64,000 nt of DNA from Desulfocarbo indianensis (lineage in GTDB: Bacteria; Desulfobacterota; Desulfarculia; Desulfarculales; Desulfarculaceae): contig LBMP01000001.1 in the NCBI GenBank assembly GCA_001184205.1, forward strand, positions 415,365 to 479,364, given 5' to 3'. This document shows positions 1 through 64,000 of this stretch, piece by piece; position 1 is the first letter of the stretch, and every line of letters starts with the position of its first letter. Made by a program: the position numbers and the translations under genes. A model generated the notes under the pieces. It ran no database searches, was not told the origin of the DNA, and saw nothing but the letters and a program-made list of their open reading frames with translations.

Positions 1-556
1 AGCGCAGGTAGCGGTAGCCGAAAAGGGCTCCCCCCAGGGCGGCCAGGGGCGGAGCCAGCCAATTGCCGTACAGGGCGTGAGCCAGGCCGAAGCTCAGGCT
101 GTTGGCGACCAGCAGGGCGGCCTGGCTGGGGAACAGGGCCTCATAGCGCGCGAAGAAAAAGCCGCGGAACACCACCTCCTGGGGATAGGCGGCCAGGAGG
201 GGATAGAGGAGCATGGCCAGCGACCACACGCCGGGCCGGCCAAGGGGAAAGGTCAGAAACCTCTCGGGCAAATAGAGCCAGGCGATCAAAAGCATGGCGG
301 CCGCCCCCGGCAGCAGCGCCAGCAGAATGTTGCGCAGATGCCGGGACATCCCGTCGCAGGCGTAAAATGCGCAGTTGGGGAAGCCGGCTTTCTTGTAGAG
401 ATAAATAGAGCAGCCCACCGCCAGAAGCAGCACCAGGGGCACCACCTTGAAAGCCAGCTCGCGGCGGAAGAAATATAAAAAAGCCGGCAGCGCGAAGAAC
501 AGCGCCAGGCATTCGGCCCAAAGCAGCGCCTTGTTTTCCCTGGAAACCCGCCCCAA
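1..556 (-). CDS. CPBP-family intramembrane glutamic protease, C-terminus cut by window edge
   Basis: The reading frame runs off the left edge, so only about 185 N-terminal residues are visible. It starts at a TTG (positions 554-556) that lies 8 bases after a GGAG; there is no ATG between the upstream stop and this codon. The translation is strongly hydrophobic with several membrane segments. Near residue 130 it shows PQEVVFRGFFFARYE, the CPBP motif 1 (normally EExxxR), and about 27 residues later SFGLAHALYG, motif 2 (FxxxH). CPBP proteins are membrane proteases related to Rce1 or bacteriocin-immunity proteins. Oddly the first of the two motif-1 acids is Gln here, so activity is uncertain. The substrate cannot be inferred. 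Confidence 0.75.
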   Translation of the reverse strand, partial: MGRVSRENKALLWAECLALFFALPAFLYFFRRELAFKVVPLVLLLAVGCSIYLYKKAGFPNCAFYACDGMSRHLRNILLALLPGAAAMLLIAWLYLPERFLTFPLGRPGVWSLAMLLYPLLAAYPQEVVFRGFFFARYEALFPSQAALLVANSLSFGLAHALYGNWLAPPLAALGGALFGYRYLR

Positions 557-686
557 TAGCCATGCTCCGCTTGGTGATAATGATTAACCATTCTAAAGCG
601 GGCGGCGCGGGCGGGCCATTGATCATGCGTTGTTCATGCAAATGTAACCTTGGGGCGAACGCCGGGCGGGTAGGCGAAAAAGTGTG

Positions 687-743
687 AGGTCACCTTGGAT
701 GATGTTCATGCCGGCATGAGAAAAGCAATATCCAAGGTGACCT
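687..743. repeat. Inverted repeat with inner palindrome, possible bidirectional terminator
   Basis: Perfect 14-bp arms (AGGTCACCTTGGAT at 687-700, its complement at 730-743) enclose a second palindrome CATGCCGGCATG at 707-718. A T-run follows the right arm and an A-run precedes the left arm, so either strand could terminate here. It lies 10 bases past the stop of the DUF2080 gene. It may be that gene's terminator or a remnant end of a mobile element. Confidence 0.6.
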
Positions 744-753
744 TTTTAACGGC

Positions 754-993
754 TCAGTCCACCAGGATGATCTTCACCTTTTTACCGACCCAGGCCAGGG
801 GCACGTACACCCGGCCGCAATCCCCGCTGGGCCGCACTTCCTTTTGAATCAGCTCGCTGCCGTACAGCTCCATCTTGGTCTTGCTGATGTTGTCCGCGCA
901 GGAAACGCCCTCCCCGGATTGGCTTCCATAGGAATCGCAAAGCCGGGGCAATGACCTGATAGGCAGGACCTTCTTTTTGGTAGCGTTGGCCAT
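754..993 (-). CDS. DUF2080-family transposon-associated protein
   Basis: A 79-residue basic protein if the ATG at 991-993 is used; a GTG at 1047 would add 18 residues but has no good ribosome site, whereas CAGG lies 5 to 8 bases before the ATG. The C-terminal half (ELIQKEVRPSG, then GRVYVPLAWVGK, KVKIILVD) matches the short DUF2080 family, described as transposon-encoded proteins mostly in archaea and some bacteria. The fold resembles AbrB/SpoVT swapped-hairpin DNA-binding proteins (inference). No transposase is adjacent, so it stands alone as an orphan in a 600-base AT-richer pocket between two housekeeping regions. Confidence 0.6.
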   Translation of the reverse strand: MANATKKKVLPIRSLPRLCDSYGSQSGEGVSCADNISKTKMELYGSELIQKEVRPSGDCGRVYVPLAWVGKKVKIILVD

Positions 994-1366
994 GGTTACC
1001 TGAATCAATTTGACCTGTTCAAGGTTGAGGAAATATCCGCTGCCCACCTGTTAAGCAAGCGGGATGCCAGCGCGGGCCCAAGCAGGCCATCCTGCATAAA
1101 TGCTTAATAATATATGATAAAAATAGAAAAGCCGCCCGCGAGGCGTCCTCCGGGGGGCCAGACGGGCTTTGGTGTGAATATCTACTTAGAATTAATAGCT
1201 TTATTTAACAAAAGCCGACATATCCCCGAGGCTGCATGCAGCAAGAATGAAGCGCGCTCATTTTGCACGTTTCCATTGATTCATGGCTATTAGACAGGCC
1301 GTTTGCGCGGATCGCCGCCACGGGAGGCCGGCCATCGCCAGGCTTGCGCGGCCAATCCCCTGGCCG
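994..1366. other. Intergenic region between DUF2080 gene and polA
   Basis: No gene is supported here. The stretch 1085-1130 and 1175-1270 is AT-rich compared with its surroundings. The only clear element is the terminator-like hairpin at 1121-1170, downstream of polA. Confidence 0.5.
1121..1170 (-). terminator. Probable polA terminator
   Basis: Read on the minus strand, AAAGCC at 1170-1165 pairs with GGCTTT at 1133-1128, with GC-rich sequence between, followed by a T-rich tail (TCTATTTTTATC). It lies about 200 bases after the polA stop. Confidence 0.4.
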
Positions 1367-4036
1367 CTAATGGGCCTCCGACCAGTTGCGGCCCCAGCCC
1401 ACGTCCACCTTGAGGGGCACCTTCAGCTCCAGCACGCCTTCCATGACCTTCCTGACCCGCTTGGCGAATTTCTCCACCTGGCCCTCGGGCGTCTCGAAGA
1501 CCAATTCGTCGTGCACCTGCAAGATCATGAGCGCCTCGGGAAACTCCTTGGCCAGCATCTCGTCCACCTTGAGCATGGCCAGCTTGATGATGTCGGCGGC
1601 GGTGCCCTGGATGGGCGTGTTCAGGGCCATGCGCTCGGCCGCCTCCCTGGCCTGGCGGTCGCGGTAGTTGATGGCCGGCAGAAACCTGCGCCGGCCCAGA
1701 AGGGTGGTCACGTAGCCCAGCTCGCGGGCCTGGCTCAGGTTCTTTTGCTGGAAGGCGGCGATGCCCTGGTAGCGGCCCAGATAGCGCTCGATGATGGCCT
1801 GGGCCTCGGCCAGCTCGATCTTCTGCTCGCGGGCCAGGCGGAAGGCGCTCATGCCGTAGAGCACGCCGAAGTTGACCGTCTTGGCCCGAGCCCGCTGCTC
1901 CTTGCTCACTTTTTCCGGCGGCGTGTCAAAGAGCCGCGAGGCGGTCTGGGTGTGCACGTCCAGGCCGGAGGTCATGTCCCGCACCAGCAGGGGATCCCCG
2001 GAAAGATGGGCCAGCACCCGCAGCTCCACCTGGGAGTAATCGGCGCTCACCATGAGCCGGCCCGGCTCGGGGATGAAGCAGGCCCGGATGCGCTCGCCCA
2101 GATCGGAGCGGATGGGGATGTTCTGCAGATTGGGGTCCGAGGAGCTGAGGCGGCCGGTGGCGGTCACGGTCTGGTTGAAGCTGGTGTGCACCCGCCCGGT
2201 TTCCGGGTTGACCAGGGTGGGCAGGGTGTCCACGTAGGTGCCCTTGAGCTTGGCCAAGGAGCGGTATTCCAGGACCCCGGCGGGCAGGGGATGCTCCTCG
2301 GCCAGCAGGGTCAGGACGCTCATGTCCGTGGAATAGGCGGTTTTCTTCTTGGTCTTTTTTATCTGGCTGAGGCCCAGCTCCTCGAAGAGCACCTTGCCCA
2401 GTTGCTGGGGCGAGTTGAGGTTGAACTGGTGGCCGGCCAGCCTGTAGCAGCGGATCTCGATCTCGTCCAGGCGCGCGCCCAACTCCTTGGAAAGCTCGTT
2501 GAGCTGGTCCACGTCCAGGGCCACCCCGGTCATCTCCAGCTTGCTCAAGAGCGGCACCAGGGGCATCTCCAGCTCCTGGAAAAGCCTCTCCAGGCCCGCC
2601 TCCTGGAGCATGGGCTCCATTTTCTCGGCGGCCTGCAGGGCCACGTCCGCGTCCTCGGCCGCGTAATCAGTGGCCTTGTCCAAATCCGCCAGGGCGAAGG
2701 ATAGGTTCTTGCCGCCGGTGGCTTCTTCGTAGGAGATCATGCTGCGGCCCAGGAACTCGGCGGCGATGGCGGTGAGCCCGTGGCTGGCGCGGCCGGGGTT
2801 TATAAGGTAGCTGGCCACCATGGTGTCGAAGGCCACGCCGTTTACGACGAGCCCTGCCCGTTTCAGCACGCTGAGATCGTATTTCAGGTTCTGGCCGATC
2901 TTGGGGAGGCCCGCGTCCGCCAGATAGGGGGCCAATACTTGCAAGGCGGCCCGGCGGTCGGCCTGGCTCTGGCCTTTTTTCAGCTGGTGGCCCACGGGCA
3001 CGTACACCGCCTTGCCCGCCTCGTGGCACAGGGAGACCCCCACCAGCTCGGCTTTCATCACGTCCAGGGAGGTGGTTTCCGTGTCCACCGAGAGCCGCCC
3101 GCGCTTTTTCGCCGCTTGCAGAAAGGCCTCCAGCTTGGCCGGGTCGCTGATGCGGCCGTAGGTGGCTTCCTCGGCGGCGGCGGGCGCGGCGAACTCGTTC
3201 ATGAGCTTGCTGAACTCCAGGCGGGCCAAGACCGGGGTCAGCACCGCCGGGTCCGGCTTGCGCATCTTGAACACCGTTGGCTCGAACCTGACCGGCGCGT
3301 CCTGGGCCAGGCGCACCAGGCGGCGGGAGAGGAGCGCCTGCCCACGGTGCTCCAGGAGGTTTTCGCGCAGCTTGGATTTTTTCATGTCCGCGGCCGCGTC
3401 CAGCACCTTATCCAGGCTGCCATGCTCGGCGATGAGCTTGGCCGCGGTCTTGGGACCCACCCCCGGCACGCCGGGCACGTTGTCCGAGGAATCGCCGGTG
3501 AGGGCCATGTAGTCCACCACCTGCTCCGGCGCCACGCCCAACTTTTCCGCCACCTCCCTGGGCCCCAGCTTCAGCTCCTTCATGGTGTCCCAGATGGTGA
3601 CCCCCTCATCCGCCAGCTGGAAAAGGTCCTTGTCGCCCGAAACCAGCACCACCTGAAAGCCCTGCTCCCTGGCCTGGGCGGCCAGGCTGGCCATGAGATC
3701 GTCGGCCTCGTAGCCTTCCATCTCCACCGCCGGCAGCTCCAGGGCGGTGACCATCTGGCGCACCAGGGGAAGCTGGACCTTGAGCCCCGGGTCCAGGGGC
3801 GGGCGGTTGGCCTTGTAGGCCGGGTACATATCATGGCGGAAGGTGGGTCCCTTGGCGTCGTAGACCACGGCCAGGTATTGGGGAGCCGCGTCCTTGATGA
3901 CCTTCAGGAGCATCTGGGTGAAGCCGTACACCGCGCCGGTGGGCACCCCGTCGCTGGTGCTGAGCCCGCGTATGGCGTGAAAGGCGCGGTGGATATAGGA
4001 GCTGGCGTCCAGCAGATAAAGTACGGGGACAGTCAC
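1367..4036 (-). CDS. polA: DNA polymerase I
   Basis: Replicative gap-filling and repair polymerase of 889 residues. The open frame extends to 4069, but the GTG at 4036 sits behind GGGAGGTG at an 8-base spacing and gives the usual N-terminus (MTVPVLYLLDASSYIHRAFH), so that start is chosen. Domains in order: 5'-3' FEN-like exonuclease (about 1-290, with EADD, GDKD and GDSSDNVPG metal and helix-hairpin-helix motifs), 3'-5' exonuclease (about 305-490) with an intact proofreading motif VDTETTS near residue 317, and the polymerase domain with motif A DYSQVELR near 665, motif B (KTVNFGVLYG) and motif C VHDEL near 843. All catalytic acids are present, so this is a full three-activity Pol I like that of E. 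coli. It is monocistronic. Confidence 0.97.
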   Translation of the reverse strand: MTVPVLYLLDASSYIHRAFHAIRGLSTSDGVPTGAVYGFTQMLLKVIKDAAPQYLAVVYDAKGPTFRHDMYPAYKANRPPLDPGLKVQLPLVRQMVTALELPAVEMEGYEADDLMASLAAQAREQGFQVVLVSGDKDLFQLADEGVTIWDTMKELKLGPREVAEKLGVAPEQVVDYMALTGDSSDNVPGVPGVGPKTAAKLIAEHGSLDKVLDAAADMKKSKLRENLLEHRGQALLSRRLVRLAQDAPVRFEPTVFKMRKPDPAVLTPVLARLEFSKLMNEFAAPAAAEEATYGRISDPAKLEAFLQAAKKRGRLSVDTETTSLDVMKAELVGVSLCHEAGKAVYVPVGHQLKKGQSQADRRAALQVLAPYLADAGLPKIGQNLKYDLSVLKRAGLVVNGVAFDTMVASYLINPGRASHGLTAIAAEFLGRSMISYEEATGGKNLSFALADLDKATDYAAEDADVALQAAEKMEPMLQEAGLERLFQELEMPLVPLLSKLEMTGVALDVDQLNELSKELGARLDEIEIRCYRLAGHQFNLNSPQQLGKVLFEELGLSQIKKTKKKTAYSTDMSVLTLLAEEHPLPAGVLEYRSLAKLKGTYVDTLPTLVNPETGRVHTSFNQTVTATGRLSSSDPNLQNIPIRSDLGERIRACFIPEPGRLMVSADYSQVELRVLAHLSGDPLLVRDMTSGLDVHTQTASRLFDTPPEKVSKEQRARAKTVNFGVLYGMSAFRLAREQKIELAEAQAIIERYLGRYQGIAAFQQKNLSQARELGYVTTLLGRRRFLPAINYRDRQAREAAERMALNTPIQGTAADIIKLAMLKVDEMLAKEFPEALMILQVHDELVFETPEGQVEKFAKRVRKVMEGVLELKVPLKVDVGWGRNWSEAH

Positions 4037-4169
4037 GGCTTTCACCTCCCTGGGCGTCCGTGCGGCCATACAGCGGCGTTTGGCGTTTCACCCAGCTTAC
4101 GGGGAGCCGCATGGTTTGGTCAAGCGGGCCGCGCGCTTGCGCGCCGGGCCTTGCGCGGTAATATTGGGC

Positions 4170-4769
4170 ATGGCCGACGCCAAGCAAAAACTCACCGCGC
4201 TCAAGATCGAGCTGGACGAACTGCGCGCCCGCTGCGACGCCGCTTTCCGCCGGGTGGCCGGGGAGCACCCCCAGGCCGTGGCCTGCCGCGCCGGCTGCGA
4301 CGACTGTTGCCACGCCCTGTTCGACCTGGCCCCGGTGGAGGCCCTGGCCCTGGCCGTGGCCTTCCGCCAGTTGCCCCGCCAGGAAAGGCGCGAGGCCCTG
4401 CGCCGGGCCGAAAAAGCCGCCAGGGTCTACGACCAGGCCCTGAAGGACGTGCTCACCGCCCAGGGCGAGGAGCGCCTGAAAATCCTGAGCCGGGCCAGGG
4501 TGCCCTGCCCGCTCTTGAGCGAGGGGCGCTGCATCCTCTATCAGGAGCGGCCGGCCACCTGCCGGCTGTACGGGGTGCCCGTGGCCATAGAGGGCCGCGC
4601 CCGCACCTGCCACCGGGCGCGCTTCCAGGCGGGCCGGAGCTATCCCACCGTGGACTGGCAACAGGTTAACCAGGCGCTGGACCAGCTTTCCGCCGCGGCC
4701 ATGACCCTGGTGCCGGGCCTGGCCTCGCGCCGCCTGGACGTGGCCCGCGCCATTCAAATGGATATCTGA
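4170..4769 (+). CDS. YkgJ-family cysteine cluster protein (putative Fe-S or Zn-binding)
   Basis: A 199-residue protein. An upstream frame to 4080 is open but the ATG at 4170 (MADAKQKLTALK) gives the compact form typical of the family. After an N-terminal helical segment come the cysteine groups CRAGCDDCCH near residue 45 and CPLLSEGRCILY, ATCRLYG near 112-135, the CxxxCxxCC ... C ... C ... C pattern of YkgJ/CxxCxxCC proteins, which bind a metal centre of unknown function. It diverges from polA and is followed 16 bases later by a mini-gene. Confidence 0.8.
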   Translation: MADAKQKLTALKIELDELRARCDAAFRRVAGEHPQAVACRAGCDDCCHALFDLAPVEALALAVAFRQLPRQERREALRRAEKAARVYDQALKDVLTAQGEERLKILSRARVPCPLLSEGRCILYQERPATCRLYGVPVAIEGRARTCHRARFQAGRSYPTVDWQQVNQALDQLSAAAMTLVPGLASRRLDVARAIQMDI

Positions 4770-4785
4770 GCCGCTGAGGATCGCC

Positions 4786-4956
4786 ATGGACAGGGACGCC
4801 CTGCTCAAAAAACGCGAGGAATGCCGCCGGGAACTGGCCGAGGCCCAGGCCGCGCTGCCGGCCCATTCCATCCGCCCCCAGCAGATGCAAAGGCTGGAAG
4901 AGGCCGAGGAACGCCTGGCCGAGGTGGAGCGCCTGCTGGCGGAGGCGGGAAGCTAA
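4786..4956 (+). CDS. Small charged coiled-coil protein, function unknown
   Basis: A 56-residue frame with an ATG seven bases after GAGGA, directly downstream of the YkgJ gene. The product (MDRDALLKKREECRRELAEA ... LPAHSIRPQQM ... RLEEAEERLAEVERLLAEAGS) is almost all charged helix with a heptad-like pattern and a central LPAHSIRP turn. That turn and the strong ribosome site suggest a real conserved small protein rather than a chance frame. I do not recognise a function. Confidence 0.6.
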   Translation: MDRDALLKKREECRRELAEAQAALPAHSIRPQQMQRLEEAEERLAEVERLLAEAGS

Positions 4957-5039
4957 CCGCCTCACCCGCCGCCTGATCGCCCTATCACGCCTTGATCTTT
5001 ATGCCCCCCGCGCCGCTCGGGCCGCCATTAGCGGCCGCC

Positions 5040-5708
5040 TTACTGGCTCTTGTCCATGGCCAGGGCCTGGCTTACCGCCTGGATGATATCCGACCGCGCC
5101 TGTTGGGAGAATTGGGCCATGGCCGCGCTCATGGCCTGGGCCAGGCCGGCGGGGTCTTTGCTGGGCATGGGCTGGGAAAAGCCGTATTGGCGCTGGAACA
5201 GAAGGCTCTGGGGCAGACGGTCCTTCCTGGTGTCCAGGAGGGTGAGGCTCACCTTCAGCGAAGCGCGCCACTGGCCGGCGGCGTCCACTTCCAGGAACTC
5301 CTCCACGCCGCCTTCCAAAAGGAAGCGGGGGCGCTGCATTTGCCGTTCGGAATAGACCCCGTCCAGGGCGGCCTGGGCCCGCAGATCGCGCAGGAGATAA
5401 TCGCCCACCAGATCGGCCGGGCTCACCCGCCAGCGGTGATAGGCGTACACCCCCCGCTGGTTGGCTTCCGGGCGGTAGACCATTTCCGTGCCCATAAGGG
5501 ACATGGCCGCCTCGAAGCGCTTCACCTTGAGCCCGGCGTCCAGGCGCTGGCCGGCGGCCGGCGGCGCGTCGTATTCCAGGGTCCACTGCTTGACGATCAC
5601 CGGCGGCTTGGGGCCGGGCAGCGAACAGGCGGCGGTCAAAAGCAGGGCCAGCGCGGCCAAAAGGCCGGCGGCGCGGCCCGCGAGCTTGGAGACTGAATCA
5701 AGGCCCAT
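5040..5708 (-). CDS. ABC-type transport auxiliary lipoprotein of the Mla/MCE system
   Basis: A 222-residue protein with a lipoprotein signal peptide: hydrophobic segment then lipobox LLTAACS, so Cys28 would be lipidated. The body (IVKQWTLEYDAPPAAGQ, PEANQRGVYAYHRWRV, LLRDLRAQAALDGVYS) matches the ABC-transport auxiliary lipoprotein family (PqiC/YmbA-like) that accompanies MCE transporters and is thought to sit in the outer membrane. It is the last of five tightly spaced genes, 17 bases after mlaD. Role in the complex is inferred from family and context. Confidence 0.85.
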   Translation of the reverse strand: MGLDSVSKLAGRAAGLLAALALLLTAACSLPGPKPPVIVKQWTLEYDAPPAAGQRLDAGLKVKRFEAAMSLMGTEMVYRPEANQRGVYAYHRWRVSPADLVGDYLLRDLRAQAALDGVYSERQMQRPRFLLEGGVEEFLEVDAAGQWRASLKVSLTLLDTRKDRLPQSLLFQRQYGFSQPMPSKDPAGLAQAMSAAMAQFSQQARSDIIQAVSQALAMDKSQ

Positions 5709-5725
5709 GGCTCTCTCCCGGCCGG

Positions 5726-6661
5726 TCAGGGGGTTTCGTTTTGGCGCGGCGGCGGCGGGGTGCTCAGCAATATGTCCGAAGGCGAATCGCTGAGGCGCCG
5801 CATGAGCTGGTCCAGGGTCTCGCTGGCCCGCCGCAGGTTCTCGCTGGTCGAGCGCAGATCCTGGAGCAAATCCCCGCTGGCTCCCCCCACCTCCTCCACC
5901 AGGGAATCCACCTTGGCCGCGGTGGCGGAAAGCTTCATGGCTTTCAGTTCCGCCTTGGCCTGACTCATGAACTCCTTGGCCTCCTGCAATACCTGGCCGG
6001 TCTTCTTGAGCACGCCCTCCAGGTCGGCCTTTTTCACCGCCTGATCGGCGCTGGCCAGGAGGCTGTCCAGGTGGCGGGCGGAGCTGTTCACCTTGGCGAT
6101 TATGTCTTGCAGGCGCTGGTCCTGCACCAGCTGATTGCCGGAATCCAGCACCGCCTCCACCTTTTGGGCGATGCCCTTGAAATTGATCTGCTCCAGCTCC
6201 TTGCTGACCTTTTCCACCACCGAGAGCACCCGGGAAAGCTCGGAAGGCTTGGAGGGGATGATGGGGTATTCGGCCGCAAACGAGATGCGCGGCGAGAGGT
6301 CGGGGTCGGCGGGGTCTTTCAAATCCAGCTCCACGAACACGATGCCGGTGATGCCCACCGTCTTGAGCTGGGCCACGATTTCCTGCTCGGGCTCGCCGTG
6401 AAACTGGATGTGCATCACCACCTCGATGAGCTTGTAATCCGGGGCCACCCGGATGCCCACCACCCGGCCCACCTCCACCCCGCGGTACTTGACCACCGAG
6501 TCCCGCTGCAGGCCCTGCACCGACTCGTTGAAAAAGGTCACGAAGGTGCGGCCGGCCTGGAAATAGCGCACCGCGCCCAGCCAGACGATGGAGCCCGCCG
6601 CCATGGCCAGGCCGATCAGCACGAACACCCCCACCTTGAACCTGGAAACCTTGGGACTCAT
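5726..6661 (-). CDS. mlaD: MCE-domain substrate-binding protein of phospholipid ABC transporter (MlaD)
   Basis: A 311-residue periplasmic protein anchored by one N-terminal membrane helix (residues about 8-28). A single MCE domain follows (about 38-115: FFNESVQGLQRDSVVKYRGV, VGRVVGIRV, VGITGIVFVEL). Residues 140-300 form a long helical region with heptads, then a short Pro-rich tail. It is longer than E. coli MlaD (about 180) because of this helix region, as in many MCE proteins of delta-type bacteria. In the family it forms a hexameric ring that carries lipid between membranes. It starts 11 bases after mlaF. Confidence 0.93.
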   Translation of the reverse strand: MSPKVSRFKVGVFVLIGLAMAAGSIVWLGAVRYFQAGRTFVTFFNESVQGLQRDSVVKYRGVEVGRVVGIRVAPDYKLIEVVMHIQFHGEPEQEIVAQLKTVGITGIVFVELDLKDPADPDLSPRISFAAEYPIIPSKPSELSRVLSVVEKVSKELEQINFKGIAQKVEAVLDSGNQLVQDQRLQDIIAKVNSSARHLDSLLASADQAVKKADLEGVLKKTGQVLQEAKEFMSQAKAELKAMKLSATAAKVDSLVEEVGGASGDLLQDLRSTSENLRRASETLDQLMRRLSDSPSDILLSTPPPPRQNETP

Positions 6662-6672
6662 CTAACGCTTCC

Positions 6673-7536
6673 TCATGCCTGTTTCTGCGAGGGACGCCGG
6701 TGAAAGAAATCGGCCACCCTGGGGTCGCTGGACGTATCCCTCAGCTCCTTGGGCGGTCCCTGGGCGATGATTCCCAGCACCGATTTATCCAGCATCACCA
6801 CCCGATGGGCGATGTTGTAGATGCTGGCCAGTTCGTGGGTCACTATCACCATGGTGGTGCCCATGGCCTGGTTGATGCGGATTATGAGCCGGTCCAGCTC
6901 GGCGGCGGTGATGGGGTCCAGGCCGGCCGAGGGCTCGTCGAAAAACAGGATGGCCGGGTCCAGGGCCATGGCCCGGGCCAGGCCCGCCCGCTTTTGCATG
7001 CCGCCGGAAAGCTCCGAGGGCAGATGATTCTCGTAGCCGGCCAAGCCCACCATGGCCAGCTTGGCCCTGGCCACCAGATTGGCCGCCCGCGGGCTGAGAC
7101 TGGTGAAATCGTTCAGCGGCAGGGTGATGTTCTCCAAAAGGGTGAGGGAGCCGAACAGGGCCCCGGACTGGAACAGGACCCCGAATCCCTGGCGCGTCAG
7201 CGACAGCTCCCGGTCGCCGGCCGCGGCGATGTCCACCCCGTTTATCTCCACCCGGCCCCCGGCCAGGGGATGCAGGCCGATCATGTGCTTCAAGAGGGTG
7301 GACTTGCCGCAGCCGCTGCCGCCGGCGATGACCACCACCTCCCCCCGCGTGACCTCGAAGCTCACGTCCCGCAGGATGACGTTGTCGCCGTAGGCGGCGG
7401 TGAGGTTTTCCACCCGGATGGCCGCCTCGGCCGCCGGCGGCCCCTGGGACCAGGCGAACTCCCCTCCGCTGATGCCGCCGGCCGGGTCTATCCAGCGCCC
7501 CTTGTCGTCATGCTCTGTGCGGCGCTCGGCGTCCAT
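6673..7536 (-). CDS. mlaF: ATPase of the Mla/MCE ABC transporter (MlaF)
   Basis: A 287-residue cytoplasmic ABC ATPase. The start ATG at 7536 overlaps the mlaE stop (TAATG), which fixes the start and implies translational coupling; a longer frame to 7704 is an artefact inside mlaE. Residues 1-38 are a poorly conserved leader. Walker A GGSGCGKST, Q-loop (VLFQSGALF), signature LSGGMQKRAGLARA, Walker B ILFFDEPSAGLDP and the switch VTHELAS are all present. The MQKR signature is typical of MlaF-type proteins. It would energise lipid movement through MlaE. Confidence 0.95.
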   Translation of the reverse strand: MDAERRTEHDDKGRWIDPAGGISGGEFAWSQGPPAAEAAIRVENLTAAYGDNVILRDVSFEVTRGEVVVIAGGSGCGKSTLLKHMIGLHPLAGGRVEINGVDIAAAGDRELSLTRQGFGVLFQSGALFGSLTLLENITLPLNDFTSLSPRAANLVARAKLAMVGLAGYENHLPSELSGGMQKRAGLARAMALDPAILFFDEPSAGLDPITAAELDRLIIRINQAMGTTMVIVTHELASIYNIAHRVVMLDKSVLGIIAQGPPKELRDTSSDPRVADFFHRRPSQKQA

Positions 7537-8684
7537 TACCAATCCATGTAATGCAGCACGATGGCGAAAATGGAGTCGGTTACGATGATGAAGAACATGG
7601 CGGTGACCACCGCCGAGGTGGTGGCCGCGCCCACCGCCTGGGCCCCGCCGCGCACGGTGAAGCCCCGCTGGCAGCCCACCCCGGCGATGATGGCCGCGAA
7701 GCACAGCGATTTGACCAGGCCGCTGGTCACGTCGAACACGCTCAGACTCTTGGCGGTCTGCTGCACGTAGGCGTACACCGTGAGGTCCAGGCCCAAGACC
7801 CCCACCAGCAAGCCCCCCACGATGGCCAAAAGATCGGCGTAAAGGGTGAGCAGGGGTATGACGATGAGCGAGGCCAACACCTTGGGCAGGGCCAGAAAGG
7901 CGGCCGGATCGTAGCCCATCACCACCAGGGCGTCCACCTCCTCGTTCACCTTCATGGTGCCGATCTCGGCGGCGAAGGAGGAGCCCGAGCGGCCGGCTAT
8001 GAGCACCGCGGTCATGATGGGGCCCAATTCGCGCACCATGGCCACCGCCACCAGGGAGGCCACGAAGATGTTGGCCCCGAAGGAGGCAAGCTGCAAGGAC
8101 GACATGAAGGCGATGATGAGGCCCAGAAGAAAGCTGATGAGCCCCACGATGGGCAGCCCGTCCACCCCCACCCGCTCCATGTAGAGAGCCACGTCTTTCC
8201 AGCGCACCAGGCGCGGGGTCCGCGCCGCGCGCACCGAGGCCAGGAAAAAATCGCCGAGAAAGGCTATCATCTGTTTGAAATCGCCCATCATATCCAGGAA
8301 GGCCCGGCCCACCTCGCTGACGAAGCCCTGCTTGCGGGCCTCGGGGATGAGGGGCTCCTTGGCCAGTTCGGCCGGGTCCAGGAGGGATTTCAAATCAGCC
8401 GCCGAGCTGGCCAGGTTTATCAACTCGGTGGAAGCGCCCAGGGCTTGGGCTTCCTGTTGCATGAGGGTGAGCGCCAGGGCTCCGGCGCTGTCCAGGGATT
8501 CCAGATGGCCCAGCTCGATCACCAGCTTGCGGGGCTTGCTCTGCCCGAAAGCCTGGCGCATCTGGGCCAGGGCGGGCTCCAGCCCATCCCGGTCCAGGCG
8601 GCCGGAGACGCTTAGCACCAGCTCCTCCGGGCTCTGGCCGGGGGAGGATTCCATCTTGAATTTGCTGGAGCCCGTGATGGCCAA
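7536..8684 (-). CDS. mlaE: STAS-MlaE fusion, permease of the Mla/MCE transporter
   Basis: A 382-residue protein. Residues about 15-110 are a STAS domain (LVIELGHLESLDSAGALALT) and residues about 130-382 an MlaE permease with five or six membrane helices (LPIVGLISFLLGLIIAF, GPIMTAVLIAGRSGSSFAAE, IGTMKVNEEVDAL). In E. coli the STAS protein MlaB is separate and regulates MlaF; here it is fused to the permease, a known arrangement in many non-enteric bacteria. It follows the lipoprotein gene by 16 bases and overlaps mlaF. Confidence 0.93.
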   Translation of the reverse strand: MAITGSSKFKMESSPGQSPEELVLSVSGRLDRDGLEPALAQMRQAFGQSKPRKLVIELGHLESLDSAGALALTLMQQEAQALGASTELINLASSAADLKSLLDPAELAKEPLIPEARKQGFVSEVGRAFLDMMGDFKQMIAFLGDFFLASVRAARTPRLVRWKDVALYMERVGVDGLPIVGLISFLLGLIIAFMSSLQLASFGANIFVASLVAVAMVRELGPIMTAVLIAGRSGSSFAAEIGTMKVNEEVDALVVMGYDPAAFLALPKVLASLIVIPLLTLYADLLAIVGGLLVGVLGLDLTVYAYVQQTAKSLSVFDVTSGLVKSLCFAAIIAGVGCQRGFTVRGGAQAVGAATTSAVVTAMFFIIVTDSIFAIVLHYMDW

Positions 8685-8700
8685 GGCGATTCCCCTCTTG

Positions 8701-9273
8701 TCAGGGCCGCAGGTCCAAAGATAAGAACTCCTGGCCGCTTATGCCGAAGCGCCCCTCCAGATAGGCTCCCATGACGCCCAGGATCAGAAGGCCGGCCTTA
8801 TGGTCGTCGCCCAGGGGATGGCAAACCACATAAAGCTCGTCCTGGGCCAAATAAACCTTGCCCACCTCGGTGCGCCCGCTTTGCAGGGCCTGGCGGATCA
8901 CCTGGTAGTCAGAGTAGTTGCGGGCGGGTCCGGTTCCGGGCACGCCCTCGGGATGGCCGGGGGCTGGTTTGCGCTCAACGAAAGTAACACCCTTGTTGTT
9001 CAAGACCAGCACCCCGTTTTGCAGGGGGCGTCCATCCTGCGAGGCTTGGCGGTAATAATCCGCCAAGGCCTTTTGGGCAGCCTGGGGATCATCGTTTTGC
9101 AGGGGGGCCAGTAAAACCCCGCTCAGGGCGCGCAGTTGGGCGCGCAACTCCTGGGCCAAGGCCAGGGCCTTGGGTTTCTCTTGGGTTCCATCCTGTCCGC
9201 AGCCGGCGGCCCAGACAAGGGCCACGGCGGCCACCAGCAGCCAAGGCAGGCGTGGGAGCAAGGCGCGAACCAT
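8701..9273 (-). CDS. Lipoprotein heading the Mla operon, possible Cache-like sensor fold
   Basis: A 190-residue protein. The frame is open to 9600, but the ATG at 9273 lies 9 bases after AAAGGAG and begins a clean lipoprotein signal (MVRALLPRLPWLLVAAVALV then WAAGCGQ, Cys24). After a helical stretch the segment GVLVLNNKGVTFVERK ... ARNYSDYQVIRQALQSGR ... VGKVYLAQDELYVVCHPL has the strand-helix-strand pattern of a single Cache/PAS-like domain. No Mla component of this type is known to me. Its position as first gene, 16 bases before mlaE, suggests a partner in envelope lipid transport (inference). Confidence 0.65.
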   Translation of the reverse strand: MVRALLPRLPWLLVAAVALVWAAGCGQDGTQEKPKALALAQELRAQLRALSGVLLAPLQNDDPQAAQKALADYYRQASQDGRPLQNGVLVLNNKGVTFVERKPAPGHPEGVPGTGPARNYSDYQVIRQALQSGRTEVGKVYLAQDELYVVCHPLGDDHKAGLLILGVMGAYLEGRFGISGQEFLSLDLRP

Positions 9274-9382
9274 GAAAAAACGCTCCTTTAGGGGGGCGGC
9301 GAAACCTTGCCGCACTGCCAGACAGCATAAAGCACCTGGCCGCGAAAAGCCACCCCCGTAAGTTGTAGCGGACAAAAGGAAG

Positions 9383-9416
9383 GCCGCCCCCCGGCCGGGA
9401 AAAGCCGGGAGGCGGC
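9383..9416 (-). terminator. GC-rich hairpin in the Mla operon leader
   Basis: Arms 9383-9395 and 9404-9416 pair at 12 of 13 positions with an 8-base loop, and the minus-strand tail reads CTTCCTTTTG. It lies about 110 bases before the first start codon of the operon, so it could act as an attenuator; a plain terminator of some upstream transcript is the alternative. Confidence 0.4.
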
Positions 9417-9740
9417 AAGCAGGGAGGGTAAATAATAGAAGCCAGACCGGATATGCGCAGGGGACCGGCCTGACCCCCTGGTGGGGCGGATCCGCGGATG
9501 TCGCCTCCTTGGCCCGCCCCTTTACGAAAACTCGCACTCTTACAAAAAAGCAATTTAGATGCCAGAATGCCCCTAAACCGTGCGGGAAAATCCCTGCCAT
9601 AAAAATGTAAAGATTACAACATGTAATAAAAACAACTCAATAAGCGTTGGGGAGCGGATTGTTATTCGGGAAGAGGCAAGCGTCTTGCCGGGCATGACAA
9701 GGTCCTGCCAAGCGAGACTGCCGCGTCCCAAGACTCCCCC

Positions 9741-9759
9741 AAAAACCGCCCCAAGGCGG
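9741..9759 (-). terminator. Terminator after the DUF1848 gene
   Basis: Read on the minus strand: CCGCC, loop TTGG, GGCGG, then TTTTT. It lies 68 bases past the DUF1848 stop. Confidence 0.6.
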
Positions 9760-9826
9760 GCCAAGGCGGGGGGCCATGGGGGCGGACCGGGGCCATGCGC
9801 TATCTGAACACCGGCCAGCGCACTCG

Positions 9827-10741
9827 TCATGACGCGGCCGGCGGCCGGCCCGCCAGGCAGGGGCTCAAGGGATCGTACCGGGCCAGGTTCCTGGCCAGGG
9901 CGGCGGGGGCGGCGTTGGCATAGCAATAAAGGCAGCCGTGGGAGCAGGTGTTGTAAGCGCCGATATCCACCGAGGGGGCGCACCCGCAGGCCCCCCGCTG
10001 ATGCGGGTCCTTGCCGGGCGCCAGCTTCAGCCCGAAAAGATCGTTCAGCATGACCGGGTCCACGCAGGCGCTGGGGGCGACGCCCTGGGGGCGCAGGTCG
10101 CGTTCCTCGGCGCAGGCCGCTATCGCCAGGCCGTGCTCCCCAGCGATGCGGGCCAGCCCCGCGGCCAGGCCGCGCAGCTCCTCCTCGTGGCTTCCATCCT
10201 TGTAGTCCATAATCTCCAGGCCATGCTCCTGGGCGGCGCGGGCCAGGCGCGGTTTCAGCTTGGCGTACATTTGCAAAAAGCTTATCACCACCCGCCGGGC
10301 GCTGGAGCGTAACTCGCCGGCCAGGCGGGCGAAATTCTCCAGATGGTAGGAAGGCGGCGTGAGGTTGCTGATGATGATGGGGTCGTAGCGCCAGACCACC
10401 CGTTGCGGCCCCAGGCGGCGGGCCAGTTCCTGGAATGTCTCCAAACGCCGCTCCAACGGCGGCAGGCCGGGCTCCAGGAAATCCGGGTAAAGGTTGAGGG
10501 TGTGCAGGAAATAATAGGCAAAGCCCCGCTGATCCAGCTCCCCCAGGCAAGGCAAAAAAGGGGCGGGGTTCTTGGTCCAAAAGACCAGGGCCTCCACCTG
10601 GCGGGGGGCCAGGCTCACCCGCCTGCTCTGGCTGGAGTTGAAGGGATTGACCGCCAGGGCCCAACCTTCCCGCACCCGGTTCAGGAACCAGCCGCCGAAA
10701 AAGGCGGGCAGGTCGCTGCGGCGGCTCGCGCTGACTATCAA
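9827..10741 (-). CDS. DUF1848-family protein with radical-SAM-like C-terminal cysteine motif
   Basis: A 304-residue protein. The start is a TTG at 10741 five bases after GGGGGAGG, giving the family's standard N-terminus LIVSASRRSDLPAF; the frame is open much further upstream but that part lacks family similarity. Conserved blocks FWTKNPAPF, YYFLHTLN, VWRYDPIIIS, VISFLQMY and the C-terminal CGCAPSVDIGAYNTCSHGCLYCYAN are characteristic of DUF1848. The final CxxxCxxC cluster resembles a radical-SAM [4Fe-4S] site, moved to the C-terminus. The biochemical role is unknown. It is last in the minus-strand run from 14351. Confidence 0.85.
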   Translation of the reverse strand: MIVSASRRSDLPAFFGGWFLNRVREGWALAVNPFNSSQSRRVSLAPRQVEALVFWTKNPAPFLPCLGELDQRGFAYYFLHTLNLYPDFLEPGLPPLERRLETFQELARRLGPQRVVWRYDPIIISNLTPPSYHLENFARLAGELRSSARRVVISFLQMYAKLKPRLARAAQEHGLEIMDYKDGSHEEELRGLAAGLARIAGEHGLAIAACAEERDLRPQGVAPSACVDPVMLNDLFGLKLAPGKDPHQRGACGCAPSVDIGAYNTCSHGCLYCYANAAPAALARNLARYDPLSPCLAGRPPAAS

Positions 10742-10763
10742 ACAAGCCTCCCCCTGGGGAGCC

Positions 10764-11195
10764 CTATTCCAGCCACTCCCGGCGTTGAGCCCGGGAGCGT
10801 CCCGGCGCGTCCCCCGGCGGGCGGGGCTCCCCGGCCCTTGGCTCCCCGCGCCCGGCCCGCGAGGCGGGCTTCCTTGGCGCGCTCTTTTTGGGCGGCGCGC
10901 CGAACTCCATATCAGGTTCATCCAGCCAGACGTTGATGCCCTGCTTGGCGCTTTGGGCGAGGCTCAGATAGCGGCAAAGGTGGACCAGCCACAAGAGAAG
11001 CAGACCGGCCACCGGCCAGGGCGACCAAACGCTATCCCGGAGAAAAGCCACGTTGAAGCCTATGCAGAAAAGAGCCATGAGCAGGGACAGCACGCCGTGC
11101 TGTATCAGGCGCAGTCTTGAATTATGGGCGGCCAGCCGGCGCTCCAGCCTGGCCTGAGCCTGGGAGAGCCGGGGCGGCGGTACCTGGGCAGGCAT
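10764..11195 (-). CDS. Two-TM-segment protein, function unknown
   Basis: A 143-residue protein starting at the ATG at 11195, seven bases after GGGAGGG; a TTG at 11231 is a weaker choice. Two membrane helices (HGVLSLLMALFCIGFNVAFL and WPVAGLLLLWLVHLCRYL) form a short hairpin near residues 33-80, resembling 2TM-domain proteins, followed by a Pro/Arg-rich disordered tail with low complexity. Function is unknown. It ends 22 bases before the DUF1848 start. Confidence 0.6.
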   Translation of the reverse strand: MPAQVPPPRLSQAQARLERRLAAHNSRLRLIQHGVLSLLMALFCIGFNVAFLRDSVWSPWPVAGLLLLWLVHLCRYLSLAQSAKQGINVWLDEPDMEFGAPPKKSAPRKPASRAGRGEPRAGEPRPPGDAPGRSRAQRREWLE

Positions 11196-11298
11196 GCGAC
11201 ACCCTCCCGTCAGAGGCGAACGGGACCTCAATCAATTGCTTATAGATTCAATATACGCGATCTTGCCGACGCTGTAATAAAATTCGACCTCCGCGCGC

Positions 11299-11766
11299 CT
11301 AGCCGTCGGCCCGGGACCAATCCCAGGGAAGGTGATTCTCATGGGGGTCCAGGCGGTATTCGTCGGGCTCGGCGTGGTTGTAGGGCCTGGTCACGGTGTT
11401 TACGATGAGCGCCTCCTCGCTGCTCACGCATTTCCAGCCGTGGTAGACCAGGGGCGGAATCTGCACCAGCAAGGGCCGGTGCACCCCCAGGTAGAATTCG
11501 TTGGCCAGGCCGAAGGTGGGCGAATCCTTGCGGTCGTCGTAAAGGCCCAGGCGGATCATGCCGGCCACGCAGACCACGTTGTCGGTTTGCAGCTTGTGCA
11601 AGTGCCAGGCCTTGACCACCCCCGGCAGGGTGGTGGTGAGATACACTTGGCCGAAGCCCGCGAAGATGTCGTCGTCCTCGCGCAATATCTCCATGAGCCG
11701 GCCCCGCTGATCGGGAATGACCTTCAGCTCTTTGGTCCGCACGCCGTTGATGAAATCCACGCTCAT
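11299..11766 (-). CDS. dTDP-4-dehydrorhamnose 3,5-epimerase-like cupin protein
   Basis: A 155-residue RmlC-like protein (MSVDFINGVRTKELKVIPDQ). Family landmarks are RGRLMEILRED, GQVYLTTTLPGVVKAWHLH with the catalytic-type His, LGLYDDR, and PPLVYHGWK. It is shorter than typical RfbC (about 180) and belongs to the sugar-epimerase-like group that acts on nucleotide sugars for surface polysaccharides. GGAGG is only one base from the ATG at 11766 but seven from the GTG at 11760, so the true start may be that GTG. No other rhamnose genes are nearby, so substrate is uncertain. Confidence 0.8.
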   Translation of the reverse strand: MSVDFINGVRTKELKVIPDQRGRLMEILREDDDIFAGFGQVYLTTTLPGVVKAWHLHKLQTDNVVCVAGMIRLGLYDDRKDSPTFGLANEFYLGVHRPLLVQIPPLVYHGWKCVSSEEALIVNTVTRPYNHAEPDEYRLDPHENHLPWDWSRADG

Positions 11767-11805
11767 ACCTCCGCCGGTCCCGGCCGTTAGCGCCACCGGC
11801 TCAAC

Positions 11806-12582
11806 TTAGCATGAAGCCCCCCGGGAAGCCAGCCCCAGGCGGCCCAGTTCGCGCTCCCGCAGGCGGCCCGCGGCCAGCTCCAGAAGCGGCCGCAGGTTGA
11901 TCACGTCATATGCGTTGTATTCCAGCAAGATATCCAGCGCACCCCCATCGCCGGCCAGATGATCGCGCCACAAGGTCACCGCGTCCTGGCCGCTCAGCTC
12001 GCGCACGCTCTCGGGCCTGGCTATCTCCAACTGGCGTTCGATGCGCTTGAGCCCGCCGGTGTAGCCCAGGCGCTTGAGCGCCCAGCGCAGGTCTATGTGC
12101 GCCGGCGGCAGGTACAGGTTGGCGAAAACGCCGCGCAGCACCGGCAGGTCGAAGCTGCCGCCGGCAAAGGTGCACACGATGTCCCGGCCGCGCATGGCGT
12201 GGTCCAGCTCGTGCAGGTTGCGGCCGGCCACGTACTGCTCCACCTTTTGGCCGTCAAAGAGCCCCACCACGGTGACGCCGCCCCATTCCCCGGGGTCGCC
12301 GCCGGTTTCGATGTCCAGATAGACCACCCGTTCATAGGCCGGGTAGAAACGCCAGTGCTCGGAGGCCGGCAGCAGGGCGGCCAGCTCGGCCAGGCCGCCG
12401 GGCCGCTCCAGGGCCGCCAGGGAGGCCTCCACCACCGGCCGGCCCAGGTTGAACACCTGCCGCGGCAGGAGCTCCTCGCCGCGCTCCAGGAAATCGCGCC
12501 AATGGGTGACGCCGGCCCGCCAGATGGCGCGCTCGCGCTTGGGTCCCACGCCGGGGATATGAAGGAAGGTCCGCTCCAGCAT
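11806..12582 (-). CDS. YprB-type ribonuclease H-like (DEDD exonuclease) protein
   Basis: A 258-residue protein. Residues 1-60 contain a helix-hairpin-helix-like segment (FLHIPGVGPKRERAIWRAGV). Residues about 85-235 are an RNase H-like 3'-5' exonuclease domain: YLDIETGG (first DxE), TFAGGSFDLPVL (second Asp region), and YNAYDVINLRPL (last Asp). This matches the RNase_H_2/YprB family of predicted nucleases. Substrate unknown. It lies between the MFS gene and the epimerase gene in the same direction with a 39-base gap downstream. Confidence 0.85.
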   Translation of the reverse strand: MLERTFLHIPGVGPKRERAIWRAGVTHWRDFLERGEELLPRQVFNLGRPVVEASLAALERPGGLAELAALLPASEHWRFYPAYERVVYLDIETGGDPGEWGGVTVVGLFDGQKVEQYVAGRNLHELDHAMRGRDIVCTFAGGSFDLPVLRGVFANLYLPPAHIDLRWALKRLGYTGGLKRIERQLEIARPESVRELSGQDAVTLWRDHLAGDGGALDILLEYNAYDVINLRPLLELAAGRLRERELGRLGLASRGASC

Positions 12583-12648
12583 GGGGGTATTATATGCCCC
12601 CGCCGGAGACCGGCGCCAGCCAAGCCCGGGCCGCCGGGGCTGCGCCTT

Positions 12649-13863
12649 TCAAACCTCGGGCCGCACCTGGCGGGCCAGGACGCCCGCGGCCAGGGCCAGG
12701 CAGCCGAGCAGGGAAAACACCAGGAGATAATTGCCCGCGGTATGGTCCAGCAGCCAGCCGCCCAGGGCGGGGCCCAAGAAGCCGGACAGCAAGCCATAGG
12801 CGGTGAAGACCAGGCCGAACACCTCGCCGAAGTGCAGGGGGCCGAAACAATCCACCGCCAGGGGGGCCGACACCGCGAACAAGGTGCCGAAGGCGAAACC
12901 CACCACCCCGGCCGCCAAAGCCGCGCTCCCCAGGCCGCCGCACCAGGGCAGGGCCAGATAGGCCGCCCCCGCCGCCCAAAAGGTCCAGCTCATGGCCACG
13001 GTGCGCTCGATCTTGTCGGAAAGCCAGCCCATGAGCAGGCGGCTGCCGCTGGAGCCCAGGTTGAACACCGCCAGGATGATGACCGCCCGCTCCAAATCCA
13101 GGCCCAGGTTCTGGCCGTAGCCCGTGGCCAGGGTCACCATGGCGATGCCCGCCGCGCCCATGCAGGCGGTCATGCCCCAGAAGAACCAAAAGCCGCGGGT
13201 GGCCAGGGCTTGCCGGGAAGTCAATGATTTGGGGAGCGCCGCGCCGCCCGGCGGCTGGGGCGGAGTCACGCCCCGGTGTTGGGGAAGATCGCTGAAACGC
13301 GCGCCGATCACGGTGAACAGAAGATTGGCCACGGCGATGAAAAGGCAGGTGTCCTCATAGCCGCGGCTGGTCAGGAGCCAGGCGAACACCGGGCTCATCA
13401 GCGCGGCGCCGCCGCCGAAGACCAGGTTCACCGTGCCGGCCACCAATCCCCGCCGCGCCGGGAACCATTGCTGCACCGTGGTGAGGGCGGCGATGTAGAT
13501 GCAGCATTGGGAAGCGCCCATGAGGAAGGCCCAGGCGTAGACCCAGGCCATGCCGGGGGCCCAGGCGGCCAAAAGCATGTCCGCCGTGCCCACCAAACCG
13601 CCCAGGGTCATGAGCCGGCGCACGCCCCAGCGCATCTGCAGGCGGCCGGCCAGGAACATGAAGGAGCCCACCGCCGCCAGCAGAAAAAACATGGTGGTGC
13701 CCACCGCGCCGCGCCCCACCCCGAAGGTTTGCTGCCAATGGGAAGCCATCACGCCGGGAAAACCGAAGGCCAGGGTCCCCGGCCAGAATATGGCCAGGCA
13801 GGAGCCCCACAGCGCCCCAAAGCCGGTGGGCTGCGCGCGCGGCCCTTGGCCGGCGGCGCTCAT
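12649..13863 (-). CDS. MFS transporter, oxalate/formate antiporter-like family
   Basis: A 404-residue protein with twelve predicted membrane helices. The ATG at 13863 overlaps the Nudix gene stop in an ATGA, so the start is fixed and translation coupled; the longer frame is read out of the Nudix gene. Motifs include the loop 2-3 signature region GRLQMRWGVRRLMTLGG, the repeat in the second half (SDKIERTVAMSW), and PARRGLVAGTV, as in the OFA branch that exchanges small monocarboxylates. The substrate cannot be set from sequence alone. Confidence 0.88.
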   Translation of the reverse strand: MSAAGQGPRAQPTGFGALWGSCLAIFWPGTLAFGFPGVMASHWQQTFGVGRGAVGTTMFFLLAAVGSFMFLAGRLQMRWGVRRLMTLGGLVGTADMLLAAWAPGMAWVYAWAFLMGASQCCIYIAALTTVQQWFPARRGLVAGTVNLVFGGGAALMSPVFAWLLTSRGYEDTCLFIAVANLLFTVIGARFSDLPQHRGVTPPQPPGGAALPKSLTSRQALATRGFWFFWGMTACMGAAGIAMVTLATGYGQNLGLDLERAVIILAVFNLGSSGSRLLMGWLSDKIERTVAMSWTFWAAGAAYLALPWCGGLGSAALAAGVVGFAFGTLFAVSAPLAVDCFGPLHFGEVFGLVFTAYGLLSGFLGPALGGWLLDHTAGNYLLVFSLLGCLALAAGVLARQVRPEV

Positions 13864-14351
13864 GGGCGCTCTCCCCGCGCGGCCAGCCAATCGGCCACCG
13901 CCTGGCCGGTGGCTCCGGGCCAGGGCTTGAGTCTTTCGGTGGGCACCCGCTTGTAGGCGCGCAGCTCCTCGCCCACCACTATCTCGCCCTGGGCCACGAG
14001 GTGGTAGGCGATTATCACCTGGTTGGCCCTGAAAAACGAATACGCGCCGATGAGGCTTTTGATTTCGCCCTTGAGCCCCAGCTCCTCCTCCAGCTCCCGC
14101 AGCATGCCCTCTTCCGGGGTCTCGCCGCTTTCCAGAAAGCCGGTGACCAGGCCCCACCAATCGGCGGGCCATTCCAGGTTCTGGATCAGGATCACGTCCG
14201 GGCCGTGCTCCACCAGGCCGGCCACCACCGGGGCGGGATTCAGCCAAAACACGTAGCCGCAGGCCGCAGCGGGGCAGGCCCGGCGCTCGCGGCCGCCTAT
14301 CTCGCGGGTCTCCAGGGGCCCGCCGCACTTTGGGCAATATTGCAGTTCCAT
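13860..14351 (-). CDS. Nudix hydrolase with N-terminal zinc ribbon
   Basis: A 163-residue protein starting at ATG 14351. Residues 5-30 form a zinc ribbon (CPKCGG ... CPAAACGY). The Nudix box runs GFLESGETPEEGMLREL then EEELGL near residues 66-88 and is complete (Gx5Ex7REUxEExGU). Proteins of this layout resemble NudC-like NAD or nucleotide-sugar pyrophosphatases; the exact substrate is open. It diverges from corA and overlaps the MFS gene by four bases. Confidence 0.88.
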   Translation of the reverse strand: MELQYCPKCGGPLETREIGGRERRACPAAACGYVFWLNPAPVVAGLVEHGPDVILIQNLEWPADWWGLVTGFLESGETPEEGMLRELEEELGLKGEIKSLIGAYSFFRANQVIIAYHLVAQGEIVVGEELRAYKRVPTERLKPWPGATGQAVADWLAARGERP

Positions 14352-14469
14352 GGCGCAAGAGCATAATACTTGGGGACTCCCCGCGCCAATCCAAATTATG
14401 GACGCAAAAGTGTTTTCACTTTTGCGCCGTATGGCCGAAAATGAGGGGCAGCCGAGAGGAGGCGGAAAA

Positions 14470-15528
<1,059 letters not shown>

Positions 15529-15628
15529 GGCCGGCTTTGACCAGGGGGATTGTGTGCTATCATGCAAACTGCCGGCCGCGCCGCTAACCGGCGGGGCCGG
15601 CGGGCTTTCCACCCAACCTGGAGCGATC

Positions 15629-16171
15629 ATGAAAAAACTATCGGTTAGGCGCCCGGCCCGGCCGGGCGGGGCCTTTGGCAAAATCGCCATGGCCGCAGCG
15701 CTGGCGGTTTTCCTGGCGGCCCTATGGGGAGCGGCGCAGCCCGCCGCCAGCGCCTGGGCGGCCGCCAAGAGCCCCATGGAGGAGCCGCAGGCCTACCAGA
15801 TAAAGCTGGAAAAGGACCCCAAGGGCAAAGGCAAGGCGGCCTTCGTGAAAGGCATTGCCCAGGTCCAGCCTTCCACTCTCAAGGTGAGCAATCTCTGGAT
15901 CACCCAGCCGCTCAAGCTGGTGGTGGTATCCGAGGACAAGGCCAAGGACGTGCGGGTGGAGCTGCGCCGCTATCATTGGGAAAGCCCCATGCAGACCTGC
16001 TCCACCGGGGCCCAGGGCGACTGCCGCTTCTCCCTCCGCATGCAGGGCGATCTCTACATCAGCCTGGTGTCCCCCCAAGGACCGGCCCCGGTTTTCATCG
16101 GGGTGCAGGTGGGCGAGGAAGACCAGCCCCAAATGAAACCGGTCTTGGTTCCCAAGGGAGGCAAGCCATGA
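15629..16171 (+). CDS. Secreted protein of unknown function, first of a pair
   Basis: A 180-residue protein starting at ATG 15629 (GGAG seven bases upstream). It has a long Arg-rich signal peptide ending near AASAWAAA. The mature part is strand-rich (YQIKLEKDPKGKGKAAFVKG, LKLVVVSEDKAKDVRVELRR, LYISLVSPQGPAPVFIGVQV) and contains a Cys pair (QTCSTGAQGDCRF) that could form a disulfide. No family recognised. It overlaps the next gene by four bases (ATGA), so the two products probably work together in the envelope. Confidence 0.65.
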   Translation: MKKLSVRRPARPGGAFGKIAMAAALAVFLAALWGAAQPAASAWAAAKSPMEEPQAYQIKLEKDPKGKGKAAFVKGIAQVQPSTLKVSNLWITQPLKLVVVSEDKAKDVRVELRRYHWESPMQTCSTGAQGDCRFSLRMQGDLYISLVSPQGPAPVFIGVQVGEEDQPQMKPVLVPKGGKP

Positions 16172-16794
16172 ACACCATCAAGCTGCATAAGCGCCTGCTG
16201 GCGGTCGCTTTGGTTTTGATCCTGGCCTGCCTTCTGGGCCGGGCTCCCGCCGCCAGGGCCTACGAGCCGGGCACCGGCGCGAGCGACGCGGGCAAGATAA
16301 TGGACATGTACAACAAATGGAAAGAGATGGAAGACAAGGCCATCCCTCCGGGAGGCGGCGGCTCGGGGCCGGATTATAACCCCCCCGGCATGCCCGAGGT
16401 GCCCACCGGCTGCGCCCAGGACCAGGGCTGCTGGCAATGCTATGAACAGGCCAACAAAAAGATCGAGCGGCTCCGGATCAATTTTGAAAAGCTGCGCATC
16501 CTGTACAAGGAAACCGACGACTACACCAAGGCGGCCATGTCCTTCGGCGACAGCGTGGCCGGGGCCAGCAACCTGGGCGGCATCGAATGGACGGCCCAGA
16601 GGTTGAAGATTCTGAAGTCATTCAAAAACTTCGAGGCGGCCTACCGCAAGAAATACAACCAATTGGTCGGCGAACTCAAAACGGCCTTGCAGGAAGTGGC
16701 CGCCTGCGAAAAGAAATACTTCGGCGAGAACGACTGGTACGCCCGCTACGGCTTCATGTTCCACTCCTTCATAGCGCTGCATTACCAAAGATAA
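16168..16794 (+). CDS. Secreted helical protein of unknown function, second of a pair
   Basis: A 208-residue protein with a signal peptide (cleavage near RAPAARAYEP). A Gly/Pro-rich segment (residues 55-75) precedes CAQDQGCWQCYEQANKK, a tight Cys cluster, then a long helical region to the C-terminus with one more Cys (VAACEKKYFGE). It is translationally coupled to the upstream secreted protein. No family recognised; an envelope or adhesin-assembly role with the converging VWA protein is only a guess. Confidence 0.65.
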   Translation: MNTIKLHKRLLAVALVLILACLLGRAPAARAYEPGTGASDAGKIMDMYNKWKEMEDKAIPPGGGGSGPDYNPPGMPEVPTGCAQDQGCWQCYEQANKKIERLRINFEKLRILYKETDDYTKAAMSFGDSVAGASNLGGIEWTAQRLKILKSFKNFEAAYRKKYNQLVGELKTALQEVAACEKKYFGENDWYARYGFMFHSFIALHYQR

Positions 16795-16799
16795 ATAAT

Positions 16800-17008
16800 G
16801 GCGGGGCCGCTCAACGCGGCCCCGCCAGGCTGCTGATAAAGCCCCATCTGCGTCGTTGCTGCGGAAAAGGCTGAAACTCACGTAGGTCCGACTACGCTTG
16901 GTTCCAGCCTTTTCCTCGCGCCTAGCATCCGGGGCTTTCTGAGCAGCCTGGTCAGCTTGGCCTTGTCATCAAGCTGGCGGGGCCGCGATAAGCGGCCCCG
17001 CCTTTTTT
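16800..17008. repeat. REP-like large palindrome flanked by two copies of a GC hairpin
   Basis: Hairpin A (16800-16826) and hairpin B (16976-17002) have identical 11-bp arms (GGCGGGGCCGC) but different loops (TCAAC and GATAA). Between them, 16827-16949 is a nested imperfect palindrome of 123 bases: AGGCTGCT/AGCAGCCT outermost, AAAGCCCC/GGGGCTTT, GAAAAGGCTG/CAGCCTTTTC, and CGTAG/CTACG at the centre. Only hairpin B has a T-run (17003-17008). The layout suggests insertion of a palindromic element into a terminator with duplication of the hairpin. Confidence 0.75.
16976..17008 (+). terminator. Terminator of the secreted-protein pair
   Basis: 11-bp perfect stem, 5-base loop, then six T on the plus strand. 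It stops three bases short of the stop codon of the converging VWA gene. Confidence 0.8.
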
Positions 17009-17010
17009 AC

Positions 17011-20000
17011 TTACCGCGTTGCCGCCGGCGGCAGGGCCTGGATGCCGATCTTGGGGCCGTCCTTGGTGATCTTGAGCAGGGTGGTCTGGTCCTCGGCCAC
17101 CTCCACCTCGTCCTTGACCAGCTCTCCCTGGGGGGTGTCGAACACCACCCGGTAATACCCGGCCGGCAGGCTAAGCTCCTTGCCCGCGCTGCCGCCGGCC
17201 ACCTCCTCGCCCTTGGAATCCCAGACCTTGAAAGGCAGGGCCAGGGTCTCCTGCATGGCCTTTTTCAGGCCGGCGCTGTCCATGGCGCTGATGTAGCGGC
17301 CCTTGCCCGCGGCGGCGGCCTCCCGCATCTGCTTATGGACCTGGGGATCGTCCACGGCGAACCCCACCACGTGCAGCTTCACGTCCAGGCCCTGGGCGCG
17401 CAGCTCGTCCATGGTGGCCACCAAGTCGCCGCCGCATTCCTCCTTGCCGTCGGTGACCAGGATCACGGTCTTTTCGCCGGGGGCCTCGCCGAAATCGCCG
17501 GGGACCTGCTTGAGCGAGTAGGCGATGGGCGTGGTGCCCAGGGCCTTGACGGCCTCCACCTGCCGGATGAGCTTTTTCTTATTCAGCTTGTCGAAGCGGT
17601 AGATCAGCTCGGTATCCTGGCAATCGCCCTTGCGGCCCTCCCGGACGCGGTGGCCGTAGACCCTGAAGCCCACCTCCACCCCTTCGGGCAGTTGCTCGAT
17701 GATGTCCTTCAGCACCTCCCTGGCCACCTCCATGCGGCTGCGGCCAGCCAGCTTCTTTTTCATGGAGCCGCTGCCGTCCAGGATGAGCTCGATGCGCGGC
17801 GGCGCGGTCATGCGCACTATCTTCTCGCCCTGGGCCTCCACCATGAGGAGCCCCGGATTGAAGGTCCAGGTGGGCAAGAGGTAATAGGTGGTGCCGGACA
17901 TCAGCTCCTCGGCTATCTTGCGGTAGGCCTCCACCATGAGCTCGACGTTGGGGATGGGGATATAGCGCCCGCCGGTGGATTGGGCCACGTAGCTCAAGAG
18001 CCGCTGGCCGCTGATGCCGGTCTTGCGCTGATTGACCTTGAGCTCGCCGCCCAGGCCCAGGGTGAAGATGCGCACCGGGTTGCCGGCCATCACCTCCCAG
18101 AACCGGGGCGACTTGGTGGCGCTGCCCTCGTCCACGCCGTCGGTCATGACCACCATGACGCCCGCGCCCTTGGCCTCCTTGAGAAGCTTGATGCCCTCGG
18201 CCACCGCGTCGAAGAGCCGGGTGGCCATCTCGGCCTTGAACTTGCCGGACACCGCCTCCAGGAGCTGGGCCTGGTCGTTGACGAAGCCGGGCAAGAGCAC
18301 CAGCACGTTGTTGTTGAAGGCGATCAGGTTAACCTTTTCGCTGGGGCGCACCCTCTTGATGAAGCCGGTGACCGCCTCCCGCAGCAGATCGGTCTGGCCG
18401 GACATGCTGCCGCTCACGTCGTAGGCCAGGATGATGTTGGCCGGGGTGGTTTCCACCATGATGCGGTATTGGCCGGGATTGACCCGCCAGGAAACCATGG
18501 TGCGCCGGGGCGAGTTGTTTTCCGGGCTGAATTCGGCGATGGGCCGGCCTTCCTTGTCCAGGAGGGTCAGCTTGACCCGCAGGAAGGGCTGGCCCATCAA
18601 CTCCAGATTGAGCTGGCCGGGGCGGTCGCCCGGCAGCTCCAGCGAGTAATAGTGCTTTTTGCCGTATTCCTGGAAAGCCGCCTTTATGCGCTTGCCCAGT
18701 TCCAGGGCCGGCGCGTCCTGGGGGCTGTCGCCGGGCCGCACGCCAGAGGTGACCAGGGAGGGGTCGGGCGGCGGCGGCTCGAAGCCGGCCTGGTCGATTC
18801 TGGGGGGCTGGGCCAGGAGGGAGACATAGCCGGGGGCCTTGCCCTCCACGATGCGCACCCGGCCCAGGCTGGCGTATTTGCCGCCCTGGTTTTCCAGGAT
18901 GCGCAGCTTGAGAAAGCGGGCCGCCTTGCCCACCGGCACCACCAGGGGCCCGCCCTGAGTGGCGAACTCCTGGCGGGTGATTTCCACGAAACCCTGGCTG
19001 GGGCTGAGGGCCGAGGCCTCCACCGAAACCAGCTTGGGGCGGGAGCCGGGGTCGGCCTTCAGGTCCGGCAGCAGCTCCACCCGGTCGATGAAGGCCTCCC
19101 GGTCGTCGCGGAAGCCGAACACGAACTCCTGGGGCAGCTTGTCATCGGCGGAGCGCCAGCCCTTGCCGTCGGCCTGGGGCAGGATGAGGCGCGAGGCCTC
19201 GCGGCCGTAGTCCTCGGAGGAGTAGCGGATCAAGGCCCCTCCCAGGCTGGGCAGGGCCAGGTCGAATTCCAGCCCCTGGGTCAGGGACGGCCCCGGCGGC
19301 GCTTCCAGGATGGCCACCTCGGCCAACTGCACCCGCCGGGAAGAGCCGTAATGGGACTTTATGACCAGCTTCACGAACTTGGCCTTGACCGGCGGCAGGG
19401 CGACGAAGTGCTGCCCGGCCACCGGCCGCAAACGCCGGCTGGCCGCCAATTCATAGCCCGCCTCCGGGCCCTGGCTGGAGACCCAGGTCTCCACCTGGCG
19501 GGGCAGGCTCGCCAGGCAGGATTCATCGCCGTCGCAGGATTCGCAATTTATGATCACGCCGTTTATCATGGCCTCTTTTTGGTCGCGGAAGGAGAACACC
19601 AGCTCCTGGGGCGTCTTGCGGCTGGAGGAGGCCCAGCCGCAAGCGGGCGAGCAATTCTTGCCGCCGTAACCCTGGCCGTCTATCAGGTTCTCCTTGGCCC
19701 AATAGGTGCTGTTGTCCTGGGAGGTGGCCGAGACCACCCGGCCGCCCAGCTCTTTTTGGGCCAGATTGAAGCCGGCCGGCGCGGGCGACTCGCCCAGCAG
19801 CGCCGCGGCCGGCTGGGCCGAGGCGATCACGAAATCCACCTGGGCGATGGTTCGATCGTCCTTGCTCAAAACGGCCTGGTAACGCCCCGGCCAAAACCCG
19901 CCCTTGGGCGGCAGGAAGGGAGCGGTGTTCCAAGAGCCCACCCGCAGGACCTCCGAGCTGCGGCTCACCTCCTGGCCGGGGGTCAGACCTTCCACCGCCT

Positions 20001-21015
20001 GGGCCAGCCAGCGCGCCCGCACGATGTCCTTGAGACCGGGGTCTTGGCTGGAAAAGGCCAGCAGAATCTTGGGCTCGTTCTCGTCAAACTGGCTGGTGGT
20101 TTCCACGGGGGCCTTTTGGGCGTCCACCCGCCGGGCGCACACCGCCTTGATGCCCGGCGCGGTTTGCGAGGGCAAGCCCTGGCCCGTGGGAAGCGCCGGC
20201 GCGGAGGCCGCGGGCGGCGTAGCGGGCGCGGCGGGCTGGGCCGGCGCGGGTTGGGCAGCCGGCGGAGCGGCGGGCGCCGGGGCGGCTTGCTCAGGCGCGG
20301 GGGTAGAAGCGGTCGCCGCCGGGGTGGGGCTCGCTGCGAGCGCCGGGGCCGCCGCCGGGGCCGTGGCGCTGGGCGCCGGAGCGGCGGAGGGGGCCTCCTT
20401 GGCCGGGCCGGCCGGCGAGGTTTTTTTAGAAGGCGCGGAGGAGCCCAGTTCCTTGTCAAAGAAGCTGCCCATCACGGCGGCGCCTTCCTTCACCGCCTCG
20501 GGCCCCTTTTTGGTCTTGAACACCCGCTCCAGGGCCTGGGCCGAGGACTCTTCCTGCGCCGCCGGGGCCGTGGCGGCGGGCGGCGCGGGCGTTACCTCGA
20601 AAGCCAATTCCTTCAGGACCACCCCCCCGGCAACCAGCTTCACCCGGTAGCTGCCGGCGACCAGGCCGCCGGGGCCGGCCTGAAAGGGTATGAACTTGGT
20701 GCGGCCGGGGCTTAAGAGCGCCTGGTCCTCGGCCAGGGTGGCTCCGCTTTGCATCCCAGGGGCGTTGACCGCTTGCCAGGCCGCGCTCACGGCGAGCGCC
20801 TGGTCATGGCGGGAGGTCAGCGCCACCAGAAAGCCCTTGGCTCCGGCGGGCAGGGAGGCCAGCGGAGCGTACCGGCCGCTGACCATGTCGGCCTGGAGGC
20901 AAAGCGCCGCCTCCAGGGCGGGGGGTTGGGCCGGGGCCTGGCCCTTCTGCAAAAAGATCGACAGCAGCAGGCAGCAGGCCAGGGCAAATCCTTTGCGCGC
21001 GGTTCTCAGCGTCAT
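17011..21015 (-). CDS. Large secreted protein with two discoidin-like and two von Willebrand A domains
   Basis: A 1334-residue exported protein. ATG 21015 follows GGGAGAGACC; the longer GTG start adds four residues. Order: signal peptide (1-30); a strand-rich N-terminal domain (to about 135); an Ala/Pro low-complexity linker (about 195-290); two F5/8-type (discoidin-like) domains around 420-570 and 575-730 (NSTYWAKENLIDGQGYGG, RVQLAEVAIL; YASLGRVRIVEG); a PPC-like strand domain (about 770-850); VWA domain 1 with MIDAS DVSGSMSG near 865; VWA domain 2 with MIDAS DGSGSMKK near 1080 and VTDGKEE; and a C-terminal strand domain. VWA domains bind ligands through Mg2+; discoidin domains bind carbohydrate. 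It is probably a cell-surface or periplasmic adhesion or sensing protein. No catalytic domain is seen. Confidence 0.85.
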   Translation of the reverse strand: MTLRTARKGFALACCLLLSIFLQKGQAPAQPPALEAALCLQADMVSGRYAPLASLPAGAKGFLVALTSRHDQALAVSAAWQAVNAPGMQSGATLAEDQALLSPGRTKFIPFQAGPGGLVAGSYRVKLVAGGVVLKELAFEVTPAPPAATAPAAQEESSAQALERVFKTKKGPEAVKEGAAVMGSFFDKELGSSAPSKKTSPAGPAKEAPSAAPAPSATAPAAAPALAASPTPAATASTPAPEQAAPAPAAPPAAQPAPAQPAAPATPPAASAPALPTGQGLPSQTAPGIKAVCARRVDAQKAPVETTSQFDENEPKILLAFSSQDPGLKDIVRARWLAQAVEGLTPGQEVSRSSEVLRVGSWNTAPFLPPKGGFWPGRYQAVLSKDDRTIAQVDFVIASAQPAAALLGESPAPAGFNLAQKELGGRVVSATSQDNSTYWAKENLIDGQGYGGKNCSPACGWASSSRKTPQELVFSFRDQKEAMINGVIINCESCDGDESCLASLPRQVETWVSSQGPEAGYELAASRRLRPVAGQHFVALPPVKAKFVKLVIKSHYGSSRRVQLAEVAILEAPPGPSLTQGLEFDLALPSLGGALIRYSSEDYGREASRLILPQADGKGWRSADDKLPQEFVFGFRDDREAFIDRVELLPDLKADPGSRPKLVSVEASALSPSQGFVEITRQEFATQGGPLVVPVGKAARFLKLRILENQGGKYASLGRVRIVEGKAPGYVSLLAQPPRIDQAGFEPPPPDPSLVTSGVRPGDSPQDAPALELGKRIKAAFQEYGKKHYYSLELPGDRPGQLNLELMGQPFLRVKLTLLDKEGRPIAEFSPENNSPRRTMVSWRVNPGQYRIMVETTPANIILAYDVSGSMSGQTDLLREAVTGFIKRVRPSEKVNLIAFNNNVLVLLPGFVNDQAQLLEAVSGKFKAEMATRLFDAVAEGIKLLKEAKGAGVMVVMTDGVDEGSATKSPRFWEVMAGNPVRIFTLGLGGELKVNQRKTGISGQRLLSYVAQSTGGRYIPIPNVELMVEAYRKIAEELMSGTTYYLLPTWTFNPGLLMVEAQGEKIVRMTAPPRIELILDGSGSMKKKLAGRSRMEVAREVLKDIIEQLPEGVEVGFRVYGHRVREGRKGDCQDTELIYRFDKLNKKKLIRQVEAVKALGTTPIAYSLKQVPGDFGEAPGEKTVILVTDGKEECGGDLVATMDELRAQGLDVKLHVVGFAVDDPQVHKQMREAAAAGKGRYISAMDSAGLKKAMQETLALPFKVWDSKGEEVAGGSAGKELSLPAGYYRVVFDTPQGELVKDEVEVAEDQTTLLKITKDGPKIGIQALPPAATR

Positions 21016-21236
21016 GGTCTCTCCCACACCCCCAGGCGAGCGAAAGTTGGTTTTCCTAATGCTACCCCAAAGCGGCCGGGCAACGATAGCGCGCCGAGCT
21101 GGTTTCGGATTCAGCGGCGGGAAGATTTAGGCTTGGCGGCAGCGGCGGGCTTGGGTCCAGAGAAAGCGGCCCGGGAAGCTCAAGGCTCCCGGGCCGCCGA
21201 CGGCGATGCTGGAATTATGCGACTTGCCTTTGGGGC

Positions 21237-23117
21237 TCAGACAAAATCGCCCTGTTCCGGTTCCTCCTTGGGGGTCTCATAGGTGAGCGCCTTGGGCTCG
21301 TCGGATTTTTTCTTCCTGCGCGTGAAGCTGCGCCCGGCCGCGGCGCCGTAATCGGCCAGGCTGCCGCCCACCAGTTTCTTGAGGTCCTTGACGAAATCCA
21401 AGAGCCCCCTGGCCTGGGAGAGCATCTCCTCGGCCGAGGCCGAGGTTTGCTCGGCGTTGGCCGCCACCTGCTGGGTCACCTGTTCCATATCGTGGGTGGC
21501 GCGGTTGATGCTTTCTATGCCCTGGGCCTGCTCCTTGCTGGAGGAGGCGATTTCCTCGGCCAGCTTGCCCGCCTTGGTGGCCATGTCCATGACCTGGCTG
21601 AAGGAAGAGGCGGTGTCTTGCACCAGGCCCGAGCCGGATTTGACCCTATCCAGGGTGCCCTCGATGAGATCGGCGGTCTGGCGGGCGGCCTCGGCGGCCC
21701 GCATGGCCAGGTTGCGCACCTCGTCGGCCACCACCGCGAAACCGGCTCCGGCCTCGCCGGCCCTGGCCGCCTCCACCGCCGCGTTTAAGGCCAGCAGGTT
21801 GGTTTGGAAGGCTATCTCATCCACGGTCTTGATGATCTTGCCGGTTTCCTGGCTGGCCTGGCTTATCTGATCCATGGAGCTGGAAACCTTTTCCATGGAC
21901 TGGTTAACTTGATCGATGGCCTTGCCCATTTCCCAGGTTAGCTTGGCCGCCTCGTCCGCGTTCTCCGCGTTGGCGTGGGTGGTGCTGGCCAGCTCTTCCA
22001 GGGAGGACGAGTTCTGCTCCAAGGCGGCGGCCTGCTCGCTGGCGCCCTGGGCCAGGGTGTTGCTGGCGTCCGACATCTGGGCCGCGCCCTGGCTCACCTG
22101 ATCCGAGGCCGCGCCCAGGCCCTGGGCCACCCGGCCAATGGGCAGCGAAAGGGAGCGGGACAAGAAAAGCACCGCCGAGGCCGCCAGAATCAAGGCCACG
22201 CCGGCGATGATGAAAACTCCGTTGCGTATATCGTGGGCGGAAGCCAGGACTTCGTCACTATCCAGGATGGCCACCAGGGACCAGCCCACCAGGGGCACCG
22301 GCGCGTGGCCGGCCATCCTGTGGCGGCCCTGGAAATCATATTCCACCACGCTGGGCTTGGCGGTAAGCAACTCCCGGGTGGCTTTCTCCTGGCCGGGGAT
22401 TTCGGTGACGTTCATTTTGAGCACCAGCTTGGGATCCGGATGGGCTATCACCAGGCCTTTCGCATCCACCATGAACACGAAACCCGTGGTGCCGATCTTG
22501 GTCTTGGCCACCTTTTTCTGCCAGAAACTCATGCTGACCGCGCCGGCCACCACGCCCACGATCTCGCCTTTGTAATCCTTGACCGGCACCGCCACCATGA
22601 TCACCGGATTTTTGGTCTTCTTGGACACGATGATGTCGCCCAGCGATTTCTTGCCGGCAAAGGCCTCGCTGAAATAAGCCCTGTCCTTGACGTTGATGCC
22701 CTGGTAGGAACCCTCGGTGCTGTCGGCGACGATATCCCCCAGAGGGTCGGCCAGGAACACCACCTCATAGTGGCGGCCCACGGTGTCTATGAAGGCCTTG
22801 AGGTCGTTGGAGGCTTTCAGCAGCTCATAGCTGGCGGCTTCCAAGCTTTGCTCTTGCTTTTTGAGGGTATTGACGTGGCCCAGGGCGTTAATCGAGTTGT
22901 TGCCGGAGGCCAGCACCTCTATGAGGCGCAGTTCGTCTTGAAAACTGGTTTCCACCAGTTCCGCCGCCTGATTGGCGGTAGTGCCCAGAGATCCGCGGGA
23001 GATGTCCTCGAGCCCGCTGGAAGCGCTTTGCGAGGAGAACCATCCCACCACCACCAAAGGCAAGGCCACCAGTGCCATTCCTCCTAAAAACAGCTTTTTC
23101 CCCAGTGACATCTTCAT
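21237..23117 (-). CDS. Methyl-accepting chemotaxis protein with dCache sensor
   Basis: A 626-residue chemoreceptor. ATG 23117 lies six bases after GGAGGTG; the frame to 23159 lacks a ribosome site. One membrane helix (8-30), a periplasmic double Cache domain (about 35-275, with [28 protein letters not shown] and [17 protein letters not shown]), a second membrane helix (about 280-302), and a cytoplasmic signalling domain with the CheA/CheW-binding hairpin ([33 protein letters not shown]). dCache domains bind small organic ligands. The C-terminus lacks a CheR/CheB-tethering NWETF-type pentapeptide. Confidence 0.95.
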
Positions 23118-23450
23118 TGCAGGCACCTCCAGAGATGTAGATATTAAATCACCGACCATTTTATGTTTTTAAAGATGCCTTGGGCAACCGCCAAATTACA
23201 AAAAAATCAGATAGCCCCGTTTTTTAACCGTGGCTGGTGGCCGCGCTGTCCGCGGGGACGGCGGCGGCGGCGGCCAAGTCGCGGGGACAGCTCTAGCTTT
23301 AGCCAATATATACAAGATATTGGATAAGATTCGCCCCTCCGGGATCACTTGCGGACAAGCCCGGGTTCACGGCCTTTTGGTTGGTCATTCCGGAGCGGTC
23401 GGCAGGGTTTTGCCGCTGGATTGCCCTGGGCCGCCATGGCCGGGCTATTC
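23118..23450. other. Intergenic region between chemoreceptor and fic, no gene seen
   Basis: No coding frame with a ribosome site. Divergent promoters for the chemoreceptor and fic must lie here or in the repeats at 23451-23660, but no clear -35/-10 pair stands out. Confidence 0.45.
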
Positions 23451-23660
23451 AAACCGCGTTGTCTCTCGTTTGCGGTCTAATCCGAGAGACAACGCGGTTT
23501 GTGGTTAAGCGGTGAGCCCCAAAACAGCTTGTCTCTCGCTTTTGGCAAAATATGATAGACAACTAGTTTTGTGGTTAATAGGTTCACCGCAAAATAGCTT
23601 GTCTCTCGCTTTTTAATTTATATTGACCACTAAACGCCTTGATGCTAATTTTTAGCAATA
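23451..23660. repeat. Three tandem 70-bp palindromic units upstream of fic, probable operator array
   Basis: Left arms start at 23451, 23521 and 23591, exactly 70 bases apart, each carrying (A)AA(A/C)C..(C/G)TTGTCTCTCG. Unit 1 is a perfect dyad: 18-bp arms at 23451-23468 and 23483-23500 around a 14-base spacer. Unit 2 keeps 13 of 18 arm pairs (23521-23538 with 23553-23570); unit 3 is more degraded. Units 1 and 2 share GTTTTGTGGTTAA-like sequence after the second arm. The array ends 30-40 bases before the fic start, as expected for an operator. Confidence 0.8.
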
Positions 23661-23688
23661 TATTAACGCCTACTTGCGAGGTTAGGCT

Positions 23689-24810
23689 GTGGATTTCCAT
23701 TTTGAAGACGCCGTGCGCTATCACTATGGCAAGTTTCCGCCGGCCAGCCTTGATCTGGAACAACTCCTCGACCCATTGCTCAAGGCCACCGACGCCGTGG
23801 CGCGTTATGACCAGATGCTGAAGACCATGCACAACAGCGAGATACTGTTGGCGCCCCTGCGCAACCAAGAGGCCGTCATATCCTCCAGGATCGAAGGCAC
23901 CATCAGCACCATGGACGAAATACTCAAGTATGAGGCGGACCATGACGCGGAAAAAGGAACCGCGGTAAGTACAAGATCGGAAATCATTGAGACCTACCTT
24001 TATACAAGGGCCCTGAAAGCCGCGCAAAAGGCGATGGAAGAAGGTTATCTCTTGACTCAATCGCTTATAAAGACAATCCATCAAAGTTTGTTATCTTTTG
24101 GACGCGGCTCTTTGAAATCGCCGGGCAAATTCAAAACCGAGCAAAATTACTTGGCCGACAAATCCAGTAAAAGCATATCGTTTATACCGATCAGCCCGGA
24201 AAAGCTTCGGGATGGCATGGATAGCCTATTCAACTATATGAAGCAAAGCGGGCATCCCCCCTTGCTTAAAACCGCCGTCACCCATATCGAGTTCGAGGCG
24301 CTGCACCCTTTCAAGGACGGCAACGGACGCATCGGACGCATTTTGATCACCTTGATGCTATGGTCCTCGGGCATCATCTCCTCGCCCCATTTTTATGTGA
24401 GCGGATACCTTGAAGACAATAAAAACGAGTATATAGAGAGAATGCGCGACGTGTCCCGCTCTGGAGATTGGGATGGCTGGTGCGCGTTTTTCCTGAAGGC
24501 CGTCGAGCGGCAAGCCGTGAACAATCTCGCGCTGGCGGAGAGCATCCGCGATCTTTACAAAGAGATGAAGCAAAGATTCGCGGGCATTCTGGCTTCAAAA
24601 TGGAGCGTAAATGCCTTGGATTTCATCTTCGGCAATCCGGTATTCAGAAACAATAGATTCACCAAAAACAGCGGCATACCCTCGGCGACCGCGGCCAGAA
24701 TCACCAGGGTTTTGCTGGAACACGACTTGATCAAGACGGTGGAGGAGGCATCCGGCAGGAGGCCGGCTTTATATTCCTTCGAGCCGCTGCTGGAGCTGGT
24801 CAGGGTTTAA
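23689..24810 (+). CDS. Fic-domain AMPylase-type protein with C-terminal winged helix
   Basis: A 373-residue protein starting at GTG 23689 (GAGG seven bases upstream). Residues 1-85 are the Fic_N domain and include the inhibitory helix motif S65SRIEGT (SxxxEG), class II architecture. The catalytic Fic motif HPFKDGNGR is complete at 206-214, with R217 following. The last 70 residues form a winged-helix DNA-binding segment (GIPSATAARITRVLLEHDLI). Relatives transfer AMP from ATP to protein hydroxyls, often autoregulated by the inhibitory Glu. Composition is less GC-rich than the flanks, suggesting transfer. The upstream palindromes are the natural target for the winged helix (inference). Confidence 0.92.
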   Translation: MDFHFEDAVRYHYGKFPPASLDLEQLLDPLLKATDAVARYDQMLKTMHNSEILLAPLRNQEAVISSRIEGTISTMDEILKYEADHDAEKGTAVSTRSEIIETYLYTRALKAAQKAMEEGYLLTQSLIKTIHQSLLSFGRGSLKSPGKFKTEQNYLADKSSKSISFIPISPEKLRDGMDSLFNYMKQSGHPPLLKTAVTHIEFEALHPFKDGNGRIGRILITLMLWSSGIISSPHFYVSGYLEDNKNEYIERMRDVSRSGDWDGWCAFFLKAVERQAVNNLALAESIRDLYKEMKQRFAGILASKWSVNALDFIFGNPVFRNNRFTKNSGIPSATAARITRVLLEHDLIKTVEEASGRRPALYSFEPLLELVRV

Positions 24811-24932
24811 ATTTTGATCGATAATATTATCTGAAAATACCAACGATTTTTAAATAACATATAGCTATTTCATTGCAAGGCTGGGCCGGGCAGGCGTTTC
24901 AGCCCAAAGGCCAAGCGCGTTGCCAATAAAGA

Positions 24933-24970
24933 ATGCCCTGGGAAGCGGCTGCTTAAGCTTCCCAGGGCAT
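24933..24970 (-). terminator. Hairpin terminator downstream of tRNA-Ser
   Basis: Perfect 14-bp arms (24933-24946 and 24957-24970) with a 10-base loop; the minus-strand tail reads TCTTTATT. It lies 10 bases past the tRNA 3' end. Confidence 0.65.
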
Positions 24971-24979
24971 GGCGTTTTG

Positions 24980-25075
24980 TGGCGGAGAGGGTGGGATTCG
25001 AACCCACGTAGCGGGGATTAGCCGCTAACCCGATTTCGAGTCGGGCCCGTTACGACCGGACTTCGGTACCTCTCC
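24980..25075 (-). tRNA. tRNA-Ser(CGA)
   Basis: 96 bases including an encoded CCA. The acceptor stem GGAGAGG pairs with CCTCTCC, discriminator G, then CCA. The anticodon stem CCCGA/TCGGG encloses the loop CTCGAAA, giving anticodon CGA, which reads UCG. The long variable arm (TAGCGG ... CCGCTA) is the class II mark of serine tRNAs, and the T arm has GTGGGTTCGAATCCCAC. It lies eight bases after tadA. Confidence 0.95.
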
Positions 25076-25083
25076 GTTCTTTT

Positions 25084-25566
25084 TTAATCTTCGCCCCCGC
25101 CCTTTCGCCGCTTGGCGAAAAATTCCTTGAGAATGGCGGCGCTTTCCTCGGCCAAAAGCCCGCCCTCCACCAGGGGGCGGTGATTCAATGCCGGCTGGGC
25201 GGCCAGATCCACCACCGAGCCCAGGGCCCCGGCCTTGGGGTCCCAGGCCCCGAAAACCAGCCGCCGCACCCTGGCCCAGACCAGCGCGCCGGCGCACATG
25301 GGGCAGGGCTCCAGGCTCACGTACATGGTGACCCCGCCCAGGCGGTAGTTGCCCATGGCGGAGGCGGCCTTGCGCAGGGCCAGGATTTCGGCGTGGGCCG
25401 TGGGATCGCAAAGACTCAAGGAGCGGTTGTGCTCGGCGGCCAGCGCGCGGCCGGCCTCGTCCACCACCACCGCTCCCACCGGCACCTCGCCCAGGCGGCC
25501 CGCCCGGCGGGCCAGGGCCAGGGCGCGCTTCATGTGCCTAACATCGGCCTGATCCCAATTTTCCAC
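25084..25566 (-). CDS. tadA: tRNA-specific adenosine deaminase TadA
   Basis: A 160-residue zinc deaminase that converts A34 to inosine in tRNA-Arg(ACG). Catalytic motif HAE at 58-60 and zinc ligands PCPMC at 87-91 are intact. The first codon is GTG at 25566; an internal ATG at codon 12 would still keep the catalytic domain, but the upstream residues (WDQADVRHMKRALALA) match the family N-terminus. It is followed directly by the tRNA-Ser gene on the same strand, so both may share a transcript. Confidence 0.93.
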   Translation of the reverse strand: MENWDQADVRHMKRALALARRAGRLGEVPVGAVVVDEAGRALAAEHNRSLSLCDPTAHAEILALRKAASAMGNYRLGGVTMYVSLEPCPMCAGALVWARVRRLVFGAWDPKAGALGSVVDLAAQPALNHRPLVEGGLLAEESAAILKEFFAKRRKGGGED

Positions 25567-25929
25567 CCAGGCAAATTACCATAGGCTTTCAGGGCCCGCA
25601 AGCGCGCGCCGGGCCGCCCGGAGCGCCGCCGGCCAGGAAAACCCGTGCGCGGTGGGGCGCATGGCATTGCGGGCCGGCGCTCCTTTGCCTGGCCCGCGCC
25701 GGCCCGCGCAGCCGATGCGGGCCCAGGCAAATTATCCACAACATATCAATATATTGCACAAAAACAAACGCGGGCTTCAGATTATCCCCCCGCCCGAGGC
25801 GAGTCCGTATGATCCCCTGGGCGCTGCTCAATCGCCGGCAGCTGCAATAGGTATGGGTCATTCATATGATTTCTGATAAATTAGTTCGTTAGCTGACTGT
25901 TGCAACCCCGCTCCTGGAGGATCTGAGCC
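25567..25929. other. Intergenic region between tadA and the exported methylase, no gene seen
   Basis: The half next to tadA is very GC-rich and self-complementary; 25730-25780 and 25855-25910 are AT-rich and probably hold the plus-strand promoter. I looked for a cobalamin riboswitch signature and did not find one. Confidence 0.4.
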
Positions 25930-26781
25930 ATGAAGCTGGAAGTTGCCGTTGGCAAGCCATGTCGTCTCGCCGCCGTTGTCCTGTTCATCCTGATAGCCTG
26001 CATCGCCGCGCCGGCCGCCGCCCAAAACGCCGCCCCCGGCAAGGGCCGTTTGTACATAATCAGCCTGGGCAGCGGCGATCGCGACAATATCACCCTGCGC
26101 GCCCAAAAAACCATGGCCTCCGCCGAGGTGGTGCTGGCCATGAAGCACACCTGCCAACAATGGGCCGACGCGCTGAAGGGCAAGGAAGTGCACCAAATCG
26201 GGCACGCCCTCTTCAAGAAAAACTGCCCGCACCGGCAAGAAAACCCGGCCGCTTTCGCGGCCCAGGAGGAAAAAATCCGCCGCATCGTGCGGGACGCCGT
26301 GGCCGCGGGCAAGACGGTGGCCGTGCTGGATGGCGGAGACCCCACCATCTACGGCCCCCATGCCGGCTTCCTCACCGAGTTCGCCGATCTTGACCTGAAA
26401 GTAATCCCGGGCCTCTCCTGCTTCAACGCGGCCAACGCCGCCTTGAAGAGGGGGATCACCGGCGGCATCGCCAGCCGCTCGGTGATCCTCACCGGCGGCC
26501 TGGGCGCCACCAAGGGCTACGACTGCAAGGACACCCTGGCCAAGCTCGGCGAAACCCAGTCCACCATGGTGTTCTTCACCATGCGCGTGAAGCTTACCCG
26601 GATAGTGGAGGGCCTCAAGCAGAATTATCCTGGCGACACGCCCGTGGCCATCGTGTGCCACGCCGGGTATGAGGACAAGGAAAAGGTGATCCTGGCCACG
26701 CTGGACACCATCCTCGACCGCATCAAAGACCAGAAGCTGCCTTTCGAGCATCTGGTCTACGTGGGAGATTTCCTGAAGTAA
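25930..26781 (+). CDS. Exported tetrapyrrole methylase-family protein (CbiF/precorrin-4 methyltransferase-like)
   Basis: A 283-residue protein with a clear N-terminal signal peptide (hydrophobic LAAVVLFILIACIAAPAA then AAAQNAAP). The remainder is a tetrapyrrole methylase (TP_methylase) domain: YIISLGSGDRDNITLRA at the start, VAVLDGGDPTIYGPHAGF (the loop that binds S-adenosylmethionine), VIPGLSCFNAANAAL, and VILTGGLGATKG. Cytoplasmic relatives methylate corrin-ring precursors. An exported copy is odd because the methyl donor is cytoplasmic; a periplasmic cobaltochelatase (CbiK-P) is known in sulfate reducers, so exported tetrapyrrole proteins have precedent. It may bind rather than methylate a tetrapyrrole. 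ATG follows CTGGAGGATCTGAGCC. Confidence 0.85.
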   Translation: MKLEVAVGKPCRLAAVVLFILIACIAAPAAAQNAAPGKGRLYIISLGSGDRDNITLRAQKTMASAEVVLAMKHTCQQWADALKGKEVHQIGHALFKKNCPHRQENPAAFAAQEEKIRRIVRDAVAAGKTVAVLDGGDPTIYGPHAGFLTEFADLDLKVIPGLSCFNAANAALKRGITGGIASRSVILTGGLGATKGYDCKDTLAKLGETQSTMVFFTMRVKLTRIVEGLKQNYPGDTPVAIVCHAGYEDKEKVILATLDTILDRIKDQKLPFEHLVYVGDFLK

Positions 26782-26807
26782 TTCCCGAGACCGCCGATGC
26801 GATTGGC

Positions 26808-26840
26808 GTCTCCGGCCCGGCTTGACGCCGGGCCGGAGAC
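26808..26840. repeat. Perfect GC-rich hairpin after the methylase gene
   Basis: 14-bp arms (26808-26821, 26827-26840) with loop TTGAC. No T-run follows on either strand, so it is a weak terminator candidate or an mRNA-stabilising hairpin. Confidence 0.55.
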
Positions 26841-26967
26841 CAAAAGGCGGAGCCCCTTCCCTGGCGGCCCAGGCAAGCGCATAATAAAAGCATTGCCAAT
26901 AAATTCCGCGGCCGGCTGACCTTGCAAAAGTCGGCCGGCCTTGCCAATCAAGGGAAGGAGAGCCGCC

Positions 26968-27666
26968 ATGAGATTGAAAAAATCCGCTCTATTGTTTTTA
27001 ACCCTGACTCTGGCCTTATGCCTGGCCGCGCCCGCGGCCTGGGCCGCCAGCCGGGAAAAAGCCGCGGCCCGGGTGCTGGAGGCCGTGGACGTTTTGAACA
27101 AAATCATGAAAGAGGATGACAAGGCCGTTCCCCGCGACCTCTTGAAACAGGCCAAGGCCGTGGCCATCTTTCCCGGCCTCATCAAGGCCGGCTTCCTGGT
27201 GGGCGGAGAGGGCGGCACCGGCGTGGTGCTGGAGCGCCACCAGGACGGCAGCTTCAGCCCGCCCGCCTTTTTCACCATGGCCGGGGCCAGCTTCGGCCTG
27301 CAGATCGGGGCTTCCTCCACTGACATGATCCTGGTGGTCATGAAGCAAAAGGGCCTGGACGGCATCATTAAGAACCAGGTCAAGTTCGGGGCCGGGGTGA
27401 GCGCGGCGGTGGGCCCGGTGGGGCGCACCGCCTCGGCCGGCTTGACCGCCGCGGCCCAGGACGCCGACGTGCTGTCCTATTCCTGGAGCAAGGGCCTGTT
27501 CGCCGGCGTGTCCCTGGATGGGGTGGGCATAGAGTATGACAAGGAGACCAGCAAGAATTACTACGGCAAGGAACTCGGCGTGGCCGACATCCTGGAAAAG
27601 GGCAAGGCCAAGCCTCCCAAGTCAGCCCGAAAGCTGATGAAAACCCTGGCCACCTACGCCAAGTAA
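26968..27666 (+). CDS. Exported SYLF-domain lipid-binding protein (Ysc84/DUF500)
   Basis: A 232-residue protein from ATG 26968 (AAGGAG eight bases upstream). A signal peptide ends near AAPAAWAAS. The SYLF domain follows: LLKQAKAVAIFPGLIKAGFL, GGEGGTGVVLER, GASFGLQIGASSTDMILVVM, KFGAGVSAAVGPVGR, LSYSWSKGLFAGVSLDG. SYLF proteins bind phosphoinositide-like lipids in eukaryotes; the bacterial exported forms have no settled role but are thought to touch the envelope. It may be co-expressed with the preceding exported methylase. Confidence 0.9.
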   Translation: MRLKKSALLFLTLTLALCLAAPAAWAASREKAAARVLEAVDVLNKIMKEDDKAVPRDLLKQAKAVAIFPGLIKAGFLVGGEGGTGVVLERHQDGSFSPPAFFTMAGASFGLQIGASSTDMILVVMKQKGLDGIIKNQVKFGAGVSAAVGPVGRTASAGLTAAAQDADVLSYSWSKGLFAGVSLDGVGIEYDKETSKNYYGKELGVADILEKGKAKPPKSARKLMKTLATYAK

Positions 27667-27681
27667 AGCTCGTGGCCATCA

Positions 27682-27715
27682 CTCCGGGCCGGCCTCCCCG
27701 GCCCGGAGCGGGGGC
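27682..27715 (+). terminator. Hairpin between converging SYLF and purN genes
   Basis: CTCCGGGCC at 27682-27690 pairs with GGCCCGGAG at 27700-27708; a short GC tail then CTTTAAATTT follows on the plus strand. A weak terminator of the SYLF gene. Confidence 0.45.
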
Positions 27716-27716
27716 T

Positions 27717-28502
27717 TTAAATTTCCGAGGGCCGCACGCCCTGGGGGCGGGGCTTGCCGTCCAGATGGGCCAGGCCGCTTTGGTCCAGGGCCAGGCGGCC
27801 CTGGCCGATCAGCTCCATGGTGAGGGGAAACACCACCCAGTCGCCCCGCTCCTTGAGCCGCTCCTGGTGCTGGTCGGCCAGCTCCCGCAGACGCGCGTCG
27901 TCGTTTTTCAGCTCCGCCAAGGGCGCGGGCAGCTCCACGGGCAGAGGCTCGCTCACCATGAGCAAGGGCCCCGAATCCACGCCCTGGTCGATCCACAGCG
28001 TGGATGAACGCAGCTCCTTGCGCCCGGCCAGGATGGCGTCGTAAACCGCATCGTCGCCCACGAAAAGGCGATTGCCTCCCGCGTCGCTGAGGGAGAGATC
28101 GGCCGGGTGCACGTTGACCCCGCCCGGCAGGGTGAGAAAGCTCATGTAGCCGCCCAGGGCGATGAGGTCCACCTGAAACGCCGCCACCAGCCTGGCCGCC
28201 ACCCGGTCGTACTCGCGCCGGGCGGCCAGGCCCTCCGGGGTGGTTACCGTGCGTTTAACGCCTTTCAACTCATGAAAGCGCCGGGTGTCGTAGGCGAAAT
28301 AGGGCAGGCCGTACTCGCGGGCGATGTTCTGACCCTGGCATTTATCGCTGGCCACGTCGCTGAAGATGAAGGCTATCTCGTAGTGGGGGCTCTTCCGCTC
28401 CAAAAGGCGGCGGATGTTGGTGCCGCTGCCGCTCATGAAAGCGGCCAGGCGCAGGGGCCTCCCCTTGGCCTTGGCGTCGAAAAGAGGCGTTAGGGCGCTC
28501 AT
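27717..28502 (-). CDS. purN: Phosphoribosylglycinamide formyltransferase-like protein (PurN family)
   Basis: A 261-residue protein. ATG 28502 is preceded by GGGAGGA, so the longer frame to 28568 is dropped. The formyltransferase fold shows the phosphate-binding GSGTN near residue 25, the catalytic NVHPADLS, and DQGVDSGPLL. It is longer than E. coli PurN (212) owing to an insertion around GVKRTVTTPEGLAARRE and a C-terminal extension, so it may be a divergent paralogue using N10-formyltetrahydrofolate for another substrate. No other purine genes are nearby. Confidence 0.8.
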   Translation of the reverse strand: MSALTPLFDAKAKGRPLRLAAFMSGSGTNIRRLLERKSPHYEIAFIFSDVASDKCQGQNIAREYGLPYFAYDTRRFHELKGVKRTVTTPEGLAARREYDRVAARLVAAFQVDLIALGGYMSFLTLPGGVNVHPADLSLSDAGGNRLFVGDDAVYDAILAGRKELRSSTLWIDQGVDSGPLLMVSEPLPVELPAPLAELKNDDARLRELADQHQERLKERGDWVVFPLTMELIGQGRLALDQSGLAHLDGKPRPQGVRPSEI

Positions 28503-28811
28503 GGCTCCTCCCTTGGCTTGACAAACCTGGCTCGCCCCGAATGTAGGCCGGCCCGGCCGCCAGGTCAAGCCCGCCGGGCCTTGAGGTTTCGGCGCGGGGA
28601 TGCGTTGGGACCGGCGCCGGCCTGTGCTAAGCTAGCAGGGTGTTGCAAAACACCCTGCTAAGCGGGCCAGGGACGGCCCGCCAATTTGCGCGGTTTTGAA
28701 AAAACAAGCAAATTGGCCCAATTGGCAAAACCACGTTTTTGCCAATTGGGGGTTGAAAAAGGCCAGGAGGCCTTTTTCAACAACCTGCCAGGACATTCGG
28801 AGGCACGCGAC
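28503..28811. other. Intergenic region holding the hairpin array
   Basis: Positions 28503-28632 show nothing recognisable beyond the purN ribosome site. The hairpin array at 28633-28781 is described separately. The last 30 bases carry the crcB ribosome site (GGAGG). Confidence 0.6.
28633..28781. repeat. Five-hairpin array, copy 1 of an intergenic repeat
   Basis: Five successive perfect hairpins: 28633-28660 (12-bp arms, loop GCAA), 28662-28681 (GCGGGCC), 28680-28717 (GCCAATTTGC arms), 28717-28750 (14-bp arms CCCAATTGGCAAAA, loop CCACGT) and 28752-28781 (13-bp arms GTTGAAAAAGGCC, loop AGGA). Much of it recurs at 46652-46770. Confidence 0.85.
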
Positions 28812-29186
28812 ATGCAGAACCTGGTGTGGATAGCCGCGGCGGGCGGCCTGGGAGCCCTGGCCCGCTATGGCCTGGGCGGCCTGGTGCACAGGCTGTGGGG
28901 GCCCTATTTCCCCTGGGGCACCTTTGCGGTCAACGTGCTGGGCTGCTTTTGCTTCGGCCTGGTGTGGGCCCTGGCCGAATCGCGCTTCGCCTTGAGCGCC
29001 CAGGCCCGGCTCATCGCGCTCACCGGCTTCATGGGCGCCTTCACCACCTTCAGCACCTTTATCTTCGAAACCGAGGCGCTCTTGCGCGACGGCCAATGGC
29101 TGTGGGCCCTGGGCAATTTTCTCGGCCAGAACCTCTTGGGGCTGGCGGCCATGATCCTGGGCCTGGCCCTGGCCCGTATCCTCTAA
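28812..29186 (+). CDS. crcB: Fluoride ion exporter CrcB/Fluc
   Basis: A 124-residue protein with four membrane helices. ATG 28812 lies eight bases after GGAGG; the upstream in-frame extension is the hairpin array. Motifs GGLGALARYGLGG, NVLGCFCFGLV and GFMGAFTTFSTFIFE (containing the TTFSTF pore motif) are those of Fluc dual-topology fluoride channels. It is followed 12 bases later by a DUF190 gene, the usual partner. I see no fluoride riboswitch in the short leader. Confidence 0.93.
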   Translation: MQNLVWIAAAGGLGALARYGLGGLVHRLWGPYFPWGTFAVNVLGCFCFGLVWALAESRFALSAQARLIALTGFMGAFTTFSTFIFETEALLRDGQWLWALGNFLGQNLLGLAAMILGLALARIL

Positions 29187-29198
29187 AGGAGGCGCGTC

Positions 29199-29537
29199 AT
29201 GCCCTTATCCAGCGAAGCCCAGCTCTTGCGGGTGTTCATCGGCGAGCAGGACAAATACGACGGCAAGCTCCTGTACGAGGCCCTGGTGCTGGAGGCCCGC
29301 CGCCTGGGCCTGGCCGGGGCCACGGTCTACCGGGGGGTGTTGGGCTACGGGGCCAACAGCGTGGTGCACACCGACAAGATACTCAGGCTCTCCCAGGGCC
29401 TGCCGGTGGTGGTGGAGATCGTGGACTCGCCGGAGAAGATCGAGGCCTTCCTGCCCATCCTGGACGGGATGATGCAAGAGGGCCTGGCCACCCTGGAAAA
29501 AGCCCAGGTCATCGTCTACCGTCACAAGGAAAAATAA
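29199..29537 (+). CDS. DUF190 family protein, partner of CrcB
   Basis: A 112-residue soluble protein with a PII-like/UspA-like fold. Conserved segments GEQDKYDGKLLYEALV, GATVYRGVLGYG and LPVVVEIVDSPEKIEAFLP define DUF190. The gene is nearly always beside crcB and is thought to sense or regulate fluoride export. The strong AAAGGAGG before the ATG and the 12-base gap place it in the crcB operon. Confidence 0.92.
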   Translation: MPLSSEAQLLRVFIGEQDKYDGKLLYEALVLEARRLGLAGATVYRGVLGYGANSVVHTDKILRLSQGLPVVVEIVDSPEKIEAFLPILDGMMQEGLATLEKAQVIVYRHKEK

Positions 29538-29564
29538 GTCCCGGCGCCCTCAAGGGGCGGGTTC

Positions 29565-29581
29565 GGCGGGGGCCGCCTTTT
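29565..29581 (+). terminator. Short terminator after crcB-DUF190
   Basis: GGCGG, loop GGG, CCGCC, then TTTT. It overlaps the -35 region of the next promoter. Confidence 0.45.
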
Positions 29582-29582
29582 C

Positions 29583-29611
29583 TTGACAACCTCCGCCCCC
29601 GCCCCTAGAAT
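29583..29611 (+). promoter_or_regulatory. Sigma-70 promoter for the ahb-hemL genes
   Basis: TTGACA (29583-29588), 17-base spacer, TAGAAT (29606-29611). The -35 is consensus and the -10 differs by one base from TATAAT. The start codon lies 22 bases after the -10, with AAGGAGG in between. Confidence 0.75.
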
Positions 29612-29633
29612 CGAAGCCCTCTAAGGAGGAGAC

Positions 29634-30101
29634 GTGGGCATCGACCGGCTGGACAAGCGCATCATCGCCTTTGTGCAGGGAGACCTGCCCCTAAAATCCC
29701 GGCCTTTCCAGGGCCTGGCCACGGAGCTGGGCATATCCGAGGCCGAGGTGGTGGCCAGGCTGCAAGCCATGGCGGACCAGGGCGTCATGCGCCGTTTCGG
29801 AGCCACCCTGCGCCACCAGAAATCCGGTTTCGCGGCCAACGTCATGGTGGCCTGGCGGGTGCCGGCGGCTGATTGCGACCGGGTGGGCGAGCGCCTGGCC
29901 TCGTTCCGGCGGGTCAGCCATTGCTACCACCGCGAAATATGCGATGGATTCGATTACAACCTTTTCAGCATGGTTCACGGCCGCTCAGAGGAGGAAGTGC
30001 GCCAGCTGGTGGAGGAGATGGCCCGAGAGGTCCGCATCGACGACTACGCGCTGCTTTTCTCGCGGGAGGAGCTGAAAAAAACCTCCATGCGCTATTATTA
30101 G
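29634..30101 (+). CDS. Siroheme decarboxylase subunit (AhbA/AhbB, Lrp/AsnC type)
   Basis: A 155-residue protein starting at GTG 29634, five bases after AAGGAGGA. An N-terminal AsnC-like winged helix (LATELGISEAEVVARLQAM) is followed by GVMRRFGATLRHQKSGFAAN and RVSHCYHREICDGFDYNLFSMVHG, the diagnostic AhbA/AhbB/NirDLGH segments with the active-site His and Arg. AhbAB removes acetate side chains of siroheme to give 12,18-didecarboxysiroheme on the alternative heme pathway of sulfate reducers and methanogens. Only one subunit is here; the partner must be elsewhere. Neighbouring hemL fits tetrapyrrole synthesis. Confidence 0.85.
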   Translation: MGIDRLDKRIIAFVQGDLPLKSRPFQGLATELGISEAEVVARLQAMADQGVMRRFGATLRHQKSGFAANVMVAWRVPAADCDRVGERLASFRRVSHCYHREICDGFDYNLFSMVHGRSEEEVRQLVEEMAREVRIDDYALLFSREELKKTSMRYY

Positions 30102-30152
30102 CCCCCGCCGGCGCGCCGGGTCTCTTCTCCATGGCACCCCAGGGAGTCGAAC

Positions 30153-31436
30153 ATGTCACACCACCGTTCTGAAAGCTTATGGGAGCGCGCGCTCCAGGTA
30201 ATACCCGGCGGAGTCAACAGCCCCGTGCGGGCCATGGGTTCGGTGGGTCTCACCCCGCCCTTCATGCGCAGCGGCCGCGGCTGCCGCATCGAGGACGTGG
30301 ACGGCAACCGCTACATCGATTACGTGGGCTCCTGGGGCCCCCTCATCATGGGCCACGCCCATCCCGAAATCGTGGAGGCGGTGGCCAAGGCCGCCCAAAA
30401 GGGCACCAGTTTCGGCGCTCCCACCGAGGCCGAGGTGCTTTTGGCCGAAGACCTGGTAAAGAAAGTCCCCTCCCTGGAAAAGGTGCGCCTGGTCTCCTCG
30501 GGCACCGAGGCCACCATGAGCGCCCTGCGCCTGGCCCGGGGCTACACCAAGCGCGATCTGATCATCAAGTTCGACGGCTGCTACCACGGCCATTCCGACG
30601 CGCTTTTGGTGAGCGCGGGCAGCGGCCTGGCCACCCTGGGCCTGCCCTCCTGCCCCGGCGTGCCCCAGGCCATGGCCGGCTGCACCTTAAGCCTGCCCTA
30701 CAACGACCTGGAGGCGGTGGAGCGGACCTTCCAGGCCAAGCCCGAGCAGATCGCCGCCGTGATCCTGGAGCCGGTGGCCGGCAACATGGGCGTGGTGGAG
30801 CCGGCGGACGGCTATCTGAAGGGCCTGCGCGGGCTTTGCGACCAATACGGCGCGGTGCTCATCTTCGACGAGGTGATCACCGGCTTCCGGGTGGCCCTGG
30901 GCGGGGCCCAGGAGCGCTTCGGCGTCACCCCGGATTTGACCACCCTGGGCAAGATCATCGGCGGCGGCCTGCCCATGGGCGCTTACGGCGGCAAGGCCGA
31001 GATCATGGACCGCGTCGCCCCGGCCGGCGACGTGTACCAGGCCGGAACCCTCTCCGGCAATCCCCTGGCCACGGCGGCGGGCCTCAAGGCCCTGGAGCTG
31101 CTTTCCGTCCCCGGCGTGTACGAGCAGCTCTACGACGCCTCGGCCCGGCTCTACCAGGGCCTGGGCAAGCTTTTCAACGAGCGCGGCCTGCCCCACTACG
31201 GCCAGTGGTGCGGGGCCTTGTTCACCTTCTTTTTCCAGGAAGGCCCGGTCAGGGATTGGACCAGCGCCGCCAAGAGCGACACCGAGCTTTTCGCCCGCTG
31301 GTACCGGGCCATGCTGGGCCGGGGCATCTATCTGGCCCCCAGCCAGTTCGAGGCCACCTTCGTCTCCCTGGCCCACACCGACGAGGACATCGACCACACC
31401 CTGGCCGCCGCCTCCGAGGCGCTCAAGGAGCTGTAG
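30153..31436 (+). CDS. hemL: Glutamate-1-semialdehyde 2,1-aminomutase
   Basis: A 427-residue PLP enzyme making 5-aminolevulinate, the first dedicated tetrapyrrole precursor of the C5 pathway. Landmarks: PGGVNSPVRAMGSVG at the N-terminus, GTEATMSALRLAR (PLP phosphate loop), YHGHSDALL, LIFDEVITGFRVALGGAQ (PLP ring Asp), and the Schiff-base lysine in LGKIIGGGLPMGAYGG. Length matches the family. It lies 51 bases after the ahb gene and is likely cotranscribed from the promoter at 29583. Confidence 0.97.
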   Translation: MSHHRSESLWERALQVIPGGVNSPVRAMGSVGLTPPFMRSGRGCRIEDVDGNRYIDYVGSWGPLIMGHAHPEIVEAVAKAAQKGTSFGAPTEAEVLLAEDLVKKVPSLEKVRLVSSGTEATMSALRLARGYTKRDLIIKFDGCYHGHSDALLVSAGSGLATLGLPSCPGVPQAMAGCTLSLPYNDLEAVERTFQAKPEQIAAVILEPVAGNMGVVEPADGYLKGLRGLCDQYGAVLIFDEVITGFRVALGGAQERFGVTPDLTTLGKIIGGGLPMGAYGGKAEIMDRVAPAGDVYQAGTLSGNPLATAAGLKALELLSVPGVYEQLYDASARLYQGLGKLFNERGLPHYGQWCGALFTFFFQEGPVRDWTSAAKSDTELFARWYRAMLGRGIYLAPSQFEATFVSLAHTDEDIDHTLAAASEALKEL

Positions 31437-31558
31437 GCATAAAACATTGTTTACTGTTTGCTAGCTTAGCCTATTCAGAAAATGATTGCGCAGATCAAAA
31501 CGAAAAGACCGTAATATCTTCCTTCCAAGTTATGCCACGCTAAGCATAAGGGGGGGGT

Positions 31559-32671
31559 ATGGGTAGCGTAAACATATTCATTACATCTGAAGCCAGCATA
31601 GACGAAAATACAGAGCAATTTGCAGAAGAATTGCGCCATATAAAGTGTGGCTTGTTATACGGTGACAGAACAACGGTTCTCAGCGTGACATCTTATGCTT
31701 TAATGGCACTTTATAAAACATTATTGACCGCTCGCAACAAAAGATTATCTATTGAACAAAGAATTAAGGCAGTTAATCGTTTCGCAAACGCCACGGGACT
31801 AACAGGTATACCGACAAATGAAATACAAAAAAGATCCATTACTAATACGGTATTAGCGGAAATGGATCACCAAATGAGCCAGTATATTTCACGCTTTGGC
31901 TGGTCGGAGGTGGCAGAGACGACGCGAGCCCAAGATTTGAAGTTTATTAGTCCCTACAAAGGCAAGGATCCGTATCAATATCTTAGCCAATTACTTAGCG
32001 AAACAAAAGAGGGCAGCACCAAGATAATCCCCGTGCTCTATTGGATTAGAATCAAAGAAATACTGGAGAAAGTCTCATGCTATCCCTTGCTCAGTGAAGC
32101 AACCCGCGAAACCATGCGACAGGAAATATCTATGGGCCTAATTAACATAAAAAAAGAAAACTTTAATTCGGGGAAAATAGCTGGCTTTTCTTCATATATG
32201 TTTATTGATCTTCCTTATTTTCCTAACGCCACGATACAGCAAATAATCCAATTAAGAAAATATCTCAATAAGTATTTAAAAATTTTTAGACATGCGATTG
32301 CTAAATACAGTGAAGATATTGCATCTGAACAATGGGACAAAGATTTCATAATTGATGCTAAAAGAGTCTTTGATAAAGATGTAGCGCCATCACTAGAAGC
32401 TTTAAAAGAAGAAATAAGGAAAAATAAGTTTATTAGAAAGTTTGGATCAAATTTATTAACTGGCTCTAAAAACAGTATTTTCAGCCTGATGATTGGATTG
32501 GGAAGTGCTTATATGTTTGATAGCCTTTTAGTCGGTCTTACCTGCACTGCGTCCGGCTTAGCGTTGGATAGTACGAGATTGGCTATCAAAGACAAAAAAG
32601 AGGGGCGCGAAGCTATTGAAAGAAACGGGTTATACTACTATCTTGCGACAGGAGATTTACTTCGACCTTAA
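31559..32671 (+). CDS. Hypothetical AT-rich protein with C-terminal membrane hairpin
   Basis: A 370-residue protein of unknown family. ATG 31559 follows AAGGGGGGGGT. It is far more AT-rich than neighbours, indicating recent acquisition. The first 300 residues are mixed helical and polar (LTARNKRLSIEQRIKAVNRF, IPVLYWIRIKEILEK); near residues 315-345 a hydrophobic stretch (SIFSLMIGLGSAYMFDSLLV then GLTCTASGLAL) suggests a membrane hairpin. No signal peptide and no known motif. Its place between hemL and the ATP synthase cluster interrupts two housekeeping operons. Confidence 0.7.
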   Translation: MGSVNIFITSEASIDENTEQFAEELRHIKCGLLYGDRTTVLSVTSYALMALYKTLLTARNKRLSIEQRIKAVNRFANATGLTGIPTNEIQKRSITNTVLAEMDHQMSQYISRFGWSEVAETTRAQDLKFISPYKGKDPYQYLSQLLSETKEGSTKIIPVLYWIRIKEILEKVSCYPLLSEATRETMRQEISMGLINIKKENFNSGKIAGFSSYMFIDLPYFPNATIQQIIQLRKYLNKYLKIFRHAIAKYSEDIASEQWDKDFIIDAKRVFDKDVAPSLEALKEEIRKNKFIRKFGSNLLTGSKNSIFSLMIGLGSAYMFDSLLVGLTCTASGLALDSTRLAIKDKKEGREAIERNGLYYYLATGDLLRP

Positions 32672-33098
32672 ACGCAATATGACCCGCTTTTTTTGCAATG
32701 CCTTCTTCCGAACCTGCCTAGGTGATGCGCCATGCAAGCAAGAACCAGATTTTGTTGGGTAGCGACAACAAAACAAAAGGCCGCCTAAGTAGAACTCCAG
32801 ATACCCTGCTTGCAACGCTTGCACCATTTCAGCCCTCATGGCGATTGTGCATAAAAATCCCCGGCTTGTCCCTGGGGCTCTCGGCGCGGGGCTCTTGCTC
32901 TTTGCTTCACAAAAAAGAGTTGACTCCGCTTGCCCGCCGTGTTACCAAAATGCGACCGGTGTTATTGTTGGCCGTGGCGTGTGTGGGGGTGTTTACGAAG
33001 ACTGACGCCGCGCGGCCAGGGCGGGGAAGGCCCCCGCGGGACTCCGGTGCTGATTCTAACGAAAATCCGGATGGATACCGCCCGCGAGGTGAAGTCGT
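32672..33098. other. Intergenic region before the ATP synthase cluster
   Basis: Frames at 32722-33114 are open but have no ribosome site or family similarity. A promoter candidate lies at 32920-32948. The segment 33000-33090 is GC-rich leader. Confidence 0.45.
32920..32948 (+). promoter_or_regulatory. Candidate promoter of the ATP synthase F0 cluster
   Basis: TTGACT (32920-32925), 17-base spacer, TACCAA (32943-32948). The -10 is weak. It lies 150 bases before atpZ, leaving a GC-rich leader. Confidence 0.35.
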
Positions 33099-33329
33099 TT
33101 GGGGCGCTTCATAAGCGATAAAACCCGCGACTTCCTTAAGCTGGTGGCTCAGGTCAGTTCCATGGGGCTGGCCATGGCCCTGGCCATAGTGATCGGACTG
33201 GTCGCGGGCTTATATGTGGACAAATGGCTGGACACCTCGCCCTGGGGTTTTTTCATCGGCCTTTTGATGGGCATCGTGGCTGGCTTCCGCAACCTCTGGA
33301 TCATTGCCAAACGCACTGGCATGCTCTAA
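33099..33329 (+). CDS. atpZ: AtpZ/AtpI-type F0 assembly protein
   Basis: A 76-residue protein with two membrane helices (LAMALAIVIGLVAGLYVDKW and GFFIGLLMGIVAGFRNLWII), start TTG 33099 with GAGGTG about eight bases before. It matches the AtpZ/F0F1-ATPase subunit family that helps c-ring assembly or Mg2+ uptake. First gene of the F0 cluster, 15 bases before atpI. Confidence 0.88.
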   Translation: MGRFISDKTRDFLKLVAQVSSMGLAMALAIVIGLVAGLYVDKWLDTSPWGFFIGLLMGIVAGFRNLWIIAKRTGML

Positions 33330-33344
33330 CCAAGGATCGCTGAT

Positions 33345-33761
33345 TTGAGCGCCAAGCCCTTGACCCTGGATTACGCCGAGGCCAACCTGGTGCGGGCCCT
33401 CTGGCTGGGCAATCTGGTCACCTTCGCGGTGCTGTGCCTGGGCGCGCTTATCCTGGCCCCCTGGCAATCGGCGGTTTCCGTGGCGGTGGGCGGGGCCATC
33501 GCGCTGATCAATTTCCGTCTCTTGGAGCGCTCCATCACCCGTTCGCTCATGCCGCAGATGGTGAAAAAGCGGCCGGTGTTGGGCAAGGCGCTTTTGAAAT
33601 ACTACATTCGGTTCCTAGCCACCGCCGCGCTCATCATAATCTTGGTGCGCCAGGAAGTGGTCGAACCGCTGGGGTTACTGGTGGGGCTTTCCGTGGTGGT
33701 GGTCACCATCTTCATCTGGGGAGCCTTGCACGCACGCAAGCTGTACAAGGAGGCCGTCTAA
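33345..33761 (+). CDS. atpI: ATP synthase subunit I (AtpI)
   Basis: A 138-residue, four-helix membrane protein (LVRALWLGNLVTFAVLCLGA, VSVAVGGAIALINFRLLERS, FLATAALIIILVRQ, VGLSVVVVTIFIWGALHARK). Start is TTG 33345. AtpI-type proteins assist assembly of the c-ring, and in this position, between atpZ and atpB, the assignment is secure by context though sequence conservation is low. Four bases separate it from atpB. Confidence 0.85.
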   Translation: MSAKPLTLDYAEANLVRALWLGNLVTFAVLCLGALILAPWQSAVSVAVGGAIALINFRLLERSITRSLMPQMVKKRPVLGKALLKYYIRFLATAALIIILVRQEVVEPLGLLVGLSVVVVTIFIWGALHARKLYKEAV

Positions 33762-33764
33762 GTT

Positions 33765-34454
33765 ATGGAACATCCGCTTATGTTCCTGCCTTTGTTTTTT
33801 GAGCAGATCGGTCTGGGCGAATGGGCCCATCACAACCTCAACGTGATCCATTCCTGGTTCGCGATGCTGCTTCTTTTGGTCCTGGCCAAGCTGGCCACCA
33901 AAAGCGTGCAGATGATCCCCGCCGGAGCCCAAAACCTGTTCGAGGTTATCCTGGGCGGCTGGGAGGACTTCATGGTGGACGTCATGGGCGAGCATGGCCG
34001 CCCCTATTTCCCCCTGGTCTTCACCCTGTTCATCTACATCCTGTTCATGAACTGGATGGGCCTGGTGCCGGGCTTGTTCTCGCCCACCGCCAACATCAAC
34101 ACGCCCTTGTCCATGGCGCTGGTGGTCTTCGTGGCCACCCACATCGTGGGCATCAAGCATCACGGCTTCCATTACGTCAAGCACTTCATGGGCCCGGTGC
34201 TGGCCCTGGCTCCCTTGATGATCATCATCGAGATCATCGGCCATCTGGCCCGGGTGCTCAGCCTCACCTTCCGTCTTTTCGGAAACATCCTGGGCGAGGA
34301 CCTGGTGGTGGCCATCCTGTTCTTCCTGGCCGGCATGTTCCTGGCTCCGCTGCCCATGATGGCGCTGGGCATTTTCACCTGCTTCGTGCAGGCCTTCATC
34401 TTCAGCCTGCTCACCATGCTCTACATCGCCGCCGCCCTGGAAGAGGCCCACTAG
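33765..34454 (+). CDS. atpB: ATP synthase F0 subunit a
   Basis: A 229-residue membrane protein of the proton or sodium channel. The essential Arg lies in LSLTFRLFGN in the fourth helix, and FIFSLLTMLYIAAALEEAH is the terminal helix. It is shorter than the E. coli protein, as usual for Desulfobacterota. Together with subunit c it forms the ion path. The F1 and b subunits are not in this window, so the operon is split. Confidence 0.95.
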   Translation: MEHPLMFLPLFFEQIGLGEWAHHNLNVIHSWFAMLLLLVLAKLATKSVQMIPAGAQNLFEVILGGWEDFMVDVMGEHGRPYFPLVFTLFIYILFMNWMGLVPGLFSPTANINTPLSMALVVFVATHIVGIKHHGFHYVKHFMGPVLALAPLMIIIEIIGHLARVLSLTFRLFGNILGEDLVVAILFFLAGMFLAPLPMMALGIFTCFVQAFIFSLLTMLYIAAALEEAH

Positions 34455-34595
34455 AGCATCGGGCGCAACGGCTTAAGGCGGCGGGGCGTTTAGCGCCGGC
34501 CGCGCTGGCAAGGTAAGGTAATAAAGTTCCCAAGTTGGGAAGGCACACATAAAGGAAGAAGGCGCAACCTAAAACGTTTTGTGGAGGATTCCGGA

Positions 34596-34967
34596 ATGAA
34601 AAAGTTCTCTATCACCGCCGCCCTGACCGGGCTGTTCGTGCTGGGTCTTTCCGCCGTGGCCATGGCCGCCGACGCCGCCGCCATGGGTGAGATGGCCAAG
34701 CTGTTCACCGCCACCGTGACCGCCGCCGGCTTCGGCATCGGCATCGCCGCTTTCGGTACCGGCCTGGCCCAGGGCATCGCCGTGAAGGGCGCCGTGGAAG
34801 GCACCGCCCGCAACCCCGAGGCTTCCGGCAAGATCACCGTGAACATGCTGATCGGTCTCGCCATGATCGAGTCTCTTTGTATTTATGCTCTGGTCGTGGC
34901 TCTGATCCTGCTGTACGCCTACCCCATGGCCGCTCCCGTGGCCAAGGCTCTGGGCCTCGAGCTGTAG
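34596..34967 (+). CDS. atpE: ATP synthase F0 subunit c, with leader peptide and sodium-type ligands
   Basis: A 123-residue proteolipid. ATG 34596 is eight bases after GGAGG. Residues 1-26 look like a cleavable signal ([17 protein letters not shown]), unusual for c subunits but seen in some anaerobes. The two membrane helices contain Q59, E92, S93 and Y97, which align with the Gln32-Glu65-Ser66-Tyr70 sodium ligands of Ilyobacter tartaricus AtpE; the Thr67 position is Leu. A proton-type c subunit has Ala or Leu instead of Ser66. So sodium coupling is possible. A strong terminator follows. Confidence 0.95.
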
Positions 34968-34976
34968 GACGATTCA

Positions 34977-35008
34977 AGGGCTGGGCCCCAAGGGGCCCAG
35001 CCCTTTTT
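34977..35008 (+). terminator. Terminator of the ATP synthase cluster
   Basis: 13-bp perfect stem (AGGGCTGGGCCCC and its complement), two-base gap, then TTTT. It separates atpE from rex. Confidence 0.85.
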
Positions 35009-35019
35009 AAGCCCCCGAC

Positions 35020-35037
35020 ATGTGAGCCAAATCACAA
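35020..35037. promoter_or_regulatory. Rex operator upstream of rex
   Basis: ATGTGA-GCCAAA-TCACAA fits the TTGTGA-N6-TCACAA Rex box, with one mismatch. It lies 16 bases before the rex ATG and after the atpE terminator, so it probably mediates autoregulation by NADH/NAD ratio. Confidence 0.75.
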
Positions 35038-35053
35038 GTCCCAGAGGTTTAGT

Positions 35054-35689
35054 ATGAAGTTCCTCAAGATCCCCGCGGCCACCATCACCAGGCTTTCCAT
35101 TTATTCAAGAGCCCTGGAAGAACTGGCCGATGGCCAGGTTTCAGTGGTCTCCAGCAAGAAGCTGGCTGAGCTCTGCGGGGTGAACCCGGCCCAGATACGC
35201 AAGGACCTGGCCTATTTCGGCCAGTTCGGCGTGCGGGGGGTGGGCTACTACGTAAAGGAGCTTCTGTTCGATATCAAGAAAATCCTGGGCCTTAACAAAG
35301 AGTGGCGCTTGGCCATCGTGGGCATGGGCAACCTGGGCTGCGCCCTGGTGGCCCACGAGAATTTCGAGAAACAGGGCTATTCCTTCGTGGCCGCCTTTGA
35401 CGCCGACCCCATGAAGATCGGCCACCGCCTGGCCTCCGGCCTGGAAATACACTCCATAACCCATTTGGAAGAAATCTGCCGCGAAACCGGCGCCGAGATC
35501 GGCGTCATCTGCACCCCGCCCGAACGCGCTCAGGAAGTGGCCAACCGCATGCTGAGCATACCCCTGAAGGGCATCCTCAACTTCGCCCCCGTGCAACTGC
35601 AAGTGCCCGAATGCCCCGCCTGCAAGGTGGAAAACGTCGACTTCACCGTCAAGCTGGACAACCTGGCTTATCATCTGACGGCGGGGTAG
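35054..35689 (+). CDS. rex: Redox-sensing transcriptional repressor Rex
   Basis: A 211-residue regulator. N-terminal winged helix (IPAATITRLSIYSRALEEL, VSSKKLAELCGVNPAQIRKD) then a Rossmann domain with VGMGNLG at 89-95 that binds NADH, and a C-terminal domain-swapped helix. In sulfate reducers Rex controls sulfate-reduction and ATP-synthase genes according to the NADH/NAD+ ratio. The operator at 35020 points to autoregulation; the neighbouring F0 cluster is a likely target but I see no site before atpZ. Confidence 0.95.
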   Translation: MKFLKIPAATITRLSIYSRALEELADGQVSVVSSKKLAELCGVNPAQIRKDLAYFGQFGVRGVGYYVKELLFDIKKILGLNKEWRLAIVGMGNLGCALVAHENFEKQGYSFVAAFDADPMKIGHRLASGLEIHSITHLEEICRETGAEIGVICTPPERAQEVANRMLSIPLKGILNFAPVQLQVPECPACKVENVDFTVKLDNLAYHLTAG

Positions 35690-35919
35690 AAGCCTCCATT
35701 CTGTTTGTTCTTTCACCAGCCGTTTTTATTTTATAAGCATGCGATTTTTTAGCAGAACGTGCGCAGGGCCAAGACCTTCCTCTGGCAATCCCCGCTCCGC
35801 AGCAGCTTGTTTACACAGGCAATCTTCTATCCGAAAAGCTTAACTATTCAGCCTGGCTGCTCAAACAAAATATTCTGAGTTGCCTTGCGCTGCGCCCGCC
35901 CCCAAGCGCTTCCCGCCCC

Positions 35920-37389
35920 TTAAAGCGGCTTGTCGGTGCCTTTGCCGTATTTCCAGAGGAAATAATGGTCCGAATGCTCCAGGGCGTTTTGTTCTTTTCT
36001 TAAGCCCAGCCAATGGCCGAACATGGCCCGCAGGGAGGCGATCAAGCCGGCGCCGCCGGCCACGGATTGAAACAGGGAGGCCGCGTCCAATTGCTTGCCC
36101 GAGGCGGCCATGGCGGCCAGGGTGATGGAGGCCAGCACGAACATCACGTCCGTGCCGAGCTTGCGGGTGTAATCGCTTCGCAGCCTGCCCAGCGCGTCTT
36201 GCAGGGATTTGACGTCCTTGGCCAGCTTCAGGCGGCAATTGTATATCTGCCGTTCCCACTCCTCCGAGCCCGGCGGGGCCGTGATCTGGGCGGCTTCCAT
36301 GAGCAGCCGATAGCGGAAACGCTCCAGGTCGTCGCGGGCCTTTTGGTTGGCGTCCAGGGCCTCCTGGGGCGGCAGCCCGGCCAGGGAGGGCGCGAGCAGG
36401 GTGTTGGCGCTGAGCGCGGCGGGCAGGCGCTTGACGCTGCCCAAAAGCTCGGGCCTTTTCCTGGCCAAGGTCAGCCTGTCAAGCAGTTGGTAGGTCGAGT
36501 TGTCCAGGATATCTATGTTTTGCGTCGGCGGGTTGGAATAGAACAATCCATAGGAAAAAGAAACCAGCGTTTCAAGGGTGTCGCATACACTCCGCATGTC
36601 GCCATAGAAAAAATCCTTGCTTATAAGCCCCTTGAAATCGTTTTCGAACAATAAATCCAAACATTCCTTGAAATACTCCTCATTGCCCTTTAGGCTTTTT
36701 TGCTTCGCCAATTCCGGCAAGTCCAGGGCTCTTACGATGGGGGTGGCGTCTCCCCTGGCATTGGGATTCACAAAGATGATTAATTTGTCCTCCAGTACGA
36801 AATCCTTGACTTTTTCCAACGCCAAAATGGCCTGGGCCGCATAATCCAACACCACTTCTTGAAACACGTAATCGCCGTATTCCTCAAGCTCTGGCAAGGG
36901 ATTGTGTTGAAAAGCATCGACGACGCCGTCCCAAAATTTTCTCCCGTAAACATCAACGACATATGAGGAAAAATCTATCGAACTTTCCGAGGCGAAAAAA
37001 TTGGCAAAAGAGCCAACCTCGCCAGCGGCCGCCAAGTAGCACAAAACATTATAAAGGGGATCGTCGCAATAAATTATATCCGTGGTTATGAAGCGGCCGG
37101 TCAACTCTAGAATATTGCCGCACCTCAGGCGGGGCATCCATAAACACGATTGGGAATCGCGCCCCCGCCCTCCCAACAGCCTTGGCAGGTTGGCGCCATA
37201 CCAATCCTCAAGGCGGTCCAACAGGCCGTTGACCTCCTCCGGCGCGAGATTCATCAATTCCCGTTTGATATATTCTATGGGCTTGTCGGAAAGGCCGAGT
37301 TCGTCGATTATGTCGTAGAGAATATGCCGCATCTGCCCCAGGACCTCTCGCGAGGCCGCGCCCCCCGGCTTGGCGGCGTCCGCGTTCAT
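35920..37389 (-). CDS. Hypothetical 489-residue protein with C-terminal hydrophobic segment
   Basis: No family recognised. ATG 37389 (MNADAAKPGG) is taken because the extension to 37461 is Cys/Arg-rich and lacks a ribosome site, but the site before 37389 is also weak. The body is acidic and helical (LSDKPIEYIKRELMNLAPEE, VVDVYGRKFWDGVVDAFQ, EYFKECLDLLFENDFKG). Near the C-terminus TDVMFVLASITLAAMAASGK, then AGGAGLIASLRAMFGHWLGL, resembles a membrane hairpin followed by a short tail. This recalls the layout of the 31559 gene, although I cannot align the two. Possibly accessory DNA. Confidence 0.65.
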   Translation of the reverse strand: MNADAAKPGGAASREVLGQMRHILYDIIDELGLSDKPIEYIKRELMNLAPEEVNGLLDRLEDWYGANLPRLLGGRGRDSQSCLWMPRLRCGNILELTGRFITTDIIYCDDPLYNVLCYLAAAGEVGSFANFFASESSIDFSSYVVDVYGRKFWDGVVDAFQHNPLPELEEYGDYVFQEVVLDYAAQAILALEKVKDFVLEDKLIIFVNPNARGDATPIVRALDLPELAKQKSLKGNEEYFKECLDLLFENDFKGLISKDFFYGDMRSVCDTLETLVSFSYGLFYSNPPTQNIDILDNSTYQLLDRLTLARKRPELLGSVKRLPAALSANTLLAPSLAGLPPQEALDANQKARDDLERFRYRLLMEAAQITAPPGSEEWERQIYNCRLKLAKDVKSLQDALGRLRSDYTRKLGTDVMFVLASITLAAMAASGKQLDAASLFQSVAGGAGLIASLRAMFGHWLGLRKEQNALEHSDHYFLWKYGKGTDKPL

Positions 37390-37533
37390 TTTCCGCCCGC
37401 GGGCCAGGCCCACCCCGACCGATAAAAAACAATGCTCGCATTGACAAAGGCGTTTTGTCAAAGATATTATCCCGACACTAAATAACCTAGCTTTTCGGCC
37501 TGGCCGCTAATCATCCAGCCCAAGCCCTCTTCA

Positions 37534-37571
37534 TGCCAAGGCGCGGGCAACGCCCGCCTCTTTTGGCATTA
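37534..37571. repeat. Imperfect hairpin between the 489-residue gene and the AbrB-like gene
   Basis: ATGCCAA ... TTGGCAT outer arms with an inner GCGGGC-AAC-GCCCGC stem. No gene; possible terminator or transcription-factor site for the AbrB-like gene. Confidence 0.5.
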
Positions 37572-37632
37572 GAGATATTAGTGCTTGACCATCCGGGGCC
37601 GCGGGCCGATAAGTTAGTAAAGGAGCCGGTGC

Positions 37633-37857
37633 ATGCCCCAGATCGGCAAAATAGAAAAGTCGGGAGATTTCTTCATGTTGCGCCTACCCCCCCAGTGCGC
37701 CGAGCATCTCGGCCTGGACGAGGGGGACGAGGTGGTCATCAACCTGGTGCAAGATCACTTGGAGATCGGGCACACGGCGCACAGAAGGCTCTTGGCCGTG
37801 GAAACCGGACGCAGACTATCAGCCCGCTACCGCAACGTCATAGCTAACCGCGGCTGA
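37633..37857 (+). CDS. AbrB/MazE/SpoVT-type DNA-binding protein
   Basis: A 74-residue protein from ATG 37633 (AAAGGAG eight bases upstream). The N-terminal half (IGKIEKSGDFFMLRLPPQCA, GLDEGDEVVINLVQDHLEI) is a swapped-hairpin AbrB domain like that of MazE-type antitoxins. No toxin gene follows; uvrA converges directly after. It may be a stand-alone transcription regulator, or an antitoxin whose partner was lost. Confidence 0.75.
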   Translation: MPQIGKIEKSGDFFMLRLPPQCAEHLGLDEGDEVVINLVQDHLEIGHTAHRRLLAVETGRRLSARYRNVIANRG

Positions 37858-37876
37858 TTTTTACGCCCCAATTTCC

Positions 37877-40714
<2,838 letters not shown>

Positions 40715-40961
40715 GGTTTCTTCGCGCGCTTATTAAAATGAGAAACGCGGCCTGCCCGCCGCCTGACCACTGATAATCAAATCTACCAGCCAAACCGGCC
40801 TCCGCCACTGCCGGAACCCCCACATAAAAAAGTATTATTACCGGCGTAGCGTTTCATGCTAATTTACTACTTTAGACTTAGTAACCCGAGGCCGCCGTCC
40901 AGCGATCGCCAGGGCCGGCCAAAGCCGCATGGAGGCGGTCCCGCCGAAAGAGTGAACAAAA

Positions 40962-41489
40962 ATGGACACCGTCGACCGTCGTCATGGTTCCCGTATTATA
41001 TATCCTGAATTCCAGAGAGGCTTCGTGGCCAATTTCTGCCTGGCCGCTTTCGGCGGCATGCTGGCCACCAGCCTGCTCCTGCTCATCTGGTTTTACATCG
41101 CCGCCAACCAGGCGGATGATTTCATGCTTTGGCCTTTGATCGCGGTCAATTGCGTGGTGCTGGCCGCCCTGGTGGCCTTGACCGCGGTGGTGGCTCTGAA
41201 CCTCTCCCACAAGGTGGGCGGCCCCCTGTATCGTCTGGAGAAACGGGCCGGCGAAATCGCCCAGGGAGAGCTGGGCGGCGAAATCCATCTGCGCCAAAAC
41301 GACGAGCTGCAGAACCTGGCCCAGGCCATAAACCAGATGAGCAACAGCCTCACGCAACGCTTGGGCGATATGGGCAGTGAAATCGAAAACTTAAGCAAGC
41401 TGGCCGGCGATCCCCGGCGCGGAGCCGAGCTGCAGAAAGGCCTGCTGGAGCTGGCCGCCAAGATGCGGCAAGGCCTCAATCCCCAGTAA
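40962..41489 (+). CDS. Stand-alone HAMP-domain membrane protein
   Basis: A 175-residue protein with two membrane helices (FCLAAFGGMLATSLLLLIWF and WPLIAVNCVVLAALVALTAV) joined by a short periplasmic loop, then a HAMP domain (LNLSHKVGGPLYRLEKRAGE, GELGGEIHLRQNDELQNLAQ) and a coiled-coil tail. No kinase, MCP or cyclase output domain follows before the stop, which is unusual; it may signal through a separate partner. ATG follows AGAGTGAACAAAA. Confidence 0.75.
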   Translation: MDTVDRRHGSRIIYPEFQRGFVANFCLAAFGGMLATSLLLLIWFYIAANQADDFMLWPLIAVNCVVLAALVALTAVVALNLSHKVGGPLYRLEKRAGEIAQGELGGEIHLRQNDELQNLAQAINQMSNSLTQRLGDMGSEIENLSKLAGDPRRGAELQKGLLELAAKMRQGLNPQ

Positions 41490-41551
41490 AATCAATTCGC
41501 TAAAAAATCCAGGCCCTTCCGGCGGCGAGCCGCCCGGCTTACGGCGGGCGG

Positions 41552-42061
41552 CTATTCCACCACCAGGAAGCCGTGCTGGGCCAGCTCGCCCTGGGCCCTG
41601 GTGAGATCGCCCGCCTTGCGGTATTCCACGGTGTGCAGATGCACTCCCTTGGTGAGGCTGGAGAGCAAGGGGGTGCGGCCCCGCTCCACCCTGGCGATGA
41701 AGCTTTCCACGTCTTGCAGGCTTTTCAGCATGAGGTTGCCGCGCAGCTCGCCGTAGAGGGGATGCTCCACGATAACGTCCAGCACGGTGAGGCCGTGGGT
41801 CACTAAAAGCGACAGCTCGGCCTGGGTTTCCGGCGGGGCGTGGCGCACGGCTATCACGGCGCGCCGGGCCGAGGCCTGGGGCGCGGCCTGCAGAAAATAG
41901 CCCTGGGGGGTGGCCAGGATGGGGTGGCCCTCCGCCCGGAGCAGGGCTATGTCCTGCACGATTATCTGGCGGCTGACCCCCAGGCGCAGGGCCAGCTCCG
42001 CGCCGGTCAGGGTGCCATCCCGGCGCCGCAGCATGTCGAGGATGGTTTGCCTGCGTTCCAT
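41552..42061 (-). CDS. niaR: Niacin-responsive NAD-synthesis repressor NiaR
   Basis: A 169-residue regulator: HTH_11 domain (1-60: ILDMLRRRDGTLTGAELALR, VSRQIIVQDIALLRAEGH) and a 3H ligand domain (75-169) with the three conserved histidine regions (VRHAPPET, EHPLYGELRG, KGVHLHTVEY). NiaR binds niacin and represses NAD genes. It is the last gene of nadB-nadC-nadA-niaR, 13 bases after nadA, so it would regulate its own operon through the operator at 45622-45652. Confidence 0.9.
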   Translation of the reverse strand: MERRQTILDMLRRRDGTLTGAELALRLGVSRQIIVQDIALLRAEGHPILATPQGYFLQAAPQASARRAVIAVRHAPPETQAELSLLVTHGLTVLDVIVEHPLYGELRGNLMLKSLQDVESFIARVERGRTPLLSSLTKGVHLHTVEYRKAGDLTRAQGELAQHGFLVVE

Positions 42062-42074
42062 GGCTCGCCGTGGT

Positions 42075-43151
42075 TCAGGTTAAAAGCATCATGCGCTCCA
42101 GAGCCTGGCGGGCTCCTTCCACCTCTCCGGCGGGCACCCTCACCAGGCCCGCGCCCTCATCCAGGCCCTCCAGGCAGGCCAACAGGCTCCCCAGGTTGGT
42201 GCGGGCCATGTCGGGGCAGGCGCTGCGCCGCTCGGCCAGGGGAAGCACCGTCTTGTCTCCGCACTGCCGGGCCAGCCGCCGGACCAGGTTGATCTCGGTG
42301 CCCACCACCAGGACCGATCCCGCCGGCAGCCTCTCAGCCTCGGCGATGATCTGCTCGGTGGAGCCGCTCGCATCCGCCGCCTCCACCACCTCCCGGGGGC
42401 ATTCGGGATGCACCATCACCACGCAACCGGGATGCGAACTCCGCGCGCTTTTGATATCGCCCTTCGTGAAATCCACGTGCACCGGGCAATACCCGTCCCA
42501 TAAAATTACCCTGCTCCGGGGCTCCGCGCCAAGCAGTTTGCCCGGCCGGCGGCGCCAGAGGCACAATTCCTCCGGCTGCAAACCCAAATCCAGGGCGGCG
42601 TTGGCGCCCAGGTGCCGGTCCGGCAGAAACAAGACCCGCCGCCCCTGGTCCAGAGCCCAGGCCAGCACCTTCTTGGCGTTGGCCGAGGTGCACGCCGCCC
42701 CGCCGCGGCGGCCGCAAAAGGCCTTCACCTCGGCCGAGGAATTGACGTAGGTCACCGGCAACAACTTGTCTCCCCAGCGCTCGCTCAACTCCCGCCAGCA
42801 GGTCCGCAGCTCGTCCGGCGCGGCCATGTCGGCCATGGGGCAGCCGGCGCCCGGCTCCGGCAGGTGCACGCTCTGGCCGGAGCCGGCCAGGATGCTGGCG
42901 GTTTCGGCCATGAAGCGCACCCCGCAAAACACGATGTGGCGGGCGCGGGTCATGCGCGCGGCCTCTTGGGAAAGCTTGAGGGAGTCGCCGGTCAGATCGA
43001 CCTGGCCGATCACCGCGTCGCTCTGGTAATGATGCCCCAGGATGACCAGTTCCTCGCCCAAATCCCCGCGCAGCCGCGCTATGCGCCCCTCCAACTCCGC
43101 GTCGGCCAGGCCCCTGGGGGGCTGCCAGGCCGGAGCCGCTTTGCCGCTCAT
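42075..43151 (-). CDS. nadA: Quinolinate synthase NadA
   Basis: A 358-residue [4Fe-4S] enzyme that condenses iminoaspartate and dihydroxyacetone phosphate to quinolinate. Cys ligands sit in VFCGVRFMAE, PGAGCPMADM, DGYCPVHVDF and RRSACPDM; HHYQSDAVIGQVDLTGDSL and YVNSSAEVKA are family blocks. ATG overlaps the nadC stop as ATGA. An extra Cys pair in FCGRRGGAACTSAN is present. Confidence 0.95.
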   Translation of the reverse strand: MSGKAAPAWQPPRGLADAELEGRIARLRGDLGEELVILGHHYQSDAVIGQVDLTGDSLKLSQEAARMTRARHIVFCGVRFMAETASILAGSGQSVHLPEPGAGCPMADMAAPDELRTCWRELSERWGDKLLPVTYVNSSAEVKAFCGRRGGAACTSANAKKVLAWALDQGRRVLFLPDRHLGANAALDLGLQPEELCLWRRRPGKLLGAEPRSRVILWDGYCPVHVDFTKGDIKSARSSHPGCVVMVHPECPREVVEAADASGSTEQIIAEAERLPAGSVLVVGTEINLVRRLARQCGDKTVLPLAERRSACPDMARTNLGSLLACLEGLDEGAGLVRVPAGEVEGARQALERMMLLT

Positions 43152-44005
43152 GGCTTATCCTTTCCGTCGTCGCAGACCATCATCTCCAGGCTGAGGTCCA
43201 GAGGCGGGGCCGAATGGGTCAGCCAGCCCAGGGAGGCGAAATCCACTCCCGCCCTGGCCAGGTCGGGCAAATCCTCGGGCTTCAAATTGCCCGAGGCCTC
43301 CACCAGGGCCCGGCCGTTCACCATTTTCACGGCCTCCAGGGTCAGGTCCAGGGTCATGTTGTCCAGCATGATCACGTCCGCCCCGGCCTCCAGGGCCTGG
43401 GACACCTCCTCCAGGGTCTCGGCCTCCACTTCGATCTTCACCAGGGGCCCCACCGCCCGGCGGGCCAGGGCCACGGCCTTGGCGGGCCCGCCGGCCAGGC
43501 GCAGGTGGTTGTCCTTGATGAGCACCGCGTCGTCCAGGCCGTGGCGGTGGTTGCGGCCGCCGCCGGCCCGCACCGCCTCCTTTTCCAGCATGCGCAGGCC
43601 CGGCGTGGTCTTGCGGGTGTCCACCACGGTCAGGCCCATCCCCTCCACCGCCCGCACCGCTTGAGCCGTGGCGGTGGCGATGCCGGAAAGCCTCTGCAAA
43701 AGATTGAGCGCCACCCGCTCGCCGGCCAAAAGCGCCCGCGCCCTTCCCCGCAGATTGGCCAGGATTTGCCCCGGCATCAGCTTGGCGCCGTCGTCGAGCA
43801 GGGGCCGCCACCGCACCTGGGGGTCCAGCAGCCGGAAGGCGGCCGCCGCCGCCTGCTGGCCGGCCAGCACGCCGGGCGAGCGGCTGATGATCTGAGCCTC
43901 GGCCATGAGCCCCTTGGGCATAATGGCCTCGCTGGTCACGTCCCCCCGGCCGATGTCCTCCTTGAGCGCGTTGCGCAAGATGTCTTCCAATAGCAGCGGG
44001 TTCAC
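43148..44005 (-). CDS. nadC: Nicotinate-nucleotide pyrophosphorylase (carboxylating)
   Basis: A 285-residue enzyme making nicotinate mononucleotide from quinolinate and PRPP. Landmarks LNLLQRLSGIATATAQAV, VVDTRKTTPGLRMLEK, GGGRNHRHGLDDAVLIKDNH, VEVEAETLEE, VIMLDNMT. Start is GTG 44005 and overlaps the nadB stop (GTGA). Coupled with nadA on the other side. Confidence 0.96.
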   Translation of the reverse strand: MNPLLLEDILRNALKEDIGRGDVTSEAIMPKGLMAEAQIISRSPGVLAGQQAAAAAFRLLDPQVRWRPLLDDGAKLMPGQILANLRGRARALLAGERVALNLLQRLSGIATATAQAVRAVEGMGLTVVDTRKTTPGLRMLEKEAVRAGGGRNHRHGLDDAVLIKDNHLRLAGGPAKAVALARRAVGPLVKIEVEAETLEEVSQALEAGADVIMLDNMTLDLTLEAVKMVNGRALVEASGNLKPEDLPDLARAGVDFASLGWLTHSAPPLDLSLEMMVCDDGKDKP

Positions 44006-45585
44006 ATCCGGGCTCCTTGGGAGATACCCCCGCCGAGGACGGGGCTCGGCGGGGGCGGATAATCCTCGCGGTAATGGCTGCCCCGGCTTTCCCGCCGGGC
44101 CAGGGCGGCCCGGGTGGTCAGGCGGGCCAGGATCAGCATGTCCCTAAGCTCCAAGGCCCCGGCCGGAGCCCCGGCCTCGATGCGGTCCAGCAGGTCCAGC
44201 ATGCTTATCAGGCCGTCGGCCCGGCGCACCAGACCCACGTAGCGCCACATGGCGCGGCGCACCCGCTCCATCTCCTCCTGGCCGCCTTCGGGCCGGGCCG
44301 GCAGGCATTGGGCCGGGCCGAGCCCCTGGGGCAGAAGCTCCTCCAGGCGCGCCGGGTCCAGGTCCCGGAGGCCGGCCAGCCCGGGCGCAGCCGGCGGGCA
44401 GCCGGCCAGGGCCTGGGCCACCCGGTTGCCGAACACCAGGCACTCCAGAAGCGAGTTGCTGGCCAGGCGGTTGGCGCCGTGGGCGCCGGTGCGGGCCGCC
44501 TCGCCGCAGACGAACAGGCCCGGCAGATTGGTGGCCCCGCGCAGATCGCTCTCCACGCCGCCCATGAGGAAATGGGCCGCCGGCGTCACCGGCAGCGGCT
44601 GGCGGCCGGGGTCCAGGCCCCTTTGCCGGCAAATGGCGTAAATGGAGGGGAAGCGCCCGGCGAAGTCCGCGCCCAGGGCGGTGGCGTCCAGAAACGCCCG
44701 GTGGCCCTGTTGCTCTTCCTCGAAGATGGCGCGGGCCACCACGTCGCGCGGGGCCAGCTCGGCCATGGGGTGGCGCTCCGGCATGAAGCGCCGGCCCCGT
44801 TCATCCACCAGGGTGGCACCCTGGCCCCGCACCGCCTCGGATATCAGGGGCAGGGGGTCTTCGCCGCAGTCCAGGGCGGTGGGGTGAAACTGCATGTACT
44901 CCAGGTCGCGCAGCTTGGCTCCGGCCCGGTGGGCCAGGGCCAGGCCCGCGCCGTTGCACCAGCGGCTGCCGGTGGTGCGGCTGTAGAGGCGGCCCATGCC
45001 GCCGGTGGCCAGCACCACCGCCCCGGCCAGATAGACCTCGGGCTCGCCGCCGGCCTGGCCGTCATAGCGCCAGGCCAGCACCCCCAGGCAGCGCCCCTGG
45101 CGGCAGAGCAGCTCCAGGGCCCTGGCCCCCTCCTGGAAACGCACCTTGCCCTGCCTGGCCAGGGCCGCCAAAAGGGTCTGGGCCAGGGCCAGGCCGGTGG
45201 CGTCGCCCTGGGCGTGGGCCACCCGGGCCAGGCTGTGGGCCCCCTCGCGGGCCAGGGCCAGGGTGCCTTCCGGGCCCAGGTCAAAGGGCATGCCCAGATC
45301 GGCCAGCTCCCGCACCCGGCCCACGCCCTCGGCCACCAGGATCTCCACCGCCTGCGGGTCGCAGGCCCCGGCCCCGGCGGCCAGGGTGTCGTCGCGGTGC
45401 AGCTTCGGCGAATCATCGGACCGCAGGGCCGCGGCTATGCCGCCCTGGGCCAGGGCGGTGTTGGAGGTCAGGCGGGTCTCCCGGGTGAGCACCATGACCG
45501 AGCCGTGCTCCGCCGCCTTCAGCGCGCAGAACAGGCCGGCCACGCCGGAGCCCAAGATCAGATAATCGCAATGATAAACGCGCAC
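44002..45585 (-). CDS. nadB: L-aspartate oxidase
   Basis: A 527-residue flavoenzyme oxidising aspartate to iminoaspartate; under anaerobic conditions fumarate serves as acceptor. FAD motif LILGSGVAGLFCALKAAEHG at 11-30, substrate loop HPTALDCGEDPLPLISEAVRG, HFLMGGVESDLRGATNLPGL and GANRLASNSLLECLVFG are typical. The C-terminal helical domain ends at a TGA shared with nadC. First gene of the NAD operon with its promoter/operator directly upstream. Confidence 0.96.
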   Translation of the reverse strand: MRVYHCDYLILGSGVAGLFCALKAAEHGSVMVLTRETRLTSNTALAQGGIAAALRSDDSPKLHRDDTLAAGAGACDPQAVEILVAEGVGRVRELADLGMPFDLGPEGTLALAREGAHSLARVAHAQGDATGLALAQTLLAALARQGKVRFQEGARALELLCRQGRCLGVLAWRYDGQAGGEPEVYLAGAVVLATGGMGRLYSRTTGSRWCNGAGLALAHRAGAKLRDLEYMQFHPTALDCGEDPLPLISEAVRGQGATLVDERGRRFMPERHPMAELAPRDVVARAIFEEEQQGHRAFLDATALGADFAGRFPSIYAICRQRGLDPGRQPLPVTPAAHFLMGGVESDLRGATNLPGLFVCGEAARTGAHGANRLASNSLLECLVFGNRVAQALAGCPPAAPGLAGLRDLDPARLEELLPQGLGPAQCLPARPEGGQEEMERVRRAMWRYVGLVRRADGLISMLDLLDRIEAGAPAGALELRDMLILARLTTRAALARRESRGSHYREDYPPPPSPVLGGGISQGARM

Positions 45586-45621
45586 GGCCTACCTCGCGGA
45601 TTCGTTTGGGGAATTAAGAAA

Positions 45622-45652
45622 AGTTTATGTGTTGACAGGTGTCTTGTCAACA
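45622..45652 (-). promoter_or_regulatory. nadB promoter overlapped by an inverted repeat, probable NiaR operator
   Basis: On the minus strand TTGACA (45650-45645), 17-base spacer, TAAACT (45627-45622). Perfect 8-bp arms TGTTGACA at 45630-45637 and TGTCAACA at 45645-45652 flank a 7-base spacer, and the shorter dyad GACAGGTGTC (45634-45643) lies inside. The dyad covers the -35 and spacer, so repressor binding would block the promoter. The nadBCA-niaR operon makes NiaR the natural ligand. Confidence 0.75.
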
Positions 45653-45779
45653 GCAAGGACAGCCCGCCCGCCCCGCCCCTGGGCGCATGCCGCCAAGCCG
45701 GCGGAGCAAGTCTTCATCAGCCATGGGGAAAACCGTGACTCGGGGACGGAACCGCGATTAAGATCAGCCTCTTGGAGGC

Positions 45780-46574
45780 TTAGCCCCCGGCGGCGGGCAA
45801 GCCGGCCAGGCACTGGGGAAAGGCGCGCACCAGCTCGGGGTCCAGGCCGCCGCCGGCCAGACCCTGCAGAACCTCCAGCGCCTCGGCGCGGCTGCGGCCC
45901 TCCTGGTAGGGCCGGTCGGTGGTCAGGGCGTCGTATACGTCGGCCACGCTGATCAGGCGCGCCCCCAGGGGGATGTCCTCGCCGCCCAGGCCCTGGGGAT
46001 AGCCTTGGCCGTCGGGCCGCTCGTGGTGGCAGAGCACGAACTCGCGCACCGGCCCCAGGAAATCCAGGCTCTCCACGATTTCCGCGCCCAGTTGGGGATG
46101 GGTGCGGATCTCGCGCAGCAGCTCCGGCGAGGGCACGGTGTCTTCGTTGGCGAACACCTGGTCGGAAAAACCTATCTTGCCGATGTCGTGCAGGATGCCG
46201 GCGACGCGCACCTCTTCCACCTCTTGCGGCTCCAGGCCCACCCGGCGGGCCAGGGCGGCCGCCAGGCGTCCCACCCGCTGGCCGTGGCCCTGGGTGTAGG
46301 CGTCCCGCGCCCCCAGAGCGGCGGCCATGGCCTCCACCGTGGCCAGGGCCCGCTGCTTCAGGTCGGCATTGGCCGCCCGGAGCTCAGCGGCCAGGTTCTC
46401 CAGGCTGAATTCGCGGGCCTCCACCTTGACCATCATCAGGCCCATGGCCTCGGCGATGGCCCTGATCTCCTCGGGCTGCTCAGGCCCGGTGAGGGCCATT
46501 ATGTCGTCCGAATAATTGCCTTGGGCGATTTCCTCGATGATGGCGATAAGCCTGCTTAGGGCCGGCTGGGGCAT
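45780..46574 (-). CDS. HD-GYP domain phosphodiesterase, probable cyclic-di-GMP hydrolase
   Basis: A 264-residue protein. ATG 46574 lies seven bases after AAAGGTG; the longer frame to 46769 runs back into the repeat. Residues 1-75 form a helical, HAMP-like N-terminal segment (QGNYSDDIMALTGPEQPEEI). The HD-GYP domain has HGQRVGRLAA, LHDIGKIGFSD, THPQLGAEI, CHHERPDGQGYP and DIPLGARLISVADVYDALTT; all metal ligands and the GYP are present. No membrane segment or receiver domain. Monocistronic. Confidence 0.93.
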   Translation of the reverse strand: MPQPALSRLIAIIEEIAQGNYSDDIMALTGPEQPEEIRAIAEAMGLMMVKVEAREFSLENLAAELRAANADLKQRALATVEAMAAALGARDAYTQGHGQRVGRLAAALARRVGLEPQEVEEVRVAGILHDIGKIGFSDQVFANEDTVPSPELLREIRTHPQLGAEIVESLDFLGPVREFVLCHHERPDGQGYPQGLGGEDIPLGARLISVADVYDALTTDRPYQEGRSRAEALEVLQGLAGGGLDPELVRAFPQCLAGLPAAGG

Positions 46575-46651
46575 GGTAAGGCACCTTTCACCGCGCCGCC
46601 CGGCAGGGGGCCGGCAGGGGGCCGGCAGGATGCCGCCAAACACCCCGCCCG

Positions 46652-46770
46652 GCGGGCCGGGGAGGGCCCGCCAATATGCGCGGTTTTGAGAAACGAGCAA
46701 ATCGCCCAACTCGGCAACCCCGCGTCTTTGCCAAATTGGGATTGAAAAAGGCAGGCAGGCCTTTTTCAAT
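46652..46770. repeat. Hairpin array, copy 2 of the intergenic repeat
   Basis: GCGGGCC/GGCCCGC hairpin at 46652-46671, followed by TATGCGCGGTTTTGAGAAAC and a degenerate middle, then ATTGAAAAAGG/CCTTTTTCAAT at 46741-46770. It parallels 28662-28781 in order and spacing, with the middle hairpins decayed. Confidence 0.75.
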
Positions 46771-46776
46771 GACTTG

Positions 46777-47742
46777 CTATTGAGCCAGGGCGGCGCGGTT
46801 TTTGGCCATGGCCCCGGCCAGGAGCACGGCTGCTTTCATGGAATCCGGCTTGGCCTTGCCCTTGCCCGCGATGTCGTAAGCCGTGCCGTGGTCGGGGCTG
46901 GTGCGGATGATGGGCAGGCCCAGGGTCACGTTGACCCCGTCCTCGAAGTGGCGCAGCTTGAAGGGTATCAACCCCTGGTCGTGATACATGCACAAAACCA
47001 CGTCGAACTCGCCCTTGAGGGCCCGCCAGAAAACCGTGTCCGGCGGATGGGGCCCGCTGACCGATACGCCCTTGGCCCGCAGCTCGGCGATGGCCGGGAC
47101 GATGAGGCGCTCCTCCTCGTCGCCGAACATGCCGCCCTCGCCGGCGTGGGGATTGAGCGCGGCCACCGCCATCTTGGGCTGGGCCAGGCCGAAGAAGCGG
47201 CGCAGGCCTTGGTCGCTGATAAGCCCCACCTCCACTATGCCCTGGGTGGTCAGGAGCTTGGGAACCTCGCTTATGGCCTTGTGCACCGTGGCCAGCACCA
47301 CCTTCAGGCGGGAGCCGGCCATCATCATCACCGGCCGGGGGGTATTGGTGAGCCTGCCCAGCATGGTGGTGTGTCCCGTGTCGGGATAGCCGCCCGCTTT
47401 TAGGGCCGCCTTGCTTATGGGGCCGGTGACCATGGCCTCTACCTGCCCGGCCAGGCACATTTGCAGGGCCTTTTCGATGAAGGCCCCGGCCTGGCGGCCG
47501 CTGGTTTCGCTGGGCCGGCCCGGCTTGATCTCCGCGCCCTGGCCGGCTTCCACCATGCTCACCTGAGGAATCCGCAGGCCGCAGGCCAGGGCCCCGGCCG
47601 ACAGCAGCATGGAGCGGCCCACCACCACCGGCTCCACCGCCGCCAACACCTCCGCGTCATGACAGACTCTGGCCACCAGTTCCGGCCCCACCCCCGCCGG
47701 ATCGCCCAGGGTTATGGCCACCTTGGGTTTGATTTCCTGCAT
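46777..47742 (-). CDS. pdxA: 4-hydroxythreonine-4-phosphate dehydrogenase
   Basis: A 321-residue enzyme of the DXP-dependent vitamin B6 pathway. ATG 47742 lies six bases after AAAGGAG. Motifs: ITLGDPAGVGPELVAR at the start, TGPISKAALKAGGYPDTGHT, LATVHKAISEVP, ALNPHAGEGGMFGDEE with the metal His, GPHPPDTVFW, MYHDQGLIPFKLRHF, and GTAYDIAGKGKAKPDS. Full length and all ligands present. Products feed PLP enzymes such as HemL (general link). Confidence 0.97.
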   Translation of the reverse strand: MQEIKPKVAITLGDPAGVGPELVARVCHDAEVLAAVEPVVVGRSMLLSAGALACGLRIPQVSMVEAGQGAEIKPGRPSETSGRQAGAFIEKALQMCLAGQVEAMVTGPISKAALKAGGYPDTGHTTMLGRLTNTPRPVMMMAGSRLKVVLATVHKAISEVPKLLTTQGIVEVGLISDQGLRRFFGLAQPKMAVAALNPHAGEGGMFGDEEERLIVPAIAELRAKGVSVSGPHPPDTVFWRALKGEFDVVLCMYHDQGLIPFKLRHFEDGVNVTLGLPIIRTSPDHGTAYDIAGKGKAKPDSMKAAVLLAGAMAKNRAALAQ

Positions 47743-48077
47743 CCGGGCTCCTTTGCGGCTAAGTTGGCCCCCCAACCATCATGGCTGTTCATCGCGGCGC
47801 AGCGAAAACGCCGGCGGATATGCGGGGCAGGCCGGAGAGGGATATCCCCGGCCGCAAGCGCGCCAAATCCGGGAGGGAACGCAAATATCCTGAACATTCT
47901 TACTACTCCCGCCAAGCCCAGTCAATGAAAGCCGTCCCGGAATACCGACTCCGTTTTGCTTCGCGGCGGTGGTTCCGACCGGCGCTTTTACGCGCTGGCT
48001 CCTTTGGCTCTCCCCAAGGGGGCCGCTATGCTCCCGGCAGATTTGGCCGCAGGCCCCATGGCCGGAGAGGACTAACG
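47743..48077. other. Intergenic region between pdxA and the phage-tail-like module, no gene seen
   Basis: The frame is open leftwards to 47781 but contains no ribosome site before GAGAGGA at 48065-48071. No promoter pair is convincing. It marks the left edge of the phage-like module; no attachment site is apparent. Confidence 0.45.
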
Positions 48078-49154
48078 ATGAGCAACTGCCGCTTCATGTA
48101 CGCCAACCTGCTGGAAAGCCCCGAGGCCATCGGCCTTTCCTCCACCCGCGCCGGCCTGGTGGGCATGCCCGCGCCCCAGGCCAGGGGAACCGCGGTGGCC
48201 TACGCGGCCGGAGACTACACCGGCTCCCTGGACCAGCTTTTCCTGCTTTCCATCGATTCCCTGGCCGCCGGCCCTGAAGTGGGCCAGGCCAGCTTCAGCT
48301 GGCGCCGCGCCAGCAGCGATTCCTGGGAAGCCACCGGCGTGCCCACCTCGGACAGCTTCGTGGATTTGACCGAGGGCGTGCGGGTGAAATGGTCCTCCGG
48401 GCCCGGCCAGGATTTCTTTTTGGGCGACGCCTGGTCCATTTTAGCGGTGCGCTCCTTTGGCGCGGCCTCGCTTTTGGACGGCGACCGCGACACCCAATGG
48501 GAATCCCTGGGCTGCGCCGAGGAAAGCATCACCTGGGACCTGGGCCAGGCCCTTCCCGGGAGCGCCCTGCTGCTGGCCGATCACAACCTGAGCCCCGCCG
48601 CCAGCGCCACTCTTCTGGCCGACGAGACGGGCGATTGGCTGGCGCCGGCCTTCAGCCAGGATCTGGCCGTGACCAGCCCCCACCTGGTCTACTTTCCGGC
48701 GACGCCCCTTTCCTACCGGCACTGGCGCTTGATCCTGCGAGACCCGGCCAATCCCGGCGGCCGCCTGAGCGCCAGCCTTCTCTATTGGGGGCCCTTTTTC
48801 GAGCCCTCGCGCAACTTCGGCATGCGCCACGCCTGGAGCCGCAACGCCCAGCGCACCGCCAACCAGACCTCGGCGGGCAAGCTCACCGGCGACGCCAGAG
48901 GCATTGCGCGCTCCCTTTCGCTGTCTTTCCAGGGCGTCACCGCCGCCGACGCCGCCGGCTTCGCCGAGATGTTCAGCGCGGTCCATCAAACCGATCCCGG
49001 CCGCCTGGTGCCCTTGTTTTTCACTCCCGATCCAACGCAGCCGGGCGAAACCCTCTATTGCCTGCCCCCCCAAAGCCTCAGCACCAATCAACTGCACCAG
49101 GGCCGTTACGGCCTGGAGCTGAGCCTGGAGGAGGTAATCCGCTCCCATGTATAG
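48078..49154 (+). CDS. Phage-like structural protein with discoidin-like segment
   Basis: A 358-residue protein, ATG 48078 after GAGAGGA. Residues about 85-240 carry an F5/8-like pattern (VRSFGAASLLDGDRDTQWES, ITWDLGQALPGSALLLADHN, RHWRLILRDPANPGG), and the remainder is strand-rich. The stop overlaps the next gene by eight bases. With its neighbours it looks like a tail-tip or adhesin part; the phage family is not recognised. Confidence 0.6.
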   Translation: MSNCRFMYANLLESPEAIGLSSTRAGLVGMPAPQARGTAVAYAAGDYTGSLDQLFLLSIDSLAAGPEVGQASFSWRRASSDSWEATGVPTSDSFVDLTEGVRVKWSSGPGQDFFLGDAWSILAVRSFGAASLLDGDRDTQWESLGCAEESITWDLGQALPGSALLLADHNLSPAASATLLADETGDWLAPAFSQDLAVTSPHLVYFPATPLSYRHWRLILRDPANPGGRLSASLLYWGPFFEPSRNFGMRHAWSRNAQRTANQTSAGKLTGDARGIARSLSLSFQGVTAADAAGFAEMFSAVHQTDPGRLVPLFFTPDPTQPGETLYCLPPQSLSTNQLHQGRYGLELSLEEVIRSHV

Positions 49155-49674
49155 CCTTTCGCAAGCCTTTCACCGCGCCCGCCGGCGGCGCGACCAGAGG
49201 CCGGTGGCGCTATTCAGCCTGGTCAACGCCTTCGGGGCCAGGGTCTACGGCGAGCGCCACCCCAGCGACCACGCGGCCGGCCTGCAAAGCCCCGCCCTGG
49301 CCGACGGCTCCTGGCTGGCCGACGGCGGCCGGGTGGCCGGCGGCGACGCCTTGAATCTCCTGGACCGGGCGGCCAGGGTGCTTTCCTTCGGCCGGGTGCG
49401 GGAGACCCTCACCCCCGGCCAGGGAGAGCTCCTGGCCAGCCTGCAACAGGAGGAAGCCGGCAGCGCCACCATCACCCTTTCCAACGCCGGCGCCCGGGGG
49501 GCCAAGCCCTTCTCCCGCCTGGAGGCCACCGAGAATCTCCTGGGCGCCACGGGCGGCATCCTGGTGGGCTATCCGGAGCTGCCGCCCCGCGATTATCTCC
49601 TACGCTTCAGCGGCCAGGTGGTTTCCTACCGCCTGGAGGAAGACCGCCTCACCCTGAACTTGAGGTCCACCTGA
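49147..49674 (+). CDS. Phage-like tail protein, unknown
   Basis: A 175-residue protein overlapping both neighbours (eight bases upstream, TGATG downstream). Strand-rich Ala/Gly/Leu composition (LVNAFGARVYGERHP, AARVLSFGRVRETLTPGQGE, LLGATGGILVGYPELPPRDY). It resembles small structural proteins between tail and hub genes. No motif that sets the function. Confidence 0.5.
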   Translation: MYSLSQAFHRARRRRDQRPVALFSLVNAFGARVYGERHPSDHAAGLQSPALADGSWLADGGRVAGGDALNLLDRAARVLSFGRVRETLTPGQGELLASLQQEEAGSATITLSNAGARGAKPFSRLEATENLLGATGGILVGYPELPPRDYLLRFSGQVVSYRLEEDRLTLNLRST

Positions 49675-50879
49675 TGAGCAGCCTCAGCGAAAAACTGCCG
49701 CTGAAGCAGGCGAGCGCTTACGCCTCCCCCCGGCGGGAGTCCGAATACCTGCCCCTGGTCTACGGCGCCATGGACGCCGGCGGCGAGGGCGGCCTTTGGC
49801 AAACGGTTTGCCTGGATACCGCAAGCCACGTCTACGCCTTGGCCGGCCACGCCCTCCTGCCCCTGGCCGCCGGCAACCAGGTGAAGCTCTTCGACAAGGA
49901 CAACGCGGAGATAAGCTCCGCGGACTACAGCCTGGACTTGGCCCACGATTTTCAGGGCAAGGGCGTCATCAGCACCGCCACCTTCGTGGAAGACCCCAAG
50001 GACAAGGAGCCCATCGGCGCCCGCGCCAAGGGCAAGGCCGGCCAGGACGGAGCGCTCCTGGAAAACCCCCTGGATATCCTGCGCGACGTGCTGTTGGGCG
50101 TCTTTGGCCTGGACCTGGGGGACATCAGCGTATCGGCCTGGGCCCGGGCCTGGGCCCGTTCGGCCGGCCTGGGCTTCCGCGCGGCCGGGGTGCTGGACAA
50201 GCCCCAGGAGGCCGCCAAGCTCCTGACCCAGGTTCTGGGCCAGTTCCTGGGCTCCTGGTGGCGCGGCGCCGACGGCAAGGTGCGGGTCTACCTGGATTTG
50301 GGACCCGGCGCCGCCGACGAGGCCGAGCTGTCCATGGTTTTCAACCAGGCCAATCTGTCGGAGGTCTCGCTCAGCGCCAAGCTGGACGAACTGGTCAACC
50401 AGGCCGGCGCCAGCTACGCCCTGAATTACGTGAGCGGCGAATACGAGGAGGCCCTGGAGGAAACGGCCAGCGCCGATGCCAAAAGCCAGGGCTTGTACGG
50501 CGTGCGCGCCCAGGACCTGGAGCTTTCCTGGGTGCGCGACGCCTCCACCGCCGACACCGTGTGCCAGCGCCTGGTGGGCATGCTGGCCAGGCCGCGCCGC
50601 CTGATAAACGCCGTGGACAACGGCCTGGTGAGCCTGCCCCTGGAAAAGGGCGACGCCGCGCTTTTAAGCCTGGATTGGGTCTGCGACCAGGAGGGCCGGC
50701 CCCTGGTCAATCAGATCGTGCGGGTTCTTTCGGTGGAGCCGGATTTGGACCGCGGCGTCATCCGCTACGGTTTTCTGGACACCGGTTTTTACAAGACCAG
50801 CGCCCGCCTGGCCGACGGCGCCTGGCCGGCCGACGGAGGGACGCGCGCCGGCGGCGAACGGGACCGCCGGGCCTTTTAG
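49674..50879 (+). CDS. Phage-like baseplate/hub protein
   Basis: A 401-residue protein. Coupled start (TGATG) to the previous gene. The C-terminal half (KLDELVNQAGASYALNYVSG, LSWVRDASTADTVCQRLVGM, LPLEKGDAALLSLDWV, VRVLSVEPDLDRGVIRYGFL) has the pattern of tail hub or gp27-like proteins that recur in contractile and siphoviral tails, where the domain thread ends in a beta barrel. Function inferred from context and pattern, not from a firm match. Confidence 0.55.
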   Translation: MSSLSEKLPLKQASAYASPRRESEYLPLVYGAMDAGGEGGLWQTVCLDTASHVYALAGHALLPLAAGNQVKLFDKDNAEISSADYSLDLAHDFQGKGVISTATFVEDPKDKEPIGARAKGKAGQDGALLENPLDILRDVLLGVFGLDLGDISVSAWARAWARSAGLGFRAAGVLDKPQEAAKLLTQVLGQFLGSWWRGADGKVRVYLDLGPGAADEAELSMVFNQANLSEVSLSAKLDELVNQAGASYALNYVSGEYEEALEETASADAKSQGLYGVRAQDLELSWVRDASTADTVCQRLVGMLARPRRLINAVDNGLVSLPLEKGDAALLSLDWVCDQEGRPLVNQIVRVLSVEPDLDRGVIRYGFLDTGFYKTSARLADGAWPADGGTRAGGERDRRAF

Positions 50880-50900
50880 CCCGGCCCACGGGGAGCGACC

Positions 50901-50987
50901 ATGAGCGATCTACGCATTCAGTACAACGAGGAGATGGTGGGGCGGGGCCATCCCACCAAGGCAGACACCCTCAACCGCCTGTTCCTG
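50901..50987 (+). repeat. Direct repeat copy 1 (87 bp) at the start of the 86-residue gene
   Basis: The first 29 codons of this gene and of the gene at 51176 are identical except one base (CGG versus CAG), at 275 bases distance. Confidence 0.9.
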
Positions 50988-51161
50988 GCGGGCGGCATGC
51001 GTTCGCCGGAGGGTAAGAACCACTGGGCCGTCTTCAAGAAGCAAACCGGCGACCCGCCCACCGCCGCGGATGAGCTGGCCCTTTACGCCAAGGAAGAAGG
51101 CGGCGAACTGGCCCTTTACGCGCGGCCGGCCCTGGGCGGCCCAGCCTGGCGTCTCATCTGA
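50901..51161 (+). CDS. Short phage-like protein sharing its N-terminus with the next gene
   Basis: An 86-residue protein. Residues 1-29 (MSDLRIQYNEEMVGRGHPTK ... LNRLFL) match the 270-residue protein at 51176 with a single change; the remaining region shares only FKKQT and LALYAKEE. It ends at GGPAWRLI. Its start follows GGGGAGCGACC. The layout is like a truncated or alternate tail-fibre version. Confidence 0.65.
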   Translation: MSDLRIQYNEEMVGRGHPTKADTLNRLFLAGGMRSPEGKNHWAVFKKQTGDPPTAADELALYAKEEGGELALYARPALGGPAWRLI

Positions 51162-51175
51162 AAGGAGTCCGGGCC

Positions 51176-51262
51176 ATGAGCGATCTACGCATTCAGTACA
51201 ACGAGGAGATGGTGGGGCAGGGCCATCCCACCAAGGCAGACACCCTCAACCGCCTGTTCCTG
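51176..51262 (+). repeat. Direct repeat copy 2 (87 bp) at the start of the 270-residue gene
   Basis: See copy 1 at 50901-50987; 86 of 87 bases identical. Confidence 0.9.
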
Positions 51263-51988
51263 GGCGGCCCGGCCCCGGTCTTGCGCGACAGCGACGGCAA
51301 GGTGCTGCACAGCGTTTTCAAGAAGCAGACCTCCCCGCCCGACACCGGCGTGGACGAGGGCGCTTTGTACGCCAAAGAGGACGCCGCGGGCGAGTTAAAG
51401 CTTTATTGGAGGCGGCCAAGCAACGGCGAGGAGATGGAAGTGGGCGGGGGGCTGGTGGTGGTGGATCAGGGCTCCACCCCTTGGACGCCGGCCGGCGCCG
51501 GCTACCAAACTGCCACGCTCCCTTTCACCCAGCCCCTGGCAAACCCTGAAAAATGCGCGATCTCCTTTGCCGGCGCAGGATCGTTCCGGCAGACGGGCGG
51601 GTCCGCGGTGGTCTCGGCGCAGGTAACCATCAATATCGAGGATGAAACCCATTTCCGGGTTCGGGCGTACGTCGGGGCCGCGGCGGCGACGACGATCTGC
51701 TATCAAGTGTGGCAAGCGATAACCGGCCAAGTCAGGCGCGGCGTTTATTCTTTGACTCCGGCTTCGGCTGGCCCACTGGACATAGACGTAACCATTGATG
51801 CAATTAGCGACTATACCAAGGCCCTGATTCTGAGCGGCAACGTTCGCGGTGACATGATCCGGGGCACCGGGTCCCGAACCATGAATCTCGACGAAATAAA
51901 GACCACGAGCAACACAAACCTGAAACTGCTCGGCTACGCCAGCGACATAGACACCTACTACATCCCCTGGCAGATATACGTCCCCTAA
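51176..51988 (+). CDS. Putative tail-fibre or receptor-binding protein
   Basis: A 270-residue protein. Residues 1-29 are almost identical to the preceding short protein, followed by the same FKKQT...YAKE block. Residues 95-270 form a strand-rich, lower-GC domain (STPWTPAGAGYQTATLPFTQ, VSAQVTINIEDETHFRVRAY, LDIDVTIDAISDYTKALI). A conserved anchor joined to a divergent C-terminus is the usual build of phage receptor-binding proteins. Function is inferred. Confidence 0.6.
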   Translation: MSDLRIQYNEEMVGQGHPTKADTLNRLFLGGPAPVLRDSDGKVLHSVFKKQTSPPDTGVDEGALYAKEDAAGELKLYWRRPSNGEEMEVGGGLVVVDQGSTPWTPAGAGYQTATLPFTQPLANPEKCAISFAGAGSFRQTGGSAVVSAQVTINIEDETHFRVRAYVGAAAATTICYQVWQAITGQVRRGVYSLTPASAGPLDIDVTIDAISDYTKALILSGNVRGDMIRGTGSRTMNLDEIKTTSNTNLKLLGYASDIDTYYIPWQIYVP

Positions 51989-52002
51989 AGGAGGACCAGC
52001 TC

Positions 52003-52581
52003 ATGCCCTATCTTTATCTTTTCGATGCGCAAACCGGGGCCGGCGTCTATGGCCCGGACCAGAGGCCGGAAATCACGGACTTCCTGCTGGAGGCGGTGAG
52101 GGCCCAGTTCCCCGGCGCGCTGCCGTGGCAATCAACAGACGAGGCCCGTCCCGCCGCTCAACTGCTGGCCAGCATCGAAGAGGGCCACGTGGTCGACGTG
52201 CAGGCCGACCCCGCATACGCCCCGCCCGATCCGCCGCTTGATCCCGTAGAGGAGTTAACGGCGGTGGTCAGCAAGAACGTTTTGGCCAGCCCCCATGATA
52301 AGCGCTTCCTGGCCCAAAAAGAAGCCGCCAAGTCGGTGATGTGGTGGATCCGCGAGAACCCCGACTGCGCCGCCGCCCAGGTATTGGCCCAGGTCGAGGC
52401 GGCCATAGAGGCCGAGACGCCGGGCGAGCCGGTGGTGGTGTGCGCTCAAGGGCTGATGGATACCTATGCCTACGAGGCCCACCAGCGCGGGCTGATATCG
52501 GCCGACACCTGGGAGGAGCTGAAGGCGCTGATCCTGGCCTCCACCCCGGCCCAACTCATGCACATGCTGGCCACGGTTTAA
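52003..52581 (+). CDS. Phage-module protein of unknown function
   Basis: A 192-residue protein, ATG 52003 after AAGGAGGACCAGCTC. N-terminal part is strand-rich (YLYLFDAQTGAGVYGPDQRP), then a Pro-rich hinge (YAPPDPPLDPVEE) and helical C-terminus (MWWIRENPDCAAAQVLAQVE, TWEELKALILASTPAQLMHM). The size and position behind the fibre gene suggest a fibre-assembly or chaperone role, but I cannot confirm it. Confidence 0.5.
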   Translation: MPYLYLFDAQTGAGVYGPDQRPEITDFLLEAVRAQFPGALPWQSTDEARPAAQLLASIEEGHVVDVQADPAYAPPDPPLDPVEELTAVVSKNVLASPHDKRFLAQKEAAKSVMWWIRENPDCAAAQVLAQVEAAIEAETPGEPVVVCAQGLMDTYAYEAHQRGLISADTWEELKALILASTPAQLMHMLATV

Positions 52582-52707
52582 GACGCGCGGCCAGGTCATG
52601 AAGTCCGCGCCCTTTGCTTTGGCGCTTCTTCCCCCTCCCTTCTTCACTTCCTCCACCCAGCCGCCGCCCCCGCCTTTACCGGGGGCCGGCGGCTCCCGCC
52701 GTACCCA

Positions 52708-52735
52708 AAGAAAAGGCCCGCCCTTGGGGCGGGCC
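52708..52735 (-). terminator. Terminator of the 124-residue membrane protein gene
   Basis: Minus-strand stem GGCCCGCCC/GGGCGGGCC (52735-52727 with 52723-52715), short loop, then TTTTCTTTG. Confidence 0.75.
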
Positions 52736-52761
52736 AAAGCGGCTGCCGTTCTTCTGGCGTG

Positions 52762-53136
52762 TCAGACTATCTCGCCGGGCGGGTTCCAGCCTTTCTCGCC
52801 GTAGTTCTTCTTCACCAGGAATCCGGTATAGGCCAGCACCGCCACCGCCAGCATGAAGATGGGAAAGCCCAGCCAGGTGTTGTCGGGATAGCCGGCCAGG
52901 AAAAGAAGCAGAGAGACGGCCAAGCCGCCGGCCATGGCCGTGAGCCAACTCTTGGCGTGCACCTCGGGGTTATTCACCGGCTCGGGCCCCAGGCCCAAGC
53001 TGGAAGCCAGGGCGAAAAGGCTGGAGAGAAACAAGGGAAGGCACATGAGCGCCTTATCGGTCATGCCCAATACGGACAATAGAGCCAGGCTCACGGCCAA
53101 GCCCACCAGGGAGGCAGCCCTCATAAGGCCCACCAT
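52762..53136 (-). CDS. Four-helix membrane protein of unknown function
   Basis: A 124-residue protein with four predicted membrane helices (ASLVGLAVSLALLSVLGM, LMCLPLFLSSLFALASSLGL, AMAGGLAVSLLLFLAGYP, GFPIFMLAVAVLAYTGFLV). ATG follows GAGGAG. No family recognised. Confidence 0.65.
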   Translation of the reverse strand: MVGLMRAASLVGLAVSLALLSVLGMTDKALMCLPLFLSSLFALASSLGLGPEPVNNPEVHAKSWLTAMAGGLAVSLLLFLAGYPDNTWLGFPIFMLAVAVLAYTGFLVKKNYGEKGWNPPGEIV

Positions 53137-53256
53137 GACGTTCTCCTCATTAAGGGGTTCGCTTCGAATATGCTTAAGCTTAGCAAGCCGCCGCCCAGGC
53201 GGTCAATCAGTGGGGCCCGGCAATGAGTGTCGGGGTTTTTCTTACGCGGGAAAGCC

Positions 53257-53664
53257 CTATCTGCCGGCCGCCTTGAGCCAAACCGCCGCCATCCAGCCCC
53301 AGACCGCGTTGAAAAACACCACCAGCAAAGGCGTGAGCAGGCCCAATTCCAGGCCCATCTGCCCCTTGCCCGCCTTTAAGGGAAAGACCACCCATAGCTG
53401 CACCAGGGTGGGCCCCAAGCTCCAGATCAGCCCCCGCCAGAAGATGGAGCCCTTGAACAGGGGCAGTAAAAACAACAACCCCCAGATACCGCCCCAAACC
53501 ATGCGCTGGTAGATCATGGCCGGGGTCAGGGCCGGGGCCAGGGCCACGCCCAAAAAGGCGGTGACTCCCCAGGAGCCGAAAAGCCACACCACCAAGCCGT
53601 TGGCCAGCCCGCCCAGGCTGCCGGCGGCAAAAGCATTGCCCAAACGATCCGCCGCGTTGGCCAT
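53257..53664 (-). CDS. Small membrane protein of unknown function
   Basis: A 135-residue protein from ATG 53664 (AAGGAGG six bases upstream). Four hydrophobic helices (LANGLVVWLFGSWGVTAFLG, GIWGLLFLLPLFKGSIFWRG, VVFFNAVWGWMAAVWL). Similar in appearance to membrane proteins of the Desulfobacterota; function unknown. It and the 52762 gene run in the same direction. Confidence 0.65.
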   Translation of the reverse strand: MANAADRLGNAFAAGSLGGLANGLVVWLFGSWGVTAFLGVALAPALTPAMIYQRMVWGGIWGLLFLLPLFKGSIFWRGLIWSLGPTLVQLWVVFPLKAGKGQMGLELGLLTPLLVVFFNAVWGWMAAVWLKAAGR

Positions 53665-53803
53665 GCCCAACCTCCTTTGGCGATTGCGTCTTGCAAAATT
53701 CTAGCACGGCCCGGCTTGGGCGGGGAGGGCGGGGCTGGACCGAGGAGCGAGACGCGGCTAAGCTTAACAAAATGAAACCCCGCACCCTTACCGGAGGCGA
53801 TCC

Positions 53804-54262
53804 ATGCTGGAGCCCGGCCACAAGCTGCCCCCCCTGAACCTGCCCGACCAGGAAGGCGTCAAACGTAAACTGTCCGACCTGACCGGTCCCCAGGGCCTGG
53901 TGCTGTTCGTCTATTCCAAGGACAACACCAGCGGCTGCAGCGCCGAGGCCGCCGAATTCCAGGAGCTTTTGGATAAATTCCGCCAAAAGGGCTTCGCCGT
54001 GGCCGGCTTGAGCAAGGACGGCGCGGCCAGCCACGCCAAGTTCGCGGCCAAGCTGGGCTTGACCTACCCCCTGCTGGCTGACGAGGGCCGGAAATCGCTC
54101 GCCGCCCTGGGGGCGTGGGGAGAGAAAAAGCTCTACGGCAAGGTCGGCATGGGGGCCATCAGGTCCACTTTCGTCAGCGACGCCAAGGGCAGGCTTATCA
54201 AGGTCTATCCCAAGGTAAAGGCCAAGGGCCACGCCGCCAGGCTGCTGGAGGACCTGGGCTAG
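53804..54262 (+). CDS. Peroxiredoxin, 1-Cys BCP-like
   Basis: A 152-residue protein of the BCP (thioredoxin-dependent peroxidase) group. The active-site motif VYSKDNTSGCSAEAAEF has the peroxidatic Cys45, but the second Cys of E. coli BCP (position 50) is Ala, so it must use another resolving thiol. The usual Pro before Cys (TPGC) is Ser here. A short FVSDAKGRLIKVYPKVKAK end. Detoxifies peroxides in the cytoplasm. Confidence 0.85.
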   Translation: MLEPGHKLPPLNLPDQEGVKRKLSDLTGPQGLVLFVYSKDNTSGCSAEAAEFQELLDKFRQKGFAVAGLSKDGAASHAKFAAKLGLTYPLLADEGRKSLAALGAWGEKKLYGKVGMGAIRSTFVSDAKGRLIKVYPKVKAKGHAARLLEDLG

Positions 54263-54349
54263 GTTTCCGAGGGCGGGCGCCATGACCTGGCCGCTCCCGG
54301 CTCGCCCGGCGCGGGGAAAAGGCCCGGCCTTGCCAGCGCCCGCCCCGGC

Positions 54350-56953
54350 CTAACGGCGTTTGGCCCGGCCGGCCGCCTGATCCAAGATTTCCCGCATGGC
54401 CTGGGCCAGCTCGTGCAAGAACAGGGGCTTCATCAATATTTTTTTGACGCCCAGGTCATGGGCCTTGTTCTGCTGGTCCGCCTTGAATTGGCCGGAGATC
54501 AGCATAATCGGTATCTCGGGCCTCACGGCCAGGATTTCCTTGGCAAAATCCAGGCCGTTCTTCTGGGGCATGGCCAGATCGCTGAGCACCAGGTCGAACT
54601 TGCGGGGTTCCCCGGCAAAGGCCGCCAAGGCCTCCACCGGCGAATCAAAGGCATGGCATTCATAGCCCAGCGTTTCCAGCCATTGGCCGACGATATCCAA
54701 AAGGTCTTTTTCGTCGTCCACCAGCAAAACGCTCTCATCTCCCCGGGGCGTGTCCTTGGACGCCTCGAGGGCCTGGGCCTGGCCTTCCTGGCTGGTGCAG
54801 GGCAGCAGAATGTTGAAGGTGGTGCCCACTCCCATCTCGCTGTACAGGGAAATGAATCCCTTATATTTGGCGACGATGCCATGCACCACCGCCAGGCCCA
54901 GGCCCGTGCCCTGGGCGGCCCCCTTGGTGGTGAAAAAAGGATCGAATATGCGGTCTCTCACCTCGGGCGGGATGCCGGTGCCGGTATCGGAAACCTGGAT
55001 TTGCAGATACCCGCCGGGCTGCAACCCCGGATAGAGCCTGGCGTTGCTCTGGTCGATGACGGCGTGGCCGATTTTCAGCCTGAGGGTTCCCCCCCCTTCC
55101 TGCATGGCCTGCCCGGCGTTGGCCCCCAAATTCATCAGCATCTGGTGAATGTGGGTGGGGTCGGCCATCACGGCGCAGTGAGGCTGCAACTCCGCTTCGA
55201 TCTTCACCTCGGGCGGCAAGGTGGCTTGCAGGAGCTTGGCCACCTCCTTGGCCACGTGGCTTACGTCCACCAGCTTTGACTCTTCCTCGGAAGCGCGGCT
55301 GAAGGTAAGTATCTGCTTGATCAGGCTTTTGGCCCTTTCGCAGGCCTCCAACACCTTTTTCAGGCTGCCCGCGGCGGGAGAGCCCGGCTGCGACTTGAGC
55401 AGGGCCAGCTCGGTATAGCCGGAGATGGCGCCCAGGATATTATTGAAATCATGGGCGATACCCCCGGCCAGCGTGCCCAGGGCCTCCAGCTTCTGGGCCT
55501 GTTGCAGGTGGGCTTCCAGCCTCTTTTTTTCCTTTTCCGCCTGCTTGCGTTCGCTGATGTCGCGGGCCGAGGCCAGCACGGCCTTGACCTCGCCGTTTTT
55601 GTCGAATTCCGGGAAAAGCAGCCAATCCATCCAATAGCCCAGGGGCACCTTCAATTCGATGCGATGGGGTATCTTGCCGTCGAAAACCTTTTGAATGGCT
55701 TGCTCCCATTGCGCGCAGAGCTCCGGGGGGAAGCCCAGTTGCCTATGGGTCTTGCCGATGTATTGCCAATGGGGGATGCCGCTGATTCTCTCCGAGGAGG
55801 GGTTTATATACAAATGCCGGTATTGGCGATCGAACCTCATTATGTTGTCCAGGGAGTTCTCGGCCAGGGTGCGGAACATGGCCTCGCTTTCGCTCAGCGC
55901 CTTTTCGGCCATCTTCAACTTGGATATGTCCGTGAGGCAGACCACGGTGCCCCTGGGCCGGCCCTCGCTGTCGCTGAATCCCGCGGCGCTGAAATTCACC
56001 TCCAGCCTGTCGCCGTCCTTTTTGAACCTCACCGTCTCGTAGCTGGCCATCCTGGTCTGGCCGCTGCGCAGTTTGACGATGACGTCATGGGTCTCCTCGG
56101 CGAATTCAGGCGGCACGTAATCGACCCTTTGGCCGAGGACTTCCTCGGGCCGCCAGCCGAAATAGCGGGAAAAGGCCGGATTGACGTAAATCACCCGGTC
56201 TTCGATGTCATACACCACGATGGGATTGGGCGAGGCCTGCAACACGGCCTGGTATTCCTCGGAGGTTTCGCGCAGGGCCTTTTCAGCCCTTATGCGTTCC
56301 TGGTCGGTGCGATATTGCCGCCTGGCGATATACAGGGCGATCAACAGGGCGCAAAGCACCACCAGCGATCCCCAGTAAAACAAATCCTTGGTGAGCTGGT
56401 TCAACTCGGCCTTGACGTCGCCCAGGTAAACCCCGGTGCCCACCACCCAGCCCCACGGCTCGAAATATTTTACATATGACAATTTTTCTTCGACGCGCTC
56501 GGGATGGTCTTGCCATTGCCAATAGTAATTGACAAAGGCCTCGCCCTGGGTGAGCGCCTGCCCCACCATTTCGGCGAAGAGCTTCTTGCCCTTGATATCC
56601 GTCACTTCCCTGAGATCCCGCCCCAGAAAGTCCGGGCGGTAGGGGTGCACCAGCATGCGCGCGTTTTTGTCCAACACCCAGAAATAATCCTTTTGCTCCT
56701 TGCCGTAGCGCAGCTCCAGGATTCTCTGCTCGGCCCGGGCCTGGGCTTCCGCCAGGCTCAGCTTCCCGCTCTGGGCCTGTTTGGCATAGGTATGCATGAA
56801 GCTCAAAACCACCTGGACGGTATACTTGATGGTGTCCCGTTTTTCCTTGAGCAGGGCCCGTTCGGTGGTGGGAAGGATGAACAAGAAAACCACGGCGCCG
56901 AACATGGCCACCGCAAGCAGGCTGGGTATCAGCGCGCTCCAGAATCTGAGCAT
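54350..56953 (-). CDS. Hybrid sensor histidine kinase with Cache and two PAS domains
   Basis: An 867-residue sensor. ATG 56953 is chosen; the longer frame to 57046 lacks a ribosome site. Membrane helix at 8-28, periplasmic single Cache domain (about 35-165, DYFWVLDKNARMLVHPYRPD), second membrane helix (about 185-205), PAS 1 (about 225-340, VVYDIEDRVIYVNPAFSRYF), PAS 2 (about 350-470), HisKA with GIAHDFNNILGAISGY near 501, HATPase (DTGTGIPPEVRDRIFDPFF), and a C-terminal receiver domain (DLVLSDLAMPQKNGLDF) from about 745. The receiver makes it a hybrid. Ligand unknown. Confidence 0.93.
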   Translation of the reverse strand: MLRFWSALIPSLLAVAMFGAVVFLFILPTTERALLKEKRDTIKYTVQVVLSFMHTYAKQAQSGKLSLAEAQARAEQRILELRYGKEQKDYFWVLDKNARMLVHPYRPDFLGRDLREVTDIKGKKLFAEMVGQALTQGEAFVNYYWQWQDHPERVEEKLSYVKYFEPWGWVVGTGVYLGDVKAELNQLTKDLFYWGSLVVLCALLIALYIARRQYRTDQERIRAEKALRETSEEYQAVLQASPNPIVVYDIEDRVIYVNPAFSRYFGWRPEEVLGQRVDYVPPEFAEETHDVIVKLRSGQTRMASYETVRFKKDGDRLEVNFSAAGFSDSEGRPRGTVVCLTDISKLKMAEKALSESEAMFRTLAENSLDNIMRFDRQYRHLYINPSSERISGIPHWQYIGKTHRQLGFPPELCAQWEQAIQKVFDGKIPHRIELKVPLGYWMDWLLFPEFDKNGEVKAVLASARDISERKQAEKEKKRLEAHLQQAQKLEALGTLAGGIAHDFNNILGAISGYTELALLKSQPGSPAAGSLKKVLEACERAKSLIKQILTFSRASEEESKLVDVSHVAKEVAKLLQATLPPEVKIEAELQPHCAVMADPTHIHQMLMNLGANAGQAMQEGGGTLRLKIGHAVIDQSNARLYPGLQPGGYLQIQVSDTGTGIPPEVRDRIFDPFFTTKGAAQGTGLGLAVVHGIVAKYKGFISLYSEMGVGTTFNILLPCTSQEGQAQALEASKDTPRGDESVLLVDDEKDLLDIVGQWLETLGYECHAFDSPVEALAAFAGEPRKFDLVLSDLAMPQKNGLDFAKEILAVRPEIPIMLISGQFKADQQNKAHDLGVKKILMKPLFLHELAQAMREILDQAAGRAKRR

Positions 56954-57170
56954 TCCTGACTCCGTCAAGGCGTTATTATATTCAGGGGCGGGCTCGATAA
57001 ATCCTGAAAGACGACGTCCGGGGCCGCGGGGCGGGGAAGAAGTCAAGGGGCAGGCAACGGCTTCTCCAGCCTAAGCAATAGATCCGGAACCATGACAGGT
57101 GGCGACCCTCTTCTCGCGATTACCTCTCTTCCCCTTTGCCGATCATTCGCTCTATTCAGCATACAATAAT

Positions 57171-57192
57171 AAGCCCCGCAGGGCCCGGGCTT
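57171..57192 (-). terminator. Hairpin downstream of the 83-residue gene
   Basis: AAGCCC/GGGCTT arms around GC; minus-strand tail ATTATTGT, plus-strand tail TTTTGACTTTG. Could serve either direction. Confidence 0.4.
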
Positions 57193-57205
57193 TTGACTTT
57201 GTCAA

Positions 57206-57457
57206 TTATCTGCGCTGCGGGGTCGCTCCCGCAAGCTCGTAACCCGGCAACACGCCTCTTTGGCCAAACTGGCGGTCAGTCTCGCCGTCGCCGGCGAGGC
57301 CGATGGAATAGGCAGGGGAGGCTTCCACGATTTCGCGGGCCTCATCCTCGCTCGCCTCGTATCCCCAAAGATAGGGAAACTCGCTGAACAGCCGGTCGCT
57401 GAAGACGCTTCCGCCGCCGCTTGCGCCATATCCGCTGGTTCTTGCCTCGCGTTCCAT
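57206..57457 (-). CDS. Small acidic protein of unknown function
   Basis: An 83-residue protein. The ATG at 57457 lies five bases after AAAGGAGG, much stronger than for the alternative frame to 57805. Sequence is Gly/Ser-rich at the start (TSGYGASGGGSVFS), then acidic (WGYEASEDEAREIVEASPAY). No family recognised. Upstream there is a nested dyad (57477-57523). Confidence 0.6.
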   Translation of the reverse strand: MEREARTSGYGASGGGSVFSDRLFSEFPYLWGYEASEDEAREIVEASPAYSIGLAGDGETDRQFGQRGVLPGYELAGATPQRR

Positions 57458-57476
57458 GACGCCCTCCTTTCGAGAG

Positions 57477-57523
57477 AGCCTGTCAAAATCATAGCATAAT
57501 ACTATGTTTATATTAAACAGGCT
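57477..57523. promoter_or_regulatory. Nested dyad upstream of the 83-residue gene
   Basis: AGCCTGT (57477-57483) pairs with ACAGGCT (57517-57523), and an inner CATAG/CTATG dyad lies between, in an AT-rich segment with a TATGAT -10-like box on the minus strand. Probably a promoter with an operator. Confidence 0.45.
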
Positions 57524-57597
57524 CCGGCCGCTCTCAAGGCCCCAGAGGGGTGAAAAGAAGAACTCATGGGAATGCGCGGCGCTTGCCGGGCCGAGGC

Positions 57598-58110
57598 TCA
57601 AATCCAGCTGACGCCCCTGGCCCTCAGCCAGGGCAGCAGCGCGGTTTCCAGGTCCAGGCAGGCCAAAAGCTCGCGCCCCACCTGCTGGCGCAAGGCCAAA
57701 AGCTCGGCGTCGTTCAGGCGCGCCTGGATGTCCGGACAGAAGAAGTTCAGGCAGATCGAATCCTTGGCCAGCAGCTTGCACCCCGTGGGGCTGTTGAACC
57801 AGCAATCGTCGACCAATTCGGGCCGATCCGGCACCTGAACCCCCAAAAGCAGGTTGATGAGCAAAAGCCGCAGATCATACCAGCCCTGGGCCCCGTCAAA
57901 GCAGCAGGGTCCTTTTTCCCGGTCGCAACAGGCCGCGCAATCGGCGGCCACGTCCATCTCCCCGAACAGCCGGTTGGTGGCCTCGATTTGCCGCCTGAAC
58001 CTGGCCAAAAGACCGGCCAGTTCGGGGCGGGCCAATATCTGGCCGCCCAGCTCGGCGAATACCCGCTTTGCCTGGGCGATATCCCGGCTTACGTCGCGCT
58101 TGCCTGCCAT
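57598..58110 (-). CDS. Cysteine-rich protein, possible metal-binding, unknown function
   Basis: A 170-residue protein from ATG 58110 (GGAGGG upstream). The cysteine pattern CAACCDREKGPCCFDGAQ and CWFNSPTGCKLLAKDSICLN, then FFCPD, contains at least nine Cys in the central half, like a YkgJ-type cluster but without its spacing. Helical ends. No membrane segment or signal. An Fe-S or zinc protein is likely, function unknown. Confidence 0.65.
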   Translation of the reverse strand: MAGKRDVSRDIAQAKRVFAELGGQILARPELAGLLARFRRQIEATNRLFGEMDVAADCAACCDREKGPCCFDGAQGWYDLRLLLINLLLGVQVPDRPELVDDCWFNSPTGCKLLAKDSICLNFFCPDIQARLNDAELLALRQQVGRELLACLDLETALLPWLRARGVSWI

Positions 58111-58345
58111 GGGCCCTCCATGCTGCTGACATTCCAGGCCCTGGTTGCGCCGGGGTCGAGGATTGCGAAAAGGAGTTTTATTATACTACCGGCGCAGCGG
58201 GCCGCCAATCGTTGGCCTACAATCAATGGGGCTTTATTTCTTTCCCTGGTCCCCCCCTATTCGCGCCGTGTTATAAATAGGCGAGACGCGGCCTTGCCAA
58301 GGCCGGCGCCTGGGTAAATGCAATTGAATAGCGGGAGGTTGTGCC

Positions 58346-59236
58346 ATGTCGCCCAAAGCGGCTTCAGCCTGGTTTTTCCTGATCGTCTTGCTGGCTCCGC
58401 CTTTAGCGGCCCTGGCCGGGGCGGATGATTTGCAATATCCCCAGAGCAGGGAGCTAAAGGCCCTGGTGGATGACGCGGCGGCCCTGATCAGCCAGAAAGG
58501 CGAGGCCGCCTTTGCCGAGTTCCGCCAAAAGGGCTCCCGCTGGTTTCAGGGCGAGCGCTATTTGTTCGTGGACGCCCTGGACGGGGTGGAGGTGTGCAAC
58601 TCCGCCTTTCCCGAGTTGGAAGGGCGCAATCTCTTGCACCTCAAGGACGCCTGGGGCAAGCCGGTGATCGCGGGCAACATCGCCGCGGCCACCAGAAACC
58701 CCGCCCGGCCCTACGGCTGGGTGCACGCCCTGTGGCCCAAACCCGGCCAGAGGGAGCCCACCTGGAAGACCTCCTACGTGCGTCTGGCCGTGGCGCTCTC
58801 GGGCAAGAAATACGTGGTGGGCAGCGGCCTCTACGACCTGAAAACCGAACCGGCCATGGTCAAGGAAAAGGTGGAGCAGGCCGCGGCGCTGATCCGGGAA
58901 AAGGGCAAGGCCGCCTTCGCCGCGCTGCGCGACCGGGCCGGCCAGTTCATCTTCCGCGACACCTATGTCTGGGTTTCCAGCGTAAAGGGCGTGGAACTGG
59001 TCAATCCCGCCTTCCCCAATCTGGAGGGGCGCAATCTTTGGGATTTGCAGGACGCAAAGGGCCGCTACACCCTGCGTCTGGAAGCGGAGCTGGTCAAGAG
59101 CCAGGGCCAGGGCTGGATCAAGGGGCAATGGGCCAAGCCCGGCCAGGCAAAGCTCTCCGACACCCTGGCCTATGTGAAGGGCGTTAAGGTGGACGGCGAA
59201 CTGCTGATGGTGGGCTGCTCCATCTATCTGGATTAA
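58346..59236 (+). CDS. Exported tandem Cache-domain protein
   Basis: A 296-residue protein with a signal peptide (FFLIVLLAPPLAALAGADD). Two copies of a single Cache domain follow (about 35-155 and 170-296); each carries the same blocks: QGERYLFVDALDGVEV versus FRDTYVWVSSVKGVEL, AFPELEGRNLLHL versus AFPNLEGRNLWDL, KYVVGSGLYD versus ELLMVGCSIYLD. The tandem repeat arose by duplication. Without kinase or MCP output it is a stand-alone periplasmic ligand-binding protein. ATG follows GGGAGGTTGTGCC. Confidence 0.85.
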   Translation: MSPKAASAWFFLIVLLAPPLAALAGADDLQYPQSRELKALVDDAAALISQKGEAAFAEFRQKGSRWFQGERYLFVDALDGVEVCNSAFPELEGRNLLHLKDAWGKPVIAGNIAAATRNPARPYGWVHALWPKPGQREPTWKTSYVRLAVALSGKKYVVGSGLYDLKTEPAMVKEKVEQAAALIREKGKAAFAALRDRAGQFIFRDTYVWVSSVKGVELVNPAFPNLEGRNLWDLQDAKGRYTLRLEAELVKSQGQGWIKGQWAKPGQAKLSDTLAYVKGVKVDGELLMVGCSIYLD

Positions 59237-60013
59237 GCGGCGCTTTCCGGCGCGGGCCGGCGGGCTCCGCCACGGGGCCGCCCGCCTGGCCAAAGCGGGC
59301 GGAGGGGAAGGACGCCCTGGCCGGCATGCTGCCTCGCCGACTCCCCGAACCAAAATCCTGATTTAAACTTCGGACCGGTTTAAAGGGGCGGGTCACCTAT
59401 GGAGGAGTGGTTTAAATATACTGAGGAAGTCCGAGATGACATCTAAAACTACATTGGCATACTATTTTAGTTGGTTATGGAGGGGCCCCTGTACTCGGAG
59501 GCGCTGATGGGGGAGTTGCGTGGTTAGCAGTCAATCGAGTGAATCATACATCGGATCATCAAGGCTGTGTCTCGTTTCTCTTACCATGGCCGCCGCTGAT
59601 GGGTACATGTGGCCTCGTTGGTTCAGCCCGCACATCTCTACGGGGCAGGGCTGGGCGTGAGCTGAAGCTGAAGCTGAAGCTGAAACTGAAACTGAAACTG
59701 AAACTGAAACTGAAACTGAAACTGAAACTGAAACTGAAACCAAGATATCCTTGACCAGGAGGATTAAACCAAATTATTATATACTTAAATTGAGGATGAG
59801 TGGTGAATATCTGCAGTCTATATCTTAGAACAGTCTTCATTATGTAAAATATATTTGCGGCCTTAGGCTACATATTAAGCGCATGCATTTACGTAATTGT
59901 TGAGGATGCGATGGCCTAATAAAAGAGGAGACTCGGCCTTGGCAGTGACGTTTTTATTAACGTTTTGATTATTTACATCTTTTGGGGATGCTGACTAGGG
60001 AAGGAAATGTGTA
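59237..60013. other. Gene-free region with microsatellite, left part of an AT-rich island
   Basis: No gene is supported in these 777 bases; a frame through 59539-59754 is only the hexamer repeat. From about 59400 the base composition drops sharply relative to the flank, marking the start of a low-GC island that runs to 61100. Confidence 0.5.
59661..59738. repeat. Hexanucleotide microsatellite, 13 units
   Basis: Four GCTGAA units (59661-59684) followed by nine ACTGAA units (59685-59738). A perfect tandem array like this is prone to slippage, so copy number may vary between strains. Confidence 0.9.
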
Positions 60014-61021
60014 ATGATAAAATTATTGTTTAATATTTTAATCACCTTTTTATTGTCTGTCATTTTATTTAGCGCTTCCCAAGCCAAGGATTGTCAACCT
60101 TTAATAAGTGAAGAATTGGATAAATTAGATTTAACTAAATTCCAAAAAAATAAAATCTGCGAAAAGATGCGCGCAATTGCCGATTTTGTGGCACCTTATA
60201 GCTCTCGCAAAACTCCATTAAACTTTTTTTTTAAAAATAAGCAGTCGTTAATTAACTTCAGCTCAATAGCAGTTTTCGCCCCAGGGCTGAGACAACCTAA
60301 AAAACCTTCATTTAAGAATGTAGACATCAAAATAGTGTGGTTCCCTTGGCCAGATGCTAAGCCAGCTTTAGAGAAAGACGTTATAGATGGCGTTGCTCAG
60401 ATCCCTGATTTATATCGCCCTAAATCAAAAGACTTGCTAAATCATTTAGCAAACAATTTTGCAGACTCCATTGTTTTAACATGGAATTTTAATATAACCG
60501 ATTTACGCCCCGAGCCTTCTAGAATCGCCGGTTTTGACATTCACAACTTCCGCTTGGGAATGACGATGAAAGAGGCTAAAGAAATAATTGAAAGCCTTTC
60601 AATAGAAAAAAAGACTGAATCGACTCTCGCCACTTATTATTACGCTTATCATGATGATGTAAAGGTTTACTTTCACAGGAATAGCAAAAGAATATTTAAG
60701 ATAATTTATGAAAAAGTAATTTATAGTGATAAAAGGCCATCTTTTTTGGATATAATGAGCAAAGCGAAAGCAAAGTATGGTGAATCGGATAGTGGAATAT
60801 ATCATAATAATATTACGCGAGTTGAATTTGCCTTATGGGGAGATAGAAAAAAATCGTATATGGAATGTGAATTAAGTTTTAAAAATTTTGGACAATATCT
60901 AATTACAATGATGCTTGTTGACACACCGATGGAAAACGACAATAGGCTTTCTTGGCAACAAGACGTTAGAGATTTAAAGAGGCTAATCCATGAGAAGCAG
61001 GTTGGCGATATCAAATTTTAG
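60014..61021 (+). CDS. Exported AT-rich protein of unknown function
   Basis: A 335-residue protein with a signal peptide (FNILITFLLSVILFSASQAK). AT-rich codon use unlike the genome, indicating transfer. The body is Lys/Ile-rich (DIHNFRLGMTMKEAKEIIES, YYYAYHDDVKVYFHRNSKRI, YGESDSGIYHNNITRVEFAL). AAGGAAATG precedes the ATG by seven bases. No family recognised. Confidence 0.7.
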   Translation: MIKLLFNILITFLLSVILFSASQAKDCQPLISEELDKLDLTKFQKNKICEKMRAIADFVAPYSSRKTPLNFFFKNKQSLINFSSIAVFAPGLRQPKKPSFKNVDIKIVWFPWPDAKPALEKDVIDGVAQIPDLYRPKSKDLLNHLANNFADSIVLTWNFNITDLRPEPSRIAGFDIHNFRLGMTMKEAKEIIESLSIEKKTESTLATYYYAYHDDVKVYFHRNSKRIFKIIYEKVIYSDKRPSFLDIMSKAKAKYGESDSGIYHNNITRVEFALWGDRKKSYMECELSFKNFGQYLITMMLVDTPMENDNRLSWQQDVRDLKRLIHEKQVGDIKF

Positions 61022-61105
61022 TTTCTTAGCGTCTACAACTAACCTTACACCACATCCTACAGCAAGAACACTTGTCTAGTTGGTGTTCATTGTTCAGTGG
61101 TTTTG

Positions 61106-61411
61106 TTAGCGAAGCGAGGAAAAGGTAAAGGCTATCTGGGGGCCGCTCATCCGCCTGCGCCGCAGGGCTGCGATGGTGGCCACCTTCTCCATCGGTAGCC
61201 TGCATCGGCTGCGCTGAGGTCGGCTGTTACGATTCTCCAGACCGGACTTGCCTTGTTCCCTATGCCTGGCCAGCCATTTATAGACGGTGCGCCGGCTGAT
61301 CCCCAGTTGCCGAGCTACCTCCGAGACCTTCGCTCCTTCCTGACAAATTCTTCTGACCATCAACTCTCGGCTAACCACCACGGTTCGAGCATTCTTATGA
61401 TTGTTGTTCAC
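61106..61411 (-). pseudogene. Truncated IS481-type transposase, N-terminal fragment
   Basis: About 100 residues from GTG 61411: NNHKNARTVVVSREL then a helix-turn-helix (EVARQLGISRRTVYKWLARH), RSRCRLP and RRRRMSGPQIA, which are the N-terminal marks of IS481 transposases. The catalytic DDE half is missing: after about 95 residues the frame diverges (FTFSSLR) and stops. It lies directly after the kinase gene, so the insertion or its decay happened at that end. Confidence 0.75.
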
Positions 61412-61496
61412 ACGCTGCTCCCTGGCTGACACTAGTTTTTCGCAACTCAAGCCTCTAACAACTGCGGTGTGTGAACAACGTCTTTAGCAGCTACCT

Positions 61497-63137
61497 CTAG
61501 CGGGTCTCCGCCTCGGCCGGCCGCGGGCCGCCCCCCCGCCGGTTGGTTTGGGGCGCGGGCCGGGTGGGCATCTGGGGCAGCGCCTCCGGCCCGGCCTGGG
61601 CCTCGCGCAGGCGGGCCCTGGGCCGCACCGGAATCCGCACGTGAAAATGCGAGCCCTGGCCCGGCTCCGAATCCACGGTGATGGTGCCGGCGTGCTGCTG
61701 CACGGTGTCGTTGGCGATGAAAAGCCCCAGGCCGGTGCCGCTGGAGCCCTTGGAGGTGAAAAACAGGGTGAAGATCTTTTCCTTGGTGGCCTCGTCCATG
61801 CCCATGCCGTCGTCGATCACGTCGAACACCACCACGTCGTCCTCGCGGGAGACCTTGAAGGTGATCTTGTGGCGGCCGCCGTTGCGGTCGGCAAGACAGG
61901 CGTCCACCGCGTTTTCCAATATATTGAACAGCGCCGGGTTGAGCGCGTTGGGGTCCACGGCGAAGACGCCCAAGTCCGGGCCGATAATGGCCTCGAACTC
62001 CAGGCCCTGCTTCTTGGCCGCGTTCTCGCCGGTTAGCGCCACCTGGCGGGCGAAACCGGCCACCTCCACCTCCTCGGAAAGCAGATCGCGGTCCTTGGCG
62101 TAGTAGAGCACGTCCAGCACCGTGCGGCGGATGCGCCCCACCATGATCTGCACCACCTCCCAGCCCTTCATCACCCTTTCGTAATCTTTTTTCTCCAGGC
62201 CCACCCGGATGCCGTACATGCCGCCGTCCAGCGCGGTTATCAGCCCCTTGACCCCGTGGCTGATGGAGCCGATGAGCATGCCCAGGGAGGAAAGGTGGTC
62301 TTGCAGCTTGCGTATCTGGGTTATGTTGGTGGACATCTCCATGACCTGGCTGATCTCGCCGCCGCTGTCGCGGATGGGCGCGGTCCAAGTCAACACATTG
62401 TATTGCTCGCCGCGCAAGGCGGTGACCACCTGCTCGTATTGGTGGCTCTGGCCGTCGCGGAAGGTGTCGGCCACCGGGCATTCGGGGCAGCCCTCGCAGA
62501 GGCCCTTGTACACGTCGAAGCAGTAATGGCCCGCCAGGTTGCCGAAATCCTCCTTGAAGCGCCGGTTCAGGGCGGTGATGCGGAAATCCCGGTCCAGCAC
62601 CGAGATGTAGCAGGGCACCTCGTCGAAAAGCTGCTGGTATTTCTGCTGGCTGTCGTAGAGCTGGGTCTGGCAGACGGTGCCGTGGGAAAGCTCCTCGGAG
62701 AGAATATCCAATTCCGGGGCCGCGGGGTCGTCCAGGGGCTGGCCGGACAGGACCGCCAGCTTGCGTTTGGTGGAAAGCCTTTCCTGGGCCCTTTTCACGG
62801 CGACGGCCAGGCGGGAGGGGCTCAGCGGCTTCACCAGGAAATCGCTGGCCCCCTGTTCCAGGGCCTTGGCCCCCCGCTCCAGCTTGTCGGGCCGCACCAG
62901 GTAGATTATCTCGGTCCAGGGGCGGGCCGCCCGCAGCTGGGCCAAAAGGCCCAGGCCGTCGGCGGAAACCAGGGCGTTGTCCAAGATGGCCAGGGGCGGG
63001 CTCTCCCGCAGGAGCAGGCTCAGGGCCTCGCCGGGATCGGCGGCGCTCACGGGGGTGTGGGCCCAGCGGGAGACCATGGCGGCCAGGGCCCGCCTCAGCT
63101 CATCGTCTTCCACCACCAAGAGTATTTTATGGGCCAT
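61497..63137 (-). CDS. Receiver-PAS-histidine kinase protein with cysteine-rich PAS
   Basis: A 546-residue cytoplasmic protein: receiver domain (1-120, VVEDDE, phosphoacceptor Asp in AILDNALV, VKPLSPS), PAS domain (about 165-280) with CFDVYKGLCEGCPECPVADT, a compact Cys cluster, and a histidine kinase with GSISHGVKGLI near 290 and an HATPase (NILENAVDACLADRN, DDGMGMDEATKEKIFTLFFT, GTGLGLFIANDTVQ). No membrane segment. The Cys set suggests redox or metal sensing. C-terminal tail is low-complexity. The 3' end abuts the IS remnant. Confidence 0.9.
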   Translation of the reverse strand: MAHKILLVVEDDELRRALAAMVSRWAHTPVSAADPGEALSLLLRESPPLAILDNALVSADGLGLLAQLRAARPWTEIIYLVRPDKLERGAKALEQGASDFLVKPLSPSRLAVAVKRAQERLSTKRKLAVLSGQPLDDPAAPELDILSEELSHGTVCQTQLYDSQQKYQQLFDEVPCYISVLDRDFRITALNRRFKEDFGNLAGHYCFDVYKGLCEGCPECPVADTFRDGQSHQYEQVVTALRGEQYNVLTWTAPIRDSGGEISQVMEMSTNITQIRKLQDHLSSLGMLIGSISHGVKGLITALDGGMYGIRVGLEKKDYERVMKGWEVVQIMVGRIRRTVLDVLYYAKDRDLLSEEVEVAGFARQVALTGENAAKKQGLEFEAIIGPDLGVFAVDPNALNPALFNILENAVDACLADRNGGRHKITFKVSREDDVVVFDVIDDGMGMDEATKEKIFTLFFTSKGSSGTGLGLFIANDTVQQHAGTITVDSEPGQGSHFHVRIPVRPRARLREAQAGPEALPQMPTRPAPQTNRRGGGPRPAEAETR

Positions 63138-63198
63138 GCCGTGGAGCCCCTGGTTTCGCGGGTCGCCCGGCCTTGCCGGGCCGGGAGGCTATGAATCA

Positions 63199-63564
63199 TC
63201 AGGCCGGTCCGATGACCTTTTGGATTATCTCCACCAGCTGCGCCGGCTCGAAAGGCTTTTGCACGATGGCCGCCGCCTTGTTGGGCTTGATGGCCCGGTG
63301 GGGCGCGGATTGTCCGGTGATCACCACGATGGGAATGTCCTTGTGTTTATCGTCCTTGCGTATGCTTTGATAAAAACGGGTGCCATGGCCCTGGGGCATC
63401 TGCAAATCCAGGGTGATGAGGTCCGGCTTTTCCCCGGCCAACAGCTCGAGGCCCTGTTCCACGCTGGGGGCGCAGACCGTGTCGTAGCCGTTGTCCCGGA
63501 AGATATCCTCGAGGTAATTGCTGACGTGAATCTCGTCCTCGATGATCATTATCTTTTTCGCCAT
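63199..63564 (-). CDS. Single-domain response regulator
   Basis: A 121-residue receiver domain: MIIEDEIHVSNYLED acid pocket, phosphoacceptor Asp in LITLDLQMPQ, VVITGQ, and KPFEPA. No output domain, so it relays phosphate or affects a protein partner. It lies 61 bases before the receiver-kinase gene (downstream) on the same strand and is probably a partner. Confidence 0.93.
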   Translation of the reverse strand: MAKKIMIIEDEIHVSNYLEDIFRDNGYDTVCAPSVEQGLELLAGEKPDLITLDLQMPQGHGTRFYQSIRKDDKHKDIPIVVITGQSAPHRAIKPNKAAAIVQKPFEPAQLVEIIQKVIGPA

Positions 63565-63781
63565 GGCTCATAACCTCTTTCGCCAAAGACGCCGGCCGCA
63601 GCCGGCCGCTTATCCCCTGCGCTTGCCGCGCGCCCCAAGCCGGCCGAGCCGTCCCGCCATGATCAGCGCTTTTGCGGAACCCGCCCCCCGGAACGCGCCG
63701 CACCGGCCCCCAGGGACGGCGGCCCGTTAATAATTCCATAATAGAAGTTAATTTACAAGATTCCCCAGAGGTATACCAGGG

Positions 63782-64000
63782 TTATTGAAGGCCCTCTCCC
63801 GCGGGCGGATGGTCTCCGCCCGCCGGCTCCGCGGCGACCTGATCCAGCAACTGGCGCACCACCTGGGCCAGCTTGGTGACCGAAAGCGGTTTCAGCAAAA
63901 AGCGGCGGATGCCCACCCGGCGGGCGATTTCCTCGGAAACCTGTTCGCTGTGGCCGGTGCAAAGGATGATGGGCAAATGGGGATCGATGGCCAACATCTC
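63782..64000 (-). CDS. Receiver-domain C-terminus, truncated by window edge
   Basis: The frame is open at the right edge and about 72 residues are visible: the end of a receiver domain (LPIILCTGHSEQVSEEIARR, GIRRFLLKPLSVTKLAQVV) with the conserved Lys in LKPLS, then a short disordered tail. The first part, including the phosphoacceptor Asp, is outside. It is the last domain of a response regulator or hybrid kinase and continues the two-component cluster. Confidence 0.85.
   Translation of the reverse strand, partial: EMLAIDPHLPIILCTGHSEQVSEEIARRVGIRRFLLKPLSVTKLAQVVRQLLDQVAAEPAGGDHPPAGEGLQ

Follow-up and report, generated by a model that had tools for sequence, protein, structure and literature searches.

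A conserved, rigidly phased dyad array before a class II Fic gene of Desulfocarbo indianensis is a probable autoregulatory operator

Described DNA-binding Fic proteins and the present locus

CccR of Yersinia pseudotuberculosis, a T6SS effector and Fic repressor-toxin, represses its own promoter as a dimer that acts at a palindrome close to the -35 and -10 boxes (PMC9755527). The site is AGATAATCAT-N26-ATGATAATCT, one 46-bp palindrome with a 26-bp spacer (PMC9755527). CbFic2 of Coxiella burnetii is a dimeric class II Fic protein with a winged helix through which it binds DNA; the affinity is nanomolar and was measured on random DNA only, and no operator array was described (PMC10628234). According to the same paper, DNA binding by SoFic has not been shown (PMC10628234).

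Here, we analyzed a Fic gene of D. indianensis together with the repeats upstream of it, both located in a stretch of 64,000 nucleotides (hereafter, the window). The encoded protein resembles CccR in having a Fic domain and a C-terminal HTH, and at both loci a palindrome lies over the protein's own promoter, which in the window is a predicted one. The sites themselves differ. CccR has a single palindrome with the half-sites AGATAATCAT placed 26 bp apart, whereas the window has the half-site TTGTCTCTCG, a 14-bp spacer, and additional 24-bp dyads every 35 bp; the array does not have half-sites of the CccR type at a 26-bp separation. The first-pass annotation of this DNA had called Fic genes with such operator arrays unfamiliar. 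Autorepression via a palindrome has in fact been published for CccR (PMC9755527), and a full-text literature search, with subscription papers mostly outside its scope, found no description of a Fic operator array. Autorepressed Fic-HTH proteins are known in kind, as exemplified by CccR; an operator of several rigidly phased dyads that is shared by a whole clade of Fic genes, as proposed here, was not found in that search.

Domain organization of the Fic protein

The Fic gene (23689-24810, + strand) has a GTG start and encodes 373 amino acids. Pfam detects Fic_N at residues 30-113 and, above the cut-off, the Fic domain at residues 122-224. The catalytic motif HPFKDGNGRIGR (residues 206-217) matches the HxFx(D/E)GNGRxxR pattern of class II Fic adenylyltransferases. 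SSRIEG (residues 65-70), located N-terminal to the Fic core and conserved in relatives, matches the (S/T)xxxE(G/N) inhibitory motif. These motifs place the protein among the class II Fic enzymes, for which AMP transfer to a protein target is predicted.

In the predicted structure (mean pLDDT 69, pTM 0.72), residues from about 306 to 371 form a C-terminal winged helix of the order helix-helix-helix-strand-strand, with helices within 306-344, strands at 348-350 and 360-362, and pLDDT values of roughly 54-88. The class II inhibitory motif and the winged helix belonging to the protein itself, both named in the first-pass annotation, are borne out by the motif check and the predicted structure. With Fic_N, Fic, and a C-terminal winged helix combined in a single chain, the protein has a SoFic-like architecture.

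SoFic (Shewanella SO_4266; PADLOC SoFic; PMC12249575) shares the class II motif and matches the predicted fold along the entire chain, winged helix included, with a TM score of 0.73; 3zec_A was the best fold match (Z score 28.4). CbFic2, likewise a class II Fic protein with a winged helix, was a weaker structural match (Z score 19.6). The PADLOC SoFic model matched with 353 bits (E 4.6e-106; PADLOC's own cut-off is not given). The protein nevertheless differs from SoFic: the identity in the structural matches is about 21-24%, and the NCBIfam SoFic equivalog NF046030 gave 148 bits, below its curated cut-off of 550. An AS1-like small antitoxin gene is also absent directly downstream, as the + strand from 24810 to the tRNA gene contains no ORF of at least 20 amino acids except one overlapping the tRNA.

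In the region 23160-25075, the GC contents of the Fic gene and the array are 51.6% and 43.0%, respectively, versus 63.1% for the window, and the gene and array end about 170 bp from a tRNA-Ser gene. The AT-rich gene and array near tRNA-Ser suggest acquisition by transfer.

Organization of the repeat array

The repetition upstream of the Fic gene is far beyond chance: within 300 bp, self-similarity at a lag of 70 reached 23 of 25 bases, compared with 19 or fewer in 200 dinucleotide shuffles. TTGTCTCTCG occurs at 23459, 23529, and 23599, a period of exactly 70 bp, and four of its seven copies in the whole 5.1-Mb genome fall inside the array. Dyads of a 34-bp and a 24-bp type, none of which is assigned to a strand, alternate every 35 bp and thereby give the 70-bp period.

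Unit 1 is a perfect inverted repeat at 23450-23501, with 19-bp arms (23450-23468 and 23483-23501) around a 14-nt loop; its core is the 34-bp dyad TTGTCTCTCG-N14-CGAGAGACAA (23459-23492). The first 24-bp dyad, TTGTGGTTAA-N4-TGAGCCCCAA (23499-23522), has its center exactly 35 bp from those of units 1 and 2. Unit 2 is the 34-bp dyad TTGTCTCTCG-N14-TGATAGACAA (23529-23562), in which 8 of 10 arm positions pair, and it is followed at 35 bp by the second 24-bp dyad, TTGTGGTTAA-N4-TTCACCGCAA (23569-23592). Unit 3 consists of the left half-site TTGTCTCTCG alone (23599-23608, + strand), the position of its right half (23623-23632) being held by a predicted -35 box. Nearest to the gene, a weak 34-bp dyad, TTGATGCTAA...TTAACGCCTA (23639-23672; 6 of 10 pairs, by eye), covers the predicted -10 box. 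The window accordingly contains two 34-bp palindromes 70 bp apart, one perfect and one looser, and a third left half-site. This revises the initial description of three palindromic units, in which the 70-bp period was correct and the count was not, and the arms of unit 1, taken as perfect over 18 bp, are perfect and one base longer.

Elsewhere in the window, 13 near-perfect copies of the hexamer CTGAAA are found at 59662-59740.

Predicted promoter and unit 3

A sigma-70 promoter is predicted at 23623-23651 (+ strand) from the sequence and its comparison with relatives, with TTGACC (23623-23628) and TAATTT (23646-23651) separated by a 17-nt spacer. A consensus promoter scan of the window did not report it, and we infer the promoter from conservation among the relatives. 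The right-half position of unit 3 starts with the predicted -35 box. In six relatives (L030, L031, and L052-L055), ATATTGAC is present at the position matching the window -35 box, and in most of them a half-site resembling TTGATGTTAA covers the -10 box. The promoter-proximal dyad near the same place is stronger in L012, L030, and L052-L054, with 7-9 of 10 pairs.

Because the arrangement of half-site and -35 box recurs in relatives, unit 3 is, by this comparison, a promoter-embedded unit of a conserved anatomy and not a decayed one. The progressive decay of units 2 and 3 proposed at first is therefore rejected. Retention of the outermost site, the other part of that proposal, is not general either: both outer units are perfect in L055, and the promoter-proximal unit is perfect in L084. 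An attC-like core, GTTAGGC, seen by eye before the start codon, was dropped as not common to the relatives.

Conservation of the array geometry

The window was compared with 24 relatives (n = 25 in total) of 48-75% amino acid identity from four phyla, drawn from genome contigs, plasmids, genome searches, and virus contigs. Because these sequences are correlated by descent, counts over the relatives do not represent independent events. Exactly 70 bp was the best self-similarity lag in most of the relatives' upstream regions, with secondary lags of 40, 100, and 110. When all loop lengths were scanned with 10-bp arms, the 14-nt loop was best or tied-best in 20 of the 25 sequences, and the mean arm pairing at this loop length was 8.2 of 10 versus 5.1 in shuffles. 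Consecutive 34-bp dyads were spaced by 70 bp in 14 cases, the next commonest spacing being 110 bp (70 + 40; four times). The center of the 24-bp dyad lay at +35 from that of the 34-bp dyad in 15 sequences and at -35 in nine; any other distance occurred at most twice.

The half-site letters vary by subgroup (TTGTCTCTCA, TTGTCTATCA, TTGTCATTCA, TTGTTGCTCA, and TTGGCAACAG). Judged from these sequences, the geometry is kept across the Fic clade while the letters of the half-sites drift. Covariation of the half-site with the recognition helix gave a partial r of 0.33 (permutation p = 0.009), and residues 283-300 scored r = 0.40; changes in the half-site follow the recognition helix no more closely than they follow other segments of the protein. 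The units of L013, L031, and L052 are almost identical to one another within each array and have the appearance of recent duplications. A clear array is absent in a few members of the clade (L018, L019, and L028). L059 (G1306:C13:151402-152211), which matches only from about residue 100 and contains an inner stop, has no array before the gene.

Distribution of the array

The array-bearing proteins form one clade in the tree with a support of 100/100, covering Thermodesulfobacteriota, Cyanobacteriota, Pseudomonadota, and a Bacteroidota plasmid, that is, at least four phyla. The first-pass annotation had suggested looking for such arrays before Fic genes in other genomes, and they were found in most of these relatives. 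None of 18 more distant homologues (25-43% identity), three of which are paralogues from the D. indianensis genome, had a significant repeat upstream, and the idea that the array is general to all Fic-winged-helix genes was rejected on this basis. Upstream of one Fic paralogue of the same genome (L003, G000:C1:626644-627624; about 34% identity), there is a palindrome with 15-bp arms, CGCGGCTAATTAAAC...GTTTAATTAGCCGCG, unlike the array.

The palindrome was searched for with the pattern TTGTCTMTCN{13,17}GAKAGAC. In 11 whole genomes containing a relative, every match was the array before the Fic gene, and the reversed control gave 0. Among 291 genomes of one class, the other matches were just five single sites whose spacers differed, a number that did not exceed that of the reversed control. 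The equal frequency before unrelated genes that would have spoken against a link with Fic was thus not observed in the 11 genomes, and a regulon of a global regulator was rejected since they contain no further sites. The neighboring genes differ in each of the genomes read, so the Fic protein is the only co-inherited candidate for the binder of the array in these sequences.

The same Fic gene, at 61% identity, is present on two palindrome-bearing IMG/VR contigs, together with three dyads at 70-bp intervals. The idea that virus contigs form a further reservoir of the operator was considered and rejected, as Fic-less matches are near the background of other spacers. One 80.8-kb IMG/VR contig (L092:5308-5373) has one array unit comprising both dyad types at approximately the expected spacing (TTTGACATAAATCTGTTAGGGTCTAACTCGCTTGTCTCTC...GATAGACAA); a search of the entire contig found no Fic gene, and the unit may be a relic. 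On a 120-kb IMG/VR contig (L090:2518-2551), a 34-bp dyad and a flanking half-site lie directly before the apparent start of a tmRNA gene (by eye), and Fic was not found on that contig. Three related virus contigs (L085:4522-4555, L087:10283-10316, and L088:6380-6413) contain a perfect 34-bp TTGTCTATC palindrome outside a Fic context.

Proposed mechanism and alternative explanations

We propose that the Fic protein represses its own gene with the array as the operator, its dimers acting cooperatively over the promoter. We estimate the probability of this reading at about 0.75. It retains the operator core of the self-controlling AMPylation module suggested by the first-pass annotation, a core that the conserved geometry, the linkage to one clade, the absence of the palindrome elsewhere in the tested genomes, and the lack of another co-inherited gene all favor.

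The main competitor is that the array is bound by a host transcription factor other than Fic, which would control the Fic gene. We infer the Fic protein to be the binder, and the covariation of the half-site with the recognition helix is not specific to that helix, both of which leave room for such a factor. However, the palindrome is found nowhere else in the tested genomes, and the factor would then be without any other target of this type. It would also need to be conserved across hosts of several phyla, in which the neighboring genes differ and the geometry does not. On this balance, a host factor is improbable.

Far less probable is that the array works as RNA, either as the tandem-hairpin transcript of a type III-like antitoxin or as a Fic mRNA leader. 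The + strand has a strong predicted fold (-81 kcal/mol, z -7.1), and tandem repeats before a toxin-like gene resemble type III systems, but the conserved predicted promoter lies where the array ends on its downstream side and would leave most of the array outside the Fic mRNA. Moreover, G-T pairs are not clearly in excess among the arm mismatches (24 G:T, 18 A:C, and 59 other), and several relatives retain a C:T arm mismatch. Hairpins need no exact 35/70-bp phasing, and no Rfam match covers the array. An RNA role of the array is unlikely in view of these features.

That the repeats are a nonregulatory feature of a mobile element or of recombination (an attachment site, an attC-like element, or a repeat relic) is very improbable: the AT richness of the gene and array (52% and 43% versus 63% GC) about 170 bp from tRNA-Ser suggests transfer, and some virus contigs that lack Fic contain isolated palindromes, but the array, where present in the clade, immediately precedes the gene and extends to the predicted promoter in a fixed register, the loci have no recombinase gene in common as far as they were read, and the Fic-less virus matches are near the background of other spacer lengths.

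In the autorepression mechanism that we prefer, Fic dimers would bind each dyad via the winged helix and would do so cooperatively along the lattice. CccR, a distant Fic protein, offers a precedent for such autorepression, and CbFic2 one for DNA binding by the winged helix. The lattice overlaps the predicted promoter: the -35 box occupies the right-half position of the last 34-bp dyad, and a half-site covers the -10 box. When enough Fic protein is present, it would shut its own promoter (negative autoregulation), and the enzyme activity would be restrained by the inhibitory helix of the protein itself. Titration, loss, or modification of the Fic protein would relieve the repression, plausibly during stress or phage infection, as in SoFic-type systems.

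A tentative extension, which we consider doubtful, is that the Fic protein forms a cooperative helical oligomer on DNA, in which the dyads every 35 bp correspond to 120-degree steps between dimers. The distance of 35 bp is one third of 105 bp (ten turns), or, with 10.5 bp to the turn, three and one third turns, and as a speculation this pitch would allow a three-fold helical arrangement. Assembly on the lattice would silence the promoter and switch or store AMPylation, and the locus would then be a one-gene module resembling a toxin-antitoxin system, with the operator DNA as the 'antitoxin'.

Biological significance

The winged helix is common in Fic enzymes, and its purpose is mostly obscure; in the literature search, a mapped site was found only for CccR. 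A clade-wide, rigidly phased operator would predict the DNA site, the stoichiometry, and the geometry of binding. The Fic enzyme is of the stress- or phage-defence type, and the array travels with one gene family across several phyla, which suggests that single-gene modules carry their own control when they move between phyla.
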